A stretch of DNA of 64,000 nucleotides from Pseudomonas lopnurensis (GTDB lineage: Bacteria; Pseudomonadota; Gammaproteobacteria; Pseudomonadales; Pseudomonadaceae): NCBI RefSeq assembly GCF_015070855.1, contig NZ_JADDIX010000098.1:62315-126314 (forward strand), read 5' to 3'. Every line of letters starts with the position of its first letter. Within the stretch, counting starts at the first letter, position 1. Below, piece after piece: positions 1 to 64,000 of the stretch. A program made the position numbers and the translations under genes. Under the pieces are notes generated by a model. That model did not search any database. It saw only the letters and a program-made list of their open reading frames with translations, and was not told the origin of the DNA.

Positions 1-221
1 ATGGTCGCGACGAAGGTCAGCGGCAGCGCCCAGCGCGCCTTGCCCTGTTGCTGTGCAGCCCAAAGCCCGACCGCGAGCATCGCCAGCAGGTGGTCGAGCC
101 CGAATATCGGATGCGCGATGCCGGCCATGAGGCCGGAATGATCGTGGCCGGCATGGGCGAAGGCCAGGGCCGGGCTGAGCAGCAGTGCGCAGGCGAAGAC
201 GAGTTTTCTGTGCAGGTTCAT
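1..221 (-). CDS. HupE/UreJ family nickel transporter (partial, C-terminus beyond the window)
   Basis: Only the first 73 or so residues are inside the window, read on the minus strand from the ATG at 221. The protein starts with a cleavable-looking signal peptide (MNLHRK, a hydrophobic core, then ALAFA) followed at once by a histidine-rich start HAGHDHSG. Next comes the family signature HPIFGLDHLLAMLAVGLW, which is the metal-binding first transmembrane segment of HupE/UreJ proteins. These are inner-membrane carriers for nickel or cobalt. It lies directly downstream of ureG on the same strand, so a role in supplying nickel to urease is the natural inference. The remaining membrane segments cannot be checked here. 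Confidence 0.88.
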   Translation of the reverse strand, partial: MNLHRKLVFACALLLSPALAFAHAGHDHSGLMAGIAHPIFGLDHLLAMLAVGLWAAQQQGKARWALPLTFVAT

Positions 222-384
222 GCGGTATTCCTCTGGTTTTGCAGGGCGGTCATGATTCGGCGAAGGCGATTCGTAAAGCGCGGATCGCGGTTTGTCGTGT
301 AAGGGGCCTGGGGACGTCGAGTCCTGCTGGCGAAGCGCTTCGAGCATTTCGCGAGCAAGCTCGTGCCCACAGGAACGATTCCGC

Positions 385-999
385 TCAGGCTGCGTTGAGC
401 ATTCCCTGTTTCTCGATGAAGGCGATGATCTCGTCGAGGCCCTGGCCGACCTTCTGGTTGCTGAACACGAAAGGCTTGTCGCCGCGCATCTTGCGCGCGT
501 CGCGGTCCATGACTTCCAGCGAGGCGCCGACCATGGGCGCCAGGTCGATCTTGTTGATCACCAGCAGGTCGGACTTGCAGATGCCCGGGCCGCCCTTGCG
601 CGGCAGCTTGTCGCCGGCGGAGACGTCGATCACATAAATGGTCAGGTCGGAGAGTTCCGGGCTGAAGGTGGCCGAGAGATTGTCGCCGCCAGACTCGACG
701 ATGATCAGGTCGAGGCCGGGAAAGCGGCGGTTGAGCTGCTCGACCGCCTCAAGGTTGATCGAGGCGTCCTCGCGGATCGCCGTGTGCGGGCAGCCGCCGG
801 TTTCCACACCGATGATGCGCTCGGGCGCCAGGGCTTCGTTGCGCACCAGGAACTGGGCGTCTTCCTGGGTGTAGATGTCGTTGGTCACCACGGCGAGGTT
901 GTAGCGTTCGCGTAGCGCCTGGCACAGCGCCAGGGTCAGGGCGGTCTTGCCGGAGCCGACCGGCCCGCCGATGCCGACGCGCAGGGGTTGGGTGGTCAT
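385..999 (-). CDS. ureG: Urease accessory GTPase UreG
   Basis: A 204-residue SIMIBI-class GTPase that powers nickel delivery into urease together with UreE, UreF and UreD. The P-loop GPVGSGKT is at residues 12-19. The metal-binding CPH motif is at about 70-72 within [13 protein letters not shown]. An NKID guanine-specificity motif lies near the C-terminal third. The longer open frame reaches 1353, but the ATG at 999 is chosen because it has an AGAGGAG ribosome site just upstream and gives the normal family length. It follows ureF after a 319-bp gap that contains a REP hairpin, so ureF and ureG are no longer tightly coupled. Confidence 0.97.
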
Positions 1000-1318
1000 G
1001 GGTGGTCTCCTCTTGACGAAAGCGGGTAGTCGGGCACAGGCCCTGTGTAGATGGTTGCATCGCTCGAGCGTGGGGGCGAGCTTGCTGGTGAACGGGATTG
1101 GCGCCGGGCTGGATTGTGTCGGGCCGGGCAATGGGTAGGCCTGTAGGAGCAGGCCATGCCTGCGAACAAACCCCGTACACCGCGTGACCGTCTTTCGCGG
1201 GCATGGCCCGCTCCTACGGCGGTCTTGCACCACGATGTATTCGCTGCGCGACAACGTATGCCTACAGGCGACGTCCGCGGCTCCGTGCACGATCCCATGG
1301 CGAGGCTGGAAAAGGCCC
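1000..1318. other. Intergenic gap between ureF and ureG
   Basis: No convincing gene is seen in these 319 bp. The middle is occupied by an imperfect REP-type hairpin (1142-1218). The short open frames here lack ribosome sites and resemble nothing I recognise. Confidence 0.7.
1142..1218. repeat. REP-like hairpin, TGTAGGAGC family
   Basis: The left arm begins TGTAGGAGCAGGCCATGCC and the right arm ends GGCATGGCCCGCTCCTACG, giving an imperfect inverted repeat. The same arms recur at 34171-34238 and 36755-36822, with weaker copies at 11656-11726, 38470-38541 and 39370-39427. This is the extragenic palindrome style typical of Pseudomonas REP elements. Confidence 0.8.
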
Positions 1319-2032
1319 TCACGACCTGAACAACCGACTGTACTGCCGCTCATGCGCCATGCTGGTCAGCACCAGCCCGAACGGCGCGCTGCCCCAGGCA
1401 TCCGCCGGCAGCTCGCTGGCCTGGCGCTGTGCCTGCGTCAGCGTCGGCAGCAACTGGGAGGTAAGCCGCTGCGCGGCCTGCTGGCCCAGCGGCAGGGTCT
1501 TCATCAGCACCGCCAACTGATTCTCCAGCCAGCCCCAGAGCCAGGCGGCGAGTGCGTCGGTGGGCGTGATGTTCCAGGCGCGGGCGGCCAGCGCCCAGGC
1601 CAGGGCGAGGCCGGGTTCGCCGGCATCGGCCAGGCAGCGGCGCGCGGCAGCATCGAGTTCCGGCAGGCCGTCCAGCAGCAGGGCCAGCGAATAGCCCATC
1701 TGCCGGCTTTCCAGTTGCAGTTCGCGGGTTTCCCGGCTGGCGCGGTGCTCGGCGGCCAGCCACAGAAGGCTTTGCCAGTCGTTCCGCGCGGCGGCTTCGC
1801 AATGGGCCAGCAGCAGCGGCGCCTCGAAGCGGGCCAGGTTGAGCAGCAACTGATCGTGCAGCCAGCGCCGGGCACTGTCCGGATCGGCTACCAGGCCGGT
1901 CTCGACCGCCATTTCCAGGCCCTGGGAATAGCTGTAGCCGCCGATCGGCAACTGCGGGCTGGCGAGCCGCAGCAGCGCCCAGGCGGGATTCGGCCCGCTG
2001 GCAGGCGGCGCGACGGGGCCGCTTGCACTCAC
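1319..2032 (-). CDS. ureF: Urease accessory protein UreF
   Basis: An all-helical 237-residue chaperone that forms the UreD-UreF-UreG activation complex on apo-urease. Family hallmarks are the N-terminal [21 protein letters not shown] segment (about residues 20-40), the [14 protein letters not shown] region, and a C-terminal [19 protein letters not shown] tail. The start is a GTG at 2032 whose last two bases overlap the ureE stop (GTGA), giving a 4-base overlap. This implies translational coupling with ureE. Upstream ATG/GTG options would run far into ureE and are unlikely. Confidence 0.95.
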
Positions 2033-2529
2033 TTGCGTGCGCCGAACTGGTGCAGGCGCGGCGCGTAGCTGAACTCCGCCTCGCCGGCATGGGAATGATG
2101 ATGGCCGCCGCCATAGGCGCCATGCTCGGGCTGGAACGGCGCCTCGACGGCCTGCACCGTGGCGCCCAGTTGCAGCAGCATGTCCCTGAGTACGTAGTCG
2201 TCGAGCAGGCGCAGCCAGCCGTCGCCGATCTGCAGGGCGACGTGGCGGTTGCCCAGGTGGTAGGCGGCGCGGGTCAGCTCGAAAGCGCTGGCGCAGGTGA
2301 CGTGCAGCAACTGTTCGGGGCGAGCACGCACCCGCACCACGCGGCCATCGCCAGCCAGCAGGCATTCACCGTCGTGCAGCGGCGGCTGGCCGCGTTCGAG
2401 AAACAGGCCCACCTCTTCGCCGGTGGTGCTGAAGCAGCGCAGGCGGCTCTTGCTGCGCGCGTCGTAGGTCAGTTCGAGTTCGGCCTGCCAGTCTGGGCGG
2501 GCCTCGATGCGTTGGCGTATCACCAGCAT
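2029..2529 (-). CDS. ureE: Urease accessory metallochaperone UreE
   Basis: A 166-residue nickel metallochaperone that hands Ni2+ to the UreG/UreF/UreD complex. The N-terminal domain contains SRLRCFSTTGEEVGLFLERG. The C-terminal metal-binding domain contains AYHLGNRHVALQI, with its conserved His residues. A glycine-histidine stretch GGGHHHSH lies near residue 150, a modest version of the His-rich tail. It is the first gene of ureEFG: the start at 2529 lies about 25 bp downstream of a predicted sigma54 transcription start, and its stop overlaps the ureF GTG. Confidence 0.96.
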   Translation of the reverse strand: MLVIRQRIEARPDWQAELELTYDARSKSRLRCFSTTGEEVGLFLERGQPPLHDGECLLAGDGRVVRVRARPEQLLHVTCASAFELTRAAYHLGNRHVALQIGDGWLRLLDDYVLRDMLLQLGATVQAVEAPFQPEHGAYGGGHHHSHAGEAEFSYAPRLHQFGARK

Positions 2530-2564
2530 TGCAGCGTTCCGGTCGGATAGTCACTGGATTCCGA

Positions 2565-2579
2565 GCAAGGTGCTTGCCA
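2565..2579 (-). promoter_or_regulatory. Sigma54 -24/-12 promoter of ureEFG
   Basis: On the minus strand the sequence reads TGGCAAGCACCTTGC, with GG and GC separated by exactly 10 bases and a following T. It matches the sigma54 consensus TGGCACG-N4-TTGCW at 11 of 12 positions. The predicted start (near 2553) would give a leader of about 24 nt before the ureE ATG. An NtrC-like site lies about 100 bp upstream. Confidence 0.75.
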
Positions 2580-2644
2580 ACCCTGGCCCAGAACGCGCGT
2601 ACTGCCGCTCTACGGCACAACCGTGCCAGATAATGGGGCTTTTA

Positions 2645-2661
2645 AGCACCTATATGGTGCG
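2645..2661. promoter_or_regulatory. Putative NtrC-binding site upstream of ureE
   Basis: AGCACCTATATGGTGCG matches the NtrC dyad TGCACC-N5-GGTGCA at 10 of 12 defined positions. It lies roughly 100 bp upstream of the predicted sigma54 start of ureE, a normal enhancer distance. A second dyad made of the same half-sites in opposite order (TGGTGCA, 5 bases, TGCACCA) is at 2696-2714. Confidence 0.6.
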
Positions 2662-2691
2662 CAATACGGCTGGGTGCCCGGGGTGCGCACG

Positions 2692-3195
2692 CTAATGGTG
2701 CAGGCTTTGCACCATATACACCGCAGGCATGCGATAGCTCGCCAGGTTGTCGGCCTGCCGGGGTTCCAGTTCGTCGTGGGCGGCATAACCCAGGCGCGAC
2801 CAGAAGCCTGCCGAATCCTGTACCGACACCAATGCCGAGTAGCGCAGCTTCGCACCCCTGGCCTGTTGCAGGTTGTGCTGCACCAGCGCCGGGCCGATGC
2901 CGCGGCCAGCGGCCCGGCCGGCTACGGCCAGATCATGGAGGTAAAGACAGTCCGCCTCGTCATGCGGCTGGAACTCGCCATCCAGCGGCGTCACCTTGCC
3001 CAGTCGCGAAGGGTAGGCGAACAGGTAGGCGCAGACGCCCTGCGCATCTTCCGCGACCCAGGCGAGCTGCGGGCAGGCGGCCAGGCGTGAGCGGATCACC
3101 GCCTCCTCTTCCAGGACTTCGGCGGCATAGGACTGTTCCTGGATCGCCAGTACGGCAGGAATATCGCGCTCCTGCATCGGTCTCAGCTGGTACAT
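2692..3195 (-). CDS. GNAT-family N-acetyltransferase
   Basis: A 167-residue protein with a single GNAT fold. The N-terminal strand-helix is MYQLRPMQERDIPAVLAIQ. The acetyl-CoA-binding motif A is LHDLAVAGRAAGRGIGPALVQ at about residues 87-107 (R-x-x-G-x-G/A type). Motif B contains SAGFWSRLGYAAHDEL near 125-140. The substrate is not evident. It ends about 160 bp upstream of ureE on the same strand, and its tail overlaps putative ureE regulatory sequence, so the neighbourhood does not by itself imply a urease role. Confidence 0.85.
   Translation of the reverse strand: MYQLRPMQERDIPAVLAIQEQSYAAEVLEEEAVIRSRLAACPQLAWVAEDAQGVCAYLFAYPSRLGKVTPLDGEFQPHDEADCLYLHDLAVAGRAAGRGIGPALVQHNLQQARGAKLRYSALVSVQDSAGFWSRLGYAAHDELEPRQADNLASYRMPAVYMVQSLHH
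2696..2714. repeat. Inverted repeat at the 3' end of the GNAT gene
   Basis: A perfect 7-bp inverted repeat, TGGTGCA-GGCTT-TGCACCA, overlaps the last codons of the GNAT gene. It contains both NtrC half-sites but in the outward arrangement. It has no T-run, so it is a poor intrinsic terminator. Confidence 0.5.
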
Positions 3196-3448
3196 CTCGA
3201 CTACTCGGACGCCGCGTCATGCGGCGCGGCTCGGCAAAAGCCGGGCATCATACCTGAAAGCCGGGCTTTCCGGACGGCGGCTCCCCCTCTTCCACCTGCG
3301 GAAAAGGGGCGCCGGGAGGGCAGGCAAGAACGGGGCTTCATGCGATCGTCCCGCCAGTGCGCGCCAAAAGCGAGGTGCCAGCCATTCGCCGCTTCGCCTG
3401 ACTGGGACGGCAATTGCAGGCATAATCATTAGCTCGCTAACAAGCCGC

Positions 3449-4330
3449 TTGGGGCTTTCCTTGAACGACCACCACCACCCGCTTTACGGCGTTCTGCTGA
3501 TATTGCTCTCGGGCGTGCTGCTGGCCAGCCATGACGGGCTGGCCAAACATCTCTCCGAGCTCTACCCGGTATTCCTGGTCATCTGGGCGCGCTACGTCGC
3601 GCAGACGGTGCTGATGACCGCCCTGTTCGTGCCGCGCATGGGGCAGCGCGTGTTCCGCACGCTGCGCCCCTGGCCGCAGTTGCTGCGCGGGCTGAGCCTG
3701 GTCAGCGTCAGCCTGCTGTTCATCAACGGTCTGCACTTCATCCCGCTGGCCGAGGCCACCGCGGTGATCTTCCTGACGCCGCTGCTGGTGACCGTCGCCT
3801 CGGCACTGCTGGGCGAGCGGGTGAGTCGCAACCAGTGGATTGCCGTGGGCTTCGGCCTGGTCGGGGTATTGATCATCGTGCGCCCGGGCAGCGCGCTGTT
3901 CACCCCGGCGGTGCTGCTGCCGTTCGGCGCGGCGCTGTCGTTCACCCTGTACCAGTTGATCACGCGGCGCCTCGCCGGTACCGACCACCCGGTGACCAGC
4001 AACTACCTCACCAGCCTGGTCGGCTGCGTGACGATGAGCGTGCTGGTGATCTTCAACTGGCGCACGCCGACGCTGCACGACGGTATGCTGATGGCCGCCC
4101 TCGGCGGCATGGCCATGCTCGGCCACCTGCTACTGACCAATGCCTTCCGCTTCGCCAGCGCGGCCACGCTGGCGCCGTTCACCTACGGGCAGATAGTCTT
4201 CGCCGGTATCGTCGGCTACGTCGCCTTCGACCATGCGCCGGACGCCGGGGCCTTGCTCGGCATGGCGGTGATCATCGCCAGCGGCCTGTTCATGGCCTAC
4301 GTGCAGCGCCGGCAGGGCGCCTCGCTGTAA
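3449..4330 (+). CDS. EamA/DMT-superfamily transporter
   Basis: A 293-residue inner-membrane protein with about ten hydrophobic segments in two EamA repeats (roughly residues 12-140 and 150-285). The first is LYGVLLILLSGVLLASHDGLAK and the last is GMAVIIASGLFMAYV. DMT proteins export or exchange small metabolites; the substrate cannot be read from sequence. The start is uncertain: TTG at 3449 or TTG at 3461 (after a GGGG run), since no ATG fits. A hairpin followed by eight T residues at 4368-4387 ends the transcript. Confidence 0.88.
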   Translation: MGLSLNDHHHPLYGVLLILLSGVLLASHDGLAKHLSELYPVFLVIWARYVAQTVLMTALFVPRMGQRVFRTLRPWPQLLRGLSLVSVSLLFINGLHFIPLAEATAVIFLTPLLVTVASALLGERVSRNQWIAVGFGLVGVLIIVRPGSALFTPAVLLPFGAALSFTLYQLITRRLAGTDHPVTSNYLTSLVGCVTMSVLVIFNWRTPTLHDGMLMAALGGMAMLGHLLLTNAFRFASAATLAPFTYGQIVFAGIVGYVAFDHAPDAGALLGMAVIIASGLFMAYVQRRQGASL

Positions 4331-4367
4331 TGGTCCGCCGGCCTGGCCCCGTGATTGCACCGGTAAC

Positions 4368-4387
4368 CTGCCAGGGCAGTTTTTTTT
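4368..4387 (+). terminator. Intrinsic terminator after the EamA gene
   Basis: CTGCC-AG-GGCAG forms a short GC stem and is followed directly by eight T residues. It sits 38 bp after the EamA stop and about 100 bp before the next gene. Confidence 0.75.
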
Positions 4388-4487
4388 CGGCGGCCGGTGT
4401 GTCGTTTGACCCCCTGGTCCGCTTCCAACAATCTGATTCGACAGGGCGTTTCGACCCTTGCGTGCCCGCTTAACTCAGGTAACCACC

Positions 4488-5351
4488 ATGCAACGACTTT
4501 CCCACCACACCCTGCGCAGCAACTTCCGCCAGCTCCTGACCTCCGACCGCTGCTACCACACCGCCTCGGTGTTCGACCCGATGTCGGCGCGCATCGCCGC
4601 CGATCTCGGCTTCGAGGTCGGTATCCTCGGCGGCTCGGTCGCCTCCCTGCAGGTGCTGGCCGCGCCGGACTTCAACCTCATCACCCTCAGCGAGTTCGTC
4701 GAGCAGGCCACGCGCATCTGCCGGGTGGCGCAGCTGCCGGTGCTCGCCGATGCCGACCATGGCTATGGCAACGCACTCAACGTGATGCGTACCGTGACCG
4801 AACTGGAGCGCGCCGGGATTTCCGCGCTGACCATCGAGGACACCCTGCTGCCGCCGAAATTCGGCCGCAAGTCCACCGACCTGATCGGCATGTTCGAGGC
4901 GGTCGGCAAGATCCGCGCGGCGCTGGAGGCGCGCGTCGATCAGGAAATGGCCATCATCGCCCGCACCAATGCCGGCGTGATCGGCTTCGAGGAGGTGATC
5001 GCCCGCGCCCAGGCCTACGAGAAGGCCGGTGCCGACGCCATCTGCCTGGTCGGCATCGAGGACTTCGACCACCTGGAAAGCATCGCCAGCCAGCTCAGCA
5101 CGCCGTTGATGCTGGTCACCTACGGCAACCCGAACCTGCGCGACAACGCCCGCCTGGCCGCGCTCGGCGTGCGCATCGTGGTCAACGGCCATGCCGCCTA
5201 CTTCGCCGCGATCAAGGCCACCTACGACTGCCTGCGCGAGCAGCGCCAGGTCGATGCGCTGGACCTGAACGCCTCGCAACTGTCGGTGAAATATTCCACC
5301 GCCGACGAGTACGTGGTCTGGGCCGAGGAATACATGCAGGTCAAGGAGTGA
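4488..5351 (+). CDS. Oxaloacetate decarboxylase, isocitrate lyase/PEP mutase superfamily (PA4872-like)
   Basis: A 287-residue TIM-barrel enzyme. It resembles P. aeruginosa PA4872, which decarboxylates oxaloacetate to pyruvate. Visible superfamily features are [17 protein letters not shown] near residue 25, the metal-site [14 protein letters not shown] near residue 85, the [10 protein letters not shown] loop near 125, and IIARTNAG near 160. The barrel lacks the KKCGH catalytic motif of true isocitrate lyases. The ATG at 4488 gives the PA4872 length. It converges on the TorF-like gene with a 15-bp gap. Confidence 0.92.
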
Positions 5352-5366
5352 CCCGCCGCGCGACGC

Positions 5367-6089
5367 TCAATACAGCGGTCGCTCGGCCCTGAGCATCAGC
5401 AGGCTGGCGCACTGGGCGTTCTGCCCGGAGTAGGCGCCGCACTCGGGGCCCTGCAGGTCCGAATCGGTGTAGGAAAAGTCGAGCTGGATGCCGAGCCAGG
5501 GGCGCGACAGGTTCAGCGACCAGTCGTTGAACACCCGGACGCTGCTGCCGTCTCCGAGAAAGCGCGGCTGGTCCAGGGTGTAGGTGCCGTACTTCATCCG
5601 CAGGCCGACGCCGAACGGCGTCACCGAGCCGAAATCGAGGTACAGCGTGCTGTCGGTGCGTTGCGGCTTGCTGCTCAGCGCCGCGCCCAGGCGGGTGCCG
5701 GCGAAATTCAGCCCGGCATAGTATTCATCGCGGTCCCGGCCATCGATTTCCGGGAAGCTGTAGTGGATCAGCCCCAGCTCGTAGCCCGGCGCTTCGTCGA
5801 AGGGCTGGCGGGCGAAGCCCAGGTAGGAATTCATCTCCAGCTGACCGTCGTCGACGAGGCCGACGTTGGGCGACCATTGGCCGACGTACCAGCCGCTGGC
5901 ATGGGTCAGGTCGAGGCCGCCATGGAAGACCCCGGCGGTCGTCGGCTGCACCAGCCCATGGGCCATGCTGCGCGTGGGGGCGGAGCCCAGCTTGAGGTCG
6001 AAGGCGCCCAGCTCGCGCTCAAGCACCTTGGTTTCCGTGGCGCAGCCAGCAACGAGCAGGAGCGGTAGCAGGATGGTCTTGAGCGTCAT
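5367..6089 (-). CDS. TorF-family putative porin-like protein with a lipobox
   Basis: A 240-residue exported protein. The body is rich in alternating aromatic/polar beta strands, and the phrase GGLDLTHASGWYVGQWSPNV (near residue 55) is typical of the TorF/CHP02001 putative porin family. The C-terminus ends MLRAERPLY, consistent with an outer-membrane last strand. The N-terminus MTLKTILLPLLLVAGC carries a lipobox-like LVAGC, unusual for a porin, so it may be lipidated or simply cleaved nearby. The start at 6089 is the ATG giving a proper signal peptide; the open frame continues to 6443. Confidence 0.72.
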   Translation of the reverse strand: MTLKTILLPLLLVAGCATETKVLERELGAFDLKLGSAPTRSMAHGLVQPTTAGVFHGGLDLTHASGWYVGQWSPNVGLVDDGQLEMNSYLGFARQPFDEAPGYELGLIHYSFPEIDGRDRDEYYAGLNFAGTRLGAALSSKPQRTDSTLYLDFGSVTPFGVGLRMKYGTYTLDQPRFLGDGSSVRVFNDWSLNLSRPWLGIQLDFSYTDSDLQGPECGAYSGQNAQCASLLMLRAERPLY

Positions 6090-6375
6090 GGGCTTCGCAC
6101 ATGGGTGGATGGCTGGCGGCGCCGGGCCTCGGTGCAGGGCCTCGGCAAGCATAACCAGCGACATCCGTCGGCGAGGCCCATCCGTCGCTTGCCCGGTCTC
6201 TCTCGACAGGCGGCGTCGCTCTGTGCAGGATCGCTGGATGAGGATGAATGCCGCCGGCATGCGCGATCTCCGGCGTACTGGATTTCGCCCGGCTGAACCC
6301 GCACGCTGGGCAAGGGTTCGAATGAACATCGGCATCTGAGCGCCGGCCCCCGAGCGGCCGGCAAGCGAGGCAACC

Positions 6376-6642
6376 ATGGCCACAGGTTGGGCGAACGACG
6401 GCGCGGTACAGGAGCAGATCGACAGCACCATCGAGGACGCCATTCAGCGTGCGCGCAGCAAGCTGGGGCAGGGCGAGAGCCTGACGCACTGCGAGGAATG
6501 CGGCGCGAAGATTCCCGAGGCGCGCCGCCAGGCGGTCAAGGGCGTGCGACTGTGCATCGCCTGTCAGAACGAACAGGACAGGCACGAAGCCAAGTTCAGC
6601 GGCTACAACCGTCGCGGCAGCAAGGACAGCCAACTGCGCTGA
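6376..6642 (+). CDS. YbiI-type DksA/TraR zinc-finger protein
   Basis: An 88-residue protein nearly collinear with E. coli YbiI. It starts MATGWANDGAVQEQI, has a helical segment TIEDAIQRARSKLGQGESL, a four-cysteine zinc finger CEECGAKIPEARRQAVKGVRLCIACQ (cysteines near 39, 42, 60, 63), and the conserved tail YNRRGSKDSQLR. It belongs to the DksA/TraR fold but lacks the long coiled coil with the DxxDxA tip, so it is unlikely to act exactly like DksA. It is transcribed away from the TorF-like gene. Confidence 0.93.
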   Translation: MATGWANDGAVQEQIDSTIEDAIQRARSKLGQGESLTHCEECGAKIPEARRQAVKGVRLCIACQNEQDRHEAKFSGYNRRGSKDSQLR

Positions 6643-6734
6643 GCGCTCGCCGCGAGCTGAACCTCAAATCCCTAGTGTCCGCTGTCGAGGCCGATGTCCG
6701 CCTGGGAATGGGCGGGCAGGAACGGCTCGATGGC

Positions 6735-8201
6735 TTACCGTGTGCCGATCGCGGCGCTGACCGACTGTGCCTGACGGCGCATCAACAGCCAGTGCAGCAG
6801 GCCGCCGAACAGCGCGCCGAGCAGCCAGGCGAAACCGGACAGCGCCTCGAGGCCCGGCGTCCACACCGAGGCCACGGAAAAGACCGAGGCAATGCCGAAG
6901 GCGATCACCGCCCTGCGGTTCCAGCCGGCGTTGAAGTAGTAGGGGGCGCCCGCTTCGGCGCTGAACAGCGCCTGCAGGTCCAGTTGCTGGCGGCGCACCA
7001 GGTAGTAGTCGGCGACGATGATGCCGTACAGCGGTGCGAGCACCGCCCCGAGGGTGTCGACGAAGGCGGCGATGCCCATGCTGCTGATGAAGGCCACCCA
7101 GAAGGCACCGATGAAGAAGGCGATGGCGGCGGTGATGAAGCCGCCCGTGCGGGCGCTGATGCGCGCCGGCGCTAGGTTGGCGATGTCGTACGCTGGCGGG
7201 ATGAAGTTGGCCACCAGGTTGATGCCCACGGTGGCGGCGAAGAAGGTGATGGCGGCGACGATGGTCAGGGTGACGTTGTCGATCCTCGCGACGATGTCCG
7301 TTGGGTTGGTAAGGGTCTCGCCGAACACCACCACGGTTCCGGCGGTGATCACCAGCGCGATGACCGAGAAGACCGCGAGGCTCACCGGCAGGCCGAGGAA
7401 GTTGCCGATGCGCATCTGCCGCTCGTCCTTGACGAAGCGGGCGAAGTCCCCGTAGTTGATCACCACCGCGGCGAAGTAGGCGACCATGGTCCCGACCACG
7501 GCGGCGAAGGCAGCCAGCGGGCCGCCGGCGTACTCGCCGCTGCCGCTGAAGATGCTACCCAGGGCGCCGAGCAGGCTCGGCCCGGCCTGGTACCAGATGG
7601 CGATCATCAGCACGATCATCACCAGATAGACCAGCGGGCCGGCCCAGTTGAGAAAGCGCGTCACCCAGTCCACGCCACGGACGAACAGCGCGACCTGGAA
7701 GGCGCAGACGAGTATGTAGGCGAGCCAGTCGATGGCGCTCAGCCCGAGCAGGGTCGCGGTTGCACCATCGCTGTTGAGAAGTGTCTTGAGCAGCAGGGCG
7801 ACGGCGGTCGAGGCGAAATAGGTCTGCACGCCGTACCAGAAAATCGCGACGATGCCGCGCACCATGGCCGGGAAGTTCGCCCCGCGCACGCCCATGCTGG
7901 CTCGGGCCATGACCGGGAAGGGGATGCCGTATTTGACGCTGGGCTTGCCGGTGAGTTGCACCAGGCCCATGACGATGAAACCGGCCAGGACGATACCGGC
8001 CAGCACCGCCCAACCGTTCAGGCCGTAGCTGATGAACAGGGTGGCGGCCAGGGTGTAGCCGAACAGGCTTTGGATATCGTTGGACCAAACGTTGAAGATC
8101 TCGAACCAGCCCCATTTGCGTTCGCCGGGCGGCAGTGGCGCGAGGTCGGCGTTGTGCAGTGAAGGGTCAGCCTGGGGGACACGGAAGTTGTGTTCGGTCA
8201 T
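6735..8201 (-). CDS. NCS1-family nucleobase/hydantoin/allantoin permease
   Basis: A 488-residue membrane transporter with about twelve hydrophobic segments. NCS1 features include WGWFEIFNVWSNDIQSLFGYTLAA near residue 30, KYGIPFPVMARASMGVRGANFPA near 95-120, and FYAAVVINYGDFARFVKD-like text near 245. These carriers import nitrogenous rings (cytosine, uracil, hydantoin or allantoin) with Na+ or H+; the substrate is not determinable here. The ATG at 8201 is preferred; a TTG at 8219 is in frame. It lies just downstream of ureC, fitting a nitrogen-scavenging block. A TTTGTATACAAA palindrome and a weak sigma54-like element lie upstream. Confidence 0.9.
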   Translation of the reverse strand: MTEHNFRVPQADPSLHNADLAPLPPGERKWGWFEIFNVWSNDIQSLFGYTLAATLFISYGLNGWAVLAGIVLAGFIVMGLVQLTGKPSVKYGIPFPVMARASMGVRGANFPAMVRGIVAIFWYGVQTYFASTAVALLLKTLLNSDGATATLLGLSAIDWLAYILVCAFQVALFVRGVDWVTRFLNWAGPLVYLVMIVLMIAIWYQAGPSLLGALGSIFSGSGEYAGGPLAAFAAVVGTMVAYFAAVVINYGDFARFVKDERQMRIGNFLGLPVSLAVFSVIALVITAGTVVVFGETLTNPTDIVARIDNVTLTIVAAITFFAATVGINLVANFIPPAYDIANLAPARISARTGGFITAAIAFFIGAFWVAFISSMGIAAFVDTLGAVLAPLYGIIVADYYLVRRQQLDLQALFSAEAGAPYYFNAGWNRRAVIAFGIASVFSVASVWTPGLEALSGFAWLLGALFGGLLHWLLMRRQAQSVSAAIGTR

Positions 8202-8238
8202 GGTGATGCTCTTGCTCAAGGCAGGGTGTCATTTGTAT

Positions 8239-8252
8239 GCAGTTACTGTTCC
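8239..8252 (-). promoter_or_regulatory. Weak sigma54-like element before the NCS1 permease
   Basis: The minus strand reads GGAACAGTAACTGC, with GG and GC 10 bases apart as required, and about 8 of 12 consensus positions matched. It would place the start about 26 nt before the ATG, similar to the urease promoters. Weaker than the elements at ureE, ureD and urtA, so tentative. Confidence 0.3.
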
Positions 8253-8353
8253 GCGTACCGTATTGCCCGCGCACATCTCAGGGGAGCGACCGGCCGATTC
8301 GGTGGCGAACCCCTCTTGGAGCGTAGGCGCTGCCGGGGGGCTTGGACTGGATT

Positions 8354-8365
8354 TTTGTATACAAA
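8354..8365. promoter_or_regulatory. Palindromic operator candidate TTTGTATACAAA
   Basis: A perfect 12-bp palindrome in an otherwise GC-rich region, about 150 bp upstream of the permease ATG. TNGTATACNA-type palindromes are common for FadR-class GntR repressors, so a GntR regulator encoded elsewhere is one possibility. A degenerate copy lies at 8232-8243. Confidence 0.45.
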
Positions 8366-8574
8366 GACCGGGGTAACGCGACGGACGGCTGCGCCTGCCG
8401 GTGCCCGGATGCACCATCGAGCGGCACGGCGCGTGCTTTCGACCCATCGTGGTGCTCCATGGCTGGACCCACCGTCACAGCATGGGCAGGCTGAAGGAGT
8501 GTGAGGCCGAGCCGGCCCAGTAGCGCCGAGATACTGCCCGCCGCTCGGGGCGCGGCGGGGCGGCGGGGCGGCCT

Positions 8575-10275
8575 TCAGAAGAGGAAATAGCGCTGCGCCA
8601 TCGGCAATTCTTCGGCCGGCTCGCACCAGAGTAACTGGCCGTCGGCCCTGACCTGGTAGTTCTGCGGGTCGACGTCGATGGTCGGCGTGTAGTCGTTGTG
8701 GATCAGGTCTTTCTTCTGCACGCTGCGGCAGCCCTTGACCACGCCGATCTTCTTCTTCAGCCCCAGCTGTTCCGGCACGCCGGCCGCGAGCGCCGCCTGG
8801 CTGATGAAGGTGAAGCTCGACGCATGCAGGCTGCCGCCGTAGCTGCCGAACATCGGCCGGTAGTGCACCGGCTGCGGCGTCGGGATGGAGGCGTTGGCGT
8901 CGCCCATCAGGCTGGCGGCGATGACCCCGCCCTTGAGGATCAGCGTCGGCTTGACGCCGAAGAAGGCGGGACGCCAGAGCACCAGGTCGGCCCACTTGCC
9001 CACCTCGATCGAGCCCACCTCGTGGCTGATGCCGTGGGTGATCGCCGGGTTGATGGTGTACTTGGCGATGTAGCGCTTGGCGCGGAAGTTGTCGTTGCCC
9101 GGCGCATCCTCGGCCAGCGGCCCGCGCTGCTTCTTCATCTTGTCGGCGGTCTGCCAGGTACGGGTGATCACCTCGCCGACGCGGCCCATGGCCTGGCTGT
9201 CCGAACTGATCATCGAAAAGGCCCCGAGGTCATGCAGGATGTCCTCGGCGGCGATGGTCTCGCGACGGATGCGGCTTTCGGCGAAGGCGACGTCCTCGGC
9301 GATGCTCGGGTCGAGATGGTGGCAGACCATCAGCATGTCCAGGTGCTCGTCGATGGTGTTCTTGGTGAACGGCCGGGTCGGGTTGGTCGAGCTGGGCAGC
9401 ACGTTGGGGAAGCCGCAGGCCTTGATGATGTCCGGCGCATGGCCGCCGCCGGCGCCCTCGGTGTGGTAGGTGTGGATGGTGCGGCCCTTGAACGCCCCGA
9501 GGGTGGTCTCGACGAAGCCGGATTCGTTCAGCGTGTCGGTGTGGATCGCCACCTGGATGTCGTACTGGTCGGCCACGCTCAGGCAGTTGTCTATGGCCGC
9601 CGGGGTGGTGCCCCAGTCCTCGTGCAGCTTGAGGCCGATCGCGCCGGCCTCGATCTGCTCGATCAATGGCTCGGGCAGCGAGACGTTGCCCTTGCCGGTG
9701 AAGCCGATGTTCATCGGGAAGGCCTCGGCGGCCTTGAGCATCTGCGCCATGTGCCACGGCCCCGGCGTGACGGTGGTGGCGTAGGTGCCGGTGGCCGGGC
9801 CCGTGCCGCCGCCGATCATGGTGGTGGTGCCGCTCATCAGGGCCTCTTCGATCTGCTGCGGGCAGATGAAGTGGATGTGGGTGTCGATGCCGCCGGCGGT
9901 GAGGATCATGCCCTCGCCGGCGATCACTTCGGTGGCGCCGCCGATGGCGATGGTCACGCCGGGCTGGATGTCCGGGTTGCCGGCCTTGCCGATGGCGGCG
10001 ATGCGTCCGTCCTTGAGGCCGACGTCGGCCTTGACGATGCCCCAATGGTCGAGGATCAGCGCATTGGTAATGACCGTGTCGACCACGTCGGCGGCGCACA
10101 GCTGGCCCTGGCCCATGCCGTCGCGGATCACCTTGCCACCGCCGAACTTCACTTCGTCGCCGTAGACGGTGAAGTCCTTCTCCACTTCGATCCACAGCTC
10201 GGTATCGGCCAGGCGCACCTTGTCGCCGACGGTGGGGCCGAACATGTCGGCGTAAGCGGCACGTGAAATCTTCAT
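8575..10275 (-). CDS. ureC: Urease alpha (catalytic) subunit UreC
   Basis: The 566-residue catalytic subunit that hydrolyses urea to ammonia and carbamate at a bi-nickel site. It has the nickel ligands HIHFI (near 134-136), the carbamylated lysine in [12 protein letters not shown] (near 217), HTDTLNESG and [15 protein letters not shown], the flexible-flap signature [24 protein letters not shown] (catalytic His near 320), and the nickel Asp in SSDSQAMGR (near 360). The open frame extends to 10356, but the ATG at 10275 starting [15 protein letters not shown] gives the exact family length. It is separated from ureB by about 100 bp carrying a repeat hairpin. Confidence 0.98.
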
Positions 10276-10288
10276 TCGTTTCGTCTCG

Positions 10289-10362
10289 CGTAGGGTGGAT
10301 GGCCGAAGCCATCCACCGGTCAGGGTCACGGTGGAATAGCCTTCGGCGTTTTCCACCCTACG
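10289..10362. repeat. Palindromic repeat, CGTAGGGTGG family, between ureB and ureC
   Basis: An imperfect inverted repeat that starts CGTAGGGTGGATGG and ends TTTTCCACCCTACG. The same arms recur near 11607-11636, 17287-17388, 29274-29456, 39510-39545 and 44456-44535. It fills nearly all of the ureB-ureC spacer and could form a hairpin in the operon mRNA. Confidence 0.8.
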
Positions 10363-10375
10363 AATCAGGCTTGCG

Positions 10376-10681
10376 TCAGAGGTCGCCCATTACGCGCCCG
10401 GCGAAGCCGAACACGCGGCGCATGCCGGCCAGCTCGACCAGTTCCACCTCGCGGCTCTGCCCCGGCTCGAAGCGCACCGCCGTGCCGGCGGGGATGTTCA
10501 GGCGCATGCCGCGCGCTTGTTCGCGGTCGAAGGCAAGGGCGTCGTTGGTCTCGTAGAAGTGGTAGTGCGAGCCGACCTGGATCGGCCGGTCGCCGCTGTT
10601 GGCCACGCTGAGGGTCAGGGTGCGGCGGCCGGCGTTGAGCTCGATGTCGCCGTCCTGGATCTGGTATTCGCCGGGAATCAT
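10376..10681 (-). CDS. ureB: Urease beta subunit UreB
   Basis: The 101-residue structural beta subunit of the (UreABC)3 enzyme. It begins [19 protein letters not shown] and contains the family signature [17 protein letters not shown] (near 35) and [16 protein letters not shown] (near 70). Its ATG overlaps the stop of the preceding acetyltransferase by 4 bases (ATGA), which suggests translational coupling. The normal family length is matched. Confidence 0.97.
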
Positions 10682-11190
10682 GGGGTCCTGCGCTCCGTGT
10701 TGAGGATCAGTTGCATGAAGGTCAGGTCGAGCCAGCGGCCGAACTTGCAGCCCACCTGGCGCATCTGCCCGACGTGGATGAAGCCGAGCTGCTGGTGCAC
10801 ATGGATCGAAGCACGGTTCTCGCTCTCGATGGCCGCGACCATCACGTGCTTGCCGGCGGCGCGGGCGCGGCCGATCAGCTCGCGCATCAGGCCGCGGCCG
10901 ATGCCGCCGCCGCGCAGGCCTTCGCGCACGTACACCGAGTGTTCGACGGTGTGCCGGAAGCCCTCATGCGGCCGCCAGGGGCCGTAGGTCGCGTAGCCGA
11001 CCACCAGGCCGTCGTCGTCCAGCGCCACCAGCACCGGGTTGCCCTGTGCATGGCGTTCGGCGAGCCAGGCCTGGCGGTTGGCCAGGTCCACCGGCGTGTC
11101 GTTCCAGATCGCCGTGCTGTTGTGCACGGCGTCGTTGTAGATCTGCAGGATGCCTGGGAGGTCGGTTTCCTGGGCGTCACGTATCAGCAC
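10678..11190 (-). CDS. PITA-type GNAT acetyltransferase (PA4866-like)
   Basis: A 170-residue GNAT enzyme embedded between ureA and ureB. It closely resembles P. aeruginosa PA4866 (PITA), an acetyltransferase for methionine sulfoximine and phosphinothricin. Motifs are [20 protein letters not shown] near residue 15, [17 protein letters not shown] (acetyl-CoA site, near 85), the [19 protein letters not shown] motif B, and the tail [13 protein letters not shown]. The GTG at 11190 is chosen because AAGGA lies 7 bases upstream; an ATG at 11226 would add 12 residues. The 4-base overlap with ureB shows it is part of the urease operon. Confidence 0.9.
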
Positions 11191-11237
11191 GGTGAAAATC
11201 CTTCGGGAAATGGTCAAGGTAGACATTGACCCCTTTC

Positions 11238-11540
11238 TCAGGGAATTGGTTGATGCACGGTGACGAGCTTGGTGCCGTCCGGAAAGGTGGCCTCGACCTG
11301 GATCTCCGGAATCATTTCCGGCACGCCTTCCATCACCTGTTCGCGGGTCAGCAGGGTGGTGCCGTAGTGCATCAGCTCGGCCACCGTCTGGCCGTCGCGC
11401 GCCCCTTCGAGCAGCGCCGCGGAGATGTAGGCCATCGCCTCCGGGTAGTTGAGCTTCACGCCGCGCGCCAGGCGTCGTTCGGCGACCAGGCCGGCGGTGA
11501 AGATCAACAGCTTGTCTTTTTCTCTTGGCGACAAATCCAT
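11238..11540 (-). CDS. ureA: Urease gamma subunit UreA
   Basis: The 100-residue gamma subunit. It begins [23 protein letters not shown] and carries the family signatures [22 protein letters not shown] (near 30-50) and [19 protein letters not shown] at the end. The ATG at 11540 gives the standard length; the open frame upstream to 11651 has no homologous content. It lies between ureD, about 200 bp upstream, and the acetyltransferase. Confidence 0.97.
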
Positions 11541-11738
11541 AACGGCTCCAGTCTGGGGTGGGCAACGGGAAAGCCTTGCCCACCAAGGTGTCTTCGGTCC
11601 TGTCGGTGGAAAACGCTGCGCGGTTTTCCACTCTACGGGGCTGCGTTTCAATCGGTAGGAGCCCGGGGGGACGCCGAGTCCTTGCCGGCGATCAGTGATC
11701 CCATCGCTGGCAAGCCAGCTCCTATGAAAGCGTCGTGC
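11541..11738. repeat. Repeat-filled spacer between ureD and ureA
   Basis: No gene is seen. The spacer contains a short copy of the ggaaaacgc/gcgttttcc repeat family (11607-11636) and a TGTAGGAGC-type REP remnant (11656-11726, CGGTAGGAGC at one side and AGCTCCTATG at the other). Confidence 0.65.
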
Positions 11739-12572
11739 TCAGGTGCTCCAGATTCTCGGCGGTACGGCTTCGCGCCCCAGCAGCTCCGGGCGCAGCAGGC
11801 GCCACAGCTCGATCAGCCAGGCGCGCGCATGCAGTGCTTCGCGGGCCAGGCAGCGGCCGACGATCAGCCCCGGCAACTGCGTCAGGTCGCCGCGAACCCG
11901 GCTCGGCAGTTCGCGGCAGCGCTCCAGCAGCTCGGCGTCGATCTCGCCGCTGGTGATCAGGGTGGCGAACACCGGCTGACCGTCGAGCCCGATCGGCGAG
12001 TCCAGCAGGCCGTCGCCGCCTGCCACGCGCTGGCGCTCGTGCCAGAGCAGTTGGCCATCGCGGCGAATGTCCAGCCGCGCCTGGAAATGCCCGGCTTCGA
12101 AACGTTCGTTCGCGGCCGGGCGGCCCAGGGCGGTGATGTCCCAGTAGAACAGGCGTGCATCGCCTTCGAGTTCGATGCGCGTGCTCAGCTCGGCCTGCGC
12201 GGCGCAATAGACGATGGTTTCCTGCGGCAGCCATTCCAGGGTGGCGCCGGCTTCGACGCGCAATTGCAACTGCTGGAACGCCGGGGCGGCGGCGCGATAC
12301 CACTTGGCCGCGCCGGGGCTGGTCAACTGGGCCCAGGCGCCGGCGCCGACCGTGGCGCCGATGTCCAGCCGGTCGCCACCGGCTATACCGCCCGGTGGAT
12401 GCACGATGATGTGCTGGCAGACCTCCGGCCCCTCGGCATACAGGTGCTTCTGCACCCGCAACGGTCCCTTGTGGCGGCGCAGCACGGGCCGGCTGGCGTC
12501 GCCTATGCGGGCGTAGCCGAGTTCCAGTTCGGCGTGCCAGTGGGGAGTGAACAGCGGGGCGGGGGCATTCAT
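11739..12572 (-). CDS. ureD: Urease accessory protein UreD
   Basis: A 277-residue scaffold that binds apo-urease and recruits UreF and UreG for nickel insertion. Family features: [19 protein letters not shown] at the start, [18 protein letters not shown] near residue 57, [12 protein letters not shown] near 85, and [21 protein letters not shown] near 113. The ATG at 12572 lies about 30 nt below a strong sigma54 element. It is the first gene of ureDA-PITA-BC, directly downstream of urtE on the same strand. Confidence 0.96.
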
Positions 12573-12612
12573 CGGGCGTCTGGGCTTTTTTCCTTCGGTG
12601 CGTGGGAGCAGA

Positions 12613-12627
12613 GCAATCGCCGTGCCC
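12613..12627 (-). promoter_or_regulatory. Sigma54 -24/-12 promoter of the ureDABC operon
   Basis: The minus strand reads GGGCACGGCGATTGC followed by T, with GG and GC exactly 10 bases apart. It matches TGGCACG-N4-TTGCW at 11 of 12 positions. The predicted start near 12601 gives a leader of about 29 nt before ureD. Confidence 0.78.
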
Positions 12628-12631
12628 GTTA

Positions 12632-12648
12632 TGCGCCGCATTGGTGCG
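12632..12648. promoter_or_regulatory. NtrC-like dyad next to the ureD sigma54 promoter
   Basis: TGCGCCGCATTGGTGCG matches TGCACC-N5-GGTGCA at 10 of 12 defined positions. It lies unusually close to the -24 element, so the more distant site at 12755-12771 is the better enhancer candidate. Confidence 0.4.
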
Positions 12649-12754
12649 TGGCGTGGCAGGCCAGCGCTGCCGGGGCTTGGCCTGCCATCCCGGGTGCCGG
12701 CGGGGAATATTTCGCCGAGGCGATGCGCTCCTGTCTGGTGCGCTTGCAAAATTA

Positions 12755-12771
12755 TGCATATTTTTGGTGCA
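12755..12771. promoter_or_regulatory. Putative NtrC enhancer site upstream of ureD
   Basis: TGCATATTTTTGGTGCA keeps one perfect half-site (GGTGCA) and 4 of 6 bases of the other, in AT-rich DNA about 150 bp upstream of the predicted ureD start. It lies between urtE and ureD, a typical enhancer distance. Confidence 0.55.
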
Positions 12772-12784
12772 TTTTGTGGGCGGC

Positions 12785-13483
12785 TCAGATGGCCACCAGC
12801 CCACGCACCCCATCGGTTTCCATGGTCTCGCCGCGCCCCTGCTGGACGATCTCGCCGCGGCTCATCACCAGGTACTGATCGGCCAGCTCGGCGGCGAAGT
12901 CGTAGAACTGCTCGACCAGCAGGATGGCCATGTCGCCCTTGGCGGCGAGTTTCTGGATCACCGCGCCGATCTCCTTGATCACCGAGGGCTGGATGCCTTC
13001 GGTGGGTTCGTCGAGGATCAGCAGGCGCGGCTGGCTGGCCAGCGCGCGGCCGATGGCCAGCTGTTGCTGCTGGCCGCCGGAGAGGTCGCCGCCGCGCCGG
13101 TGCTTCATTTCCCGGAGCACCGGAAACAGCTCGTAGATGAATTCCGGTACCTGCTTGGCCTGACTACCGGGAAAGCGCGACAGGCCCATCAACAGGTTTT
13201 CCTCGACTGTCAGCCGGCCGAAGATTTCCCGCCCCTGTGGCACGTAGGCGATACCGGCCTGCACCCGCTGATGCGGCTTGTAGCCGGTGATGGCCTTGCC
13301 TTCCCAGGTTACCGCGCCTTCCCTGGCCGGAATCAGCCCCATCAGGCACTTGAGCAGGGTGGTCTTGCCGACGCCGTTGCGCCCGAGCAGGCAGGTGACT
13401 TCGCCGACCTTCGCCTCGAACGTCAGGCCGCGCAGAATATGGCTGCCGCCGTAGTATTGGTGGAGTTGCTGGACTTGCAGCAT
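12785..13483 (-). CDS. urtE: Urea ABC transporter ATP-binding subunit UrtE
   Basis: A 232-residue LivF-type ATPase, one of the two energising subunits of the urea importer. Walker [10 protein letters not shown] is near residue 35, the Q-loop [14 protein letters not shown] near 88, the ABC signature [15 protein letters not shown] near 134, and Walker [15 protein letters not shown] near 155. It starts [17 protein letters not shown]. It follows urtD after a 111-bp spacer that holds a CAAGC-rich repeat. Confidence 0.96.
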
Positions 13484-13496
13484 GATTCAATTCCCC

Positions 13497-13592
13497 ATTT
13501 TCAAAGCCGCAAGCTCCAAGCCTCAAGCTGCAAGTAGGAGCTGGCACGACGCCGCTTTTACTTGTGGCTTGCAGCTTGTGGCTTGCCGCTGC
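13497..13592. repeat. CAAGC/GCTTG repeat between urtD and urtE
   Basis: The spacer consists of degenerate short units (CAAGCTCCAAG, CAAGCTGCAAG, then GCTTGCAGCTTGTGGCTTG) arranged as an imperfect inverted repeat around 13530-13560. Similar units occur at 53950-54025 and as a tandem heptamer at 54113-54147. Confidence 0.65.
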
Positions 13593-13594
13593 TG

Positions 13595-14436
<842 letters not shown>

Positions 14437-14440
<4 letters not shown>

Positions 14441-15516
14441 GGTTCGCCCCTCCGACGCACTAGGCCGATCACGCCCTTGGGCAGGAACAGTGTGACGATG
14501 ATGAACAGCGCGCCGAGGGCGAACAGCCAGTATTCGGGGAAGGCCACGGTGAACCAGCTCTTCATGCCGTTGACGATGCCGGCGCCCAGCAGTGGGCCGA
14601 TCAGCGTGCCGCGCCCGCCGAGGGCGACCCAGACCGCGGCCTCGATGGACTGGGTCGGCGCCATCTCGCTGGGGTTGATGATGCCGACCTGCGGCACGTA
14701 GAGCGCGCCGGCCAGGCCACAGAGCACCGCCGACAGGGTCCAGATGAACAGCTTGTAACCGCGCGGATCGTAGCCGCAGAACATCAGGCGGTTCTCCGCG
14801 TCGCGCAGTGCGGTGAGCACGCGGCCGAACTTGCTGCGTGCCAGCTTCCAGCCCAGCAGCAGGCTGCCGGCCAGCAGCGCGACGGTGGCGAGGAACAGCA
14901 TGGCGCGGGTGCCCGGGGCGGCAATCGGGAAGCCGAGGATGGTCCTGAAGTCGGTGAAGCCGTTGTTGCCGCCGAAGCCGGTCTCGTTGCGGAAGAACAG
15001 CAGCATGCCGGCGAAGGTCAGCGCCTGGGTCATGATCGAGAAGTACACGCCCTTGATCCGCGAGCGGAAGGCGAAGAAGCCGAAGACGAAGGCCAGCAGG
15101 CCCGGCGCCAGCACCACCAGGCACATCGCCCAGAGGAAGCTGGAGGTGCCATACCAGTACCAGGGTAGCTCGGTCCAGGCGAGGAAGCTCATGAACGCGG
15201 GCAGGCCGTCGCCGGCGCTCTGGCGCATCAGGTACATGCCCATGGCATAGCCACCGAGGGCGAAGAACAGGCCGTGGCCGAGCGAGAGCAATCCCGCATA
15301 GCCCCAGACCAGGTCCAGCGCCAGGGCGACGATGGCGTAGCAGAGGATCTTGCCCACCAGCGTCAGGCTGTAGGCCGAGACGTGCAGCGCGTGGTCGGCC
15401 GGCAGCAGATGCAGCAGCGGCATGGCAATGAGGACCGCCAGTACCGCGCCGAGGGCCACGGCGGTGAGTTTCGGGCCGGCTTTCTGCGCGGCCGTGAGCG
15501 TGAGGGGCTGGTTCAT
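14437..15516 (-). CDS. urtC: Urea ABC transporter permease UrtC
   Basis: A 359-residue LivM-type inner-membrane permease with about nine to ten hydrophobic segments. Recognisable text: LALDLVWGYAGLLSLGHGLFFALGGYAMGMYLM near residue 70, and the cytoplasmic coupling loop LRDAENRLMFCGYD near 238. The ATG at 15516 has GGAG eight bases upstream; a GTG three codons earlier would bury that site. The stop overlaps urtD (ATGA). Confidence 0.95.
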
Positions 15517-15561
15517 GCGCAGCACTCCTGCCGAAGGTGGATGGCGGCTGTGCCGTTGCGT

Positions 15562-15629
15562 GGGGCGGGTGAAACCCCCCGAACGTGCCGGATGCCGGCG
15601 TCGTATTCGCGGGTTTCACCCGCCCTACG
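15562..15629. repeat. Palindromic repeat, GGGCGGGTGAAAC family
   Basis: GGGGCGGGTGAAACCCCCC on the left pairs imperfectly with CGCGGGTTTCACCCGCCCTACGG on the right. It occupies the urtC-urtB spacer and is a different sequence family from the other repeats in the window. Confidence 0.65.
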
Positions 15630-15658
15630 GTATGCCGAGGGATATCGGTCGATGGACA

Positions 15659-17230
15659 TCAATCGATCACCCTCCCTTTCAGCGCGAACAGCCCCTGCGG
15701 GCGCTTCTGGATGAACAGGATGATCAGCGCGAGGATCAGGATCTTGCCCAGTACGGCGCCGATCTGTGGCTCGAGGATCTTGTTGGCGATGCCGAGGCCG
15801 AAGGCGGCGAAGATGCTGCCGGCCAACTGGCCGACGCCACCGAGCACCACCACCAGGAACGAATCGATGATGTAGCCCTGGCCGAGGTCGGGGCCGACGT
15901 TGCCGATCTGCGAGAGCGCCACGCCGCCGAGCCCGGCGATGCCGGAGCCGAGGCCGAAGGCGAGCATGTCGATGCGGCCTGTCGGAACGCCGCAGCAGGC
16001 GGCCATGTTGCGGTTCTGCGTCACCGCGCGCACGTTCAGGCCGAGGCGGGTCTTGTTCAGCAGCAGCCAGGTCAGCAGCACGACGAACAGCGCGAAGCCG
16101 ATGATCACCATGCGGTTGTACGGCAGCACCAGGTTCGGCAGCACCTGCAGGCCGCCGGAGAGCCAGCCGGGGTTGGCCACCTCGACGTTCTGCGCGCCGA
16201 ACAGCACGCGCACCGCCTGGATCAGGATCAGGCTGATGCCCCAGGTCGCCAGCAGGGTTTCCAGCGGCCGGCCATAGAGGTGGCGGATCACCGTACGCTC
16301 CAGCGCCATGCCGATGGCCGCGGTGACGAAGAAGGCCACCGGCAACGCCACCAGCGGGTAGAAGGCCAGCGCCTCGGGGGCGAGCCGGGCCATCAGCACC
16401 TGCACCATGTAAGTGGTGTAGGCGCCGAGCATGAGCATCTCGCCGTGGGCCATGTTGATCACGCCGAGCAGGCCGAAGGTGATCGCCAGGCCGAGGGCGG
16501 CGAGCAGCAGGATGCTCCCCAGGCTCAAGCCGCTGAAGGCCTGGCCGAGCAGTTCGCCGAACAGCAGCTTGCGCTTGACCTGCGCCAGGCTGGTTTCGGC
16601 GGCCTTGCGCACGGCGGCGTCGGTTTCCGCTTCGTCGGCGAGCAGGTTTTCCAGGCGCACACGGGCCATGGGCGCGCCGGTTTCGCCGAGCAGGCGCACG
16701 GCGGCCAGGCGCACGGCCGGATCGGCGGCGTCCAGCTGCAGATTGGCCAGTGCCAGGGTCAGGGCTTCGCTCACGGCCGGGTCATCCTCGGCTTCGAGGC
16801 GCTGTTCGAGCAGCGCCAACTGCTCCGGCTTGCCGCTGCGCTGCAGGCGCTTGGCGGCGCTCAGGCGCTGCGCCGGGTCGTCGGCGAACAGCTGGTGGCT
16901 GGCCAGTGCGGTATTCAGCAGGCCACGCAGGCGATTGTTCAGGCGCAGCTTCTTCGGCGTGCCGACCGGTTCGGCATCGCCTTCGAGGGCGCGATAGCCG
17001 CCGGCTTCTTCGATGAAGGGGGTTTTGTCCTGGTCGATGGCGACGCGGTTGGCGCGCAGCGCTTCGATCAGTGGCAGGCGTTCCGGTGCGGGCGCGGCGG
17101 CCCAGTGTTCCAGCAGCTTCGCCTGTCTGGCCGGGCTGGCGTGGGCATAGTCGGTCGCGTCTCCGGCCTGCGCTGCCCAGGGCAGGGCGAGCAGGAGCAG
17201 CAGAAGAATTCGGTGCAGGGCAGTGTTCAT
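15659..17230 (-). CDS. urtB: Urea ABC transporter permease UrtB
   Basis: A 523-residue LivH-type permease with the long N-terminal extension usual for UrtB. A signal peptide (MNTALHRILLLLLLALPWAAQA) precedes a helical, HEAT-like periplasmic region of about 200 residues. The membrane domain starts near residue 225 and contains GLLGVINMAHGEMLMLGAY, and the coupling loop NRNMAACCGVPTGRIDMLAFGLG. It ends KRPQGLFALKGRVID. Spacing from urtA is 192 bp, all repeat sequence. Confidence 0.96.
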   Translation of the reverse strand: MNTALHRILLLLLLALPWAAQAGDATDYAHASPARQAKLLEHWAAAPAPERLPLIEALRANRVAIDQDKTPFIEEAGGYRALEGDAEPVGTPKKLRLNNRLRGLLNTALASHQLFADDPAQRLSAAKRLQRSGKPEQLALLEQRLEAEDDPAVSEALTLALANLQLDAADPAVRLAAVRLLGETGAPMARVRLENLLADEAETDAAVRKAAETSLAQVKRKLLFGELLGQAFSGLSLGSILLLAALGLAITFGLLGVINMAHGEMLMLGAYTTYMVQVLMARLAPEALAFYPLVALPVAFFVTAAIGMALERTVIRHLYGRPLETLLATWGISLILIQAVRVLFGAQNVEVANPGWLSGGLQVLPNLVLPYNRMVIIGFALFVVLLTWLLLNKTRLGLNVRAVTQNRNMAACCGVPTGRIDMLAFGLGSGIAGLGGVALSQIGNVGPDLGQGYIIDSFLVVVLGGVGQLAGSIFAAFGLGIANKILEPQIGAVLGKILILALIILFIQKRPQGLFALKGRVID

Positions 17231-17286
17231 CTATGCATTCCCCAAGGGCGCCGCGTGCTCTCTTGGTGGAGCTTGCGGCGTCGGAT

Positions 17287-17388
17287 GGTGGATGAGAAAG
17301 GCGTCATCCACCCTACGAAAGGACCAGTGTTCGTAGGGTGGGCTTCAGCCCGCCTGGGCATCCACTGGTGGGCTTCAGCCCACCCTAC
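17287..17388. repeat. Two palindromic repeats between urtA and urtB
   Basis: The first (17287-17317) is the GGTGGATGA...TCATCCACCCTACG type. The second (17332-17388) runs from CGTAGGGTGGGCTTCAGCC to GGTGGGCTTCAGCCCACCCTAC. The GGGCTTCAGCCC family recurs at 54031-54109, 61928-61984 and 62013-62067. Confidence 0.75.
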
Positions 17389-17422
17389 AAAAGCCGTACG
17401 ACGTTGCTTGTTACACGCCGCT

Positions 17423-18691
17423 TCAGTTCGACTTCACCGCGTAGTCCGGCTTCTTGTCGTTGCCGGGGATGTAGGGGCTCCACGGCTGGGCGCGGACCGG
17501 GCTTTCGGTCTCCCAGACCACCGAGAACTGGCCGTCTTCCTGGACCTCGCCGATCATCACCGGCTTGTGCAGGTGGTGATTGGTCTTGTCCATGGTCAGG
17601 GTGTAGCCGCTCGGCGCTTCGAAAGTCTGCCCGGCCAGCGCGTCGCGCACCTTGCCGACGTCGGTGGTGCCGGCCTTCTCGACGGCCTGCGCCCACATGT
17701 GGATGCCGACGTAGGTGGCCTCCATCGGGTCATTGGTCACCGCCTTGTCGGCGCCCGGCAGGCCCTTGGCCTTGGCGTAGGCCTTCCATTTGCCGACGAA
17801 CTGCTCGTTGACCGGGTTCTCCACCGACTGGAAGTAGTTCCAGGCGGCCAGGTGGCCGACCAGCGGCTTGGTGTCGATGCCGCGCAGTTCTTCCTCGCCG
17901 ACCGAGAAGGCGACCACCGGGACGTCGGTGGCTTCCAGGCCCTGGTTGGCCAGTTCCTTGTAGAACGGCACGTTGGAGTCGCCGTTGATGGTCGAGACCA
18001 CGGCCGTCTTGCCGCCCGTGGAGAACTTCTTGATGTTGGCGACGATGGTCTGGTAGTCGCTGTGACCGAAGGGGGTGTAGACCTCTTCGATGTTCGCTTC
18101 CGGCACGCCCTTGCTGATCAGGAAAGCGCGCAGGATCTTGTTGGTGGTGCGCGGGTAGACGTAGTCGGTGCCCAGCAGGAAGAAGCGCTCGGCACTACCG
18201 CCGTCCTCGCTCATCAGATACTCGACGGCCGGGATCGCCTGCTGGTTCGGCGCGGCGCCGGTATAGAAGACGTTCGGCGAGAGCTCCTCGCCTTCGTACT
18301 GCACGGGGTAGAACAGCAGGCCATCGAGCTCTTCATAGACCGGCAGCACGGACTTGCGCGACACGCTGGTCCAGCAGCCGAAGGTCACCGCGACCTTGTC
18401 CTGGGTCAGCAACTGGCGGCCCTTCTCGGCGAACAGCGGCCAGTTGGAGGCCGGATCGACGACCACCGGCTCGAGCTGCTTGCCGAGCACGCCGCCTTTG
18501 GCGTTGATCTCGTCGATGGTCATCAGCGCCATGTCCTTCAGCGAGGTCTCCGAGATGGCCATGGTGCCGGACAGCGAATGCAGGATGCCGACCTTGATGG
18601 TCTCGGCGGCCTGCAGGGTGAACGGGAACAGGCCGCTGAGCATCAGGGCGCTGGCGGCGAGGGTGGACTTCAGTAGGGGACGGCGTTTCAT
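17423..18691 (-). CDS. urtA: Urea ABC transporter substrate-binding protein UrtA
   Basis: A 422-residue periplasmic urea-binding protein of the Leu/Ile/Val-binding fold. The signal peptide is MKRRPLLKSTLAASALMLSG...TLQA, and mature text begins AETIKVGILHSLSGTMAISE. Other UrtA hallmarks are FGCWTSVSRKSVLPVYEE near residue 110, YEGEELSPNVFYTGAAPNQQ near 135, and LLGTDYVYPRTTNKI near 178. The ATG at 18691 has AAGGAG upstream. It is the first gene of urtABCDE and lies below a sigma54 element, a 25-bp palindrome and two NtrC-like dyads. Confidence 0.97.
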   Translation of the reverse strand: MKRRPLLKSTLAASALMLSGLFPFTLQAAETIKVGILHSLSGTMAISETSLKDMALMTIDEINAKGGVLGKQLEPVVVDPASNWPLFAEKGRQLLTQDKVAVTFGCWTSVSRKSVLPVYEELDGLLFYPVQYEGEELSPNVFYTGAAPNQQAIPAVEYLMSEDGGSAERFFLLGTDYVYPRTTNKILRAFLISKGVPEANIEEVYTPFGHSDYQTIVANIKKFSTGGKTAVVSTINGDSNVPFYKELANQGLEATDVPVVAFSVGEEELRGIDTKPLVGHLAAWNYFQSVENPVNEQFVGKWKAYAKAKGLPGADKAVTNDPMEATYVGIHMWAQAVEKAGTTDVGKVRDALAGQTFEAPSGYTLTMDKTNHHLHKPVMIGEVQEDGQFSVVWETESPVRAQPWSPYIPGNDKKPDYAVKSN

Positions 18692-18757
18692 TGTGAGTGG
18701 CTCCTTGGCTGTCCGTGCGCAACTGTGGGTGGGTCCATTGGGACGTGGAGCGCTATC

Positions 18758-18772
18758 GCAGCATCCGTGCCA
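18758..18772 (-). promoter_or_regulatory. Sigma54 -24/-12 promoter of urtABCDE
   Basis: The minus strand reads TGGCACGGATGCTGC, with GG and GC 10 bases apart. It matches the sigma54 consensus at about 10 of 12 positions (CTGC in place of TTGC). The predicted start near 18746 gives a leader of about 55 nt before urtA. Confidence 0.72.
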
Positions 18773-18790
18773 GTTGAAGCAATACATTGA

Positions 18791-18815
18791 AAATAAAGGA
18801 GTATTTCCTTTATTT
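18791..18815. promoter_or_regulatory. Perfect 25-bp palindrome upstream of the urtA promoter
   Basis: Two perfect 10-bp arms (AAATAAAGGA and TCCTTTATTT) are separated by GTATT. The AT-rich palindrome sits about 20-45 bp upstream of the -24 element, where a co-regulator or DNA-bending protein could bind. It is not the NtrC sequence. Confidence 0.55.
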
Positions 18816-18837
18816 CAGACCCGCCTGCGCTCGCCAG

Positions 18838-18854
18838 CGAACCAGGCTGGTGCA
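18838..18854. promoter_or_regulatory. Weak NtrC-like dyad upstream of urtA
   Basis: CGAACCAGGCTGGTGCA keeps a perfect GGTGCA half-site and 4 of 6 bases in the other. It lies about 100 bp upstream of the predicted start. Confidence 0.45.
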
Positions 18855-18889
18855 TGGGGCTGGCGGTCGAGGCGTTGCCTGGACGTATT

Positions 18890-18906
18890 CGCACCGTTAT
18901 GGTGCA
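18890..18906. promoter_or_regulatory. Strong NtrC-like enhancer site upstream of urtA
   Basis: CGCACCGTTATGGTGCA matches TGCACC-N5-GGTGCA at 11 of 12 defined positions, the best match in the window. It is about 150 bp upstream of the predicted urtA start. Confidence 0.68.
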
Positions 18907-18980
18907 TTTGCTTTTCCCGGCTTGCCGCAGGCGGGGCCGGCGCCTAGCATGTCCCGCTCTGAAACCCAGCCGAATCGCCC

Positions 18981-19607
18981 ATGGCCCGTCCACCTCGCCC
19001 CCGCCAGCCGCGCACCATCGGCAAGGCTCCGCTTCGCCGCGTGGCCAAGGCACCGCCGGCCGAACCGCGTCTGTTGCTGCTGAACAAGCCGTTCGACGTG
19101 CTGACCCAGTTCAACGATGCCGATGGCCGCGCCACCCTGAAGGATTTCGTCCCGGTGCCGGGCGTCTATCCGGCCGGGCGCCTGGACCGCGACAGCGAAG
19201 GCCTGTTGCTGCTGACCAACGACGGCCGGTTGCAGGCGCGTATCGCCGATCCGAAGCACAAACTGCCCAAGACCTACTGGGTGCAGGTGGAGGGCGAGGC
19301 CAGCGACGAGCAGCTGCAGCGCCTGCGCGAAGGCGTCGAGCTCAACGACGGCACGACCCTGCCGGCCGAGGCACGGCGGCTGGAGGAACCCGTGCTGTGG
19401 CCGCGCAATCCGCCGGTGCGCTTTCGCAAGAGCGTGCCGACCAGTTGGCTGGAGCTGGTGATTCGCGAGGGGCGCAACCGCCAGGTGCGGCGCATGACCG
19501 CCGCGGTCGGCTTGCCGACGCTAAGGCTGGTGCGGGTGCGTATCGGGCCCTGGGCGCTGGACGGCTTGCAGCCGGGGGAGTGGCGCGAGGCGCTGGCGAA
19601 ATTGTAG
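18981..19607 (+). CDS. rluE: 23S rRNA pseudouridine synthase RluE
   Basis: A 208-residue RsuA/RluE-type pseudouridine synthase that modifies a uridine in domain V of 23S rRNA. After a basic start ([20 protein letters not shown]) comes [14 protein letters not shown] near residue 32, the catalytic motif [17 protein letters not shown] near 65-82 (active Asp in RLD), [12 protein letters not shown] near 96, and [24 protein letters not shown] near 160. The short length without an S4 domain fits RluE. It is divergent from urtA and shares that intergenic region. Confidence 0.92.
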
Positions 19608-19627
19608 CGCCGCCAGCCTGGGTCGGG

Positions 19628-19846
19628 TCAGTGCGGAATGCCCTGGGTCACTTCGATGATGTAGCCGATGATCGGCTTGGCGAGGAAGGCGAACAGGCAC
19701 AGCCCCAGCCCCAGGAAGAGGATCGCCGTGCCGAGCCGGCCGGCTTTCGATTTCTTCGCCAGGTCCCAGATGATGAAAGCCATGAAGGCGATCAGGCCGC
19801 CGACCAGGATGATCATCATCCACTTCTCGAACACCTCGGGATCCAT
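19628..19846 (-). CDS. DUF2788 small membrane protein
   Basis: A 72-residue protein with two hydrophobic segments (about 10-27 and 38-62: MIILVGGLIAFMAFIIWDLA, then LFLGLGLCLFAFLAKPIIGYII). It looks like the DUF2788 family, always small and of unknown function. It converges on rluE and lies about 100 bp downstream of the lrp-type gene. Confidence 0.82.
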   Translation of the reverse strand: MDPEVFEKWMMIILVGGLIAFMAFIIWDLAKKSKAGRLGTAILFLGLGLCLFAFLAKPIIGYIIEVTQGIPH

Positions 19847-19949
19847 GCAATTCTCCGAACAATGGGTGGCGGGGCAGGCCCGTGGTAGCCGGCTTGGCTA
19901 CACGGCGCTGCCCGAGCGGGGCGTAGTATACGCCCTGGCTTCTCCCCGA

Positions 19950-20429
19950 TCAGCCGCGCAGGTGTTCCAGCGGCAGTTCGGTGCTGGAGACCACCTGGCG
20001 CAGTACGAAGCTGGAGCGCACGCTGGAGACGCCCTCGATGCGGGTCAGTGTGCCGAGCAGGAATTGCTGGTAGTGCTCCATGTCCGGCACCACGACCTTG
20101 AGCTGATAGTCGGCGTCCATCCCGGTGACCAGGCTGCATTCCAGCACCTGCGGGCATTTGCCGATGACATCCTCGAAGTGCTCGAAGCGCTCCGGAGTGT
20201 GCCGGTCCATGCCGATCAGCACGTAGGCGGTGAGCGTCAGGCCGAGCTGCTTGCGGTCCAGCAGGGCCACCTGGCGGGCGATATACCCGTCGTCCTCGAG
20301 CTGCTTGACCCGCCGCGAACAGGGCGAGGGGGACAGGCCGATGCGTTCGGCGAGCTCCTGGTTGGAAATGCGGGCGTCGTGCTGCAATTGCCCGAGGATG
20401 CGCAGGTCGTAGCGATCGAGTTTGCTCAT
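19950..20429 (-). CDS. Lrp/AsnC-family transcriptional regulator
   Basis: A 159-residue feast/famine regulator. The N-terminal winged helix-turn-helix (residues 1-60) contains LDRYDLRILGQLQHDARISNQELAERIGLSPSPCSRRVKQLEDDG. The C-terminal RAM domain (about 65-150) contains VLECSLVTGMDADYQLKVVVPDM, the usual ligand-binding core. The ligand and target are unknown. Two TTGCGCAA palindromes spaced 31 bp apart lie immediately upstream of its start and may be an autoregulatory operator. Confidence 0.93.
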   Translation of the reverse strand: MSKLDRYDLRILGQLQHDARISNQELAERIGLSPSPCSRRVKQLEDDGYIARQVALLDRKQLGLTLTAYVLIGMDRHTPERFEHFEDVIGKCPQVLECSLVTGMDADYQLKVVVPDMEHYQQFLLGTLTRIEGVSSVRSSFVLRQVVSSTELPLEHLRG

Positions 20430-20452
20430 GACGAGATGCTTCCGGACGAATG

Positions 20453-20491
20453 TTGCGCAAGATGATTGCTTGAAGATGAGTTATTGCGCAA
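20453..20491. promoter_or_regulatory. Paired TTGCGCAA palindromes upstream of the Lrp-type gene
   Basis: Identical 8-bp palindromes lie at 20453-20460 and 20484-20491, 31 bp centre to centre (about three helical turns), so they face the same side of the DNA. A degenerate copy TTCGCAAT follows at 20513. The spacing suits an oligomeric Lrp-type regulator acting on its own promoter. Confidence 0.5.
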
Positions 20492-20499
20492 GAGGAGGT

Positions 20500-20725
20500 C
20501 TTGAAAGCAATCTTCGCAATCTCCTGTCGGGCGTGGGGGCGTAAGCTTTACCTCAACTTCAGCCCCCGGCAGGAACGGGCACGGCACGCGATCCCCGCCG
20601 TGACCGCCGAAGGCCTTACCCAGGCCGACGGTCCGGGCCCCCGGTGCTCACGAGGCGCCGCGCGAAGAAGCCGTCATCATCGGCCAGACCGAATCGAAGA
20701 GACCACGCCTTGGCGTGGTCTTTTT
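20500..20725 (+). ncRNA. Candidate structured RNA ending in an intrinsic terminator
   Basis: This 339-bp gap holds no credible protein gene, but on the plus strand it shows a run of potential stems: GGGGGC with GCCCCC (about 20533-20570), CACGGC with GCCGTG (about 20580-20603), and AAGGCCT with AGGCC (about 20609-20626). They are followed by a textbook terminator. No plus-strand gene lies upstream to explain the terminator. I do not recognise the family, and the 5' end is a guess. Confidence 0.35.
20698..20725 (+). terminator. Strong intrinsic terminator
   Basis: AGACCACGCC-TT-GGCGTGGTCT is a 10-bp perfect stem followed by five T residues on the plus strand. The reverse direction is followed only by TCTCTTC, so it may work weakly for the efflux gene. 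Confidence 0.85.
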
Positions 20726-20768
20726 CGTTGGGGATGCCCGTCTGGCATCGTCCCCCTCGTCCTTTCGA

Positions 20769-21659
20769 TCAGCGATGCGGCGGAGCCACCTCCAGCGGAT
20801 CGGCATGCACCAGCACCTCGGCCTGCGGATAGCGCGTGCTGATCGCCTGCTCGGCCGCCACGCATACGTCATGGGCCTGCGACAGCGGCAGCTCCCCGGG
20901 CAGCTCCAGGTGCATCTGCACGAACCAGCGCGTCCCGGAGATCCGCGTGCGGAAATCGTGGCAGCCATGCACCCCCGGCACTTCGTTGACCAACTGCTGC
21001 ATATGCTCGCTGATCTCGGTCGACAGCTCGGTATCCATCAGCACCGCACCGGCTTGCCGGACGATGCTCACCGCGCTCCAGAAGATGTAGAAGGCGATGC
21101 CGATGCCGAACAGCGCATCCGTGCGCTCCCAGCCTAAACCGGCGAGCACCAGCGCCAGCAGGATGCTGGCGTTGAGCAGCAGATCCGAGCGGTAATGCAG
21201 CGAGTCGGCGCGGATCGCGGTGGAGCCGGTTACCTTGACCACGTGGCGCTGGTAGCTCAGCAGCAGGGCGGTCATCGCCAGCGAGAACACCATGACCGCG
21301 ATACCGACGCCTTGGGCACCCAAGGGTTGCGGATGCAGCAGGCGGTCGATGCCCTGCACCCCGACCAGGATCGCGCTGACGCAGATGAATGCCGCCTGGC
21401 CGAGCCCGGCGAGGGCCTCGGCCTTGCCGTGGCCATAGCGGTGATCGTCGTCCGCGGGGCGCAGCGAGTAATGCACTGCCAGCAGGTTGAGCAGCGAGGC
21501 GGCGCCGTCGAGCAGCGAGTCGGTGAGGCCGCCCAGCAGGCTTACCGAACCGCTCAGCCACCAGGCCACGGCCTTGCTCAGCGCCAGCAGGATCGCCGTT
21601 GCCAGTGCTGCAGCGCTGGCCCGGCGCATGAGCCGGGCATATTCGTGATCGATGCTCAT
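20769..21659 (-). CDS. Cation diffusion facilitator (FieF/YiiP family)
   Basis: A 296-residue divalent-metal/H+ antiporter of the inner membrane, probably exporting Zn2+ or Fe2+. Six membrane segments lie between residues 12 and 205. Two metal-site motifs are visible: DSLLD in TM2 (near 47-51) and HYRSD in TM5 (near 154-158), i.e. the DxxxD and HxxxD pairs of YiiP. HRYGHGKAEALAGLG near 74 is the family's cytoplasmic signature. The C-terminal cytoplasmic domain includes VPGVHGCHDFRTRISG and ends in a His-containing tail. Confidence 0.93.
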   Translation of the reverse strand: MSIDHEYARLMRRASAAALATAILLALSKAVAWWLSGSVSLLGGLTDSLLDGAASLLNLLAVHYSLRPADDDHRYGHGKAEALAGLGQAAFICVSAILVGVQGIDRLLHPQPLGAQGVGIAVMVFSLAMTALLLSYQRHVVKVTGSTAIRADSLHYRSDLLLNASILLALVLAGLGWERTDALFGIGIAFYIFWSAVSIVRQAGAVLMDTELSTEISEHMQQLVNEVPGVHGCHDFRTRISGTRWFVQMHLELPGELPLSQAHDVCVAAEQAISTRYPQAEVLVHADPLEVAPPHR

Positions 21660-21684
21660 CGGCGGGTTGCGCTCGCAGCCGTCA

Positions 21685-22101
21685 TCACGCCGCAGGACGC
21701 AGGCCGAAGGCCGCCAGTTGCTCGACGCTGCCGTCGTGCTGGATCAGGCGCGGGTCGTCCAGCGGCAGGCTGCGGCCGATTTCCTTCTCGATGATGGCCT
21801 TCAGGCGGGCCTGATCGATCTGGCCGTCGGCGCCGATGGCGTCCTGCAGTTTCTCCGGGGCGATGGAGTAGCGATCGTCCGGCAGGTAGATCGCGCCCGT
21901 GGCGAAGTCGATGCCGAAGGCGATCAGGCCGGGGATCACGTAGAACAGCAGCCCGACGGCATTGAGCACGGCGATCGCCGGATCGATACGGCCGTCGATC
22001 TGGCCGCGGCGGTCAGGGTAGAACAGCGTGCCGCAGGCCGACAGCTGGGTGAACAGGGACACGGCCAACACGCCGCCGATGACACGGGAACGAGTACGCA
22101 T
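21685..22101 (-). CDS. Small lipoprotein of unknown function (PA3962-like position)
   Basis: A 138-residue predicted lipoprotein: MRTRSRVIGGVLAVSLFTQLSAC, with lipobox LSAC (Cys near residue 23), then GTLFYPDRRGQIDGRIDPAIAVLNAVGLLFYVIPGLIAFGIDFATGAIYLP. The TLFYPDRRG...IDP...GLLFY...PG..AF.ID...GAIYLP pattern is one I associate with conserved hypothetical lipoproteins beside fieF in Pseudomonas. It lies 25 bp upstream of the efflux gene on the same strand. No function can be assigned. Confidence 0.75.
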   Translation of the reverse strand: MRTRSRVIGGVLAVSLFTQLSACGTLFYPDRRGQIDGRIDPAIAVLNAVGLLFYVIPGLIAFGIDFATGAIYLPDDRYSIAPEKLQDAIGADGQIDQARLKAIIEKEIGRSLPLDDPRLIQHDGSVEQLAAFGLRPAA

Positions 22102-22316
22102 AAGGACCTCCTGGAAAACTGGCGCAACTATACAAGGGCTGGATGATGTTTTCTCGACATCAGACCACGCCGCGCAATCGGCTGTTCGCTGAGCCAGGCA
22201 CCCTCGGCGCGGTGACTCGCAGCTTTTACCAAGTCCTTACACTGGCCTGACGTCAGCGCCTGCCGGGCGCGCGGATAATGGACGCTGCCAATCCCCTCGT
22301 CATCCGGAGCTGCATC

Positions 22317-22820
22317 ATGTCCTGGTCATTGTCACGCGCAAGTCTTGCCACCGTGCTCTGTGTCTGTCTCGCCTTTCCGGCATTCGCCGCGCCGCCCGGC
22401 CCTGGTCCGGGCCCTGGGGCGCATGGCAGGCCGGACGGCCCGCGCTATCATGCGCCGGGCCCGCGCCATGGCCACGGCCTGCCGGCCGGTGCGCGCGAGA
22501 TCTGGATCGGCAGCATGCTCTATTTCATCGCGGCGGGAACCTATTACCTGTGGAACGCCGAGCGCAACGTCTACGAGCCGGTCAGCCAGCCGCCGCTGCC
22601 GGCCAGCGAGGCCACGCGTTATGATGTCATCGCCTATCCGGCCAAGGGCCAGAGTGCCGAGCAGCAGAGCCGCGACCGTTACGAGTGCCATACCTGGGCC
22701 GTGAACCAGAGTGGCTTCGACCCGGCGAGCGCACAGTCGGCACCGGCCGCAACGGTTGCCGACACTTATAAGCGTGCGCTCGGCGCCTGCCTGACCGGAC
22801 GCGGTTACAGCGTCAACTGA
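22317..22820 (+). CDS. DUF6515-like secreted protein
   Basis: A 167-residue exported protein. The signal peptide is MSWSLSRASLATVLCVCLAFPAFA. It is followed by a Pro/Gly/His-rich low-complexity stretch (residues 24-57), then a short hydrophobic segment MLYFIAAGTYYLWNAERNVYEPV near 66-86. The C-terminal part contains RYECHTWAVNQSGFDP near 120-135 and a closing GACLTGRGY. The two cysteines around the YECH...C region are typical of DUF6515-type proteins of unknown function. The ATG at 22317 is chosen to give the signal peptide. Confidence 0.7.
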   Translation: MSWSLSRASLATVLCVCLAFPAFAAPPGPGPGPGAHGRPDGPRYHAPGPRHGHGLPAGAREIWIGSMLYFIAAGTYYLWNAERNVYEPVSQPPLPASEATRYDVIAYPAKGQSAEQQSRDRYECHTWAVNQSGFDPASAQSAPAATVADTYKRALGACLTGRGYSVN

Positions 22821-22876
22821 CGCGCCTCGCTTCGCCTCGGGCGGGCGCCTCGGTTGTCGAGTCGTCGGCCCTAGGG

Positions 22877-23030
22877 GGACTGTTGAAAAACGTAGGCGAG
22901 GCAGCCAGCGCAAGGCAAAAATAGGCGAAAAAGCGCAGTTTACGAGCTGTAAATGAGCATTTTGATCGGGCTCGCGCACGAGCCTGTTTTTAACGCCGCG
23001 ATGGCAACGCAGGTAGTTTTTCAACAGCCC
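22877..23030. mobile_element. MITE-like element with CTGTTGAAAAAC terminal inverted repeats
   Basis: About 154 bp bounded by GGACTGTTGAAAAAC at the left and GTTTTTCAACAGCCC at the right, a near-perfect 15-bp terminal inverted repeat. The interior is non-coding and relatively AT-rich. TA is present just outside both ends, compatible with but not proof of a target duplication. It ends 16 bp before the hrpB ATG. A diverged relative seems to lie at 44559-44680. Confidence 0.68.
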
Positions 23031-23045
23031 GCTAAGCGAGTGTCC

Positions 23046-25559
23046 ATGAATTCCCTTCCCATCGACGAAGCCCTGCCGGCGCTGCGCCAGGCCCTGCGAG
23101 CACGCGACGAAGCCGTGCTGGAAGCGCCGCCGGGCGCCGGCAAGACCACCCGCGTGCCGCTGGCGCTGCTGGACGAGCCCTGGCTCGCCGGGCAGTCGAT
23201 CGTCATGCTCGAACCGCGCCGTCTTGCTGCACGTGCCGCGGCCGAGCGCCTGGCCAGCGAGCTGGGCGAGAAGGTCGGCGAGACCGTGGGGTATCGCATC
23301 CGCCTGGACAGCAGGGTCGGGCCGCGCACCCGCATCGAGGTGGTCACCGAAGGCATCCTCGCCCGCCGCCTGCAGGACGACCCGGCGCTGGAAGGCGTCG
23401 GCCTGGTGATCTTCGACGAATTCCACGAACGCAGCCTGGACGCCGACCTGGCGCTGGCGCTGACCCTCAATGCACGGCTGCTGCTACGCGACGAACCGCT
23501 GAAGCTGCTGCTGATGTCGGCGACGCTGGAAGGCGCGCGGCTGTCCAGCCTGCTCGACGATGCCCCGGTGGTGCGCAGCGAGGGTCGCATGCACCCGGTG
23601 GCGTTGCGCTGGGGACGGTCCGCGCAGCCCGGCGAGCGGATCGAGGCGCGTGTCGTGCAGACCGTCGCTCAGGCGCTGGAGGAGGAAACCGGCAGCGTGC
23701 TGGTGTTCCTCCCCGGGCAGGCCGAGATCCGCCGGGTCGACGCGGCGCTGGCCGAGCAGTTGGACGGCCGCAGCGATGTCTTGCTCTGTCCGCTGCACGG
23801 CGAGCTGGAATTGTCGGCCCAGCGCGCAGCGATCGAGCCGGCACCGGCTGGCCGGCGCAAGGTGGTGCTGGCCACCAACATCGCCGAAACCAGCCTGACC
23901 ATCGAAGGCGTGCGGGTGGTGGTGGATGCCGGCCTGGCGCGGGTGCCGCGCTTCGATCCCGGCAGCGGTATGACCCGCCTGGAGACGCGGCGCATCTCGC
24001 GGGCCTCGGCGACGCAGCGTGCCGGGCGTGCCGGGCGCCTGGAGCCGGGCGTGTGCTACCGGCTGTGGTCGCAGGAGCAGCATGCGCAACTGGCCGCCTA
24101 CGGCGAGGCGGAGATTCTCCAGGCTGATCTGGCTGGCGTCGCCCTGCAGCTGGCGCGCTGGGGCGTCGAGCCGGACGAGCTGGCCTGGCTCGACAAGCCG
24201 CCGGCGGCCGCCTACGCCCAGGCCCAGGCGCTGCTCGAGCGCCTCGGTGCGCTGCTGCGCAATGCCCGTGGCGGCTGGCAGTTGACCGCGCATGGCCAGG
24301 CCATGGCCGAACTGCCGGCGCACCCGCGGCTGGCGCATATGCTGCTGCGCGGCCAGGCACTGGACATCGGCCCGCTGGCAGCGGACGTCGCGGCATTGCT
24401 GGTGGAGCGCGACATCCAGCGCGGCGGCGGCGCCGACCTGGCGTTGCGTCTGCATCAGCTGCAGAGCGCGCGCGGCAGCGGCGTGCAGCGGGTACGCCAG
24501 CTGTCCCGGCAGTTTCGCGGCCTGCTGCGCGGGCCGGTCGGCAATGGAGCGGGCGTGCTGGAGGAGCGCCAGGCCCTTGCTGCGCTGCTGGCCTTCGCCT
24601 ATCCCGACCGGGTCGCCCGCCAGCGCCGCGAAGGCGGTGGCGAGTACCGCCTGGCCAATGGCCGGGCGGCGCAGTTCGGCGAGCCGGACGCGCTGATGAA
24701 GGAGCCCTGGCTGGTGATCGCCGAACTCGGCAGCCACCAGGGCCAGCGCGAGGAGCGCATCTACCGTGCCGTGGCACTGGACCCGGCATTGTTCGACGGC
24801 GTGCTGGCCGAGCAGGTCAGCCAGCGCGACGAACTGCAGTGGGACGAACGCGAGGGTGCGCTGCGCGCCGAGCGCCAGCGGCGTATCGGCGAGCTGGTGC
24901 TGGCGCGCGAGCCGCTACCCGGGCTGGACGATCAGGCCCGCGCGGCTGCTCTGCTTGATCTGGTGCGGCGCAAGGGCCTGGAACTGCTGCCGTGGACGCC
25001 CGAGCTGCGCCAGTGGCAGGCGCGCATCGGTCTGCTGCGGCAATTGGACCTGGCCAACGGCGGCAGCAGCGAGTGGCCGGACGTCAGCGACGCGGCGCTG
25101 CTCGAGCGGCTGGAGGATTGGCTGTTGCCGTATATCGGCAAGGTTTCGCGGCTGGCGCATTTCGCTCAACTGGAGCTGTCCGGCATGCTCGCCACGCTGT
25201 TGCCTTGGCCGCTGCCGCAGCGCCTGGAAGAACAGGCCCCGGTCGCCCTCGCGGTGCCGTCCGGCTCGCGGATTCGGCTGGATTACACCGAGTCGCCGCC
25301 AGTGCTGGCGGTGCGCCTGCAGGAGCTGTTCGGCCTGGCCGACACGCCGCGCATCGCCGGCGGCCGGCAGGCGGTCAAGCTGCACCTGCTGTCGCCGGCG
25401 CGGCGGCCGGTGCAGGTCACCCAGGACCTGGCGAGCTTCTGGGCCAACACCTATGCCGAAGTGAAGAAGGACCTCAAGGGCCGCTACCCCAAGCACTACT
25501 GGCCGGACGACCCGCTGGTCGCCGAGCCCACCGCCAGGGTCAAGCCGCGCGGGCAGTAG
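23046..25559 (+). CDS. hrpB: ATP-dependent helicase HrpB
   Basis: An 837-residue DEAH/RHA-type helicase. Walker A is APPGAGKTT (about 27-35), the Walker B DEAH variant is FDEFHER (near 128), SAT motif LLMSATLEG near 160, motif IV/V text VVLATNIAETSLTIEGVRVVVDAGL near 275, and the motif VI ATQRAGRAGRLEPG near 325. The HrpB C-terminal domain follows to RYPKHYWPDDP at the end. The open frame continues upstream through the MITE-like element, but the ATG at 23046 gives the family N-terminus (ALPALRQALRARDEAVLEA). The cellular role of HrpB is not well defined. Confidence 0.95.
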   Translation: MNSLPIDEALPALRQALRARDEAVLEAPPGAGKTTRVPLALLDEPWLAGQSIVMLEPRRLAARAAAERLASELGEKVGETVGYRIRLDSRVGPRTRIEVVTEGILARRLQDDPALEGVGLVIFDEFHERSLDADLALALTLNARLLLRDEPLKLLLMSATLEGARLSSLLDDAPVVRSEGRMHPVALRWGRSAQPGERIEARVVQTVAQALEEETGSVLVFLPGQAEIRRVDAALAEQLDGRSDVLLCPLHGELELSAQRAAIEPAPAGRRKVVLATNIAETSLTIEGVRVVVDAGLARVPRFDPGSGMTRLETRRISRASATQRAGRAGRLEPGVCYRLWSQEQHAQLAAYGEAEILQADLAGVALQLARWGVEPDELAWLDKPPAAAYAQAQALLERLGALLRNARGGWQLTAHGQAMAELPAHPRLAHMLLRGQALDIGPLAADVAALLVERDIQRGGGADLALRLHQLQSARGSGVQRVRQLSRQFRGLLRGPVGNGAGVLEERQALAALLAFAYPDRVARQRREGGGEYRLANGRAAQFGEPDALMKEPWLVIAELGSHQGQREERIYRAVALDPALFDGVLAEQVSQRDELQWDEREGALRAERQRRIGELVLAREPLPGLDDQARAAALLDLVRRKGLELLPWTPELRQWQARIGLLRQLDLANGGSSEWPDVSDAALLERLEDWLLPYIGKVSRLAHFAQLELSGMLATLLPWPLPQRLEEQAPVALAVPSGSRIRLDYTESPPVLAVRLQELFGLADTPRIAGGRQAVKLHLLSPARRPVQVTQDLASFWANTYAEVKKDLKGRYPKHYWPDDPLVAEPTARVKPRGQ

Positions 25560-25563
25560 TGCT

Positions 25564-26310
25564 TCAGTCCGTCGGCAGGCTGAGGTCCTCGCCGGCGGCG
25601 AGCATGTCCTCGTAGGCTCGGTCGAGCGCGGCGACGATCGTCGCGCTGTCACGGGCATGGCGGGACACGATGAAGCGGATCGGCACCTGCTCCAGGCGCA
25701 CGTACGGTAGCGCCTCCATCTGCAGCCGTTGGCGCGCCTGTTCCACCGGGATCTGGTAATCGAGAAGGTAGTCGCCGCGCCCGCGCCGGAGCATTTCCAG
25801 GGCCGAGACGTGGTTGCTGGTGCGCAGCAGGCGCAGGTCCAGGGCGGGGTCGTCGAGTATCGTGTTGACGCTCGGCCAGTAGCTGTAGCCGCTGATGAGT
25901 ATCACCGCCCGCCCGGCGAGGTCGACGGGGATTCGCGGCGGCGCGGTGTCCGGGCGAAAGTACAGGTTGAGGTTGATGCGGCTGAGCGTGTGCCGCCCTT
26001 CGAGCGTATGCGCGGCCAGCCCGGGCTTGCCCTGGGCGCCGGGCCAGAGATCGATGCTGCCGTTCTCCAGCGCCGCGTAAAGGCGCGCGCTGGGCAAGGC
26101 GCGAAAGCGCACCGCATAGCCGGCGCGCCTGGCCACACGGCGCGTCAGCTCGGCCACTTCACCACGCGCCGCACCGCGCGAGTCGCTGTATATGGCCGGG
26201 GCGAAGTCGTAGTAGCCGACGTTCAGCACCCGTTGGGGGGCCGGATCGGCCGTCGCTGTGGCCGGAACACCGAACGCCGCGGCCAGGATGAGGAATAGAA
26301 GCGGTTTCAA
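25564..26310 (-). CDS. Periplasmic substrate-binding-like protein (SBP_bac_3 fold)
   Basis: A 248-residue secreted protein with a signal peptide (MKPLLFLILAAAFGVPATATA) and a type II solute-binding fold: VLNVGYYDFAPAIYSDSRGAARGEVAELTRRVARRAG near residue 29, then ALENGSIDLWPG near 80, and RRGRGDYLLDYQIP near 175. No transporter genes are adjacent, so it may act alone or serve a sensor. The start is a TTG at 26310 after AAGGCAG; no ATG is available. It converges on hrpB with 4 bp between stops. Confidence 0.8.
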   Translation of the reverse strand: MKPLLFLILAAAFGVPATATADPAPQRVLNVGYYDFAPAIYSDSRGAARGEVAELTRRVARRAGYAVRFRALPSARLYAALENGSIDLWPGAQGKPGLAAHTLEGRHTLSRINLNLYFRPDTAPPRIPVDLAGRAVILISGYSYWPSVNTILDDPALDLRLLRTSNHVSALEMLRRGRGDYLLDYQIPVEQARQRLQMEALPYVRLEQVPIRFIVSRHARDSATIVAALDRAYEDMLAAGEDLSLPTD

Positions 26311-26456
26311 TGGGATCGCTGCCTTGCGCTGATCGTATCAGGATGGGCAAGCGACGATCGCTTGTCCATGTCGCGTCTTGCCGCGCAGAGAAGTGTCCGC
26401 GGACATCGGCCTATGCTCAAATCGAAGTGCCGATGATGACGCGAAGGAGCGAGTGC

Positions 26457-27284
26457 ATGCAGCGCAAGGTGTTCGACCGCAAGGTCTTCGATAGCAAGGT
26501 GGTGCTGATCACCGGTGGCTGCGCCGGTATTGGCCGTGCCCTGGCGGTACGCATGGCGCAGGCCGGTGCGCAACTGGTGATCTTCGACCTCGAGCAGAAC
26601 GCACTGGACGGGCTGGTGCAACATCTGGCCGACCACCATAACGCCGGGGCGCTCGGCCTGCGCTGCGACGTCAGCGATGCCGAGGCGGTGCAACGCGCGG
26701 TGGCGCTGGTCGTCGAGCGCTATGGCGGTATCGACGTGCTGATCAACAATGCCGGGATCACCCATCGCAGCCGCGTCGCGCAAACCAGCCTGACGGTCTT
26801 CCAGCGGGTCATGGCGGTGAACTTCTACGGGGCGCTGCATTGCACCCAGGCCGCTTTGCCGAGCCTGATCGCCCGCCAGGGGCAGATCGTCGTGCTCAGT
26901 TCGCTCTCGCAATACGCGCCGATACCCGAGCGCGCCGCCTATAACGCCAGCAAGCACGCCTTGCACGGCCTGTTCGAGACGCTGCGCGGCGAACTCGAGG
27001 GCAGCGAGGTCAACGTCATGCTGGTGTGTCCGGGCTACACCGCCACCGATCTGCGCAAGAACGTGCTGGTCGGTGACGGCTCCACGGCGCCGCAGCCGAT
27101 GCTGGACCTTGGCCGGGTGTCCTCGGCGCAGGACGTCGCCGAGGCGATCTACCAGGGTGCGCTGCGGCGGCGCCGGCTGCTGGTGCTGTCCAATCTGGGC
27201 TGGAAGGCGCGACTGCTGGCGCGCTGCTTCCCGCGGCTCTACCAGAGCCTGCTGCTGCCGCGTCTGCTCGGTGACAGGCCTTAG
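26457..27284 (+). CDS. Short-chain dehydrogenase/reductase (PA3957-like)
   Basis: A 275-residue classical SDR. The NAD(P)-binding glycine motif is TGGCAGIGRAL (about 20-30), the cofactor Asp is in VIFDLEQ near 44, NNAG near 98, the catalytic Ser in VLSSLSQYAP near 152, and YNASK (Tyr/Lys pair near 162-166). The C-terminus has an amphipathic, basic tail (KARLLARCFPRLYQSLLLPRLL) that may sit on the membrane. The ATG at 26457 has AAGGAG eight bases upstream. The substrate is unknown. Confidence 0.92.
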   Translation: MQRKVFDRKVFDSKVVLITGGCAGIGRALAVRMAQAGAQLVIFDLEQNALDGLVQHLADHHNAGALGLRCDVSDAEAVQRAVALVVERYGGIDVLINNAGITHRSRVAQTSLTVFQRVMAVNFYGALHCTQAALPSLIARQGQIVVLSSLSQYAPIPERAAYNASKHALHGLFETLRGELEGSEVNVMLVCPGYTATDLRKNVLVGDGSTAPQPMLDLGRVSSAQDVAEAIYQGALRRRRLLVLSNLGWKARLLARCFPRLYQSLLLPRLLGDRP

Positions 27285-27292
27285 CGTTGCTT

Positions 27293-27413
27293 CGGTTGGG
27301 TAGGGCTGCCGAGGTCGAGCCCCGGCGAAGCCCGATCGGACACACGCCGGTAGGTGGCGCTGAGCGAAGCGAAGCCCAACAGGCACTGGCATGACGCGTT
27401 GGGCTTGTCGCCT
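27293..27413. repeat. GTTGGGTT-type repeat after the SDR gene
   Basis: Contains GAGCGAAGCGAAGCCCAACAGGC and flanking GTTGGGTAGGG and GTTGGGCTTG. It is a degenerate copy of the palindromic family seen more clearly at 39589-39688. It separates two convergent genes. Confidence 0.5.
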
Positions 27414-27419
27414 GAGACC

Positions 27420-27848
27420 CTAGCCCTTGTCCCCATAGAGCTGCCGCATCAGCGCCACGTCCCAGTAGGCCGCCTCGATCTTGTGGCCGTCCAGGTCGCG
27501 CACGAAGCAACCGTAATAGGGCTCGCCATATTCCGGGCGCGGGCCGGGGGCGCCTTCATCGCGGGCGCCGGCAGCGATGGCGGCGCGATGGAAGGCGTCC
27601 ACCGCGTCCTGGTCCGCCGCGAAGAAGCCGACATGGGTGCCGTTGCCCACCGATGCGGCAGCGCCGTCGAACGGTGTCTGAACCCAGAATTCGGGGAACT
27701 CGCGGCCCCAGGCGACGGCGCCGGGGTGTTCGAGGATGCGTTTGCAGCCGAGGGTGGCGAGGACTCTGTCGTAGAAGGCGACCGCCTCGTCGAAGCGGTC
27801 GGTGCCGAGGGAAATGTGCGAGAGGATGCTGGGGTTCTGTTCGACCAT
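27420..27848 (-). CDS. VOC/glyoxalase-family protein
   Basis: A 142-residue vicinal-oxygen-chelate protein of the bleomycin-resistance/dioxygenase superfamily. The two beta-alpha-beta modules are visible: ILSHISLGTDRFDEAVAFYDRVLATLGCKRI (residues 8-38) and GTHVGFFAADQDAVDAFHRAAIAAGA (near 70-95), closing with YYGCFVRDLDGHKIEAAYW. Metal-ligand positions His11 and Glu near 127 appear conserved. Substrate unknown. The long frame upstream of 27848 is a shadow. Confidence 0.88.
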   Translation of the reverse strand: MVEQNPSILSHISLGTDRFDEAVAFYDRVLATLGCKRILEHPGAVAWGREFPEFWVQTPFDGAAASVGNGTHVGFFAADQDAVDAFHRAAIAAGARDEGAPGPRPEYGEPYYGCFVRDLDGHKIEAAYWDVALMRQLYGDKG

Positions 27849-27937
27849 GGCTGAAGCCTCCGGATGATTGGCCGAAGCAAGCCTAGCAGGCAGATGCGGG
27901 CTGCCGGCGGTCCCGGCCGAACGGCAGCTGTTTGCGC

Positions 27938-28618
27938 CTAGACGCTGCCGCGATTGCCTGCGGGCGAGTCGGTGCAGAGCATGAAGCAGCGGAACAGCAT
28001 CACCGTGGGCAGCAGTTGCAGCAGGCCGATGGCACCATCGAGGAGAATCGCCGGCAGCACCTGCGGCGCCTCGCCGCCCCAGGCCTGGGCGGCGATCCAG
28101 GCTTCGAGCATCCACAGTGGCAGCAGCACCGCCAACACACAGCCGAGCACCAGCAGGAAGTGCCCGCGGGTGAGCATGAAACTCTGCTTGAGCGCGGCCA
28201 GCGGCGAGAGCCCGCGCAGCACCAGCAGGTATTCGGCGAAGGCGATCTTGACCATGATCCAGATACCCGGCAGCACGAACAGCGAGGCGCCGAGCAGGAT
28301 CAGCAGCGTACCGAGCGCCGAGAGCACCGCCAGCGCCGGCCACAGCGGCAGGGCGCGGGCCAGGACCGTGCGCGGCGCCGGATCATGGCCGCGGCTGCGG
28401 GCGTCGAGATAGAGGATCAGCGCGCCGACGTACAGCGGGTAGAAGAGCAGGCCCACCAGCAGTTCCTGGGCGGGCAGCGCGCCCTTGCCCAGCCAGTGCT
28501 CGACGGCCAGGTGCGTGCAACTCTCGAGCAGGATCAACGGCAGGCAGAGACGGACGATGGTGGCGAAATGGCGGGAATAGAAGAACCAGGCGTCGCGCAG
28601 GATGGCAAAAACGTTCAT
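27938..28618 (-). CDS. YciC-like multispanning membrane protein
   Basis: A 226-residue inner-membrane protein with five or six hydrophobic stretches (for example IVRLCLPLILLESCTHLAV, LLVGLLFYPLYVGALILYL, VLSALGTLLILLGASLFVLPGIWIMVKIAFAEYLLVL, LVLGCVLAVLLPLWML). The text GIWIMVKIAFAEYLLVLRGLSPLAALKQSFMLTRGHF matches the YciC/UPF0259 style (membrane entry followed by ALKQSF..T...). No function is established. Confidence 0.78.
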   Translation of the reverse strand: MNVFAILRDAWFFYSRHFATIVRLCLPLILLESCTHLAVEHWLGKGALPAQELLVGLLFYPLYVGALILYLDARSRGHDPAPRTVLARALPLWPALAVLSALGTLLILLGASLFVLPGIWIMVKIAFAEYLLVLRGLSPLAALKQSFMLTRGHFLLVLGCVLAVLLPLWMLEAWIAAQAWGGEAPQVLPAILLDGAIGLLQLLPTVMLFRCFMLCTDSPAGNRGSV

Positions 28619-28700
28619 CGCAACTCAGGACAGTGCATTCGATCGGGGCGCCACTTTAGCCGAAGTGCCGGGACATGCGCGATGTCGCCGTCCATACTAG

Positions 28701-28751
28701 GGGGCTGTTCCCGTTTCGTACGCGGCGCGCGTACGAAACGGGAACAGCCCC
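28701..28751. repeat. Perfect 24-bp inverted repeat with a 3-nt loop
   Basis: Left arm 28701-28724 (begins GGGGCTGTTCCCGTTTCG) and right arm 28728-28751 are exact reverse complements around a GCG loop; CTAG/CTAC flank the arms. It lies between the divergent yciC-like and NYN genes, about 25 bp upstream of the NYN start. No T-run follows either side, so it is not a simple terminator. The GGGGCTGTT tip resembles the MITE-like ends at 22877-23030. Confidence 0.8.
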
Positions 28752-28775
28752 TACATCATCCATCGCAGGCTGCCC

Positions 28776-29252
28776 GTGAAGAAGATCGCCCTGTTCGCCG
28801 ATGTGCAGAATCTCTATTACACGGTGCGCCAGGCCTACGGCTGCCACTTCGACTATGCGGCGCTGTGGGCGGACGTCAGTCAGCGCGGCGAGATCGTCGA
28901 GGCCTATGCCTATGCCATCGAGCGCGGCGATACCCGGCAGCAGCAGTTCCAGCGAATCCTGCGCAACCTCGGCTTCACCGTGAAGCTCAAACCCTACATC
29001 CAGCGCAGCGACGGCTCGGCCAAGGGCGACTGGGACGTGGGCATCACCATCGACATGCTGGACGCGGCGGGGCGGGTCGATGAGGTGGTGCTGGCTTCCG
29101 GCGATGGCGACTTCGACCTGCTGCTGGAGCGGGTGCGCGCCGGCGGCGCCGAGGCGAGCGCCTACGGCGTGCCGGGGCTCACCGCACAGTCGCTGATCCG
29201 CGCCGCGACGCGCTACGTGCCGATAGAGGGCGATCTGCTGCTGCGCAACTGA
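28776..29252 (+). CDS. NYN-domain (LabA-like) nuclease-family protein
   Basis: A 158-residue PIN-like NYN domain protein. Acidic active-site residues are visible in KIALFADVQNLYYTV (Asp near 9), GDWDVGITIDML (Asp near 88 and 94), and VLASGDGDFDLLLERV (Asp near 112 and 114). These domains coordinate metals and usually cut RNA. The specific substrate is unknown. The start codon lies just downstream of the 24-bp hairpin; the codon at 28776 is GTG. Confidence 0.88.
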   Translation: MKKIALFADVQNLYYTVRQAYGCHFDYAALWADVSQRGEIVEAYAYAIERGDTRQQQFQRILRNLGFTVKLKPYIQRSDGSAKGDWDVGITIDMLDAAGRVDEVVLASGDGDFDLLLERVRAGGAEASAYGVPGLTAQSLIRAATRYVPIEGDLLLRN

Positions 29253-29476
29253 GTGCGGTGGCCAACCGCCAGGCGTAGGGTGGATGACGCTTCACCCATC
29301 CACCGAGGCGGTGCCGGAAGAGTGCAGGATTTACCATGCAGGCGGCCCATGGTCGCTGCCGTTCGCCAGGTGGAAAATGCTTCGCAGTTTGCCCCCTACG
29401 CCTGCCAGGTAGGTGTGGCATACGTGCGTAGGGTGGATGACGCTTCACCATCCACCAGCGGCGGCTGAGTGCCGCC
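29253..29476. repeat. Intergenic region with two CGTAGGGTGGATGACGCTTCACC repeats
   Basis: Copies at 29274-29304 and 29427-29456 share the CGTAGGGTGGATGA core and a TCACC...ATCCACC end. The intervening sequence shows no gene. The region separates the NYN gene from the dxs remnant. Confidence 0.65.
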
Positions 29477-29743
29477 TCAGGCGTCGCCGAGCAACACCAG
29501 GCGCTTGCGCACCGCGGCTTCGATGCCGGCGGCATCCAGCCGGCATTCGGCGAGCATCTCGCTGGGTTTGGCATGCTCGACATAGTGGTCGGGCAGGCTC
29601 AGCTGGAGGATCGGCATGACGATGGCTTCGCCGGCGCCGAAATGGCCACCGCTCTGGCCGACACTGTAGAGCAGGTACAGGCGCAGTTCGCCGGTTTCAT
29701 TATCTTTGCTCAAAGTTCGGCAGACTTTTGAGGAGGGCAACAC
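29477..29743 (-). pseudogene. Internally deleted dxs remnant
   Basis: An 88-codon open frame joins two distant parts of Dxs. Residues 19-38 ([21 protein letters not shown]) match the Dxs N-terminus ([21 protein letters not shown] near residue 40-60 of the intact protein). The rest, [22 protein letters not shown] and onward, matches the last 50 residues of Dxs. About 520 codons are missing at a GGCGCCG-type junction. Nucleotide similarity to dxs at 32089-33984 is high in both parts. It lacks all catalytic and cofactor sites, so it cannot be an active synthase. Confidence 0.88.
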
Positions 29744-29748
29744 CAGTC

Positions 29749-31983
29749 TTAATGCGTGCGGGCAGGAAGTACACGCGGGTCGAGGTTTTCCGGCAGTGGG
29801 CGGGACACGGGCTTGTCGTCGAGGCGATCCTGTCGGCTCAGGCGATTGGCTGTCTTGTGCAGGTCCAGCACCAACTGGGCCAGCGCCTGCGCTGCCTGCA
29901 GGGTTTCGTCGGCGCTCTGGCTGGTACGCTCTGCCGCGCCGGTGATGGCCTGGGCCTGTTCGCTCACCGCATGCACCTGGGCCAGTTGCGACTGCATGGT
30001 CTGGTTGAGCTGGCCAAGGCGTCCCTGCATCGCTTCGACCTCCTGCTGGATGTGCTCAAGCGACTGTGTCGCTTCGTCGGAGCGAGTCACGCTGCGCTCG
30101 GCCGCCTCCTGGCAGCTCCGCATGCTGCTCATGGCTTCGAGCGTCTGCTGGCGCACCCCGCCGAGGGTACTGGTGATCTCTTCTGTGGCCTGGGCCGTGC
30201 GCCGGGCCAGATTGCGCACTTCATCGGCGACCACGGCGAAACCGCGACCGCTTTCCCCGGCTCGAGCCGCCTCGATGGCGGCATTCAGGGCGAGCAGGTT
30301 GGTTTGGTCGGCGATGGCATGGATCGCTTCGCTGATGTGCTGGATTTCTTCGGTCTGCTTGTTCAGCGCCTGCAGCATCTGGCTGGACTGCTCGACGCGT
30401 TCGGCAAGCTGGGCCACCTCTCTGGCGTTCTGCGCGACGGCTGCGCCGCCCTGCCGCGTCATTGCCAGTGCCTGGCGCGAGGCTTTCTCGCTGTCGAGAA
30501 TGTGCTCGGCAGCCTCGCCGATGCTGTGGTTCACCTCGACCATGGCGCGTGCGGTGGAGACCGCGGCCGCCTGACCCTGGGCTGCGCACTTGCCTGCATT
30601 GGCGGAGGTTCTGCTGAGCCCGGTGGAGGTCTGCTGCAGCGCCTGGCCGGCAGTCACGATGCCCTGCATGGTGTGATCCATCTTGTCGACGAAGCTGTTG
30701 ACCCAGCCGGCCAGGACGCCGGCCTCGTCACTGGCGAAGCGCTCCAGGGCCAGGCGATTGCTCAGCGGCGCACCGCATTCGGCCGTTTCCAGGAAGAAGT
30801 CGGAGAGCGCCTGCAGCTTGCGCGTGCGTGGGCGCAGGCTGAAGGCCCAGAAACCCAGCAGCATGGCTGCGGCGCTCGCCATGCCCAGGGGCGCCGCATA
30901 GGCAGGCAGCCACTGCTGCAGCTGCCATTGAAGCAGGGCCAGGACCAGCAGACCGAACAGCAGGTGGCTGGAGAGCGTGTAGCTGAGGCTGCGCTGGCGG
31001 TAGACCTCTTCCAAGTCGCCTTCGCACATCAGTCCCCAGGTATCCGGCGAGCCAGGCATGCGCAGGGTCAGGCCGGCGCCGATCACCGGCACGTGGCGGT
31101 AGTCCGGGTAACCCGGGTAGAGCACGAACAGGTTGCTGCCATGGCGAATGGTTTCGCGCACGCCCGGATGGAGTTGGTCAGTGGCGGGGTCGGTGAAGCG
31201 CAGTTCGAATTCGGTGTGTTTTTGCACCTTTACCGTGCCGAATGGCGTGCGCACGCCCTGTTTCAGGTTGTCGCCACCGCTGAAGGTGTCGTCCTCGAAG
31301 CGTGAGCGTGACAGCGCAGTGCCCGGCGCGATTTGCGCGTCATGGCGGCTTTCGACCATGAACAGGTAATTGTCGCCGGAGTCGCGATAGACGTGGCCGG
31401 CCTCGCGCTGGATGAGGTCACTCATCACATCGTTGGGGATGCGCGCGCACAGACAGCCGACGACCTTGCCGGCATGACGAAGCGGCTGGTGGAACATCAG
31501 GGTAACGGCGTCATGGAACTTCGAGGTGGTCGGCTCCAGCTGCAGGGTCAGCTGGTCGACATAGGGACCATGCAGGTAAGGCCCTGCCAGACCGGCTTTC
31601 AAGGCTTCGCCATCGTGGCGTTGAGCGACGCGTGGGGCGTGGGTGGAGACGAGGATGTGCCCGCCGGCATCTACGACGAACAGCTCGGAGACTTCCGGCA
31701 TGTTCTTGCGCGCCTGCTGCAGGGCGTCGAGGCTGGGGGTCGGCCAGGCTTGTGCCAGACCGTTACCGATCAACTCCAGTTCCTGCCAGTGCTGCGCGGC
31801 CCATTCCAGCAGGAGGTCGACGCGTGTCTGTGCCAGGCCGGTGAAGGTTTTCTCGACCCGTTCGGCCTGGCCTGAATTGAGCAGCCAGGACCAGCGCATG
31901 GCCAGCTTGCCGGTCTTGCCGAACCAGGGCAGCCAGCGGCGCTCACGGCCTTTGAAGGCCATCTGATGACTGCGCAACGGCAT
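29749..31983 (-). CDS. Methyl-accepting chemotaxis protein with a Cache-like N-terminal region
   Basis: A 744-residue chemoreceptor. The C-terminal half holds the coiled-coil signalling domain with the conserved hairpin tip [39 protein letters not shown] (about 550-590). Residues 85-300 look Cache-like ([43 protein letters not shown]). Hydrophobic segments are seen only at about 335-355 and 365-385, with none at the N-terminus, so the sensor is not obviously periplasmic. The ATG at 31983 follows AGGGAGGGG, and an in-frame TAA lies five codons upstream, so no longer start exists. It lies between dxs and a dxs remnant. Confidence 0.92.
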
Positions 31984-32088
31984 GTCCCCTCCCTGTCGTT
32001 ACTGTAACGACTCGTAACCGCGCAACTGCGTTCGAGAGAGGTAAGCAATAAACAGGCCGGAATCGCTCCGGCCATGCGTGCAGGGGGG

Positions 32089-33984
32089 TCAGTGTGGCAG
32101 CTGCGCCAGGCGTATACGTACCGCCGCCTCGATGCCGGCTTCGTCGAGGCCGCATTCGGCGAGCATCTCGCTGGGTTTGGCATGCTCGACGTAATGGTCT
32201 GGCAGGCCCAGCTGGAGGATCGGCATGACGATGGCTTCGCTGGCGAGGAATTCGGCCACCGCGCTGCCGGCGCCGCCCATGATGCTGTTTTCCTCGATGG
32301 TCACCAGCAGTTCGTGGCTGGCCGCCAGCTGGCGCAGCAGCGCCTCGTCCAGCGGCTTGACGAAGCGCATGTCGACCACCGTGGCATCCAGCGTCTGGCC
32401 AACCTGCAGCGCCTCGGCCAACTGCACGCCGAACACCAGCAGCGCGACCTTGGTGCCCTGGCGGCGCGTCAGCGCCTTGCCGATTTCCAGCGGCGCGAGG
32501 CCGGGCTCGATACGGGCGTTCGGCCCGCTGCCACGCGGGTAGCGCACCGCCGCCGGGCCTTCGAACTGGTAGCCGGTGGTGAGCATGCGGCGCATCTCGT
32601 TCTCGTCGCTGGGGGTCATCACCAGCATGCCGGGGATGCAGCGCAGGTAGGAGAGGTCGAAGCTGCCGGCGTGGGTCGGGCCGTCTTCGCCGACCAGCCC
32701 GGCGCGGTCGATGGCGAACAGCACGTCGAGGTTCTGCACCGCGACGTCGTGAATCAGTTGGTCGTAGGCGCGCTGGAGGAAGGTCGAGTAGATCGCCACC
32801 ACCGGCTTGAGCCCTTCGCAGGCCATGCCGGCGGCCAGCGTCACGGCATGCTGCTCGGCGATGGCGACGTCGAAGTAGCGCTGCGGGAAGCGCTCGCTGA
32901 AGGCCACCAGGTCCGAGCCTTCCTTCATCGCCGGGGTGATGCCGGTCAGGCGCGGATCGGCCTCGGCCATGTCGCACAGCCACTGGCCGAACACGTTGGA
33001 GTATTTCGGCCCCGCGGCCTTCTTCGGCGCGGCCGGCGCATCCACCGGCTCCAGCTTGCTGATGGCGTGCCAGGTGATCGGGTCGGCCTCGGCCGGGGCG
33101 AAGCCCTTGCCCTTCTTGGTCACCACGTGGAGGAACTGCGGGCCGTCGAGGTCGCGCATGTTGCGCAGGGTGGCGATCAGCGTCGGCAGGTCGTGGCCGT
33201 CGATGGGGCCGATGTAGTTCCAGCCGAGCTCCTCGAACAGGGTGCCGGGCACCAGCATGCCCTTGGCGTATTCCTCGGTGCGGCGGGCGATTTCCCAGGC
33301 GCCCGGCAGGCGCGAGAGGATCTTCTTGCTGCCCTCGCGCATGCTCGAATAGGTGCGGCTGGAGAGGATCTTGGCCAGGTAGTTGGACAGGCCGCCGACG
33401 TTGCGCGAGATCGACATGTCGTTGTCGTTGAGCACCACCAGCATGTCGGCGCCGACTTCCGGGGCGTGGTTGAGCGCCTCGAAGGCCATGCCGGCGGTCA
33501 GCGCGCCGTCGCCGATCACTGCGATGGACTTGCGCTTCTCGCCCTTCTGGCGGGCGGCAATGGCCATCCCCAGGGCGGCGCTGATCGAGGTGCTGGAGTG
33601 GCCGACGCCGAAGGTGTCGTATTCGCTCTCGCTGCGCCGCGGGAAGGCGGCCAGGCCGTCCTTCTGGCGCAGGCTGGCCATGCGCGCACGGCGGCCGGTG
33701 AGGATCTTGTGCGGATAGGCCTGATGGCCGACGTCCCAGACCAGGCGGTCGTCCGGGGTGTCGTAGACGTAATGCAGGGCGATGGTCAGCTCGATCACGC
33801 CGAGGCCGGCACCGAAGTGGCCGCCGGACTGGCCGACGCTGAACAGCAGGTCCTGGCGCAGTTCGTTGGCGAGCTCTTCGAGTTCCGCCTCGCCCAGCCG
33901 GCGCAGTTGCTCGGGCGTGGCCGCACGGTCAAGGAGGGGCGTTGCGGGGCGTACCCGAGGAATCTCATGGAACGTCTTGGGCAT
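32089..33984 (-). CDS. dxs: 1-deoxy-D-xylulose-5-phosphate synthase Dxs
   Basis: The 631-residue thiamine-diphosphate enzyme that condenses pyruvate and glyceraldehyde-3-phosphate in the MEP isoprenoid pathway. Motifs: [19 protein letters not shown] (His near 56), [17 protein letters not shown] (near 85), the ThDP motif [15 protein letters not shown] with NDNDMSIS (near 160-190), [18 protein letters not shown] (catalytic Glu near 380) and the [12 protein letters not shown] motif (near 425). The ATG at 33984 gives the family start [13 protein letters not shown]. It follows ispA after 283 bp of repeat-containing spacer. Confidence 0.97.
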
Positions 33985-34170
33985 CGGGCGAATCGTTTTT
34001 GTGAAAAAAGAGCGGCAGTTTACCCGAAGGGCCCTGCGATAAGAACGACCCTGCGTCCAGCGCGCTGCCGTTCGTTCCGGTCGGGCCTGGTGGGGGACGC
34101 GCTCCCGCGGCGATCGCAGGCAAGGCGGGTTGCAACCCGCCCTACGAAGCTGCAAGCGCGTGCGATCTCC

Positions 34171-34238
34171 TGTAGGAGCGAGCCATGCTCGCGAACCTCG
34201 GCCACACAAGAACATCGCGGGCATGGCCCGCTCCTACA
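34171..34238. repeat. REP-like hairpin, TGTAGGAGC family, between ispA and dxs
   Basis: TGTAGGAGCGAGCCATGCTCGCGA on the left pairs imperfectly with TCGCGGGCATGGCCCGCTCCTACA on the right. A short GGCGGGTTGCAACCCGCC palindrome lies just upstream at about 34124-34142. Confidence 0.8.
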
Positions 34239-34267
34239 AGAAGCAGGTGGCGCCTGCCGAACGGAGA

Positions 34268-35158
34268 TCAGTTGCGCCGTTCGACGATATAGCGCGCCAG
34301 CTCGCGCAGCGGCTCGGCGGCGACAGCGAACGGGCGCAACGCGTCCAGCGCCAGGTCGTGCAGCTCCAGCGCATAGGCCTTGGCCGCCTCCATGCCGAGC
34401 AGGGCAGGGTAGGTGGGCTTGTCGCGGGCGATGTCGGCGCCCTGGTGCTTGCCGAGGGTGGCGGTGTCGCTTTCCACGTCGAGGATGTCGTCCTGCACCT
34501 GGAAGGCCAGGCCGACGGCCTGGGCATACTGGCTCAGCGAGGCGAGGCTACCGGCATCGGCATGGCCGCTGGAGAGGGCGCCGAGCTGCACGCTGGCTTC
34601 GATCAGGGCGCCGGTCTTGTGCCGGTGCATCAGTTCCAGCGCCGCGCGGTCGAGCTTGCGGCCCACCGAGCCGAGGTCGATGGCCTGGCCGCCGACCATG
34701 CCCGCGGGGCCGGCGGCGCGGGCCAGGACGCCGAACATCCGCAGGCGCAGCAGCGGGTCCGCGGGGTTGAGCTGCGGCGCCGCGAGGACGTCGAAGGCCA
34801 GGCTCTGCAGGCCATCGCCGGCGAGAATCGCACAGGCCTCGTCGAAAGCCTTGTGGGTGGTCGGCTGGCCGCGGCGCAGGTCGTCGTCGTCCATCGCCGG
34901 CAGGTCGTCGTGCACCAGTGAATAGGCGTGGATCAGCTCCACCGCGCAGGCCGCGCCGTCAGCCTGGGCCTTGTCGCCGCCCAGTGCTTCGTTGGCGGCG
35001 TAGACCAGCAGCGGGCGCACCCGCTTGCCGCCGTTCATCACGCTGTAGCGCATCGCCTGGTAGAGACGTTCGAGCTGCGCGTGCGGCGGTACGAAGAGGG
35101 CCTCGAGGCGGCTGTCGACGCGCTGCTGGCAGCTTCTCTGGTAATCGCCGATCGTCAT
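34268..35158 (-). CDS. ispA: Farnesyl diphosphate synthase IspA
   Basis: A 296-residue short-chain (E)-prenyltransferase making farnesyl diphosphate from IPP and DMAPP. The first aspartate-rich motif is [16 protein letters not shown] (near 82-97) and the second is [13 protein letters not shown] (near 222-234). [10 protein letters not shown] near residue 42 binds IPP. The ATG overlaps the xseB stop by 4 bases, the classic xseB-ispA-dxs arrangement. Confidence 0.96.
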
Positions 35159-35397
35159 GCTTCGGGATCCGTTTCGAAGGGCGCTTCCTGCAGCGTGCCG
35201 TCGCGTTCGAGCAGGATCTGCACCTTCTGCTCGGCCTGGCTCAATGCCGCCTGGCAGTCGCGGGTCAGGCCGATGCCCTGCTCGAAGCAGGTCAGCGAGT
35301 CTTCCAGCGACAGCTCGCCGCTTTCCAGGCGCTCCACCAGTTGCTGGAGCTCGGCGAGGGATTGTTCGAAATCGAGAGCGGCTTTCTTGCGGGCCAT
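35155..35397 (-). CDS. xseB: Exodeoxyribonuclease VII small subunit XseB
   Basis: An 80-residue small subunit of exonuclease VII. It shows the family pattern [43 protein letters not shown] and a coiled-coil to the tail. The ATG at 35397 ([10 protein letters not shown]) is standard; the longer frame to 35448 adds unrelated sequence. It is the first gene of xseB-ispA-dxs. Confidence 0.95.
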
Positions 35398-35491
35398 GGC
35401 GGGAACCTGTCGTGTGCGGCGAGTCTGAAACGGGCGCGACATTAGCAAAGAAGGCCCGGCGCAGCCACCAGGTTCGCCACCAGCAGTGCGT

Positions 35492-36256
35492 TCAGCCGGC
35501 GTAGGTGGCCCGGAAGTAATAGAGGGTCATGCCGCTGCCGACCAGGATGACGAAGGCGCGCAGCCAGGCGGCCGGCAGTTTCCGGCTCAGCGCGCCACCG
35601 GCATAGCCGCCGAGGGTGGCACCGCCGAGCAGGATCAGCAACTCGTACCAGCTGACCCGACCGGCGACGATGAAGGTGACGCTGGCAACGCTGTAGATCA
35701 CCGCCGAGATCAGGTTCTTCAGCGCATTGGCGCGCACCAGCTGATGGCCCTCGATGGAGAACGCCGCCAGCTGCAGGATGCCCATGCCGGCGCCGAAATA
35801 GCCGCCGTAGATCGACACCAGTCCATGGGCCGTCATCGAGCCCGCCGAATGGGGCGGCACCGCGCTTTCCTCCTTGCGCCGCGCCGCCAGCCAGCGGCTG
35901 AGCCTGGGGCTGGCGGCAAACAGCGCGGTGGCCAGCAGCAGCAACCAGGGAATCAGCAGGCTGAACAGGTCGTCGCCGCCGGCCAGCAACGCCAGGCCGC
36001 CGAGCAGGCCGCCGGCCAGGCCCGCCAGCAGCAGTGGCACGAGATACGGCCCGAGGGGGCGCAGGCTGGAGCGCGCGGCCCAGGCACCGGCGAGGCTCGC
36101 CGGCCACAGTGCCACGGCATTGGTGGCATTGGCGGTCACCGGCGGCAGGCCGATGGCGAGCAGTGCGGGGAAGGAGAAGAACGTGCCGCCACCGGCCAGG
36201 GCATTCATTCCGCCGGCGGCAAAACCGGCGGAGACCAGCAGCAGAATCTCGAACAT
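35492..36256 (-). CDS. TauE/SafE-family membrane transporter
   Basis: A 254-residue inner-membrane protein with about eight hydrophobic segments. It has the TauE/SafE duplicated motif: [38 protein letters not shown] in the first half and [35 protein letters not shown] in the second. Members export sulfite, organosulfonates or related anions; the substrate here is unknown. It stands alone, 95 bp upstream of xseB in the same direction. Confidence 0.9.
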
Positions 36257-36358
36257 TGGTAAGCCTGCACCAAAAAGATGCAGGGTATCTAAGCCGTTGC
36301 GTTACGGCTAGTGCGCCGTTCGGCTAGTATCGTGCGGTTGCCTCAAGGCGTGCCCGGC

Positions 36359-36672
36359 TCAGCCGTGCAGCGGCAACTGCAGGTTGACCGACAGCGGGCC
36401 CCGGCGCGCCAGCGGCATTGTTCGGCGGGCAGCGGACGGGCGTAGGCTGGGGCAGCCATTGAGCCGCAGAAGGCCGCCTGCCGCTCGGTCTCGACGCCTT
36501 CGGCGACCCCGTGCAGGCCGAGATGGCTGGCCATGGTCAGGATGCCGCGCGCCAGGGCGACCGACTGTTCGCTGTCCGGCAGGCCGGCGACGAATTTGCG
36601 ATCGATCTTGATGCCGCCGACGCGAAAGCGCGGCAGGTAGGCCAGCGAGGCGTAGCCGGTGCCGAAATCGTA
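36359..36672 (-). pseudogene. Truncated, frameshifted EAL-domain gene fragment
   Basis: The fragment begins YDFGTGYASLAYLPRFRVGGIKIDRKFVAGLPDSEQ and continues ARGILTMASHLGLHGVAEGVETERQAAF, the C-terminal half of an EAL (c-di-GMP phosphodiesterase) domain. At about 36470 the frame breaks: LRLNGC continues in a different frame, and ARPLPAEQ returns in the first. The N-terminal half with the EAL motif itself is absent. It is a decayed remnant, not an active enzyme. Confidence 0.82.
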
Positions 36673-36754
36673 GCAGCAGTGGCGATATTTTCGGCACATT
36701 GCTGGGGTACCAAAAGGCTATGTCTGAGCTGGCTGTTGCGGATAGACGTCCCCC

Positions 36755-36822
36755 TGTAGGAGCGGGCCATGCCCGCGAATATTCCAGCGCGCAAAGCTTC
36801 GCGGGCACGGCCCGCTCCTACG
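36755..36822. repeat. REP-like hairpin, TGTAGGAGC family
   Basis: TGTAGGAGCGGGCCATGCCCGCGA at the left and TCGCGGGCACGGCCCGCTCCTACG at the right form an imperfect hairpin of about 24 bp per arm. It lies between the EAL remnant and the ppa terminator. Confidence 0.85.
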
Positions 36823-36874
36823 GGCGCTCAGAACACCTCGACATTCGAGCAACACGCAATTGGGACAGCGCCTA

Positions 36875-36902
36875 CAAAAAAGCCGGCTTGTGGCCGGCTT
36901 TC
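36875..36902 (-). terminator. Intrinsic terminator of ppa
   Basis: On the minus strand, AAAGCCGGCCACAAGCCGGCTTTTTTG is a GC stem followed by six T residues, 17 bp after the ppa stop. Confidence 0.88.
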
Positions 36903-36918
36903 AGGGGGTGGCGTTGGC

Positions 36919-37446
36919 TTACTTCTGGTAGGCCGCAACCGCCTTGGTGATCGCTGCGCGGGCTTCGTCGGCGTTGCCCCAGCCTTCGACCTTGACCCAC
37001 TTGCCCTTCTCGAGATCCTTGTAGTTCTCGAAGAAGTGCTTGATCTGCTCCAGCAGCAGGGTCGGCAGGTCGGTGTATTCCTTCACGTCCACGTACAGCT
37101 GGCTCAGCTTGTCGTGCGGGACGGCGATCAGCTTGGCGTCGCCGCCGGCTTCGTCGGTCATGTTCAGCACGCCGACCGGACGGCAGCGGATGACCGAACC
37201 CGGGGCGACCGGGTAGGGGGTCACCACCAGCACGTCCAGCGGGTCGCCGTCGTCGGCCAGGGTGTGCGGGATGAAGCCGTAGTTGGCCGGGTAGAACATC
37301 GGGGTGGCCATGAAGCGGTCGACGAACAGGCAGTCGGTGTCGTGATCGATTTCGTACTTGATCGGCGCATGGTTGGCCGGGATCTCGATGGCGACGTAGA
37401 TGTCGTTCGGCAGGTCTTTGCCGGCCGGGACTTTGCTGTAGCTCAT
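36919..37446 (-). CDS. ppa: Inorganic pyrophosphatase Ppa (family I)
   Basis: A 175-residue cytosolic enzyme that hydrolyses pyrophosphate. The family I signature [10 protein letters not shown] (near 66-75) with its metal-binding Asp residues is intact, as are [16 protein letters not shown] near residue 30, [12 protein letters not shown] near 52, and [18 protein letters not shown] near 140. Monocistronic, with its own terminator. Confidence 0.97.
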
Positions 37447-37554
37447 GAACGATGGGCTCCGTGATCGGCCAGCGCGGCCTTGGGGCAGAAAAAGTGGGCG
37501 CGATTATAGGCGCATTGGCGCCTGCATTGCCACGCCGGCTTCGACGGCGCCGGC

Positions 37555-38367
37555 TCAGGCAGGTTCCCTGTAATCCGCATGTTCGGCCTGCAGCCGCTGC
37601 AGGCGGGCGAGCGGGTCCTGCCGATAGAATGCGGCGAGCTGCCGGTACACCTCGGGGTGGGCGGCGTGTAGCAGGTCCGGTGCGCTGAAGAAGTATTCGC
37701 TGGTGACGGCGAAGAATTCGGCCGGGTCTTCGGCGGCGTAGGGGTCGATCGGCGTCTGCGCCCCGGGGTCGGCATCCAGCGTAGCGTTCAGGCTGTCGTA
37801 GGCGCTCTGCATGGCGCTGGCCCAGGCGTCGATGCGCATGTCGCGGTGCAGCGGCGGCAGGCCGTTGGCGTCACCGCCCAGCATGTCCAGCTTGTGCGCC
37901 AGCTCGTGGATCACCAGGTTGTAGCCTTCCCAGCCACCGCTTTCCTGCACGCCGGGCCAGGCGAGGATCACCGGGCCCTGCAGCCAGGCTTCGCCGCTGT
38001 GCTCGGCGTCCCATTCATGCACTACGCCGCTGGCGTCACGGTGCTTCTGCGGGCTGCGGAAGTCGTCCGGGTAGAGCACGATCTCGTGGAAGCCCTGGTA
38101 CCAGCCGAAATCGGGCAGATGCAGCAGCGGCAGCTGGGCCTGCAGCGCCAGGCGCAGCCGATCGGCTGGCTGCAACTCCACGCCGGGCAGCGCGGTCAGG
38201 CGCTTGTCGTGCAAGAACAGGATGCTGCGTTCGCGCAGGCGCGTGAGTTCGCGGTCGTCGAGGCCGTCGAGGATTGGCAGGCTGTCGAACACCGCTTGCC
38301 ACAGTTCGGGCTCGACGGGGAAGCGGGCGAGGATGCGTTTGCGTTGCCAGGCGCGTAAAGACCACAT
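37555..38367 (-). CDS. mtfA: MtfA-family zinc peptidase (M90)
   Basis: A 270-residue MtfA/YeeI-like metallopeptidase. The zinc-binding motif VIHELAHKLDMLGG sits near residue 150 (HExxH), with the downstream acidic ligand region AEDPAEFFAVTSEYFF near 212-228. YNLVIHE and the start MWSLRAWQRKRILARFPVEPELW are typical. In E. coli MtfA interacts with Mlc; that link cannot be inferred here. The ATG at 38367 is preferred over the open frame to 38514, which shows no homology. Confidence 0.9.
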   Translation of the reverse strand: MWSLRAWQRKRILARFPVEPELWQAVFDSLPILDGLDDRELTRLRERSILFLHDKRLTALPGVELQPADRLRLALQAQLPLLHLPDFGWYQGFHEIVLYPDDFRSPQKHRDASGVVHEWDAEHSGEAWLQGPVILAWPGVQESGGWEGYNLVIHELAHKLDMLGGDANGLPPLHRDMRIDAWASAMQSAYDSLNATLDADPGAQTPIDPYAAEDPAEFFAVTSEYFFSAPDLLHAAHPEVYRQLAAFYRQDPLARLQRLQAEHADYREPA

Positions 38368-38469
38368 GGGCGAGGTTCCAGCCGGGAGGGCCACACAGTA
38401 AGCGCAGCGCCCGCCGGCGGCAACAGCGCCTGTCCTCGCCGCGGGTCGATCGATGCGGATGAGGCTTTT

Positions 38470-38541
38470 TGTAGCCGCAGAGGGGTGCCGAGGCCTTGCT
38501 GGTGATAGCCGCACGGATCGCCCGCAAGCCGGCTCCTACGG
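38470..38541. repeat. Degenerate REP-like hairpin
   Basis: TGTAGCCGCAGAGGGG at one side and CAAGCCGGCTCCTACGG at the other resemble the TGTAGGAGC family but with a poorer left arm. Confidence 0.5.
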
Positions 38542-38556
38542 CCTGTTCGCCATGCT

Positions 38557-39351
38557 TCAGCCCAGCAGGAAGTTGCCGGCGCGGGGCTCGCCGTCCAGCG
38601 TCGGCACCTCGGCCTCGTCCTTGAGTTGCACGCCGGAGAGCTGGCGGCGGCAGGCCTCGCGCATGAGGTAGAGCAGGCGGTGGGCGGCCAGGTTGTAGCT
38701 CAGGCCCTCGGGGCGGATGTTGGAGATGCAGTTGCGCTGCGCATCGTGGCGACCGACCTGCGGCGCCCAGGTGAAGTACAGGCCGAGGCTGTCCGGCGAA
38801 CTGAGCCCGGGGCGCTCGCCCAGCAGGATCACCGCCATGCGTGCCCCGAGCCGCTGGCCGATCTCGTCGGCGACGGCGACCCGGCCCTGCTCGACGAGGG
38901 CGATCGGGCCGAGCGACCAGCCTTCGGCGCGGCAGTGTTCGGCGATCTTCAGACTCATCGGCAGCGCATGGCGCTGCACGGCGAGGGCGGACAGGCCGTC
39001 GGCGATCACCAGAGCGAGGTCACAGCCCTCTCCGGCACGCGCGTCGAGCACCGTGGCGCTGGTTTCGTCCAGGCGCCGGCCCAGGTCCGGCCGCTGCAGA
39101 TAGGTCTGCCTATCGACGGCGGCGCTGTGCAGATGCAGGCATTGCAGATCGTGCCGCTGCAGTTCGCCGGCCAGCGCCGCGCAATCGAGCGGCAAGTGCA
39201 CGGCGTCGCGCGCCTGGGCATGGGCGAACTGGAAGTCCAGTTGCGCCCCGGTGGGCAGGCTGCTGCCGGCCCGGCCGAGGGCGATGCGCGCCGGGGTGAG
39301 CTGGCGCAGGTGCTGCCAGGGATTTTCGGTGGCGGGCGTCCGTTCGTTCAT
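38557..39351 (-). CDS. eutC: Ethanolamine ammonia-lyase small subunit EutC
   Basis: The 264-residue light subunit of adenosylcobalamin-dependent ethanolamine ammonia-lyase. Text matching the family: [17 protein letters not shown] near residue 18, [19 protein letters not shown] near 38, [18 protein letters not shown] near 120, and [21 protein letters not shown] near 178. It is separated from eutB by 396 bp of repeats, an unusually long gap for this pair. Confidence 0.95.
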
Positions 39352-39747
39352 GCTGGCCTCGGTGCCTGGTGTAGGAGCCGGCTTGCTGGCGAAGTGCAGT
39401 GCTTCGTTCGCGAGCAGGCTCGCTCCTGCAAGGGTGGGTCGTGTGGACGGTCATCCGCGTGGAAAAGAGCTGCGGTCGTTTTCCTCCCTACGGGCTGCCG
39501 TGGGGGCGTCGGCGTAGGGTGGAAAAGCGCGCAGCGTTTTCCACCGCTCTGGCGATCAGCGCGAATCTCGCCTCTTTCGATGCAGCCGCGTAGGTTGGGT
39601 TGAGCGCAGCGAAGCCCAACAGGGCGATGCACAGGCGGCGCACTGGCGCGAGTTGGGCTTCGTCGCTCCGCTCCTCAACCCAACCTACGGAGTGCGGTGC
39701 GCCGATTGGGTGGTGGGCGCGAATCCGGATCGCTTTCATTCCATACC
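39352..39747. repeat. Repeat cluster between eutB and eutC
   Basis: No gene is seen. Three different palindromic families are stacked: a TGTAGGAGC type (39370-39427), a CGTAGGGTGGAAAA...TTTTCCACC type (39510-39545, preceded by a GTGGAAAAG/TTTTCCTCCCTACG pair at about 39459-39491), and a GTAGGTTGGGTTGAGCGCAGC...CTCCTCAACCCAACCTACG type (39589-39688). Confidence 0.75.
39589..39688. repeat. Palindromic repeat, CGTAGGTTGGGTT family
   Basis: The arms CGTAGGTTGGGTTGAGCG and CCTCAACCCAACCTACG are inverted, with inner GAAGCCCAACA and AGTTGGGCTTCG also inverted. It is a two-stem structure of the REPIN type. A degraded relative lies at 27293-27413. Confidence 0.75.
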
Positions 39748-41142
39748 TCACGCCAGCCGCTCCAACGCCCGGCGGAAGGGTTCGGGCAGTTCCCGGCCGA
39801 GCCGCAGGCGGTTGCCGTCCTGGCGCAGGATGTCCATCTTCGCCAGCCATTGCTCGAATTCCGGCGCGGGCCTGAGGCCGAGCACCTGGCGCACGTATAG
39901 CGCGTCGTGGAAGGAGGTGGTCTGGTAGTTGAGCATCACGTCGTCCGAGCCGGGGATGCCCATGATGAAGTTGATGCCGGCCGTGCCCAGCAGGGTCAGC
40001 AACATGTCCATGTCGTCCTGGTCGGCTTCGGCGTGATTGGTGTAGCAGATGTCGCAGCCCATGGGCACGCCGAGCAGCTTGCCGCAGAAGTGGTCCTCCA
40101 GTCCGGCGCGGATGATCTGCTTGCCGTTGTAGAGGTACTCCGGGCCGATGAAGCCGACCACGGTATTGACCAAGAGCGGCTTGAAGCGCCGCGCTACCGC
40201 ATAGGCGCGGGCCTCGCAGGTCTGCTGGTCGACGCCGTGGTGGGCGTTGGCCGACAGCGCGCTGCCCTGGCCGGTCTCGAAGTACATGAGGTTGTCACCC
40301 AGGGTGCCGCGCCGCTGCGAAAGCCCGGCCTCGTAGCCTTCCTGCAGGGTCGCCAGGCTGATGCCGAAGCTGGCGTTGGCCGCCTCGCTGCCGGCGATGG
40401 ACTGGAACACCAGGTCCACCGGCGCGCCGCGTTCGATCGCCGCGATGGAGGTGGTGACGTGGGTGAGGATGCAGGCCTGGGTCGGGATCGCGTAGCGCTG
40501 GATGATGGCGTCGAGCATCTTCAGCAGCTCGCAGATGCCCTGGGTGTTGTCGGTGGCCGGGTTGATGCCGATCACCGCGTCGCCGTTGCCGTAGAGCAGG
40601 CCGTCGAGGATGCTCGCGGCGATGCCGGCGCCGTCGTCGGTCGGGTGGTTGGGCTGCAGGCGAGTGGACATCCGCCCGCGCAGGCCGATGGTGTTGCGAA
40701 AGCGGGTGACCACGCGGACCTTCTGCGCGACCAGGATCAGGTCCTGCACGCGCATGAGCTTGGACACCGCGGCGACCATCTCCGGCGTCAGCCCCGGCGC
40801 CAGGGCGGCCAGCGTCGTTTCGTCCGCCGCGTCGCCGAGCAGCCAGTTGCGAAAGTCGCCCACGGTGAGGTGACTGACCGGGGCGAAGGCGGCCGCGTCG
40901 TGGCTGTCGATGATGAGGCGGGTCACCTCGTCGGTTTCGTAGGGAATCAGCGCCTCGTCGAGGAAGCGCCTGAGCGGCACCTCGGCCAGGCACATCTGCG
41001 CCGCCACGCGCTCGGCATCGCTGCCGGCGGCGATGCCGGCCAGGCAGTCGCCGGAGCGCGCCGGGCTGGCCTTGGCCAGCAGTTCGCGCAGGCTGTCGAA
41101 GCGCCAGGTGGTGCCGCCGACACTATGGGTAAAGCGGGCCAT
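39748..41142 (-). CDS. eutB: Ethanolamine ammonia-lyase large subunit EutB
   Basis: The 464-residue TIM-barrel catalytic subunit that converts ethanolamine to acetaldehyde and ammonia using adenosylcobalamin. Text typical of the family: LFR-like QPNHPTDDGAGIAASILDGLLYGNGDAVIGINPATD near residue 160, TQACILTHVTTSIAAIE near 215, FQSIAGSEAANASFG near 243, and MYFETGQGSALSANAHHGVDQQTCEARAYA near 287. GGAGGT precedes the ATG at 41142. A sigma54-like element lies about 35 bp upstream. Confidence 0.96.
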   Translation of the reverse strand: MARFTHSVGGTTWRFDSLRELLAKASPARSGDCLAGIAAGSDAERVAAQMCLAEVPLRRFLDEALIPYETDEVTRLIIDSHDAAAFAPVSHLTVGDFRNWLLGDAADETTLAALAPGLTPEMVAAVSKLMRVQDLILVAQKVRVVTRFRNTIGLRGRMSTRLQPNHPTDDGAGIAASILDGLLYGNGDAVIGINPATDNTQGICELLKMLDAIIQRYAIPTQACILTHVTTSIAAIERGAPVDLVFQSIAGSEAANASFGISLATLQEGYEAGLSQRRGTLGDNLMYFETGQGSALSANAHHGVDQQTCEARAYAVARRFKPLLVNTVVGFIGPEYLYNGKQIIRAGLEDHFCGKLLGVPMGCDICYTNHAEADQDDMDMLLTLLGTAGINFIMGIPGSDDVMLNYQTTSFHDALYVRQVLGLRPAPEFEQWLAKMDILRQDGNRLRLGRELPEPFRRALERLA

Positions 41143-41176
41143 CGCGACCTCCGTCGATACAGTGCCGATTGTCCAA

Positions 41177-41191
41177 GCAAACCCTGTGCCC
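41177..41191 (-). promoter_or_regulatory. Sigma54-like -24/-12 promoter of eutB
   Basis: The minus strand reads GGGCACAGGGTTTGC followed by T, with GG and GC 10 bases apart, matching about 10 of 12 consensus positions. In P. aeruginosa ethanolamine catabolism is activated by the sigma54-dependent regulator EatR, so the element fits. Two inverted repeats lie 60-140 bp upstream. Confidence 0.65.
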
Positions 41192-41227
41192 TGCGTCCTC
41201 CTGGCGTCGTTTGCGGGGCGGCCCCTG

Positions 41228-41272
41228 CCGGGGATGCGGACGCTGCACCAGCGCGGCGCCGCGCATCCCCGG
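41228..41272. promoter_or_regulatory. Inverted repeat in the eutB upstream region
   Basis: Perfect 11-bp arms, CCGGGGATGCG and CGCATCCCCGG, are separated by 23 bp. It lies about 60-105 bp upstream of the predicted eutB start, where an enhancer-binding protein would act. It could also be a transcript hairpin after the aldehyde dehydrogenase. Confidence 0.45.
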
Positions 41273-41291
41273 CCGGCACCACCACGATGCC

Positions 41292-41320
41292 GCGTTGCCG
41301 TCCGAACCGAACGGCAACGC
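41292..41320. promoter_or_regulatory. Second inverted repeat in the eutB upstream region
   Basis: Perfect 10-bp arms, GCGTTGCCGT and ACGGCAACGC, flank CCGAACCGA. It starts about 20 bp after the aldehyde dehydrogenase stop and lacks a T-run, so it may be either a rho-assisted 3' hairpin or a regulator site. Confidence 0.45.
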
Positions 41321-41341
41321 CGGTGTTGCGCCGGCCGTGGG

Positions 41342-42862
41342 CTAGAAGAACCCCAATGGATTGATGTCGTAGCTGACCAGCAGGTTCTTGGTCTGTTGGT
41401 AGTGGTCGAGGATCATCTTGTGGGTCTCGCGGCCGACGCCGGATTTCTTGTAGCCGCCGAACGCCGCATGGGCCGGGTACAGGTGGTAGCAGTTGGTCCA
41501 CACCCGGCCGGCCTTGATCGCCCGGCCCATGCGGTAGGCGCGGTTGATGTCGCGGGTCCAGACGCCGGCACCCAGGCCGTACTCGGTGTCGTTGGCGATG
41601 GCCAGCGCCTCGGCCTCGTCCTTGAAGGTGGTGACGCCGATCACCGGGCCGAAGATCTCCTCCTGGAACACGCGCATCTGGTTGGTGCCCTTGAGCAATG
41701 TCGGCTGGATGTAGTAGCCGGTCGCCAGCGAGCCCTCGAGCTTCTCGGCGGCGCCTCCGGTCAGCACCTCGGCGCCTTCCTGCTTGGCGATCTCGAGGTA
41801 GGACATGATCTTGTCGAACTGCTGCTGGCTGGCCTGTGCGCCGACCATGGTGTCGGTGTCCAGCGGATCGCCGCGCTTGATCTGCGCGACCTTCGCCATC
41901 ACCGCTTCCATGAAGGGGGCGTAGATCGACTCCTGCACCAGTGCCCGCGACGGGCAGGTACAGACCTCGCCCTGGTTGAAGAAGCCCAGCACCAGCCCTT
42001 CGGCAGCCTTCTCGATGAAGGTCGGCTCGGCCTGCATGATGTCCTCGAAGTAGATGTTCGGGCTCTTGCCGCCCAGCTCCACGGTGCTTGGGATGATGCT
42101 TTCGGCAGCGCGCTTCATGATGTGCGAGCCCACCGGGGTCGAACCGGTGAAGGCGATCTTGGCGATGCGCTTGCTGCTGGCCAGGGCTTCGCCGGCCTCG
42201 CGGCCATAGCCCTGCACGACGTTGAGCACGCCGGGCGGCAGCAGGTCGCCGATGATTTCCAGCAGCACGCTGATGCCCAGCGGGGTCTGCTCGGCGGGCT
42301 TGAGCACCACGCAGTTGCCGGCCGCCAGCGCCGGGGCGAGCTTCCAGGCGGCCATCAGGATCGGGAAGTTCCACGGGATGATCTGCCCGACCACGCCCAG
42401 CGGCTCGTGGAAGTGGTAGGCCGCGGTGTGCTCGTCGATCTCGGCACTGGTGCCCTCCTGGGCGCGGATGCAGCCGGCGAAATAGCGGAAATGGTCGGCC
42501 GCCAGCGGGATGTCGGCGTTCAGCGTCTCGCGCACGGCCTTGCCGTTGTCCCAGGTTTCGGTGATCGCGAGTTTCTCCAGGTTCTGCTCGATGCGGTCGG
42601 CGATCTGCAGCAGGATCAGCGAGCGCGCCTGCACGCTGGTCTTGCCCCAGGCGTCGGCGGCCGCATGGGCGGCGTCCAGCGCCTTCTCGATGTCGGCGGC
42701 ATCGGAGCGCGGGAATTCGGCGATGGGCTGGCCGTTGACCGGCGAGGTGTTGGTGAAGTACTGGCCGCTGACCGGCTCGACGAACTCGCCGCCGATATAG
42801 TTGCCGTAGCGGGTCTTGAAGGAAACCTTGGCACCTTCGGTGCCGGGATGGGCGTAACGCAT
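41342..42862 (-). CDS. exaC: NAD-dependent aldehyde dehydrogenase (ExaC/acetaldehyde type)
   Basis: A 506-residue ALDH that most likely oxidises acetaldehyde to acetate. Motifs: [32 protein letters not shown] near 160-190, the NAD-binding [11 protein letters not shown] near 238, the general-base Glu in [11 protein letters not shown] near 262, and the catalytic Cys in [16 protein letters not shown] near 300. [12 protein letters not shown] follows near 395. The ATG at 42862 has GGAG upstream. It lies just upstream of eutB on the same strand, so it probably handles acetaldehyde from ethanolamine cleavage. Confidence 0.92.
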
Positions 42863-43110
42863 GATGAGTCTCCGGTCTTGTAATCGTGGTCGGACTGCCG
42901 TGGATTCAGCGTAGATCAAGGCCCGTTGGTCGGCGAGCCAAGCGACGTGTGGCGTGCGACCTGCATTCGTCTGGCGGGGACGTCGCCAGGGCCGCAGGAG
43001 CGGCGATCGGCAGCGCTGCGCTGTGCTAATCTGCGGCGCAGTCGTCAGGCCCGCCGACCCGCGCAGAATGGTCGTTCAGGGCTTGGTCATGAGGCATTCA
43101 GAGGTCATCC

Positions 43111-44460
43111 ATGCACATCCACATTCTCGGCATCTGCGGCACCTTCATGGGTTCGCTGGCGGTGCTCGCCAAGGCGCTCGGCCATCACGTCACCGGTTCC
43201 GATGCCAACGTCTATCCGCCGATGAGCACTCAGCTCGAAGCCCAGGGCATCGAGCTGATGCAGGGCTTTGATCCGGCGCACATGGAGCCGGCGCCGGACC
43301 TGGTGGTGATCGGCAATGCGCTGTCGCGCGGCAATCCGGCGGTGGAGTACGTGCTGAACAAGGGCCTGCCCTATGTCTCCGGCCCGCAATGGCTGGCCGA
43401 CCATGTGCTGCAGGGCCGCTGGGTGCTCGCCGCGGCAGGCACCCACGGCAAGACCACCACCAGCAGCATGCTGGCCTGGGTACTGGAACATGCCGGCATG
43501 AGTCCGGGCTTTCTCATCGGCGGCGTGCCGCAGAACTTCGGCATCTCCGCGCGCCTGGGCGAGACGCCGTTCTTCGTGGTCGAGGCCGACGAGTACGACA
43601 GCGCCTTCTTCGACAAGCGCAGCAAGTTCGTCCATTACCGCCCGCGCACCGCCATCCTCAATAATCTGGAGTTCGATCACGCAGATATTTTCCCTGATCT
43701 CGCCGCCATCGAGCGGCAGTTCCATCATCTGGTGCGTACCGTGCCGGGCGAGGGGCTGATCATTCATCCCCAGTCGGAAGCCGCGCTCAAGCGTGTGATC
43801 GGCATGGGCTGCTGGACGCCGGTGCAGACCACTGGCGAAGACGGGCAGTGGCAGGCGAAGTTGCTCAGCGAGGACGGCTCGCGTTTCGAGGTGATTTTCG
43901 AGGGCGAAGTGCAGGGTGTGGTCGACTGGCAGTTGACCGGCCGGCACAACGTCAACAATGCGCTGGCGACCCTGGCGGCGGCGCGCCATGTCGGCGTCTT
44001 GCCGAAGCAGGGCGCCGAGGCGCTGAGCGAGTTTCGCAGCGTCAAGCGGCGCATGGAAAAGGTCGCCGAGGTCAACGGCGTGACCCTCTATGACGACTTC
44101 GCCCATCATCCGACGGCCATCGCCACCACCCTCGACGGCCTGCGCAAGCAGGTGGGCGATGCGCCGATCATCGCCGTGATCGAGCCGCGTTCCAATTCGA
44201 TGAAGCTCGGCGCGCACCGCGAGGGCCTGGCCGAATCCGTCGCGCTGGTCGACCAGGCGATCTGGTATGCACCGGCCAGTTTGGGCTGGGACCTGGCCGC
44301 GGCGGTGGCGGATTCGCCGGTCGTCACCACGGTGTGCGATTCGCTGGAGGCGATCATTGAACGGGTGAAATCCCAGGCCGCGCCCGGCACTCAGGTGGTG
44401 ATCATGAGCAACGGCGGCTTCGGCGGCTTGCACGGCAAGCTGGCCGAGGCCCTGGCGTAG
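43111..44460 (+). CDS. mpl: UDP-N-acetylmuramate:L-alanyl-gamma-D-glutamyl-meso-diaminopimelate ligase Mpl
   Basis: A 449-residue Mur-ligase used in peptidoglycan recycling: it joins the recovered murein tripeptide to UDP-MurNAc. The N-terminal Rossmann start is MHIHILGICGTFMGSLAVLAKALGHHVTGSD. The ATP-binding motif is AAGTHGKTTTSSML near residue 110, VVEADEYDSAFFDKRSKFVHY near 152 and NNLEFDHADIFPDL near 188 are Mpl-specific, and DDFAHHPTAIATTLDGLR lies near 332. The TAG stop falls inside a CGTAGGGTGG repeat, so the repeat supplies the end of the gene. Confidence 0.96.
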   Translation: MHIHILGICGTFMGSLAVLAKALGHHVTGSDANVYPPMSTQLEAQGIELMQGFDPAHMEPAPDLVVIGNALSRGNPAVEYVLNKGLPYVSGPQWLADHVLQGRWVLAAAGTHGKTTTSSMLAWVLEHAGMSPGFLIGGVPQNFGISARLGETPFFVVEADEYDSAFFDKRSKFVHYRPRTAILNNLEFDHADIFPDLAAIERQFHHLVRTVPGEGLIIHPQSEAALKRVIGMGCWTPVQTTGEDGQWQAKLLSEDGSRFEVIFEGEVQGVVDWQLTGRHNVNNALATLAAARHVGVLPKQGAEALSEFRSVKRRMEKVAEVNGVTLYDDFAHHPTAIATTLDGLRKQVGDAPIIAVIEPRSNSMKLGAHREGLAESVALVDQAIWYAPASLGWDLAAAVADSPVVTTVCDSLEAIIERVKSQAAPGTQVVIMSNGGFGGLHGKLAEALA

Positions 44461-44535
44461 GGTGGAAAACGCCGAAGGCTTTTCCACGCGTATGGTTGCG
44501 GCGGTGGAAAACGCTTCGCGGTTTTCCACCCTACG
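44456..44535. repeat. Palindromic repeat, CGTAGGGTGGAAAACGC family, overlapping the mpl stop
   Basis: Begins CGTAGGGTGGAAAACGCCG, has an internal TTTTCCACGCG / CGGTGGAAAACGC pair, and ends CGGTTTTCCACCCTACG, forming a compound hairpin. It overlaps the last codons of mpl. Confidence 0.82.
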
Positions 44536-44558
44536 AGAATTCGGCATACGGCGAATTT

Positions 44559-44680
44559 GTTTTCAAAGCGTCGCGAGCGAAGCTTAGGCAAGGCGAAACC
44601 TTGCGAGAAAGCGGAGCTTGCTGGTGCAAGTGAGCATTTCGAGTAAGGTTTCAACGCGGCATAAGCAAGCGCAGCAGCTT
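44559..44680. mobile_element. Diverged relative of the 22877-23030 MITE-like repeat
   Basis: Shares an ordered set of short blocks with that element: GCGAGC, AGGCAAGGCGAAA, GCGAGAAAGCGGAGCTT, and TGAGCATTTCGAGT, followed by TTTCAACGCGGC. The terminal repeats are not preserved. It fills the gap before ubiX. Confidence 0.45.
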
Positions 44681-44693
44681 TGGGAGCAAATTC

Positions 44694-45323
44694 ATGAGCG
44701 GACCGGAACGCATCACTTTGGCCATGACCGGCGCCTCCGGCGCGCAATACGGGCTGCGCCTGCTCGATTGCCTGATCCAGGAAGACCGCGAGGTGCACTT
44801 CCTGATCTCCAAGGCGGCGCAACTGGTGATGGCCACCGAGACCGACGTGGTGCTGCCGGCCAAGCCCCAGGCGATGCAGGCGTTCCTGTGTGAATACACC
44901 GGCGCGGCGGCGGGGCAGATCCGCGTGTTCGCCAAGGAGGACTGGATGGCGCCGCCGGCCTCCGGCTCCGGCGCGCCGACGGCCATGGTGGTGGTGCCCT
45001 GTTCCACCGGCACGCTGTCGGCGATCGCCTGTGGCGCCTGCAACAACCTGATCGAGCGTGCGGCCGATGTCACCCTCAAGGAGCGCCGCCAGCTGATCCT
45101 GGTGCCGCGCGAGGCGCCCTATTCGAGCATCCACCTGGAGAACATGCTCAAGCTGTCGAACCTGGGGGCGGTGATCCTGCCGGCCTCGCCCGGTTTCTAC
45201 CACCAGCCGCAGACCCTCGATGATCTGGTGGATTTCGTCGTCGCACGCATCCTCAACCTGCTCGATATCCCGCAGGACATGCTGCCGCGCTGGGGCGAGC
45301 ACCATATCGTCAGTGACGAGTGA
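44694..45323 (+). CDS. ubiX: Flavin prenyltransferase UbiX
   Basis: A 209-residue enzyme that prenylates FMN to make the cofactor used by the UbiD decarboxylase in ubiquinone biosynthesis. It has the flavodoxin-like start [79 protein letters not shown] near 100-150, and [28 protein letters not shown] near the end. GGGAGC precedes the ATG. Confidence 0.95.
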
Positions 45324-45324
45324 G

Positions 45325-45615
45325 ATGATCGGCAGAGCCCTGTTGCTTCTGCTCGTCCTGGGCCTGCTGGGCGGCTGCGCCAGCGTGCGCACGCTGGATG
45401 CGGCCAAGCCCGGTGCGCCGATCATCTATTCCGGCACCCGGCTGGACTGGTACAGCCTCAACGGTGGCTGCTGCCCGCTGGAGCGCTTCGGTGCTCTGGC
45501 GCCGAAGTACCCGGCACTGGATCTGCCTGCCAGCGCCCTGCTGGATAGCCTACTGTTGCCCTTTGCCGTGGCGGCGGAGTTGGGTGTCGGGCTCGGCGTA
45601 CGTGGCGGCCTCTGA
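45325..45615 (+). CDS. YceK/YidQ-family small lipoprotein
   Basis: A 96-residue predicted lipoprotein: MIGRALLLLLVLGLLGGC, with lipobox LGGC (Cys near 18). The remainder has the YceK/YidQ pattern: IIYSGTRLDWYSLNGGCCPLERFGALAPKYPALDLPASALLDSLLLPFAVAAELGVG, which pairs a conserved YSGTR with DLPASALLDSLLLP. The ATG starts one base after the ubiX stop, so they are probably co-transcribed. Function is not known. Confidence 0.85.
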   Translation: MIGRALLLLLVLGLLGGCASVRTLDAAKPGAPIIYSGTRLDWYSLNGGCCPLERFGALAPKYPALDLPASALLDSLLLPFAVAAELGVGLGVRGGL

Positions 45616-45707
45616 ACCGCGCCCGAATGCGGCATAACTGATCTGGGTCCAGGCCGGGCCTTCGCACAACAGGCATAGTCAGCGTCTGCGCCACAAGGAG
45701 AACAGGT

Positions 45708-47537
<1,830 letters not shown>

Positions 47538-47543
47538 GACGAT

Positions 47544-48629
47544 TCAGGCTTCGACGGCGCCCGGGCGCCGTCGCTCATGTTGCGCCAGCGCCCATTCGAC
47601 GTGTTCACGCACCAGCGCCGACGGATCGTCGCGGCGTGCCCGCAGTGCCTCCAGTACGGGAATGCTCGACGGCGCATTGCCCAGGCCCACCGCCAGGTTG
47701 CGCAGCCAGCGTTCGTAACCGGCGCGGCGCAGCGGCGAGCCTTCTGTGCGGCTGAGGAATTCCTCCTCGCTCCAGCGAAACAGCGCGGCCAGTTCGGCGT
47801 TGTCCAGGCTGTGGCGCGGCCGGAAGTCGGCCTGCTCGGTGGGGCGGGCGAAGCGGTTCCACGGGCAGACGATCTGGCAATCGTCGCAACCGAACACGCG
47901 GTTGCCCATCGGCGCGCGCAGCTCGACGGGAATCGGCCCCTTGAGTTCGATGGTCAGGTAGGAGATGCACTTGCGCGCATCCAGCAGTCGTTCGCCGACG
48001 AAGGCGCCGGTGGGGCAGGCCTCCAGGCAGGCGTGGCAGCTGCCGCAGTGCTCGCGCGCGGTGGGCTCGTCGACCGGCAGGGCGATGTCGACGAACAGCT
48101 CGCCGAGGAAGAACCAACTGCCGGCCTGGCGGTTGAGCAGCAGGGTGTTCTTGCCGATCCAGCCGAGCCCGGCCTGCTGGGCCACGGCTTTCTCCAGCAC
48201 CGGCGCGCTGTCGACGAAGGCGCGGAAGCCGAACGGGCCGACCACCTGCTGGATGCGATCGGCCAGTTGCTGCAGGCGCTTGCGGATCAGCTTGTGATAG
48301 TCGCGGCCGAGGGCGTAGCGCGACACGTAGGCCTTCTCCGGTTCGACCAGGCGCCGGGTCATGCCGGTGTCGCCGGGCAGGTAGTCCATGCGCAGCGAGA
48401 TCACCCGCAGGGTGCCAGGCACCAGTTGGTCCGGCCGCGAACGCTTGCTGCCGTGGGCGGCCATGTAATCCATCTCGCCCTGGTAGCCGGCCGCCAGCCA
48501 GCGTTCGAGGTGCGCCGCGTGCTCGCCCAGCTCGACACCGCCGATGCCGACCTGCTGGAAGCCCAGCTCGCGGCCCCACTTCTTGATGGACTGGGCGAGG
48601 GCGGATGGATCGAGAACGGGACTGGACAT
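47544..48629 (-). CDS. queG: Epoxyqueuosine reductase QueG
   Basis: A 361-residue cobalamin- and [4Fe-4S]-dependent enzyme that reduces epoxyqueuosine to queuosine in tRNA. Two ferredoxin-like clusters are visible: CGSCHACLEACPTGAF near 195-210 and FGCDDCQIVCPWNRFA near 250-266. Upstream text SRYALGRDYHKLIRKRLQQLAD near 105 and GWIGKNTLLLNRQAGSWFFLGEL near 155 are typical. The ATG at 48629 (MSSPVLDPS) is chosen; the huge frame beyond it is a shadow. It is divergent from nnrD. Confidence 0.96.
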   Translation of the reverse strand: MSSPVLDPSALAQSIKKWGRELGFQQVGIGGVELGEHAAHLERWLAAGYQGEMDYMAAHGSKRSRPDQLVPGTLRVISLRMDYLPGDTGMTRRLVEPEKAYVSRYALGRDYHKLIRKRLQQLADRIQQVVGPFGFRAFVDSAPVLEKAVAQQAGLGWIGKNTLLLNRQAGSWFFLGELFVDIALPVDEPTAREHCGSCHACLEACPTGAFVGERLLDARKCISYLTIELKGPIPVELRAPMGNRVFGCDDCQIVCPWNRFARPTEQADFRPRHSLDNAELAALFRWSEEEFLSRTEGSPLRRAGYERWLRNLAVGLGNAPSSIPVLEALRARRDDPSALVREHVEWALAQHERRRPGAVEA

Positions 48630-48683
48630 CGGAGAGCGGCTTGGCGGGCGGGTGCGTATAATTCTGCCAGACATTCCGCCGCG

Positions 48684-50189
48684 ATGATGCCTGCCCCGAT
48701 GACCGACTCCCTGCCCGTCGCCCTGTATACCGCCGCCCAGGTGCGCGAACTCGATGCCCGCCTGATCGCCGCCGGCACGCCCGGTTTCGAACTGATGCAG
48801 CGCGCCGCCCATGCCGCCTGGCGCGCGCTGCGGCGGCGCTGGCCGCAGGCCGCTGCGCTCACGGTACTGGCCGGACGCGGCAACAACGCCGGCGACGGCT
48901 ACCTGGTCGCGGCGCTGGCCCGGCGTGCCGGCTGGCAGGTGGCGGTACTGAGTGTGGGCGATCCGCAGGCGTTGCAGGGCGATGCCGCGCGGGCCTTCGC
49001 CGAGGCGCGCGATTGCGGCGTGCGTATCGAGCCCTGGCGCGCGGATGCGACGCTGCAGGGCGTGCTGGTGGATGCGCTGCTGGGTACCGGCATCAGCGGC
49101 GAGGTACGCGAGCCCTATGCCGGCGCCATCGCCGCGATCAACGAAAGCGGCCTGCCGGTATTGGCGATCGACCTGCCGTCCGGTCTCTGCGCCAATACCG
49201 GGCGGGTGCTGGGCCAGGCCGTGCGTGCCGAGCTCAGCGTGACCTTCATCGGCCTCAAGCTCGGCCTGTTCACCGGCGAGGGGCCGGATCGGGCGGGCGC
49301 GCGGGTGTTCGACGATCTGCAGGCCGATCCGCAGGTCGTTGCGCAGGTCGAAAGCGAGGCTGTGCGTCTCGACCGGCCATCCCTGGCCCGCGTCGCGCCG
49401 CGTTCGCCGGTGGCCCACAAGGGCAGCTTCGGCCAGGTGCTGGTGATCGGCGGCGATCTCGGCACTGGCGGCGCCGCGTTGCTCAGTGCCGAAGCGGCGC
49501 TGCGCTGCGGCGCCGGCATGGTGACGCTGGCGACCCGGCCGGAGCATGTCACGGCGTCGCTGGTGCGGCGTCCGGAAATCATGTGCCACGGCGTCGAGTC
49601 GACCTACGGCCTCACGGCGCTGGTGGAGCGCGCCGACGTTCTGGTGGTTGGTCCTGGTCTGGGCCAGGCGCCCTGGGGGCGCAGCCTGCTTTCGCTGGCG
49701 GCGCAGCGCGAGGTGCCACAGGTGTGGGACGCCGATGCGTTGAACCTGCTGGCGGGCGGCGGCGTCGAACTGCCGTCCGGCTGCGTGATCACACCGCATC
49801 CGGGCGAGGCCGCGCGGCTGCTGCAGTGTTCCACGGCCGAGGTCCAGGCCGATCGTCCGACCGCGGTGCGTGAGTTGGCCAGGCGCTACGCCTGCGTGGC
49901 GCTGCTCAAGGGCGCCGGCACGCTGATCGCCGAGCCCGACGGCCGGCTGGCGCTGTGCGATCGCGGTCATCCGGCGATGGCCAGCGCCGGCCTCGGCGAC
50001 GTGCTGGCCGGTGTCGTCGGTGCGCTGCTGGCGCAGGGCCTGATTCCTTTCGATGCCGCCTGTCTGGCGGTCTGGCTGCACGCTGCGGCGGGTGAGCGGC
50101 TCGGCAGCCAGGGCCGTGGGTTGGCCGCCAGTGATCTGATTCCGCTGATCCGTCAGTTGCTCGAGGAGCAGTCGCCATGCCTGAAGTGA
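48684..50189 (+). CDS. nnrD: Bifunctional NAD(P)HX epimerase/dehydratase NnrD
   Basis: A 501-residue repair enzyme for hydrated NAD(P)H. The N-terminal YjeF epimerase domain (about 15-215) has VLAGRGNNAGDGYLVAALA near 60 and AIDLPSGLCANTG near 158. The C-terminal ADP-dependent dehydratase domain (about 235-500) has GSFGQVLVIGGDLGTGGAALLSAEAALRCGAGMVTLATRP, DADALNLL near 352, TPHPGEAARLL near 372, and GLGDVLAGVVGALLAQG near 435. The start is uncertain among ATGs at 48684, 48687 and 48699. It overlaps tsaE by 13 bp. Confidence 0.94.
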   Translation: MMPAPMTDSLPVALYTAAQVRELDARLIAAGTPGFELMQRAAHAAWRALRRRWPQAAALTVLAGRGNNAGDGYLVAALARRAGWQVAVLSVGDPQALQGDAARAFAEARDCGVRIEPWRADATLQGVLVDALLGTGISGEVREPYAGAIAAINESGLPVLAIDLPSGLCANTGRVLGQAVRAELSVTFIGLKLGLFTGEGPDRAGARVFDDLQADPQVVAQVESEAVRLDRPSLARVAPRSPVAHKGSFGQVLVIGGDLGTGGAALLSAEAALRCGAGMVTLATRPEHVTASLVRRPEIMCHGVESTYGLTALVERADVLVVGPGLGQAPWGRSLLSLAAQREVPQVWDADALNLLAGGGVELPSGCVITPHPGEAARLLQCSTAEVQADRPTAVRELARRYACVALLKGAGTLIAEPDGRLALCDRGHPAMASAGLGDVLAGVVGALLAQGLIPFDAACLAVWLHAAAGERLGSQGRGLAASDLIPLIRQLLEEQSPCLK

Positions 50190-50647
50190 CACTGTACGCC
50201 GAAGACGAGGCAAGGATGCTGGCCGTGGGCGCGCGCATCGCCCGGGCGACCGGTGGTCGCGGCGTGATCTATCTGCATGGCGATCTCGGTGCCGGCAAGA
50301 CCACGCTGTCGCGCGGGCTGATTCGCGGTTTCGGTCATGAGGGCAAGGTCAAGAGCCCGACCTTCACCCTGGTCGAGCCCTACGAGATCGACGCCCTGCG
50401 CGTGTTCCATTTCGACCTCTACCGGCTGGTCGATCCGCAGGAGCTGGAATTTCTCGGCATCCGCGACTATTTCGAAGGGGATGCGCTGTGTCTGGTGGAA
50501 TGGCCGGAGCGCGGGGTCGGCATTTTGCCAAAGGCCGATATGGACATTACCATTACGCCGCATGAGGCCGGCCGTACGCTGCGCCTGTCGCCCCACACCG
50601 CGCGGGGCGATGCCTGGTGTGCCGCCCTGACCGATGGAGAGCTATGA
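50177..50647 (+). CDS. tsaE: tRNA t6A biosynthesis ATPase TsaE
   Basis: A 156-residue P-loop ATPase that energises the TsaB-TsaD-TsaE complex making N6-threonylcarbamoyladenosine in tRNA. Walker A GDLGAGKT is at residues 35-42, VKSPTFTLVEPYE near 57, FHFDLYRLVDPQELEFLGIRDYF near 75, and CLVEWPERG near 106. It overlaps nnrD upstream and amiB downstream (4 bases, ATGA), implying tight coupling. Confidence 0.96.
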   Translation: MPEVTLYAEDEARMLAVGARIARATGGRGVIYLHGDLGAGKTTLSRGLIRGFGHEGKVKSPTFTLVEPYEIDALRVFHFDLYRLVDPQELEFLGIRDYFEGDALCLVEWPERGVGILPKADMDITITPHEAGRTLRLSPHTARGDAWCAALTDGEL

Positions 50648-52080
50648 ATAACATGGGGTTGGGTATGCGCATTCGCGCCCTGGTTGGTGGTCTGGCGCTG
50701 TCGCTCATGGCGGCGGACCTCTTCGCCGCCAGCGATGTGCAGAGCGTGCGCCTGTGGCGTGCGCCGGACAACACCCGCCTGGTGTTCGACCTGTCCGGGC
50801 CGGTCGAGCACAAGGTCTTCACCCTCACCGCGCCGGATCGCCTGGTCATCGATGTCACGGATGCCGCGCTCAAGGCCCGGCTCGATCAGTTGCCGCTGAA
50901 GAACACGCCGGTGGCCGCGTTGCGCGCCGGGCAGCACGACGCCAATACGCTGCGGGTGGTGGTCGATCTGCATGCGCCGGTGTCGCCGAAGAGCTTCAGC
51001 CTGACGCCCAATCAGCAGTACGGCCATCGCCTGGTGGTCGATCTGTTCGACCAGGGCAGCGCCGCATCCAGGCCCGCCGAGCCTCCGGTCACCGCCACGG
51101 CGGCGACGCCCGCAGCCCCTGTTTCGCCGACACTGCCGGCGGTGAAGCTGCCGGCGGTGCCCAGCAGCAAGCGCGACATCGTCATCGCCATCGATGCCGG
51201 CCATGGCGGCGAGGACCCCGGTGCCATCGGCCCGGGCAAAGTCTACGAGAAGAACGTGGTGCTGCAGATTTCCAAGGAGCTGCAGCGCCAGATCAATGCC
51301 GAGAAGGGCTTCCGCGCCGAACTGGTGCGCACCGGCGACTACTTCATCCCGCTGCGCAAGCGCACCGAGATCGCGCGCAAGAAGGGCGCCGATCTGTTCG
51401 TCTCGATCCATGCCGATGCCGCGCCACGCTCGGCGGCCTATGGCGCCTCGGTATTCGCCCTGTCGGATCGCGGCGCCACCTCGGAGACCGCGCGCTGGCT
51501 GGCCGACAGCGAGAACCGTTCGGATCTGATCGGCGGCGCCGGCAACGTCAGCCTCGGCGACAAGGACCAGATGCTCGCCGGCGTGCTGCTGGACCTGTCG
51601 ATGACCGCCTCGCTGTCATCCAGCCTCAACGTCGGGCAGAAGGTGCTGAGCAACATGGGCCATATCACGCCGCTGCACAAGCGCCGGGTCGAGCAGGCCG
51701 GCTTCATGGTGCTCAAGTCGCCGGACATCCCGTCGATCCTGGTGGAAACCGGGTTCATCTCCAATCCCTCCGAGGCGCGCAAGCTGCAGACCGCCAGCCA
51801 CCAGCAGGCGCTGGCGCGCTCGATTCACAGCGGGGTGCGGCAGTTCTTCCACGAAAACCCGCCGCCGGGCAGCTACGTCGCCTGGCTGCGTGATTCGGGC
51901 AAGATCGCCAGCGGCCCGCGCGAGCATGTGGTGCGTTCGGGCGAGAGCCTGGCGCTGCTCGCCCAGCGCTATCAGATCAGTCTGGCCTCCTTGCGCAGTG
52001 CCAACAACCTGAGCAGCGACGTGATCAAGATCGGTCAGACGCTGAGCATTCCCGCCACCACCCTGGCCTCGCAGCCATGA
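50644..52080 (+). CDS. amiB: N-acetylmuramoyl-L-alanine amidase AmiB
   Basis: A 478-residue periplasmic murein amidase used in cell separation. A signal peptide (about 1-29, ending LFAA) is followed by an AMIN domain (about 33-140), a Pro/Ala linker (about 140-175), the zinc amidase_3 domain (about 178-410: [16 protein letters not shown] with its His ligand; Glu in [18 protein letters not shown]), and a C-terminal LysM repeat ([39 protein letters not shown]). The ATG at 50644 overlaps the tsaE stop. Its stop overlaps mutL. Confidence 0.96.
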
Positions 52081-53954
52081 GCGATATGCCGCGCATCCAG
52101 CTGCTGAGCCCGCGGCTGGCGAACCAGATCGCCGCCGGCGAGGTGGTCGAACGTCCGGCCTCGGTGATCAAGGAGCTGCTGGAAAACAGCCTGGACTCCG
52201 GCGCCCGGCGCATCGAGGTGGACGTCGAGCAGGGCGGCGTCAAGCTGTTGCGGGTGCGCGACGATGGCTGCGGCATTTCGCCGGACGACCTGCCGCTGGC
52301 CCTGGCGCGCCATGCCACCAGCAAGATTCGCGACCTCGAAGACCTCGAACGGGTGATGAGCCTCGGCTTTCGCGGCGAAGCGCTGGCGTCCATCAGTTCC
52401 GTCTCGCGCCTGACGCTGACCTCGCGCACCGCCGAGGCCGGCGAGGCCTGGCAGGTGGAAACCGAAGGCCGCGAAATGGAGGCGCGGGTGCAGCCGGCGG
52501 CGCACCCGGTCGGCACCTCGGTCGAGGTGCGCGACCTGTTCTTCAACACGCCGGCGCGGCGCAAGTTCCTGCGCACCGAGAAGACCGAGTTCGATCATCT
52601 GCAGGAGGTGATCAAGCGCCTGGCGCTGGCGCGCTTCGACGTCGCCTTCCACCTGCGCCACAACGGCAAGGGCGTGCTGGCGCTGCATCAGGCCGCCGAC
52701 GATGCCGCGCGGGCGCGGCGGGTGGCGGCGGTGTGCGGCCCGGCCTTCCTCGAACAGGCGCTGCCCATCGAGATCGAGCGCAACGGGCTGCGGCTGTGGG
52801 GTTGGGTCGGCTTGCCGACTTTCTCGCGCAGCCAGGCCGACCTCCAGTACTTCTACGTCAACGGGCGCATGGTCCGTGACAAGCTGGTCGCCCACGCGGT
52901 GCGCCAGGCCTATCGCGACGTGCTGTTCAACGGCCGCCACCCGACCTTCGTGCTGTTCCTCGACGTCGATCCGGCGGTGGTGGACGTCAACGTGCACCCG
53001 ACCAAGCACGAGGTGCGCTTTCGCGATAGCCGGATGGTGCACGATTTCCTCTACGGCACGCTGCACCGCGCGCTGGGCGACGTGCGGCCGGAAGATCAGC
53101 TGGCGGCGCCGGCCAGCGTCGCGCCGATGACCCAGGCCACGGGATTGGCCGCCGGCGTATTCGCCGGGCAGAACGAGATGAGCCTGTCGGCCAGCGTGCT
53201 CGAAAGGCCCCAGGGCGAGTCGCCGGCCTGGCGTGGTGCCGGGGCCGGCTACCAGGCGCCGCGCCCGACCTCCGGCGGCTATACCGCCGAAACCCAGGGT
53301 GCCTATCGGGAATTCTTCTCGCCACTGGCCGAGCCCGGCCCCGCACCGCTGCCGGCGAGCCAGGACGACGTCCCGCCGCTGGGCTATGCGCTGGCGCAGC
53401 TCAAGGGCGTCTACATCCTCGCCGAGAACGCCCAGGGCATGGTGCTGGTGGACATGCATGCCGCCCACGAGCGCATCACCTACGAGCGGTTGAAGACCGC
53501 CATGGCCAGCGAGGGATTGCGCGGCCAGCCGCTGCTGGTGCCCGAATCCGTCGCAGTGAGCCAGCGCGAGGCCGATTGTGCCGAGGAGCACGGGCAGTGG
53601 TTCCAGAAACTCGGCTTCGAGCTGCAGCGGCTCGGTCCGGAAACCTTGGCGATCCGCCAGATTCCATCATTGTTGAAACAGGCCGAGGCGACCCAACTGG
53701 TCCGCGACGTGCTCGCCGATCTGCTGGAATACGGCACCAGCGACCGCATCCAGGCGCACCTCAACGAGCTGCTGGCGACCATGGCCTGCCACGGCGCGGT
53801 ACGCGCCAACCGGCGCCTGACGGTCCCCGAGATGAACGCCCTGCTGCGCGACATGGAACATACCGAGCGCAGCGGCCAGTGCAACCATGGCCGCCCGACC
53901 TGGACGCAGCTGGGCATGGACGAGCTGGACAAGCTGTTCCTGCGGGGGCGGTAG
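52077..53954 (+). CDS. mutL: DNA mismatch repair protein MutL
   Basis: A 625-residue GHKL ATPase coordinating mismatch repair. Signatures: [26 protein letters not shown] (residues 16-43, Mg-ATP Glu/Asn), [23 protein letters not shown] near 61, [19 protein letters not shown] near 95, and [13 protein letters not shown] near 300. The C-terminal dimerisation domain has [17 protein letters not shown] near 460, and [24 protein letters not shown] near 570. The ATG overlaps the amiB stop by 4 bases. Confidence 0.97.
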
Positions 53955-54178
53955 GAGCAGCGGCAAGCCGCAAGCCGCAAGCTTCAAGTAAAAGCGAGAA
54001 AGCAGCCTCAAGCGGCAAGCAGGTAGCCGGGTAGGGTGGGCTTCAGCCCACCAAGGCTCGCCGCCACTGTCGGTGGGCTGAAGCGGAGCGCCGCCCGGCC
54101 CACCCTACGCTCGCTTGCAGCTTGCAGCTTGCAGCTTGCAGCTTGAAACTATGCGGCCGCATGCAGTCGAGCTCGCCG
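53955..54178. repeat. Repeat cluster between mutL and miaA
   Basis: CAAGC-rich units (53962-54025), a palindromic GTAGGGTGGGCTTCAGCCC...GGCCCACCCTAC hairpin (54031-54109), and a tandem GCTTGCA heptamer (54113-54147) fill the gap. An ATG at 54122-54161 region opens an extended miaA frame, but the sequence is repeat-derived. Confidence 0.75.
54113..54147. repeat. Tandem GCTTGCA heptamer, about five copies
   Basis: Four perfect GCTTGCA units and a fifth ending GCTTGAA lie 30 bp before the miaA start codon. The length is prone to slippage. It may be the unit from which the CAAGC repeats elsewhere are built. Confidence 0.85.
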
Positions 54179-55150
54179 ATGTCCCGTCTTCCCCCCGCCA
54201 TCTTCCTCATGGGGCCCACCGCCTCCGGCAAGACCGATCTCGCCCTGGAGCTCGCCCGCGTGCTGCCCTGCGAGCTGATCAGCGTCGATTCGGCACTGGT
54301 CTATCGCGGCATGGACATCGGTACGGCCAAACCGTCGGCGGATGTACTGGCGGCGTTTCCGCACCGGCTGGTGGACATTCGCGATCCGGCGCAGAGCTAT
54401 TCGGCGGCCGAGTTCAGCGAGGATGCGTTGGCGGCCATGGCCGAAATCACGGCGGCGGGGCGCATTCCGCTGCTGGTCGGCGGGACGATGTTGTATTACA
54501 AGGCATTACGCGACGGGCTCGCCGACATGCCGGGCGCCGATCCGGCGGTGCGCGCCGAACTCGAGGCGCAGGCCGCGGCCGAGGGGCTGCAGGCGCTGCA
54601 TCGGCAGCTCGCCGAGGTCGATCCGCAATCGGCTGCGCGGATTCACCCGAACGATCCGCAGCGGCTGGTGCGCGCCCTGGAGGTCTACCGGGTCAGCGGT
54701 CTGAGCATGAGCGAGCACCGCGCCCGACAAAGGTCGGAAAAAGCCGTTGCAGACGCACCGGGGGCGGGAGTCTTGCCTTATACTGTCGCGCACTTGTGCA
54801 TCGCGCCGGCGCAGCGTCATATCCTGCATCAGCGTATCGAACAGCGTTTCAACCATATGGTTGAACAGGGCTTTGTCGAAGAGGTCGAAGCCTTGCGCGG
54901 TCGTGGCGACCTGCATCCCGGCATGCCGTCGATGAGGGCAGTGGGCTATCGGCAGGTCTGGGAATATCTGGACGGCTCGATCTCCAGGGACGAAATGATT
55001 CAGCGCGGCATCATCGCGACTCGGCAATTGGCCAAGCGGCAGTTCACCTGGTTGCGAAGCTGGGGGGAGGTGCACTGGCTGGATAGCCTGGCCTGCGACA
55101 ATCTGCCGCGAGCATTGAAATACCTGCGATCGCTCACCATATTGAGCTGA
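54179..55150 (+). CDS. miaA: tRNA dimethylallyltransferase MiaA
   Basis: A 323-residue enzyme adding an isopentenyl group to A37 of tRNAs reading UNN codons. P-loop [11 protein letters not shown] (near 12-22), [18 protein letters not shown] near 37, [14 protein letters not shown] near 65, and [13 protein letters not shown] near 98 are present. The ATG at 54179 ([12 protein letters not shown]) gives the Pseudomonas length; earlier in-frame ATGs would be repeat-derived. It is followed by hfq, as in most gammaproteobacteria. Confidence 0.96.
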
Positions 55151-55231
55151 CATCGCTAATTGACCGTCTATTCTCAGACAAGTGGATCGTCGGTTGTACT
55201 TTTAAAAACTAATGAAAAACAGATCCCCTAA

Positions 55232-55498
<267 letters not shown>

Positions 55499-55511
55499 GG
55501 GGGGGGCTTCC

Positions 55512-56813
55512 TTGTTCTTCGAACGTCCCGGTGGTGGTGAGCGGGCTATCCTGGTGCACCTGGATGGCCAGGACCCCGCGGCGCGCGAGGATCCCCAGGA
55601 ATTCCAGGAGCTGGCCCGCTCGGCGGGTGCCGAGGCGGTTTGCTTCGTCAATGTGGCCCGCCACCAGCCATCGGCCAAGTTCCTGATCGGCAGCGGCAAG
55701 GTCGAGGAGTTGCATGATCTCGTCAAGGAGGGCGAGGTCGAGCTGGTCATCTTCAACCACACGCTGACACCCAGCCAGGAGCGCAATCTCGAGCGTGCGC
55801 TCGAATGCCGCGTGCTCGATCGAACCGGGCTGATCCTGGACATCTTCGCCCAGCGTGCGCGAACCCATGAAGGCAAACTGCAGGTCGAACTGGCGCAGCT
55901 CGAGCACATGAGCACACGGCTGGTGCGTGGCTGGACCCACCTGGAGCGACAGAAGGGCGGTATCGGCCTGCGCGGTCCGGGGGAAACCCAGCTGGAGACC
56001 GACCGGCGCCTGTTGCGGGTGCGCATCCGTCAGATCAAGCAGCGCCTGGAAAAGGTTCGCGGGCAGCGCGAACAGGCTCGGCGTGGCCGGCGGCGCGCCG
56101 ACATTCCTTCGGTTTCCCTGGTCGGTTACACCAACGCCGGCAAGTCCACGCTGTTCAATGCGCTGACCGAATCCGAGGTCTACGCCGCGAACCAGCTGTT
56201 CGCCACCCTCGATCCGACCTTGCGCCGGCTGGAGCTCGAGGATGTCGGCCCGGTAATTCTCGCCGATACCGTGGGTTTCATCCGGCATCTGCCGCACAAG
56301 CTGGTGGAGTCTTTCCGTGCGACGCTGGAGGAGTCCAGCAATGCCGATCTGCTGCTGCACGTCATCGACGCCCATGAGCCCGAGCGTGATCAGCAGATCG
56401 AGCAGGTGCTGGCGGTGCTGGGCGAAATCGGCGCGCAGGAGCTGCCCATGCTGGAGGTCTACAACAAGGTCGATCTCATGGACGGCATCGAGCCGCAGAT
56501 CCAGCGCGATGCCGATGGCAGGCCGCAGCGGGTATGGGTTTCCGCGCGCGAGGGGCTGGGGCTCGACCTGCTGCGTCAGGCGGTCGCCGAGCTGCTCGGC
56601 GACGATCTGTTCGTCGGTACGCTGTGCCTGCCACAGAGCCTGGGACGCCTGCGAGCACAGTTTTTCCAGCTCGGCGCGGTGCAGCGTGAAAGCCATGATG
56701 AAGAGGGTGGCAGTCTGCTGGAGGTCCGCCTGCCACGCATCGAATTGAATCGCTTGATCAGTCGCGAGGGGTTGCCGTTGAACGCATTTCTCGAGCAACA
56801 CACTTTGCAATAA
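55512..56813 (+). CDS. hflX: Ribosome-associated GTPase HflX
   Basis: A 433-residue GTPase that binds the 50S subunit and helps rescue stalled or heat-damaged ribosomes. The N-terminal domain contains VNVARHQPSAKFLIGSGKVEEL near 44, then GGIGLRGPGETQLETDRR near 151. The G domain has GYTNAGKST (G1, near 209), DPTLR (G2), DTVGF (G3, near 253) and NKVD (G4, near 319). The start is a TTG at 55512, only 13 bp after the hfq stop; the first residues MFFERP are as in other Pseudomonas HflX. Confidence 0.96.
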   Translation: MFFERPGGGERAILVHLDGQDPAAREDPQEFQELARSAGAEAVCFVNVARHQPSAKFLIGSGKVEELHDLVKEGEVELVIFNHTLTPSQERNLERALECRVLDRTGLILDIFAQRARTHEGKLQVELAQLEHMSTRLVRGWTHLERQKGGIGLRGPGETQLETDRRLLRVRIRQIKQRLEKVRGQREQARRGRRRADIPSVSLVGYTNAGKSTLFNALTESEVYAANQLFATLDPTLRRLELEDVGPVILADTVGFIRHLPHKLVESFRATLEESSNADLLLHVIDAHEPERDQQIEQVLAVLGEIGAQELPMLEVYNKVDLMDGIEPQIQRDADGRPQRVWVSAREGLGLDLLRQAVAELLGDDLFVGTLCLPQSLGRLRAQFFQLGAVQRESHDEEGGSLLEVRLPRIELNRLISREGLPLNAFLEQHTLQ

Positions 56814-56865
56814 AGCCTGTATCGGCAATTTTGCCGGGCACTCAGGGCTTTCTGTAGCATTGGCG

Positions 56866-56898
56866 GGCGCGCCGTGGGCGCGCCTTTAGCTTTATTTG
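56866..56898 (+). terminator. Hairpin between hflX and hflK (possible attenuator)
   Basis: GGCGCGCC-GTG-GGCGCGCC is a perfect 8-bp stem followed by TTTAGCTTTATTT. It stands 14 bp before the hflK start, so if it terminates it would make hflK-hflC depend partly on read-through. Confidence 0.55.
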
Positions 56899-56911
56899 AA
56901 TGGAGAGCGCT

Positions 56912-58093
56912 ATGGCTTGGAATGAGCCGGGTGGCAACTCGAACAACCAGGATCCCTGGGGCAGTGGTGGCGGCGGCCGTCGTGGTGGCGGTGGTGGCGA
57001 CCAGAAAGGCCCGCCGGATCTCGATGAGGCGTTCCGCAAGCTGCAGGACAGCCTGAACGGCATGTTCGGCGGCAAGAAGCGTGGCGGCGGCAATAACTTC
57101 GGTGGCGGCGGCAAGCGCGGCGGTTTCGGCCTGGTCTGGATCGCCCTGGTCGTGCTGCTGGTTGTTTGGCTGTTCAATGCCATCTACATCGTCGACGAGC
57201 AGGAGCAGGCCGTGGTGCTGCGCTTCGGCAAGTACCACGAGACGGTGGGGCCGGGCCTGAACATCTACATCCCGCCGATCGATCGCAAGTTCCAGGAGAA
57301 CGTCACCCGCGAGCGTTCCTACAGCAAGCAGGGGCAGATGCTCACCGAGGATGAGAACATCATCGAGGTGCCGCTCACCGTTCAGTACAAGATCAGCAAC
57401 CTGCAATCTTTCGTGCTCAACGTCGATCAGCCGGAAGTCAGCCTGCAGCACGCCACCGACAGCGCCGTGCGCCACGTGGTCGGCTCGACCGCGATGGATC
57501 AGGTGCTGACCGAGGGCCGCGAGGCCATGGCCGGCGAGGTCAAGGAGCGCCTGCAGCGTTTCCTCGACAACTACGGCACCGGCATCATCGTCACCCAGGT
57601 CAACCTGCAGAGTGCGGCGGCCCCGCGTGAAGTCCAGGAAGCCTTCGATGACGTGATCCGCGCCCGCGAAGACGAGCAGCGCGAGAAGAACCAGGCCGAA
57701 TCCTACGCCAACGGGGTGATTCCGGAAGCGCGCGGTCAGGCCCAGCGCATGCTGGAAGAGGCCAGCGGTTATCGTGACGCGGTGATTTCCCGCGCCCAGG
57801 GTGAGGCCGATCGCTTCAGCAAGCTGGTCGCCGAGTACCGCAAGGCCCCGGAGGTCACGCGCGAGCGTCTGTATCTGGAAACCATTCAGGAAGTCATGAG
57901 CAATACCAGCAAGGTCATGGTCACCGGCGAAAGCGGGCAGAACCTGCTCTATCTGCCGCTGGACAAGATGGTCAACGGTCGTGGCGCCAGCACGCCGGCG
58001 CCTGCCGGGGTGGCTTCGGGTGCCGCGGCGCAGGGCACGCGTCTGCCGCAGGAGCTGGATCCGCGTGAAGTTCGTACGAGGGAGAGTCGCTGA
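56912..58093 (+). CDS. hflK: FtsH regulator HflK (SPFH/band 7)
   Basis: A 393-residue inner-membrane protein that with HflC encages FtsH. A Gly-rich basic N-terminus (1-70), one membrane segment (FGLVWIALVVLLVVWLFNAIYIV, about 72-94), then the SPFH domain (QAVVLRFGKYHETVGPGLNIYIPPID near 101) and coiled coil (EAFDDVIRAREDEQREKNQAESYANGVI near 252). The C-terminus is Pro/Ala-rich. The ATG at 56912 follows TGGAGAG. Stop overlaps hflC by one base (TGATG). Confidence 0.96.
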   Translation: MAWNEPGGNSNNQDPWGSGGGGRRGGGGGDQKGPPDLDEAFRKLQDSLNGMFGGKKRGGGNNFGGGGKRGGFGLVWIALVVLLVVWLFNAIYIVDEQEQAVVLRFGKYHETVGPGLNIYIPPIDRKFQENVTRERSYSKQGQMLTEDENIIEVPLTVQYKISNLQSFVLNVDQPEVSLQHATDSAVRHVVGSTAMDQVLTEGREAMAGEVKERLQRFLDNYGTGIIVTQVNLQSAAAPREVQEAFDDVIRAREDEQREKNQAESYANGVIPEARGQAQRMLEEASGYRDAVISRAQGEADRFSKLVAEYRKAPEVTRERLYLETIQEVMSNTSKVMVTGESGQNLLYLPLDKMVNGRGASTPAPAGVASGAAAQGTRLPQELDPREVRTRESR

Positions 58094-58959
58094 TGAGCAA
58101 TAAATCCCTTACGGCCCTGATCGTGGGTGTGGTGCTGGCGCTGGTTCTGTGGAACAGCTTCTATATCGTCTCGCAGACCGAACGCGCCGTGCTGCTGCGC
58201 TTCGGCCGGATCGTCGAGCCTGACGTGAAGCCGGGCCTGCACATGAAGATTCCGTACGTGAACAGCGTACGCAAGTTCGATGCGCGGCTGTTGACGCTGG
58301 ATACCAACACCTCCCGCTTCCTGACCCTGGAGAAGAAGGCGCTGATGGTGGACTCCTATGCCAAGTGGCGGGTGGACGATGCCGAGCGCTTCTACACCGC
58401 GACGTCCGGCATGAAGCAGATCGCCGACGAGCGCCTGGCACGGCGCCTCGAGGCGGCGCTGCGCGACCAGTTCGGTAAGCGCACCCTGCACGAATCGGTG
58501 TCCGGGCAGCGCGACGAGCTGATGGCGCAGGTCACCAACAGCCTGAACCGCGCTGCGCAGCAGGAGCTGGGCATCGAGGTGGTGGACGTGCGGGTCAAGG
58601 GCATCGACCTGCCGCGCGAAGTCAATCGCAGCGTATTCGAGCGGATGAGCTCCGAGCGCGAGCGTGAGGCGCGCGAGCACCGCGCCAAGGGTAAGGAGCT
58701 GGCCGAAGGTATTCGTGCCGATGCCGATCGCCAGCGTCGCGTACTGCTTGCCGAGGCCTTCCGCGAGGCCGAGGAGATGCGCGGTGACGGCGATGCGCAG
58801 GCCGCGTCGATCTATGCCGCCGCCTACGGTCAGGATCAGGAGTTCTACTCCTTCCACCGCAGCCTGCAGGCGTACCGCGAAAGCTTCGCCAGTAAGGAAG
58901 ACGTCCTGGTGCTCGATCCCAAGAGCGATTTCTTCCGCTATCTGGAGAACAGCAAGTAG
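58093..58959 (+). CDS. hflC: FtsH regulator HflC (SPFH/band 7)
   Basis: A 288-residue partner of HflK. One N-terminal membrane segment ([19 protein letters not shown], about 8-26), SPFH core ([40 protein letters not shown] near 33-72), a coiled-coil ([40 protein letters not shown] near 190-230) and the tail [16 protein letters not shown]. Together with HflK it lines up outside the FtsH hexamer. The gene after it in many Pseudomonas, DUF2065, is not seen here. Confidence 0.96.
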
Positions 58960-59044
58960 CGCTTCGTGGCGCCTGGCAGGGCCACCCGGCGGCGCGATGC
59001 CGCCCGCCGGGTGACCCGTCGGCAAAACATTGCTATGATCCGCC

Positions 59045-59068
59045 AGCCGGGGAAATCCCGGCTTTTTT
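59045..59068 (+). terminator. Intrinsic terminator after hflC
   Basis: AGCCGGG-GAAAT-CCCGGCT forms a 7-bp stem followed by TTTTTTG. Another GC-rich inverted repeat without a T-run (CACCCGGCGG / CCGCCGGGTG) lies just upstream near 58982-59012. Confidence 0.85.
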
Positions 59069-59243
59069 GCGTCTGTACCCCTTGGGGTGCGGGCGATCCC
59101 AGGCATGCAGTGGCCATGCCGATCCCCCTGCGGGCATGGCTCGGATGCCATGGTTCGAATACAACTGCACGCAACCGGAGGCCAGCCCAGGCTGCTGCCG
59201 CGGTTTTCGTCTGGGCTTACCGGAACGAGAGGTGATTTCGCGA

Positions 59244-61815
<2,572 letters not shown>

Positions 61816-61835
61816 TGTAGGTTGCCGTCTGCACG

Positions 61836-61866
61836 GAGACCGCCTTCGGGCGGTCTCTTGCTGTCT
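61836..61866 (+). terminator. Intrinsic terminator of purA
   Basis: GAGACCGCC-TTCG-GGCGGTCTC is a 9-bp perfect stem with a stable tetraloop, about 20 bp after the purA stop. The following T-run is weak (TTGCTGTCT). Confidence 0.75.
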
Positions 61867-61927
61867 GGGATATGAGAAGGAGGCGTCCGCCATGGCGGGC
61901 GGCAAGGTGCAGGATGGTGCAAGGGCT

Positions 61928-61984
61928 CGTAGAGTGGACTTCAGCCCGCCGGCGGCGGTCAGCGTGGGCTAAAGCCCACCCTAC
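61928..61984. repeat. GGGCTTCAGCCC-type palindromic repeat
   Basis: Starts CGTAGAGTGGACTTCAGCCC and ends GTGGGCTAAAGCCCACCCTAC. Same family as 17332-17388 and 54031-54109. Confidence 0.8.
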
Positions 61985-62012
61985 AGTACTAGTGTTGGGG
62001 TGGCCAGGAATC

Positions 62013-62067
62013 CGTAGGGTGGGCTTCAGCCCACCAGTGGCGGCCAAGCATGGGCCTAAAGCCCGTG
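62013..62067. repeat. GGGCTTCAGCCC-type palindromic repeat, second copy
   Basis: Starts CGTAGGGTGGGCTTCAGCCCACC and ends GGGCCTAAAGCCCGTG. With the previous copy it fills most of the 405-bp purA-to-tRNA interval, in which no gene is visible. Confidence 0.75.
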
Positions 62068-62182
62068 TCCCCGGCAAGGCAAAAGCATTGCCCTGTGTCG
62101 GATAAACCACGGCGCAGCGGGCTTCACACCAGAACCTGGCCCTGCACGTTGCCTTGCGGCCAGCTACGCAATCGGCGGGCAT

Positions 62183-62212
62183 AAAAAAACCGAGCCAGAG
62201 GCTCGGTTTTTC
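62183..62212 (-). terminator. Intrinsic terminator of tRNA-Leu
   Basis: On the minus strand, AACCGAGCCTCTGGCTCGGTTTTTTTAT forms a stem CCGAGCC/GGCTCGG and a seven-T run, about 9 bp after the CCA end. Confidence 0.92.
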
Positions 62213-62220
62213 TTGAAGAG

Positions 62221-62307
62221 TGGTGCCCAGGAGAAGACTCGAACTTCCACGGTGTTGCCACCGCTAGGACCTGAACCTAGTGCGTCTACCAATTCCGCCA
62301 CCTGGGC
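62221..62307 (-). tRNA. tRNA-Leu, anticodon CAG
   Basis: An 87-nt gene, CCA encoded, minus strand. The acceptor stem pairs GCCCAGG with CCTGGGC; the anticodon stem-loop is CTAGG-TTCAGGT-CCTAG, giving CAG, which reads CUG. The long variable arm (CGGTGGCAACACCG) is class II, consistent with leucine. GTTCGAGTC is the T-loop. Confidence 0.97.
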
Positions 62308-62370
62308 ACGGGAAACGATGATACTTGGCCGTTTCCGTGTTACAACGTCTACCAGACATTGTGGGCGCGA

Positions 62371-62399
62371 ACTATACGGCCGAGGTTTGACCTTGTAAA
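62371..62399 (-). promoter_or_regulatory. Sigma70 promoter of tRNA-Leu
   Basis: The minus strand has TTTACA, a 17-bp spacer, and TATAGT, close to consensus. Predicted start is near 62364, about 57 nt before the mature tRNA 5' end. Confidence 0.75.
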
Positions 62400-62511
62400 C
62401 CCCTGATGATGAAAAATAATTCGCGTGAAAGCTGCCGCCAGGGAGCGATTCGCGCTTCAATAGATATAGGACGTTCTGTCTCTATAAATGAATGAAAGGT
62501 GACATCTCTTA

Positions 62512-64000
62512 ATGGCCGATTGGCAATCCCTCGATCCCGAGGCCGCTCGCGAAGCGGAAAAGTACGAAAACCCCATTCCCAGCCGCGAGCTGATCCTTCA
62601 GCACTTGAGCGAGCGCGGCTCGCCCGCCGCCCGTGAGCAGCTGGTCGAGGAGTTCGGGCTTGTCTCCGAAGAAGACATCGAAGCGCTGCGCCGCCGCTTG
62701 CGGGCCATGGAGCGCGATGGCCAACTGATCTATACCCGGCGCGGCACCTATGCCCCGGTGGACAAGCTGGACCTGGTCTGCGGTCGCGTCAGCGGCCATC
62801 GTGACGGTTTCGGCTTTCTGATTCCCGACGACGGCAGCGACGACCTGTTCCTCAGCCCGGCACAGATGCGCCTGGTCTTCGATGGCGACCGCTGCCTGGC
62901 GCGGGTTGCCGGCCTGGATCGACGCGGTCGCCGCGAGGGCGCGATCGTCGAGGTGATCAGCCGCGCCCATGAGAGCATCGTCGGGCGCTACCACATCGAG
63001 AGCGATGTCGGTTTCGTCATCCCCGACAACCCCAAGATCCAGCAGGAAGTGCTGGTCACGCCGGGGCGTGCGCTGAACGCCAAGCCCGGCCAGTTCGTCG
63101 AGGTGAAGATCACCCATTGGCCGACCCAGCGCTTCCAGCCGCAGGGCGACATCGTCGAGGTGATCGGCAACTACATGGCGCCGGGCATGGAAATCGACGT
63201 GGCGCTGCGCAGCTTCGACATCCCGCATGTCTGGCCGCAGGCGGTGCTCAAGGAGGCGTCCCGGCTCAAGCCCGAGGTGGAGGAGAAGGACAAGCTCAAG
63301 CGCGTCGACCTGCGCCACCTGCCCTTCGTCACCATCGACGGCGAGGATGCCAGGGACTTCGACGACGCGGTCTATTGCGAGAAGCCCGGCGGCTGGAAGC
63401 TGCTGACCGGCGGCTTCCGCCTGTACGTCGCCATCGCCGACGTTTCGCACTACGTCAAGGTCGGTTCGGCGCTGGACAAGGAGGCCGAGGTGCGCGGCAA
63501 CTCGGTGTACTTCCCCGAGCGGGTGGTGCCGATGCTGCCCGAAGAGCTGTCCAACGGCCTGTGTTCGCTGAACCCCCACGTGGATCGCCTGGCGATGGTC
63601 TGCGAGATCACCCTGAGCAAGTCGGGCAAGATGACCGACTACCAGTTCTACGAGGCGGTGATCCATTCCCATGCGCGGCTGACCTACAACAAGGTCAGTT
63701 GCATGCTCGAGCAGCCCCGCTCCGCCGAGGGCAGGCGACTGAGCGCCGAGTACGCCGAAGTGCTGCCGCACCTCAAGCAGCTGTACGCGCTGTACAAGGT
63801 GCTGCTCAAGGCGCGCCATACCCGCGGTGCGATCGATTTCGAGACCCAGGAGACGCGCATCGTCTTCGGCGCCGACCGCAAGATCGACGAGATCAAGCCG
63901 ACCGAGCGCAACGACGCGCACAAGCTGATCGAAGAGTGCATGCTCTGCGCCAACGTCGCCACCGCGGCGTTCCTGCAGAAGCACGACATCCCCGCACTGT
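62512..64000 (+). CDS. rnr: Ribonuclease R (partial, C-terminus beyond the window)
   Basis: The first 496 residues of a 3'-5' exoribonuclease. An N-terminal HTH-like RNB region (PSRELILQHLSERGSPAAREQLVEEFGL) is followed by cold-shock-like domains (YTRRGTYAPVDKLDLVCGRVSGHRDGFGFLIPDDG near 76) and the start of the RNB catalytic domain: DARDFDDAVYCE near 280 carries the catalytic Asp residues. Also VAIADVSHYVK near 305 and NSVYFPERVVPMLPEELSNGLCSLNP near 328. The ATG at 62512 (MADWQSLDPEAAREAEKYENP) matches other Pseudomonas rnr. It follows a tRNA rather than being close to purA. Confidence 0.96.
   Translation, partial: MADWQSLDPEAAREAEKYENPIPSRELILQHLSERGSPAAREQLVEEFGLVSEEDIEALRRRLRAMERDGQLIYTRRGTYAPVDKLDLVCGRVSGHRDGFGFLIPDDGSDDLFLSPAQMRLVFDGDRCLARVAGLDRRGRREGAIVEVISRAHESIVGRYHIESDVGFVIPDNPKIQQEVLVTPGRALNAKPGQFVEVKITHWPTQRFQPQGDIVEVIGNYMAPGMEIDVALRSFDIPHVWPQAVLKEASRLKPEVEEKDKLKRVDLRHLPFVTIDGEDARDFDDAVYCEKPGGWKLLTGGFRLYVAIADVSHYVKVGSALDKEAEVRGNSVYFPERVVPMLPEELSNGLCSLNPHVDRLAMVCEITLSKSGKMTDYQFYEAVIHSHARLTYNKVSCMLEQPRSAEGRRLSAEYAEVLPHLKQLYALYKVLLKARHTRGAIDFETQETRIVFGADRKIDEIKPTERNDAHKLIEECMLCANVATAAFLQKHDIPAL

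Follow-up and report, generated by a model that had tools for sequence, protein, structure and literature searches.

Pseudomonas stutzeri is now assigned to Stutzerimonas. Homology-facilitated illegitimate recombination (HFIR) is known from P. stutzeri, Acinetobacter baylyi and Streptococcus pneumoniae; it takes place during natural transformation and requires RecA. Two papers, which cite the 2003 work of Meier and Wackernagel, report microhomology of 3–10 bp in most cases together with a deletion that is generally about the size of the insert, roughly 1 kb (PMC3240628, PMC2884548). For S. pneumoniae, another study models duplication via the sister chromatid during transformation (PMC3784515). 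Small variable segments between strains of a species have also been described in one of these papers and ascribed to illegitimate recombination (PMC2884548).

Here we analyse a 64,000-nt stretch of DNA (the window) from Pseudomonas lopnurensis, probably a member of the genus Stutzerimonas, in which a short frame made of dxs pieces lies beyond a chemoreceptor gene that follows the intact dxs. With a probability of roughly 0.8, we read the remnant as the displaced original end of dxs, left when DNA from a related genus that carried the chemoreceptor gene recombined into dxs. The locus resembles HFIR in that one end of the foreign DNA appears to have been held by homology and the other joined illegitimately, possibly through a short microhomology, and the laboratory demonstration was made in the same genus (P. 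stutzeri). It differs in that about 90 nt of resident DNA is duplicated here, whereas HFIR generally deletes about 1 kb; in addition, the donor side itself seems rearranged, with a leader joined to a dxs 5′ piece, and transformation is a putative route here. The S. pneumoniae merodiploids share the outcome that donor DNA with one chromosomal block in common leads to duplicated resident DNA, but those duplications span about 100 to about 900 kb and arise between repeats, in contrast to about 90 nt inside one gene (PMC3784515). Like the small variable segments, the insertion is small, at one locus and without a known mobile element; unlike them, it has a nameable donor type, crossover interval and scar parts (PMC2884548). 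The literature searched, with partial journal coverage, yielded no published account of horizontal transfer of Stutzerimonas dxs or of this locus.

The remnant frame and its native surroundings

Comparison of the remnant with the genome's own dxs by blastn gave two collinear blocks, one of 61 nt on the N side (84% identity, window 29630–29690 against 33805–33865, E 1e-14) and one of 161 nt on the C side (86%, 29497–29656 against 32106–32266, E 2e-51). At these E-values there is no room for chance as the source of the matches, and a search of the whole genome returned three matches, the remnant itself and the two dxs blocks, all on contig C99. Between the blocks about 520 codons are absent, from codon ~60 to codon 583 of a dxs of 631 codons. 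The earlier note had described exactly such a frame, an N-terminal Dxs block joined to the Dxs C-terminus and similar in both parts to the intact dxs 2.5 kb away, and this description is borne out; the nucleotide alignment that it proposed identifies both blocks as true dxs pieces fused in frame. Its account of the N-terminal part stands for dxs codons ~40–60, which are present, but not for the first ~15 codons of the frame, which are not dxs and fall within 46 nt that match another gene's leader.

Table 1. Features of the dxs locus in window coordinates
Feature	Coordinates	Strand	Remarks
NYN-domain gene	28776..29252	(+)	Native downstream neighbour in this part of the genus, by Pfam and synteny
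Native dxs–NYN intergenic stretch	29253..29476	.	GGTGGATGG..CATCCACCCTACG-type repeats
Remnant frame	29477..29743	(-)	88 codons, GTG start
C block of remnant	29477..29629	(-)	Resident dxs from codon 583 to the stop, at its native site, by synteny and tail comparison
N block of remnant	29630..29694	(-)	dxs codons ~40–60; nearest g15 (61/65 to G191), then g9
Leader piece of btuB-type TonB receptor gene	29694..29739	(-)	46 nt; ends just past ATG (29698–29700)
Methyl-accepting chemotaxis protein gene (MCP)	29749..31983	(-)	Probably imported; Pfam chemoreceptor signalling domain, orthologues
dxs–MCP intergenic stretch	31984..32088	(-)	Terminator-like inverted repeat by eye; unlike native dxs 3′ flank
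Non-resident tail of intact dxs	32089..32148	(-)	Putative start of imported segment, by tail-site comparison
Intact dxs, hybrid gene	32089..33984	(-)	Resident trunk and non-resident tail of ~20 codons

No Pfam family was found in the remnant at E ≤ 0.001, and the intact dxs carries all three of its domains (N-terminal, pyrimidine-binding and C-terminal). The remnant has substitutions (G to S, G to R and Q to L) at residues that are invariant in 79 of 79 aligned dxs rows, which stand for 71 distinct genes, the genome's own intact dxs included, as eight genomes are counted twice. Over 93 nt its C block departs from the intact dxs by 7 changes, of which 3 affect first codon positions, and the ATG of the btuB-type leader (29700) opens a different frame that stops after 33 residues. 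Because these invariant residues are altered and the btuB-type ATG is out of frame, the remnant is unlikely to work as a Dxs fragment and is best seen as dead scrap. A plasmid origin was rejected: among 72,556 plasmid records, the lone match to the remnant is at an annotated dxs.

For 52 of 55 other same-genus (Stutzerimonas) genomes the locus was fetched (G021, G024 and G039 were left out), and 51 of these loci contain dxs; neighbours were tabulated as one best match per gene, with dxs matches under 45% not shown. The MCP is present in none of the 51 fetched dxs stretches, and dxs is followed by an NYN gene in 26 of them, with a gap of 94–336 nt in 24 and of 683 and 1272 nt in the remaining two; of the genomes examined, this one alone thus has the chemoreceptor inserted here. 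The remnant's own 3′ flank, with its GGTGGATGG..CATCCACCCTACG-type repeats and then the NYN gene, is the form found behind dxs in other NYN-bearing Stutzerimonas. Measured against the sister genome G034, no resident DNA has been lost between dxs and NYN, and about 90 nt is there twice. The repeats (window 29253–29476) occur in varying forms in the dxs–NYN gaps of other Stutzerimonas. In a separate observation, the region around the sole, short remnant match of genome G041 (locus L079) is without dxs.

The chemoreceptor gene and the leader piece behind it

Of 97 named relatives the best 80 were used, and in 13 of these dxs is immediately followed by an MCP orthologue with 75–82% identity; all 13 are titled Pseudomonas and they include P. 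chengduensis, P. toyotomiensis, P. straminea, P. kuykendallii and P. punonensis. Across 398 family genomes, 15 match the MCP stretch at E ≤ 1e-150, the genome itself included; these strong matches fall in 3 of 19 genera (its own, g8 and g15), with no other Stutzerimonas among them. The MCP is directly behind dxs in 12 of the 14 other family loci and ~1.8 kb behind it in 2. Eight of the 14 belong to genomes already in the named set, and as each of these doubled genomes contributes two loci, the 27 donor-type loci come from 19 genomes; with both sets combined, the MCP is directly behind dxs in 17 of 19 distinct genomes. In a tree of 20 of the 80 named loci, 6 of the 14 family loci and the window's MCP, the last nests in an 18-row clade with support 99/99; several branches, that of L210 included, drew a long-branch warning. 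Identities of at most 82% for the MCP and at most 44/57 (g15 genomes) for the dxs tail described below place the true donor outside the sampled genomes.

Nine bases past the MCP stop begins the leader piece, which matches the stretch around the start codon of the TonB-receptor gene behind the MCP in loci L099 and L101 (93% over 46 nt; 91% in L098), among matches that begin before query position 55. The 46 nt are found at 83–93% in 8 of the 27 donor-type loci, from six genomes, and also at 89% in MCP-free loci of G334 and G283. We call the receptor btuB-like on the basis of its TonB-receptor domains and of a cobalamin riboswitch (Rfam RF00174, 82.7 bits), which in L099 lies between the MCP and the leader piece; window positions 28500–34500 contain no riboswitch at Rfam gathering scores. 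The genome's own btuB leader was rejected as the source of this spacer, as the genome holds no second copy and its other matches (E up to 10) span only 14–20 nt.

Several Pseudomonas have a TonB-receptor gene after dxs, with the MCP between them or not, and in L099 (L099:8300-8597) the riboswitch precedes the receptor. In a set of nine loci, six have the receptor gene behind dxs without an MCP (58–96% identity; four matches span residues 1–621 and two span 29–621), that of G302 has the MCP and no receptor match, and two have neither. The MCP may be an insert into the dxs/TonB-receptor junction in those Pseudomonas too. Inspection by eye shows the 10-mer CTGGTGTTGC twice on the minus strand, at the MCP–leader joint (window 29737–29746) and in the C block (29491–29500), which may be chance or a trace of joining.

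Ancestry of the intact dxs and of the N block

Codons 1–609 of the intact dxs are identical to G034 at 1737 of 1827 nt, and the gene changes character near its end. Counting from the ECGLD codon, over −81 to +8 the intact gene agrees with the C block at 84/90 nt and with G034 at 81/90, and the C block agrees with G034 at 79/90. Over +9 to +65, the C block agrees with G034 at 52/57, and the intact gene agrees with either at 39/57. We compared 26 Stutzerimonas loci with the 6 donor-type loci picked as nearest to the MCP. From +11 onward, 21 sites tell the two groups apart: the intact dxs has the donor-type base at 13 of them, the resident base at 6 and neither base at 2, and for the C block the same counts are 1, 18 and 2. 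The intact dxs thus turns from resident (−81 to +8) to non-resident (from +11 on) within the gene and in frame, with the last resident-only site at ~32169 and the first non-resident site at ~32146. At the protein level, the remnant ends in ..RKRLVLLGDA, the form seen in other Stutzerimonas with NYN, and the intact dxs in ..RIRLAQLPH. From these identities and diagnostic sites it follows that the C block represents the original dxs 3′ end and that the tail of the working gene is probably foreign. The best reading is that the working dxs carries a foreign tail of ~20 codons, with a crossover between −12 and +11 (codons ~606–613).

The tail has relatives at a distance. Over +9 to +65, the first dxs set offers as its nearest genes that of one Stutzerimonas, at 42/57, and those of donor type, at 41/57, and the best g15 genomes, G239 and G378, reach 44/57. 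A search of the 398 family genomes found the tail in 16, the genome itself included, at 80–89% over 44–55 nt; of the 15 others, 7 belong to genus g15 and 2 to Stutzerimonas. The dxs of G243 (g15) is 92% identical to the tail region over 62 nt, ~20 nt of which precede the switch, and in three g15 genomes (G239, G378 and G191) the Dxs protein ends in RLAQLP plus one residue. That the tail is without a close match counts against a clean assignment of its source. Elsewhere in the gene, the identity of the intact dxs to G034 dips to 91% and 87% at alignment positions 271–360 and 361–450, where the best single other dxs genes reach 96% and 92%; window 33535–33714 (approximately dxs codons 91–150) is possibly a small mosaic patch.

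The N block differs from the C block in ancestry. Over 61 nt it agrees with donor-type dxs genes at up to 54 positions, with G034 at 52 and with the genome's own dxs at 50, and of its five diagnostic sites four have the donor-type base and one the resident base; the donor base occurs in 0, 2 and 0 of the 26 Stutzerimonas at three of the four and in 19 of 26 at the other. In a tree of these 61 nt, built without the loci of the eight doubled genomes, the 12 rows nearest to the N block are all donor-type, with supports of 0.58–0.95 along the path. Matches to the N block are found in 146 of the 398 family genomes, the best in G191 (g15; 94%, 61/65), which has no MCP behind dxs; g9 reaches 91–92%, G034 87% and the genome's own dxs 83–84%. 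A second dxs N block was found in none of the 27 donor-type loci (19 genomes). The N block is most likely foreign, from g15 or possibly g9, an ancestry that appears well supported but concerns a short stretch. At the N|C joint, donor-type genes read ..GGTGCCGG(C/G).., G034 reads ..CTCGCCGGCGAAGCC.. and the remnant reads ..GGCGCCGGCGAAGCC..; the joint has GCCGGC in common if the resident allele was G034-like, and a shorter stretch if it was as in the intact dxs today (GCCAGC). Genome G107 has two equal N-block matches (G107:C1:747006-747069 and 2050624-2050687, 83% over 64 nt) and may carry two dxs genes.

Proposed origin of the locus and its alternatives

On the preferred reading, the DNA that recombined into the resident Stutzerimonas dxs would have come from a Pseudomonas belonging to another genus, in which dxs, MCP and btuB leader follow one another in this order. 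At one end, a homologous crossover at codons ~606–613 would have produced a resident trunk with a donor tail, followed by the donor MCP. The other end would be illegitimate: the btuB leader joined to a short foreign dxs piece (codons ~40–60), and this piece joined in turn to the resident dxs at codon ~583, possibly through the GC-rich microhomology GCCGGC. The displaced resident 3′ end would have been kept in place and would now be decaying. The data show the synteny, the ancestry of the C block, the non-resident tail, the leader piece and the altered invariant residues; entry by natural transformation, one event and not several, a single donor for all pieces and the order of the joins are our inferences. 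A gene with a Competence (ComEC-type) domain is present in the genome, and this family also matches 10 of 14 control genomes. Counted against the import model are the presence of the leader in just 8 of the 27 donor-type loci and of the N block as a second copy in none of them, the two Stutzerimonas among the tail matches, and the near equality of g9 and g15 for the N block. To these are added the unsampled true donor, the shortness of the N block and its one diagnostic base that is common in Stutzerimonas, the lack of an MCP behind dxs in G191, the dependence of a six-base microhomology on a G034-like resident allele, and the ~90 nt of resident sequence in both copies, more than a simple single crossover gives.

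A variant of the same import, possible but doubtful, would have the donor DNA enter circularised (or in tandem), with its ends at the btuB start and dxs codon ~40 already joined, and integrate by a single crossover. Integration would leave a hybrid intact dxs, the MCP, the leader and another hybrid dxs, and a later deletion would have taken ~1.5 kb from the latter, from codon ~60 to codon ~583; this route accounts for the foreign dxs 5′ piece behind the donor leader. A single crossover leaves each resident position once, yet ~90 nt (−81 to +8) is resident in both copies (84/90), beyond what such a crossover simply yields; this route would need gene conversion as well as the later deletion. Also weighed was the history given in the earlier note, a tandem duplication of the resident dxs with an in-frame deletion in the second copy, here with a later insertion of the MCP between the copies. 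The 90 nt of resident sequence shared by the C block and the intact dxs, in which 6 sites set the two apart from G034, would suit it, as would the reading frame kept across the junction, but a kept frame alone has about one chance in three. The blocks differ in ancestry, the N block being closer to other genera than to the genome's own dxs and the C block being resident; the C piece occupies the place where dxs natively ends and still has the native flank behind it; the odd tail within the genus is that of the intact dxs and not that of the remnant; and the remnant is separated from dxs by a seemingly foreign chemoreceptor gene, whose adjacency to dxs is known in other genomes, and by a btuB-type leader that adjoins the N block. 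Nor, then, do both blocks seem to derive from the neighbouring gene, with the C block resident and the N block (61–65 nt) nearer other genera. We consider duplication with deletion highly improbable.

Slightly less credit still goes to ancestral retention, in which dxs–MCP would be an old family order kept here and lost in other Stutzerimonas. Several Pseudomonas species groups do have this order, but the MCP is in 0 of 51 same-genus loci, strong matches to it come from 3 of 19 genera (this one among them), and beyond the MCP the native dxs end and flank persist. An assembly artefact fusing two organisms is about as hard to credit: the genome is a draft of 100 contigs, but the locus lies on a single 172 kb contig, the estimated contamination is 0, and over a few hundred bases the sequence changes back and forth between resident and foreign. 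Least credible of all is a functional small protein built from Dxs pieces. The frame is open for its 88 codons, and set against this are the G to S, G to R and Q to L changes at residues invariant in all 79 dxs rows, the 7 C-block changes over 93 nt (3 at first codon positions), the lack of a Pfam match and the imported btuB-type ATG in another frame.

Import from another genus thus remains the preferred reading, and the locus is most likely a two-source recombination scar of such an import, a further example of a known process. More tentatively, and with considerable doubt, it may be a base-level fossil of inter-genus transformation, in which donor ends already joined (btuB start to dxs codon ~40) entered through one homologous and one microhomology joint, changing the end of a core gene, delivering a chemoreceptor and leaving scrap from two sources; its form would be that of HFIR, with duplication instead of deletion. 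The locus suggests that a chemoreceptor gene can cross genera without a visible mobile element, with a shared neighbour, dxs, as anchor, and that a frame with the look of a shrunken duplicate can be what is left of the end of the original gene. Natural cases with a nameable donor type, crossover interval and illegitimate joints offer tests for laboratory models of foreign DNA uptake.
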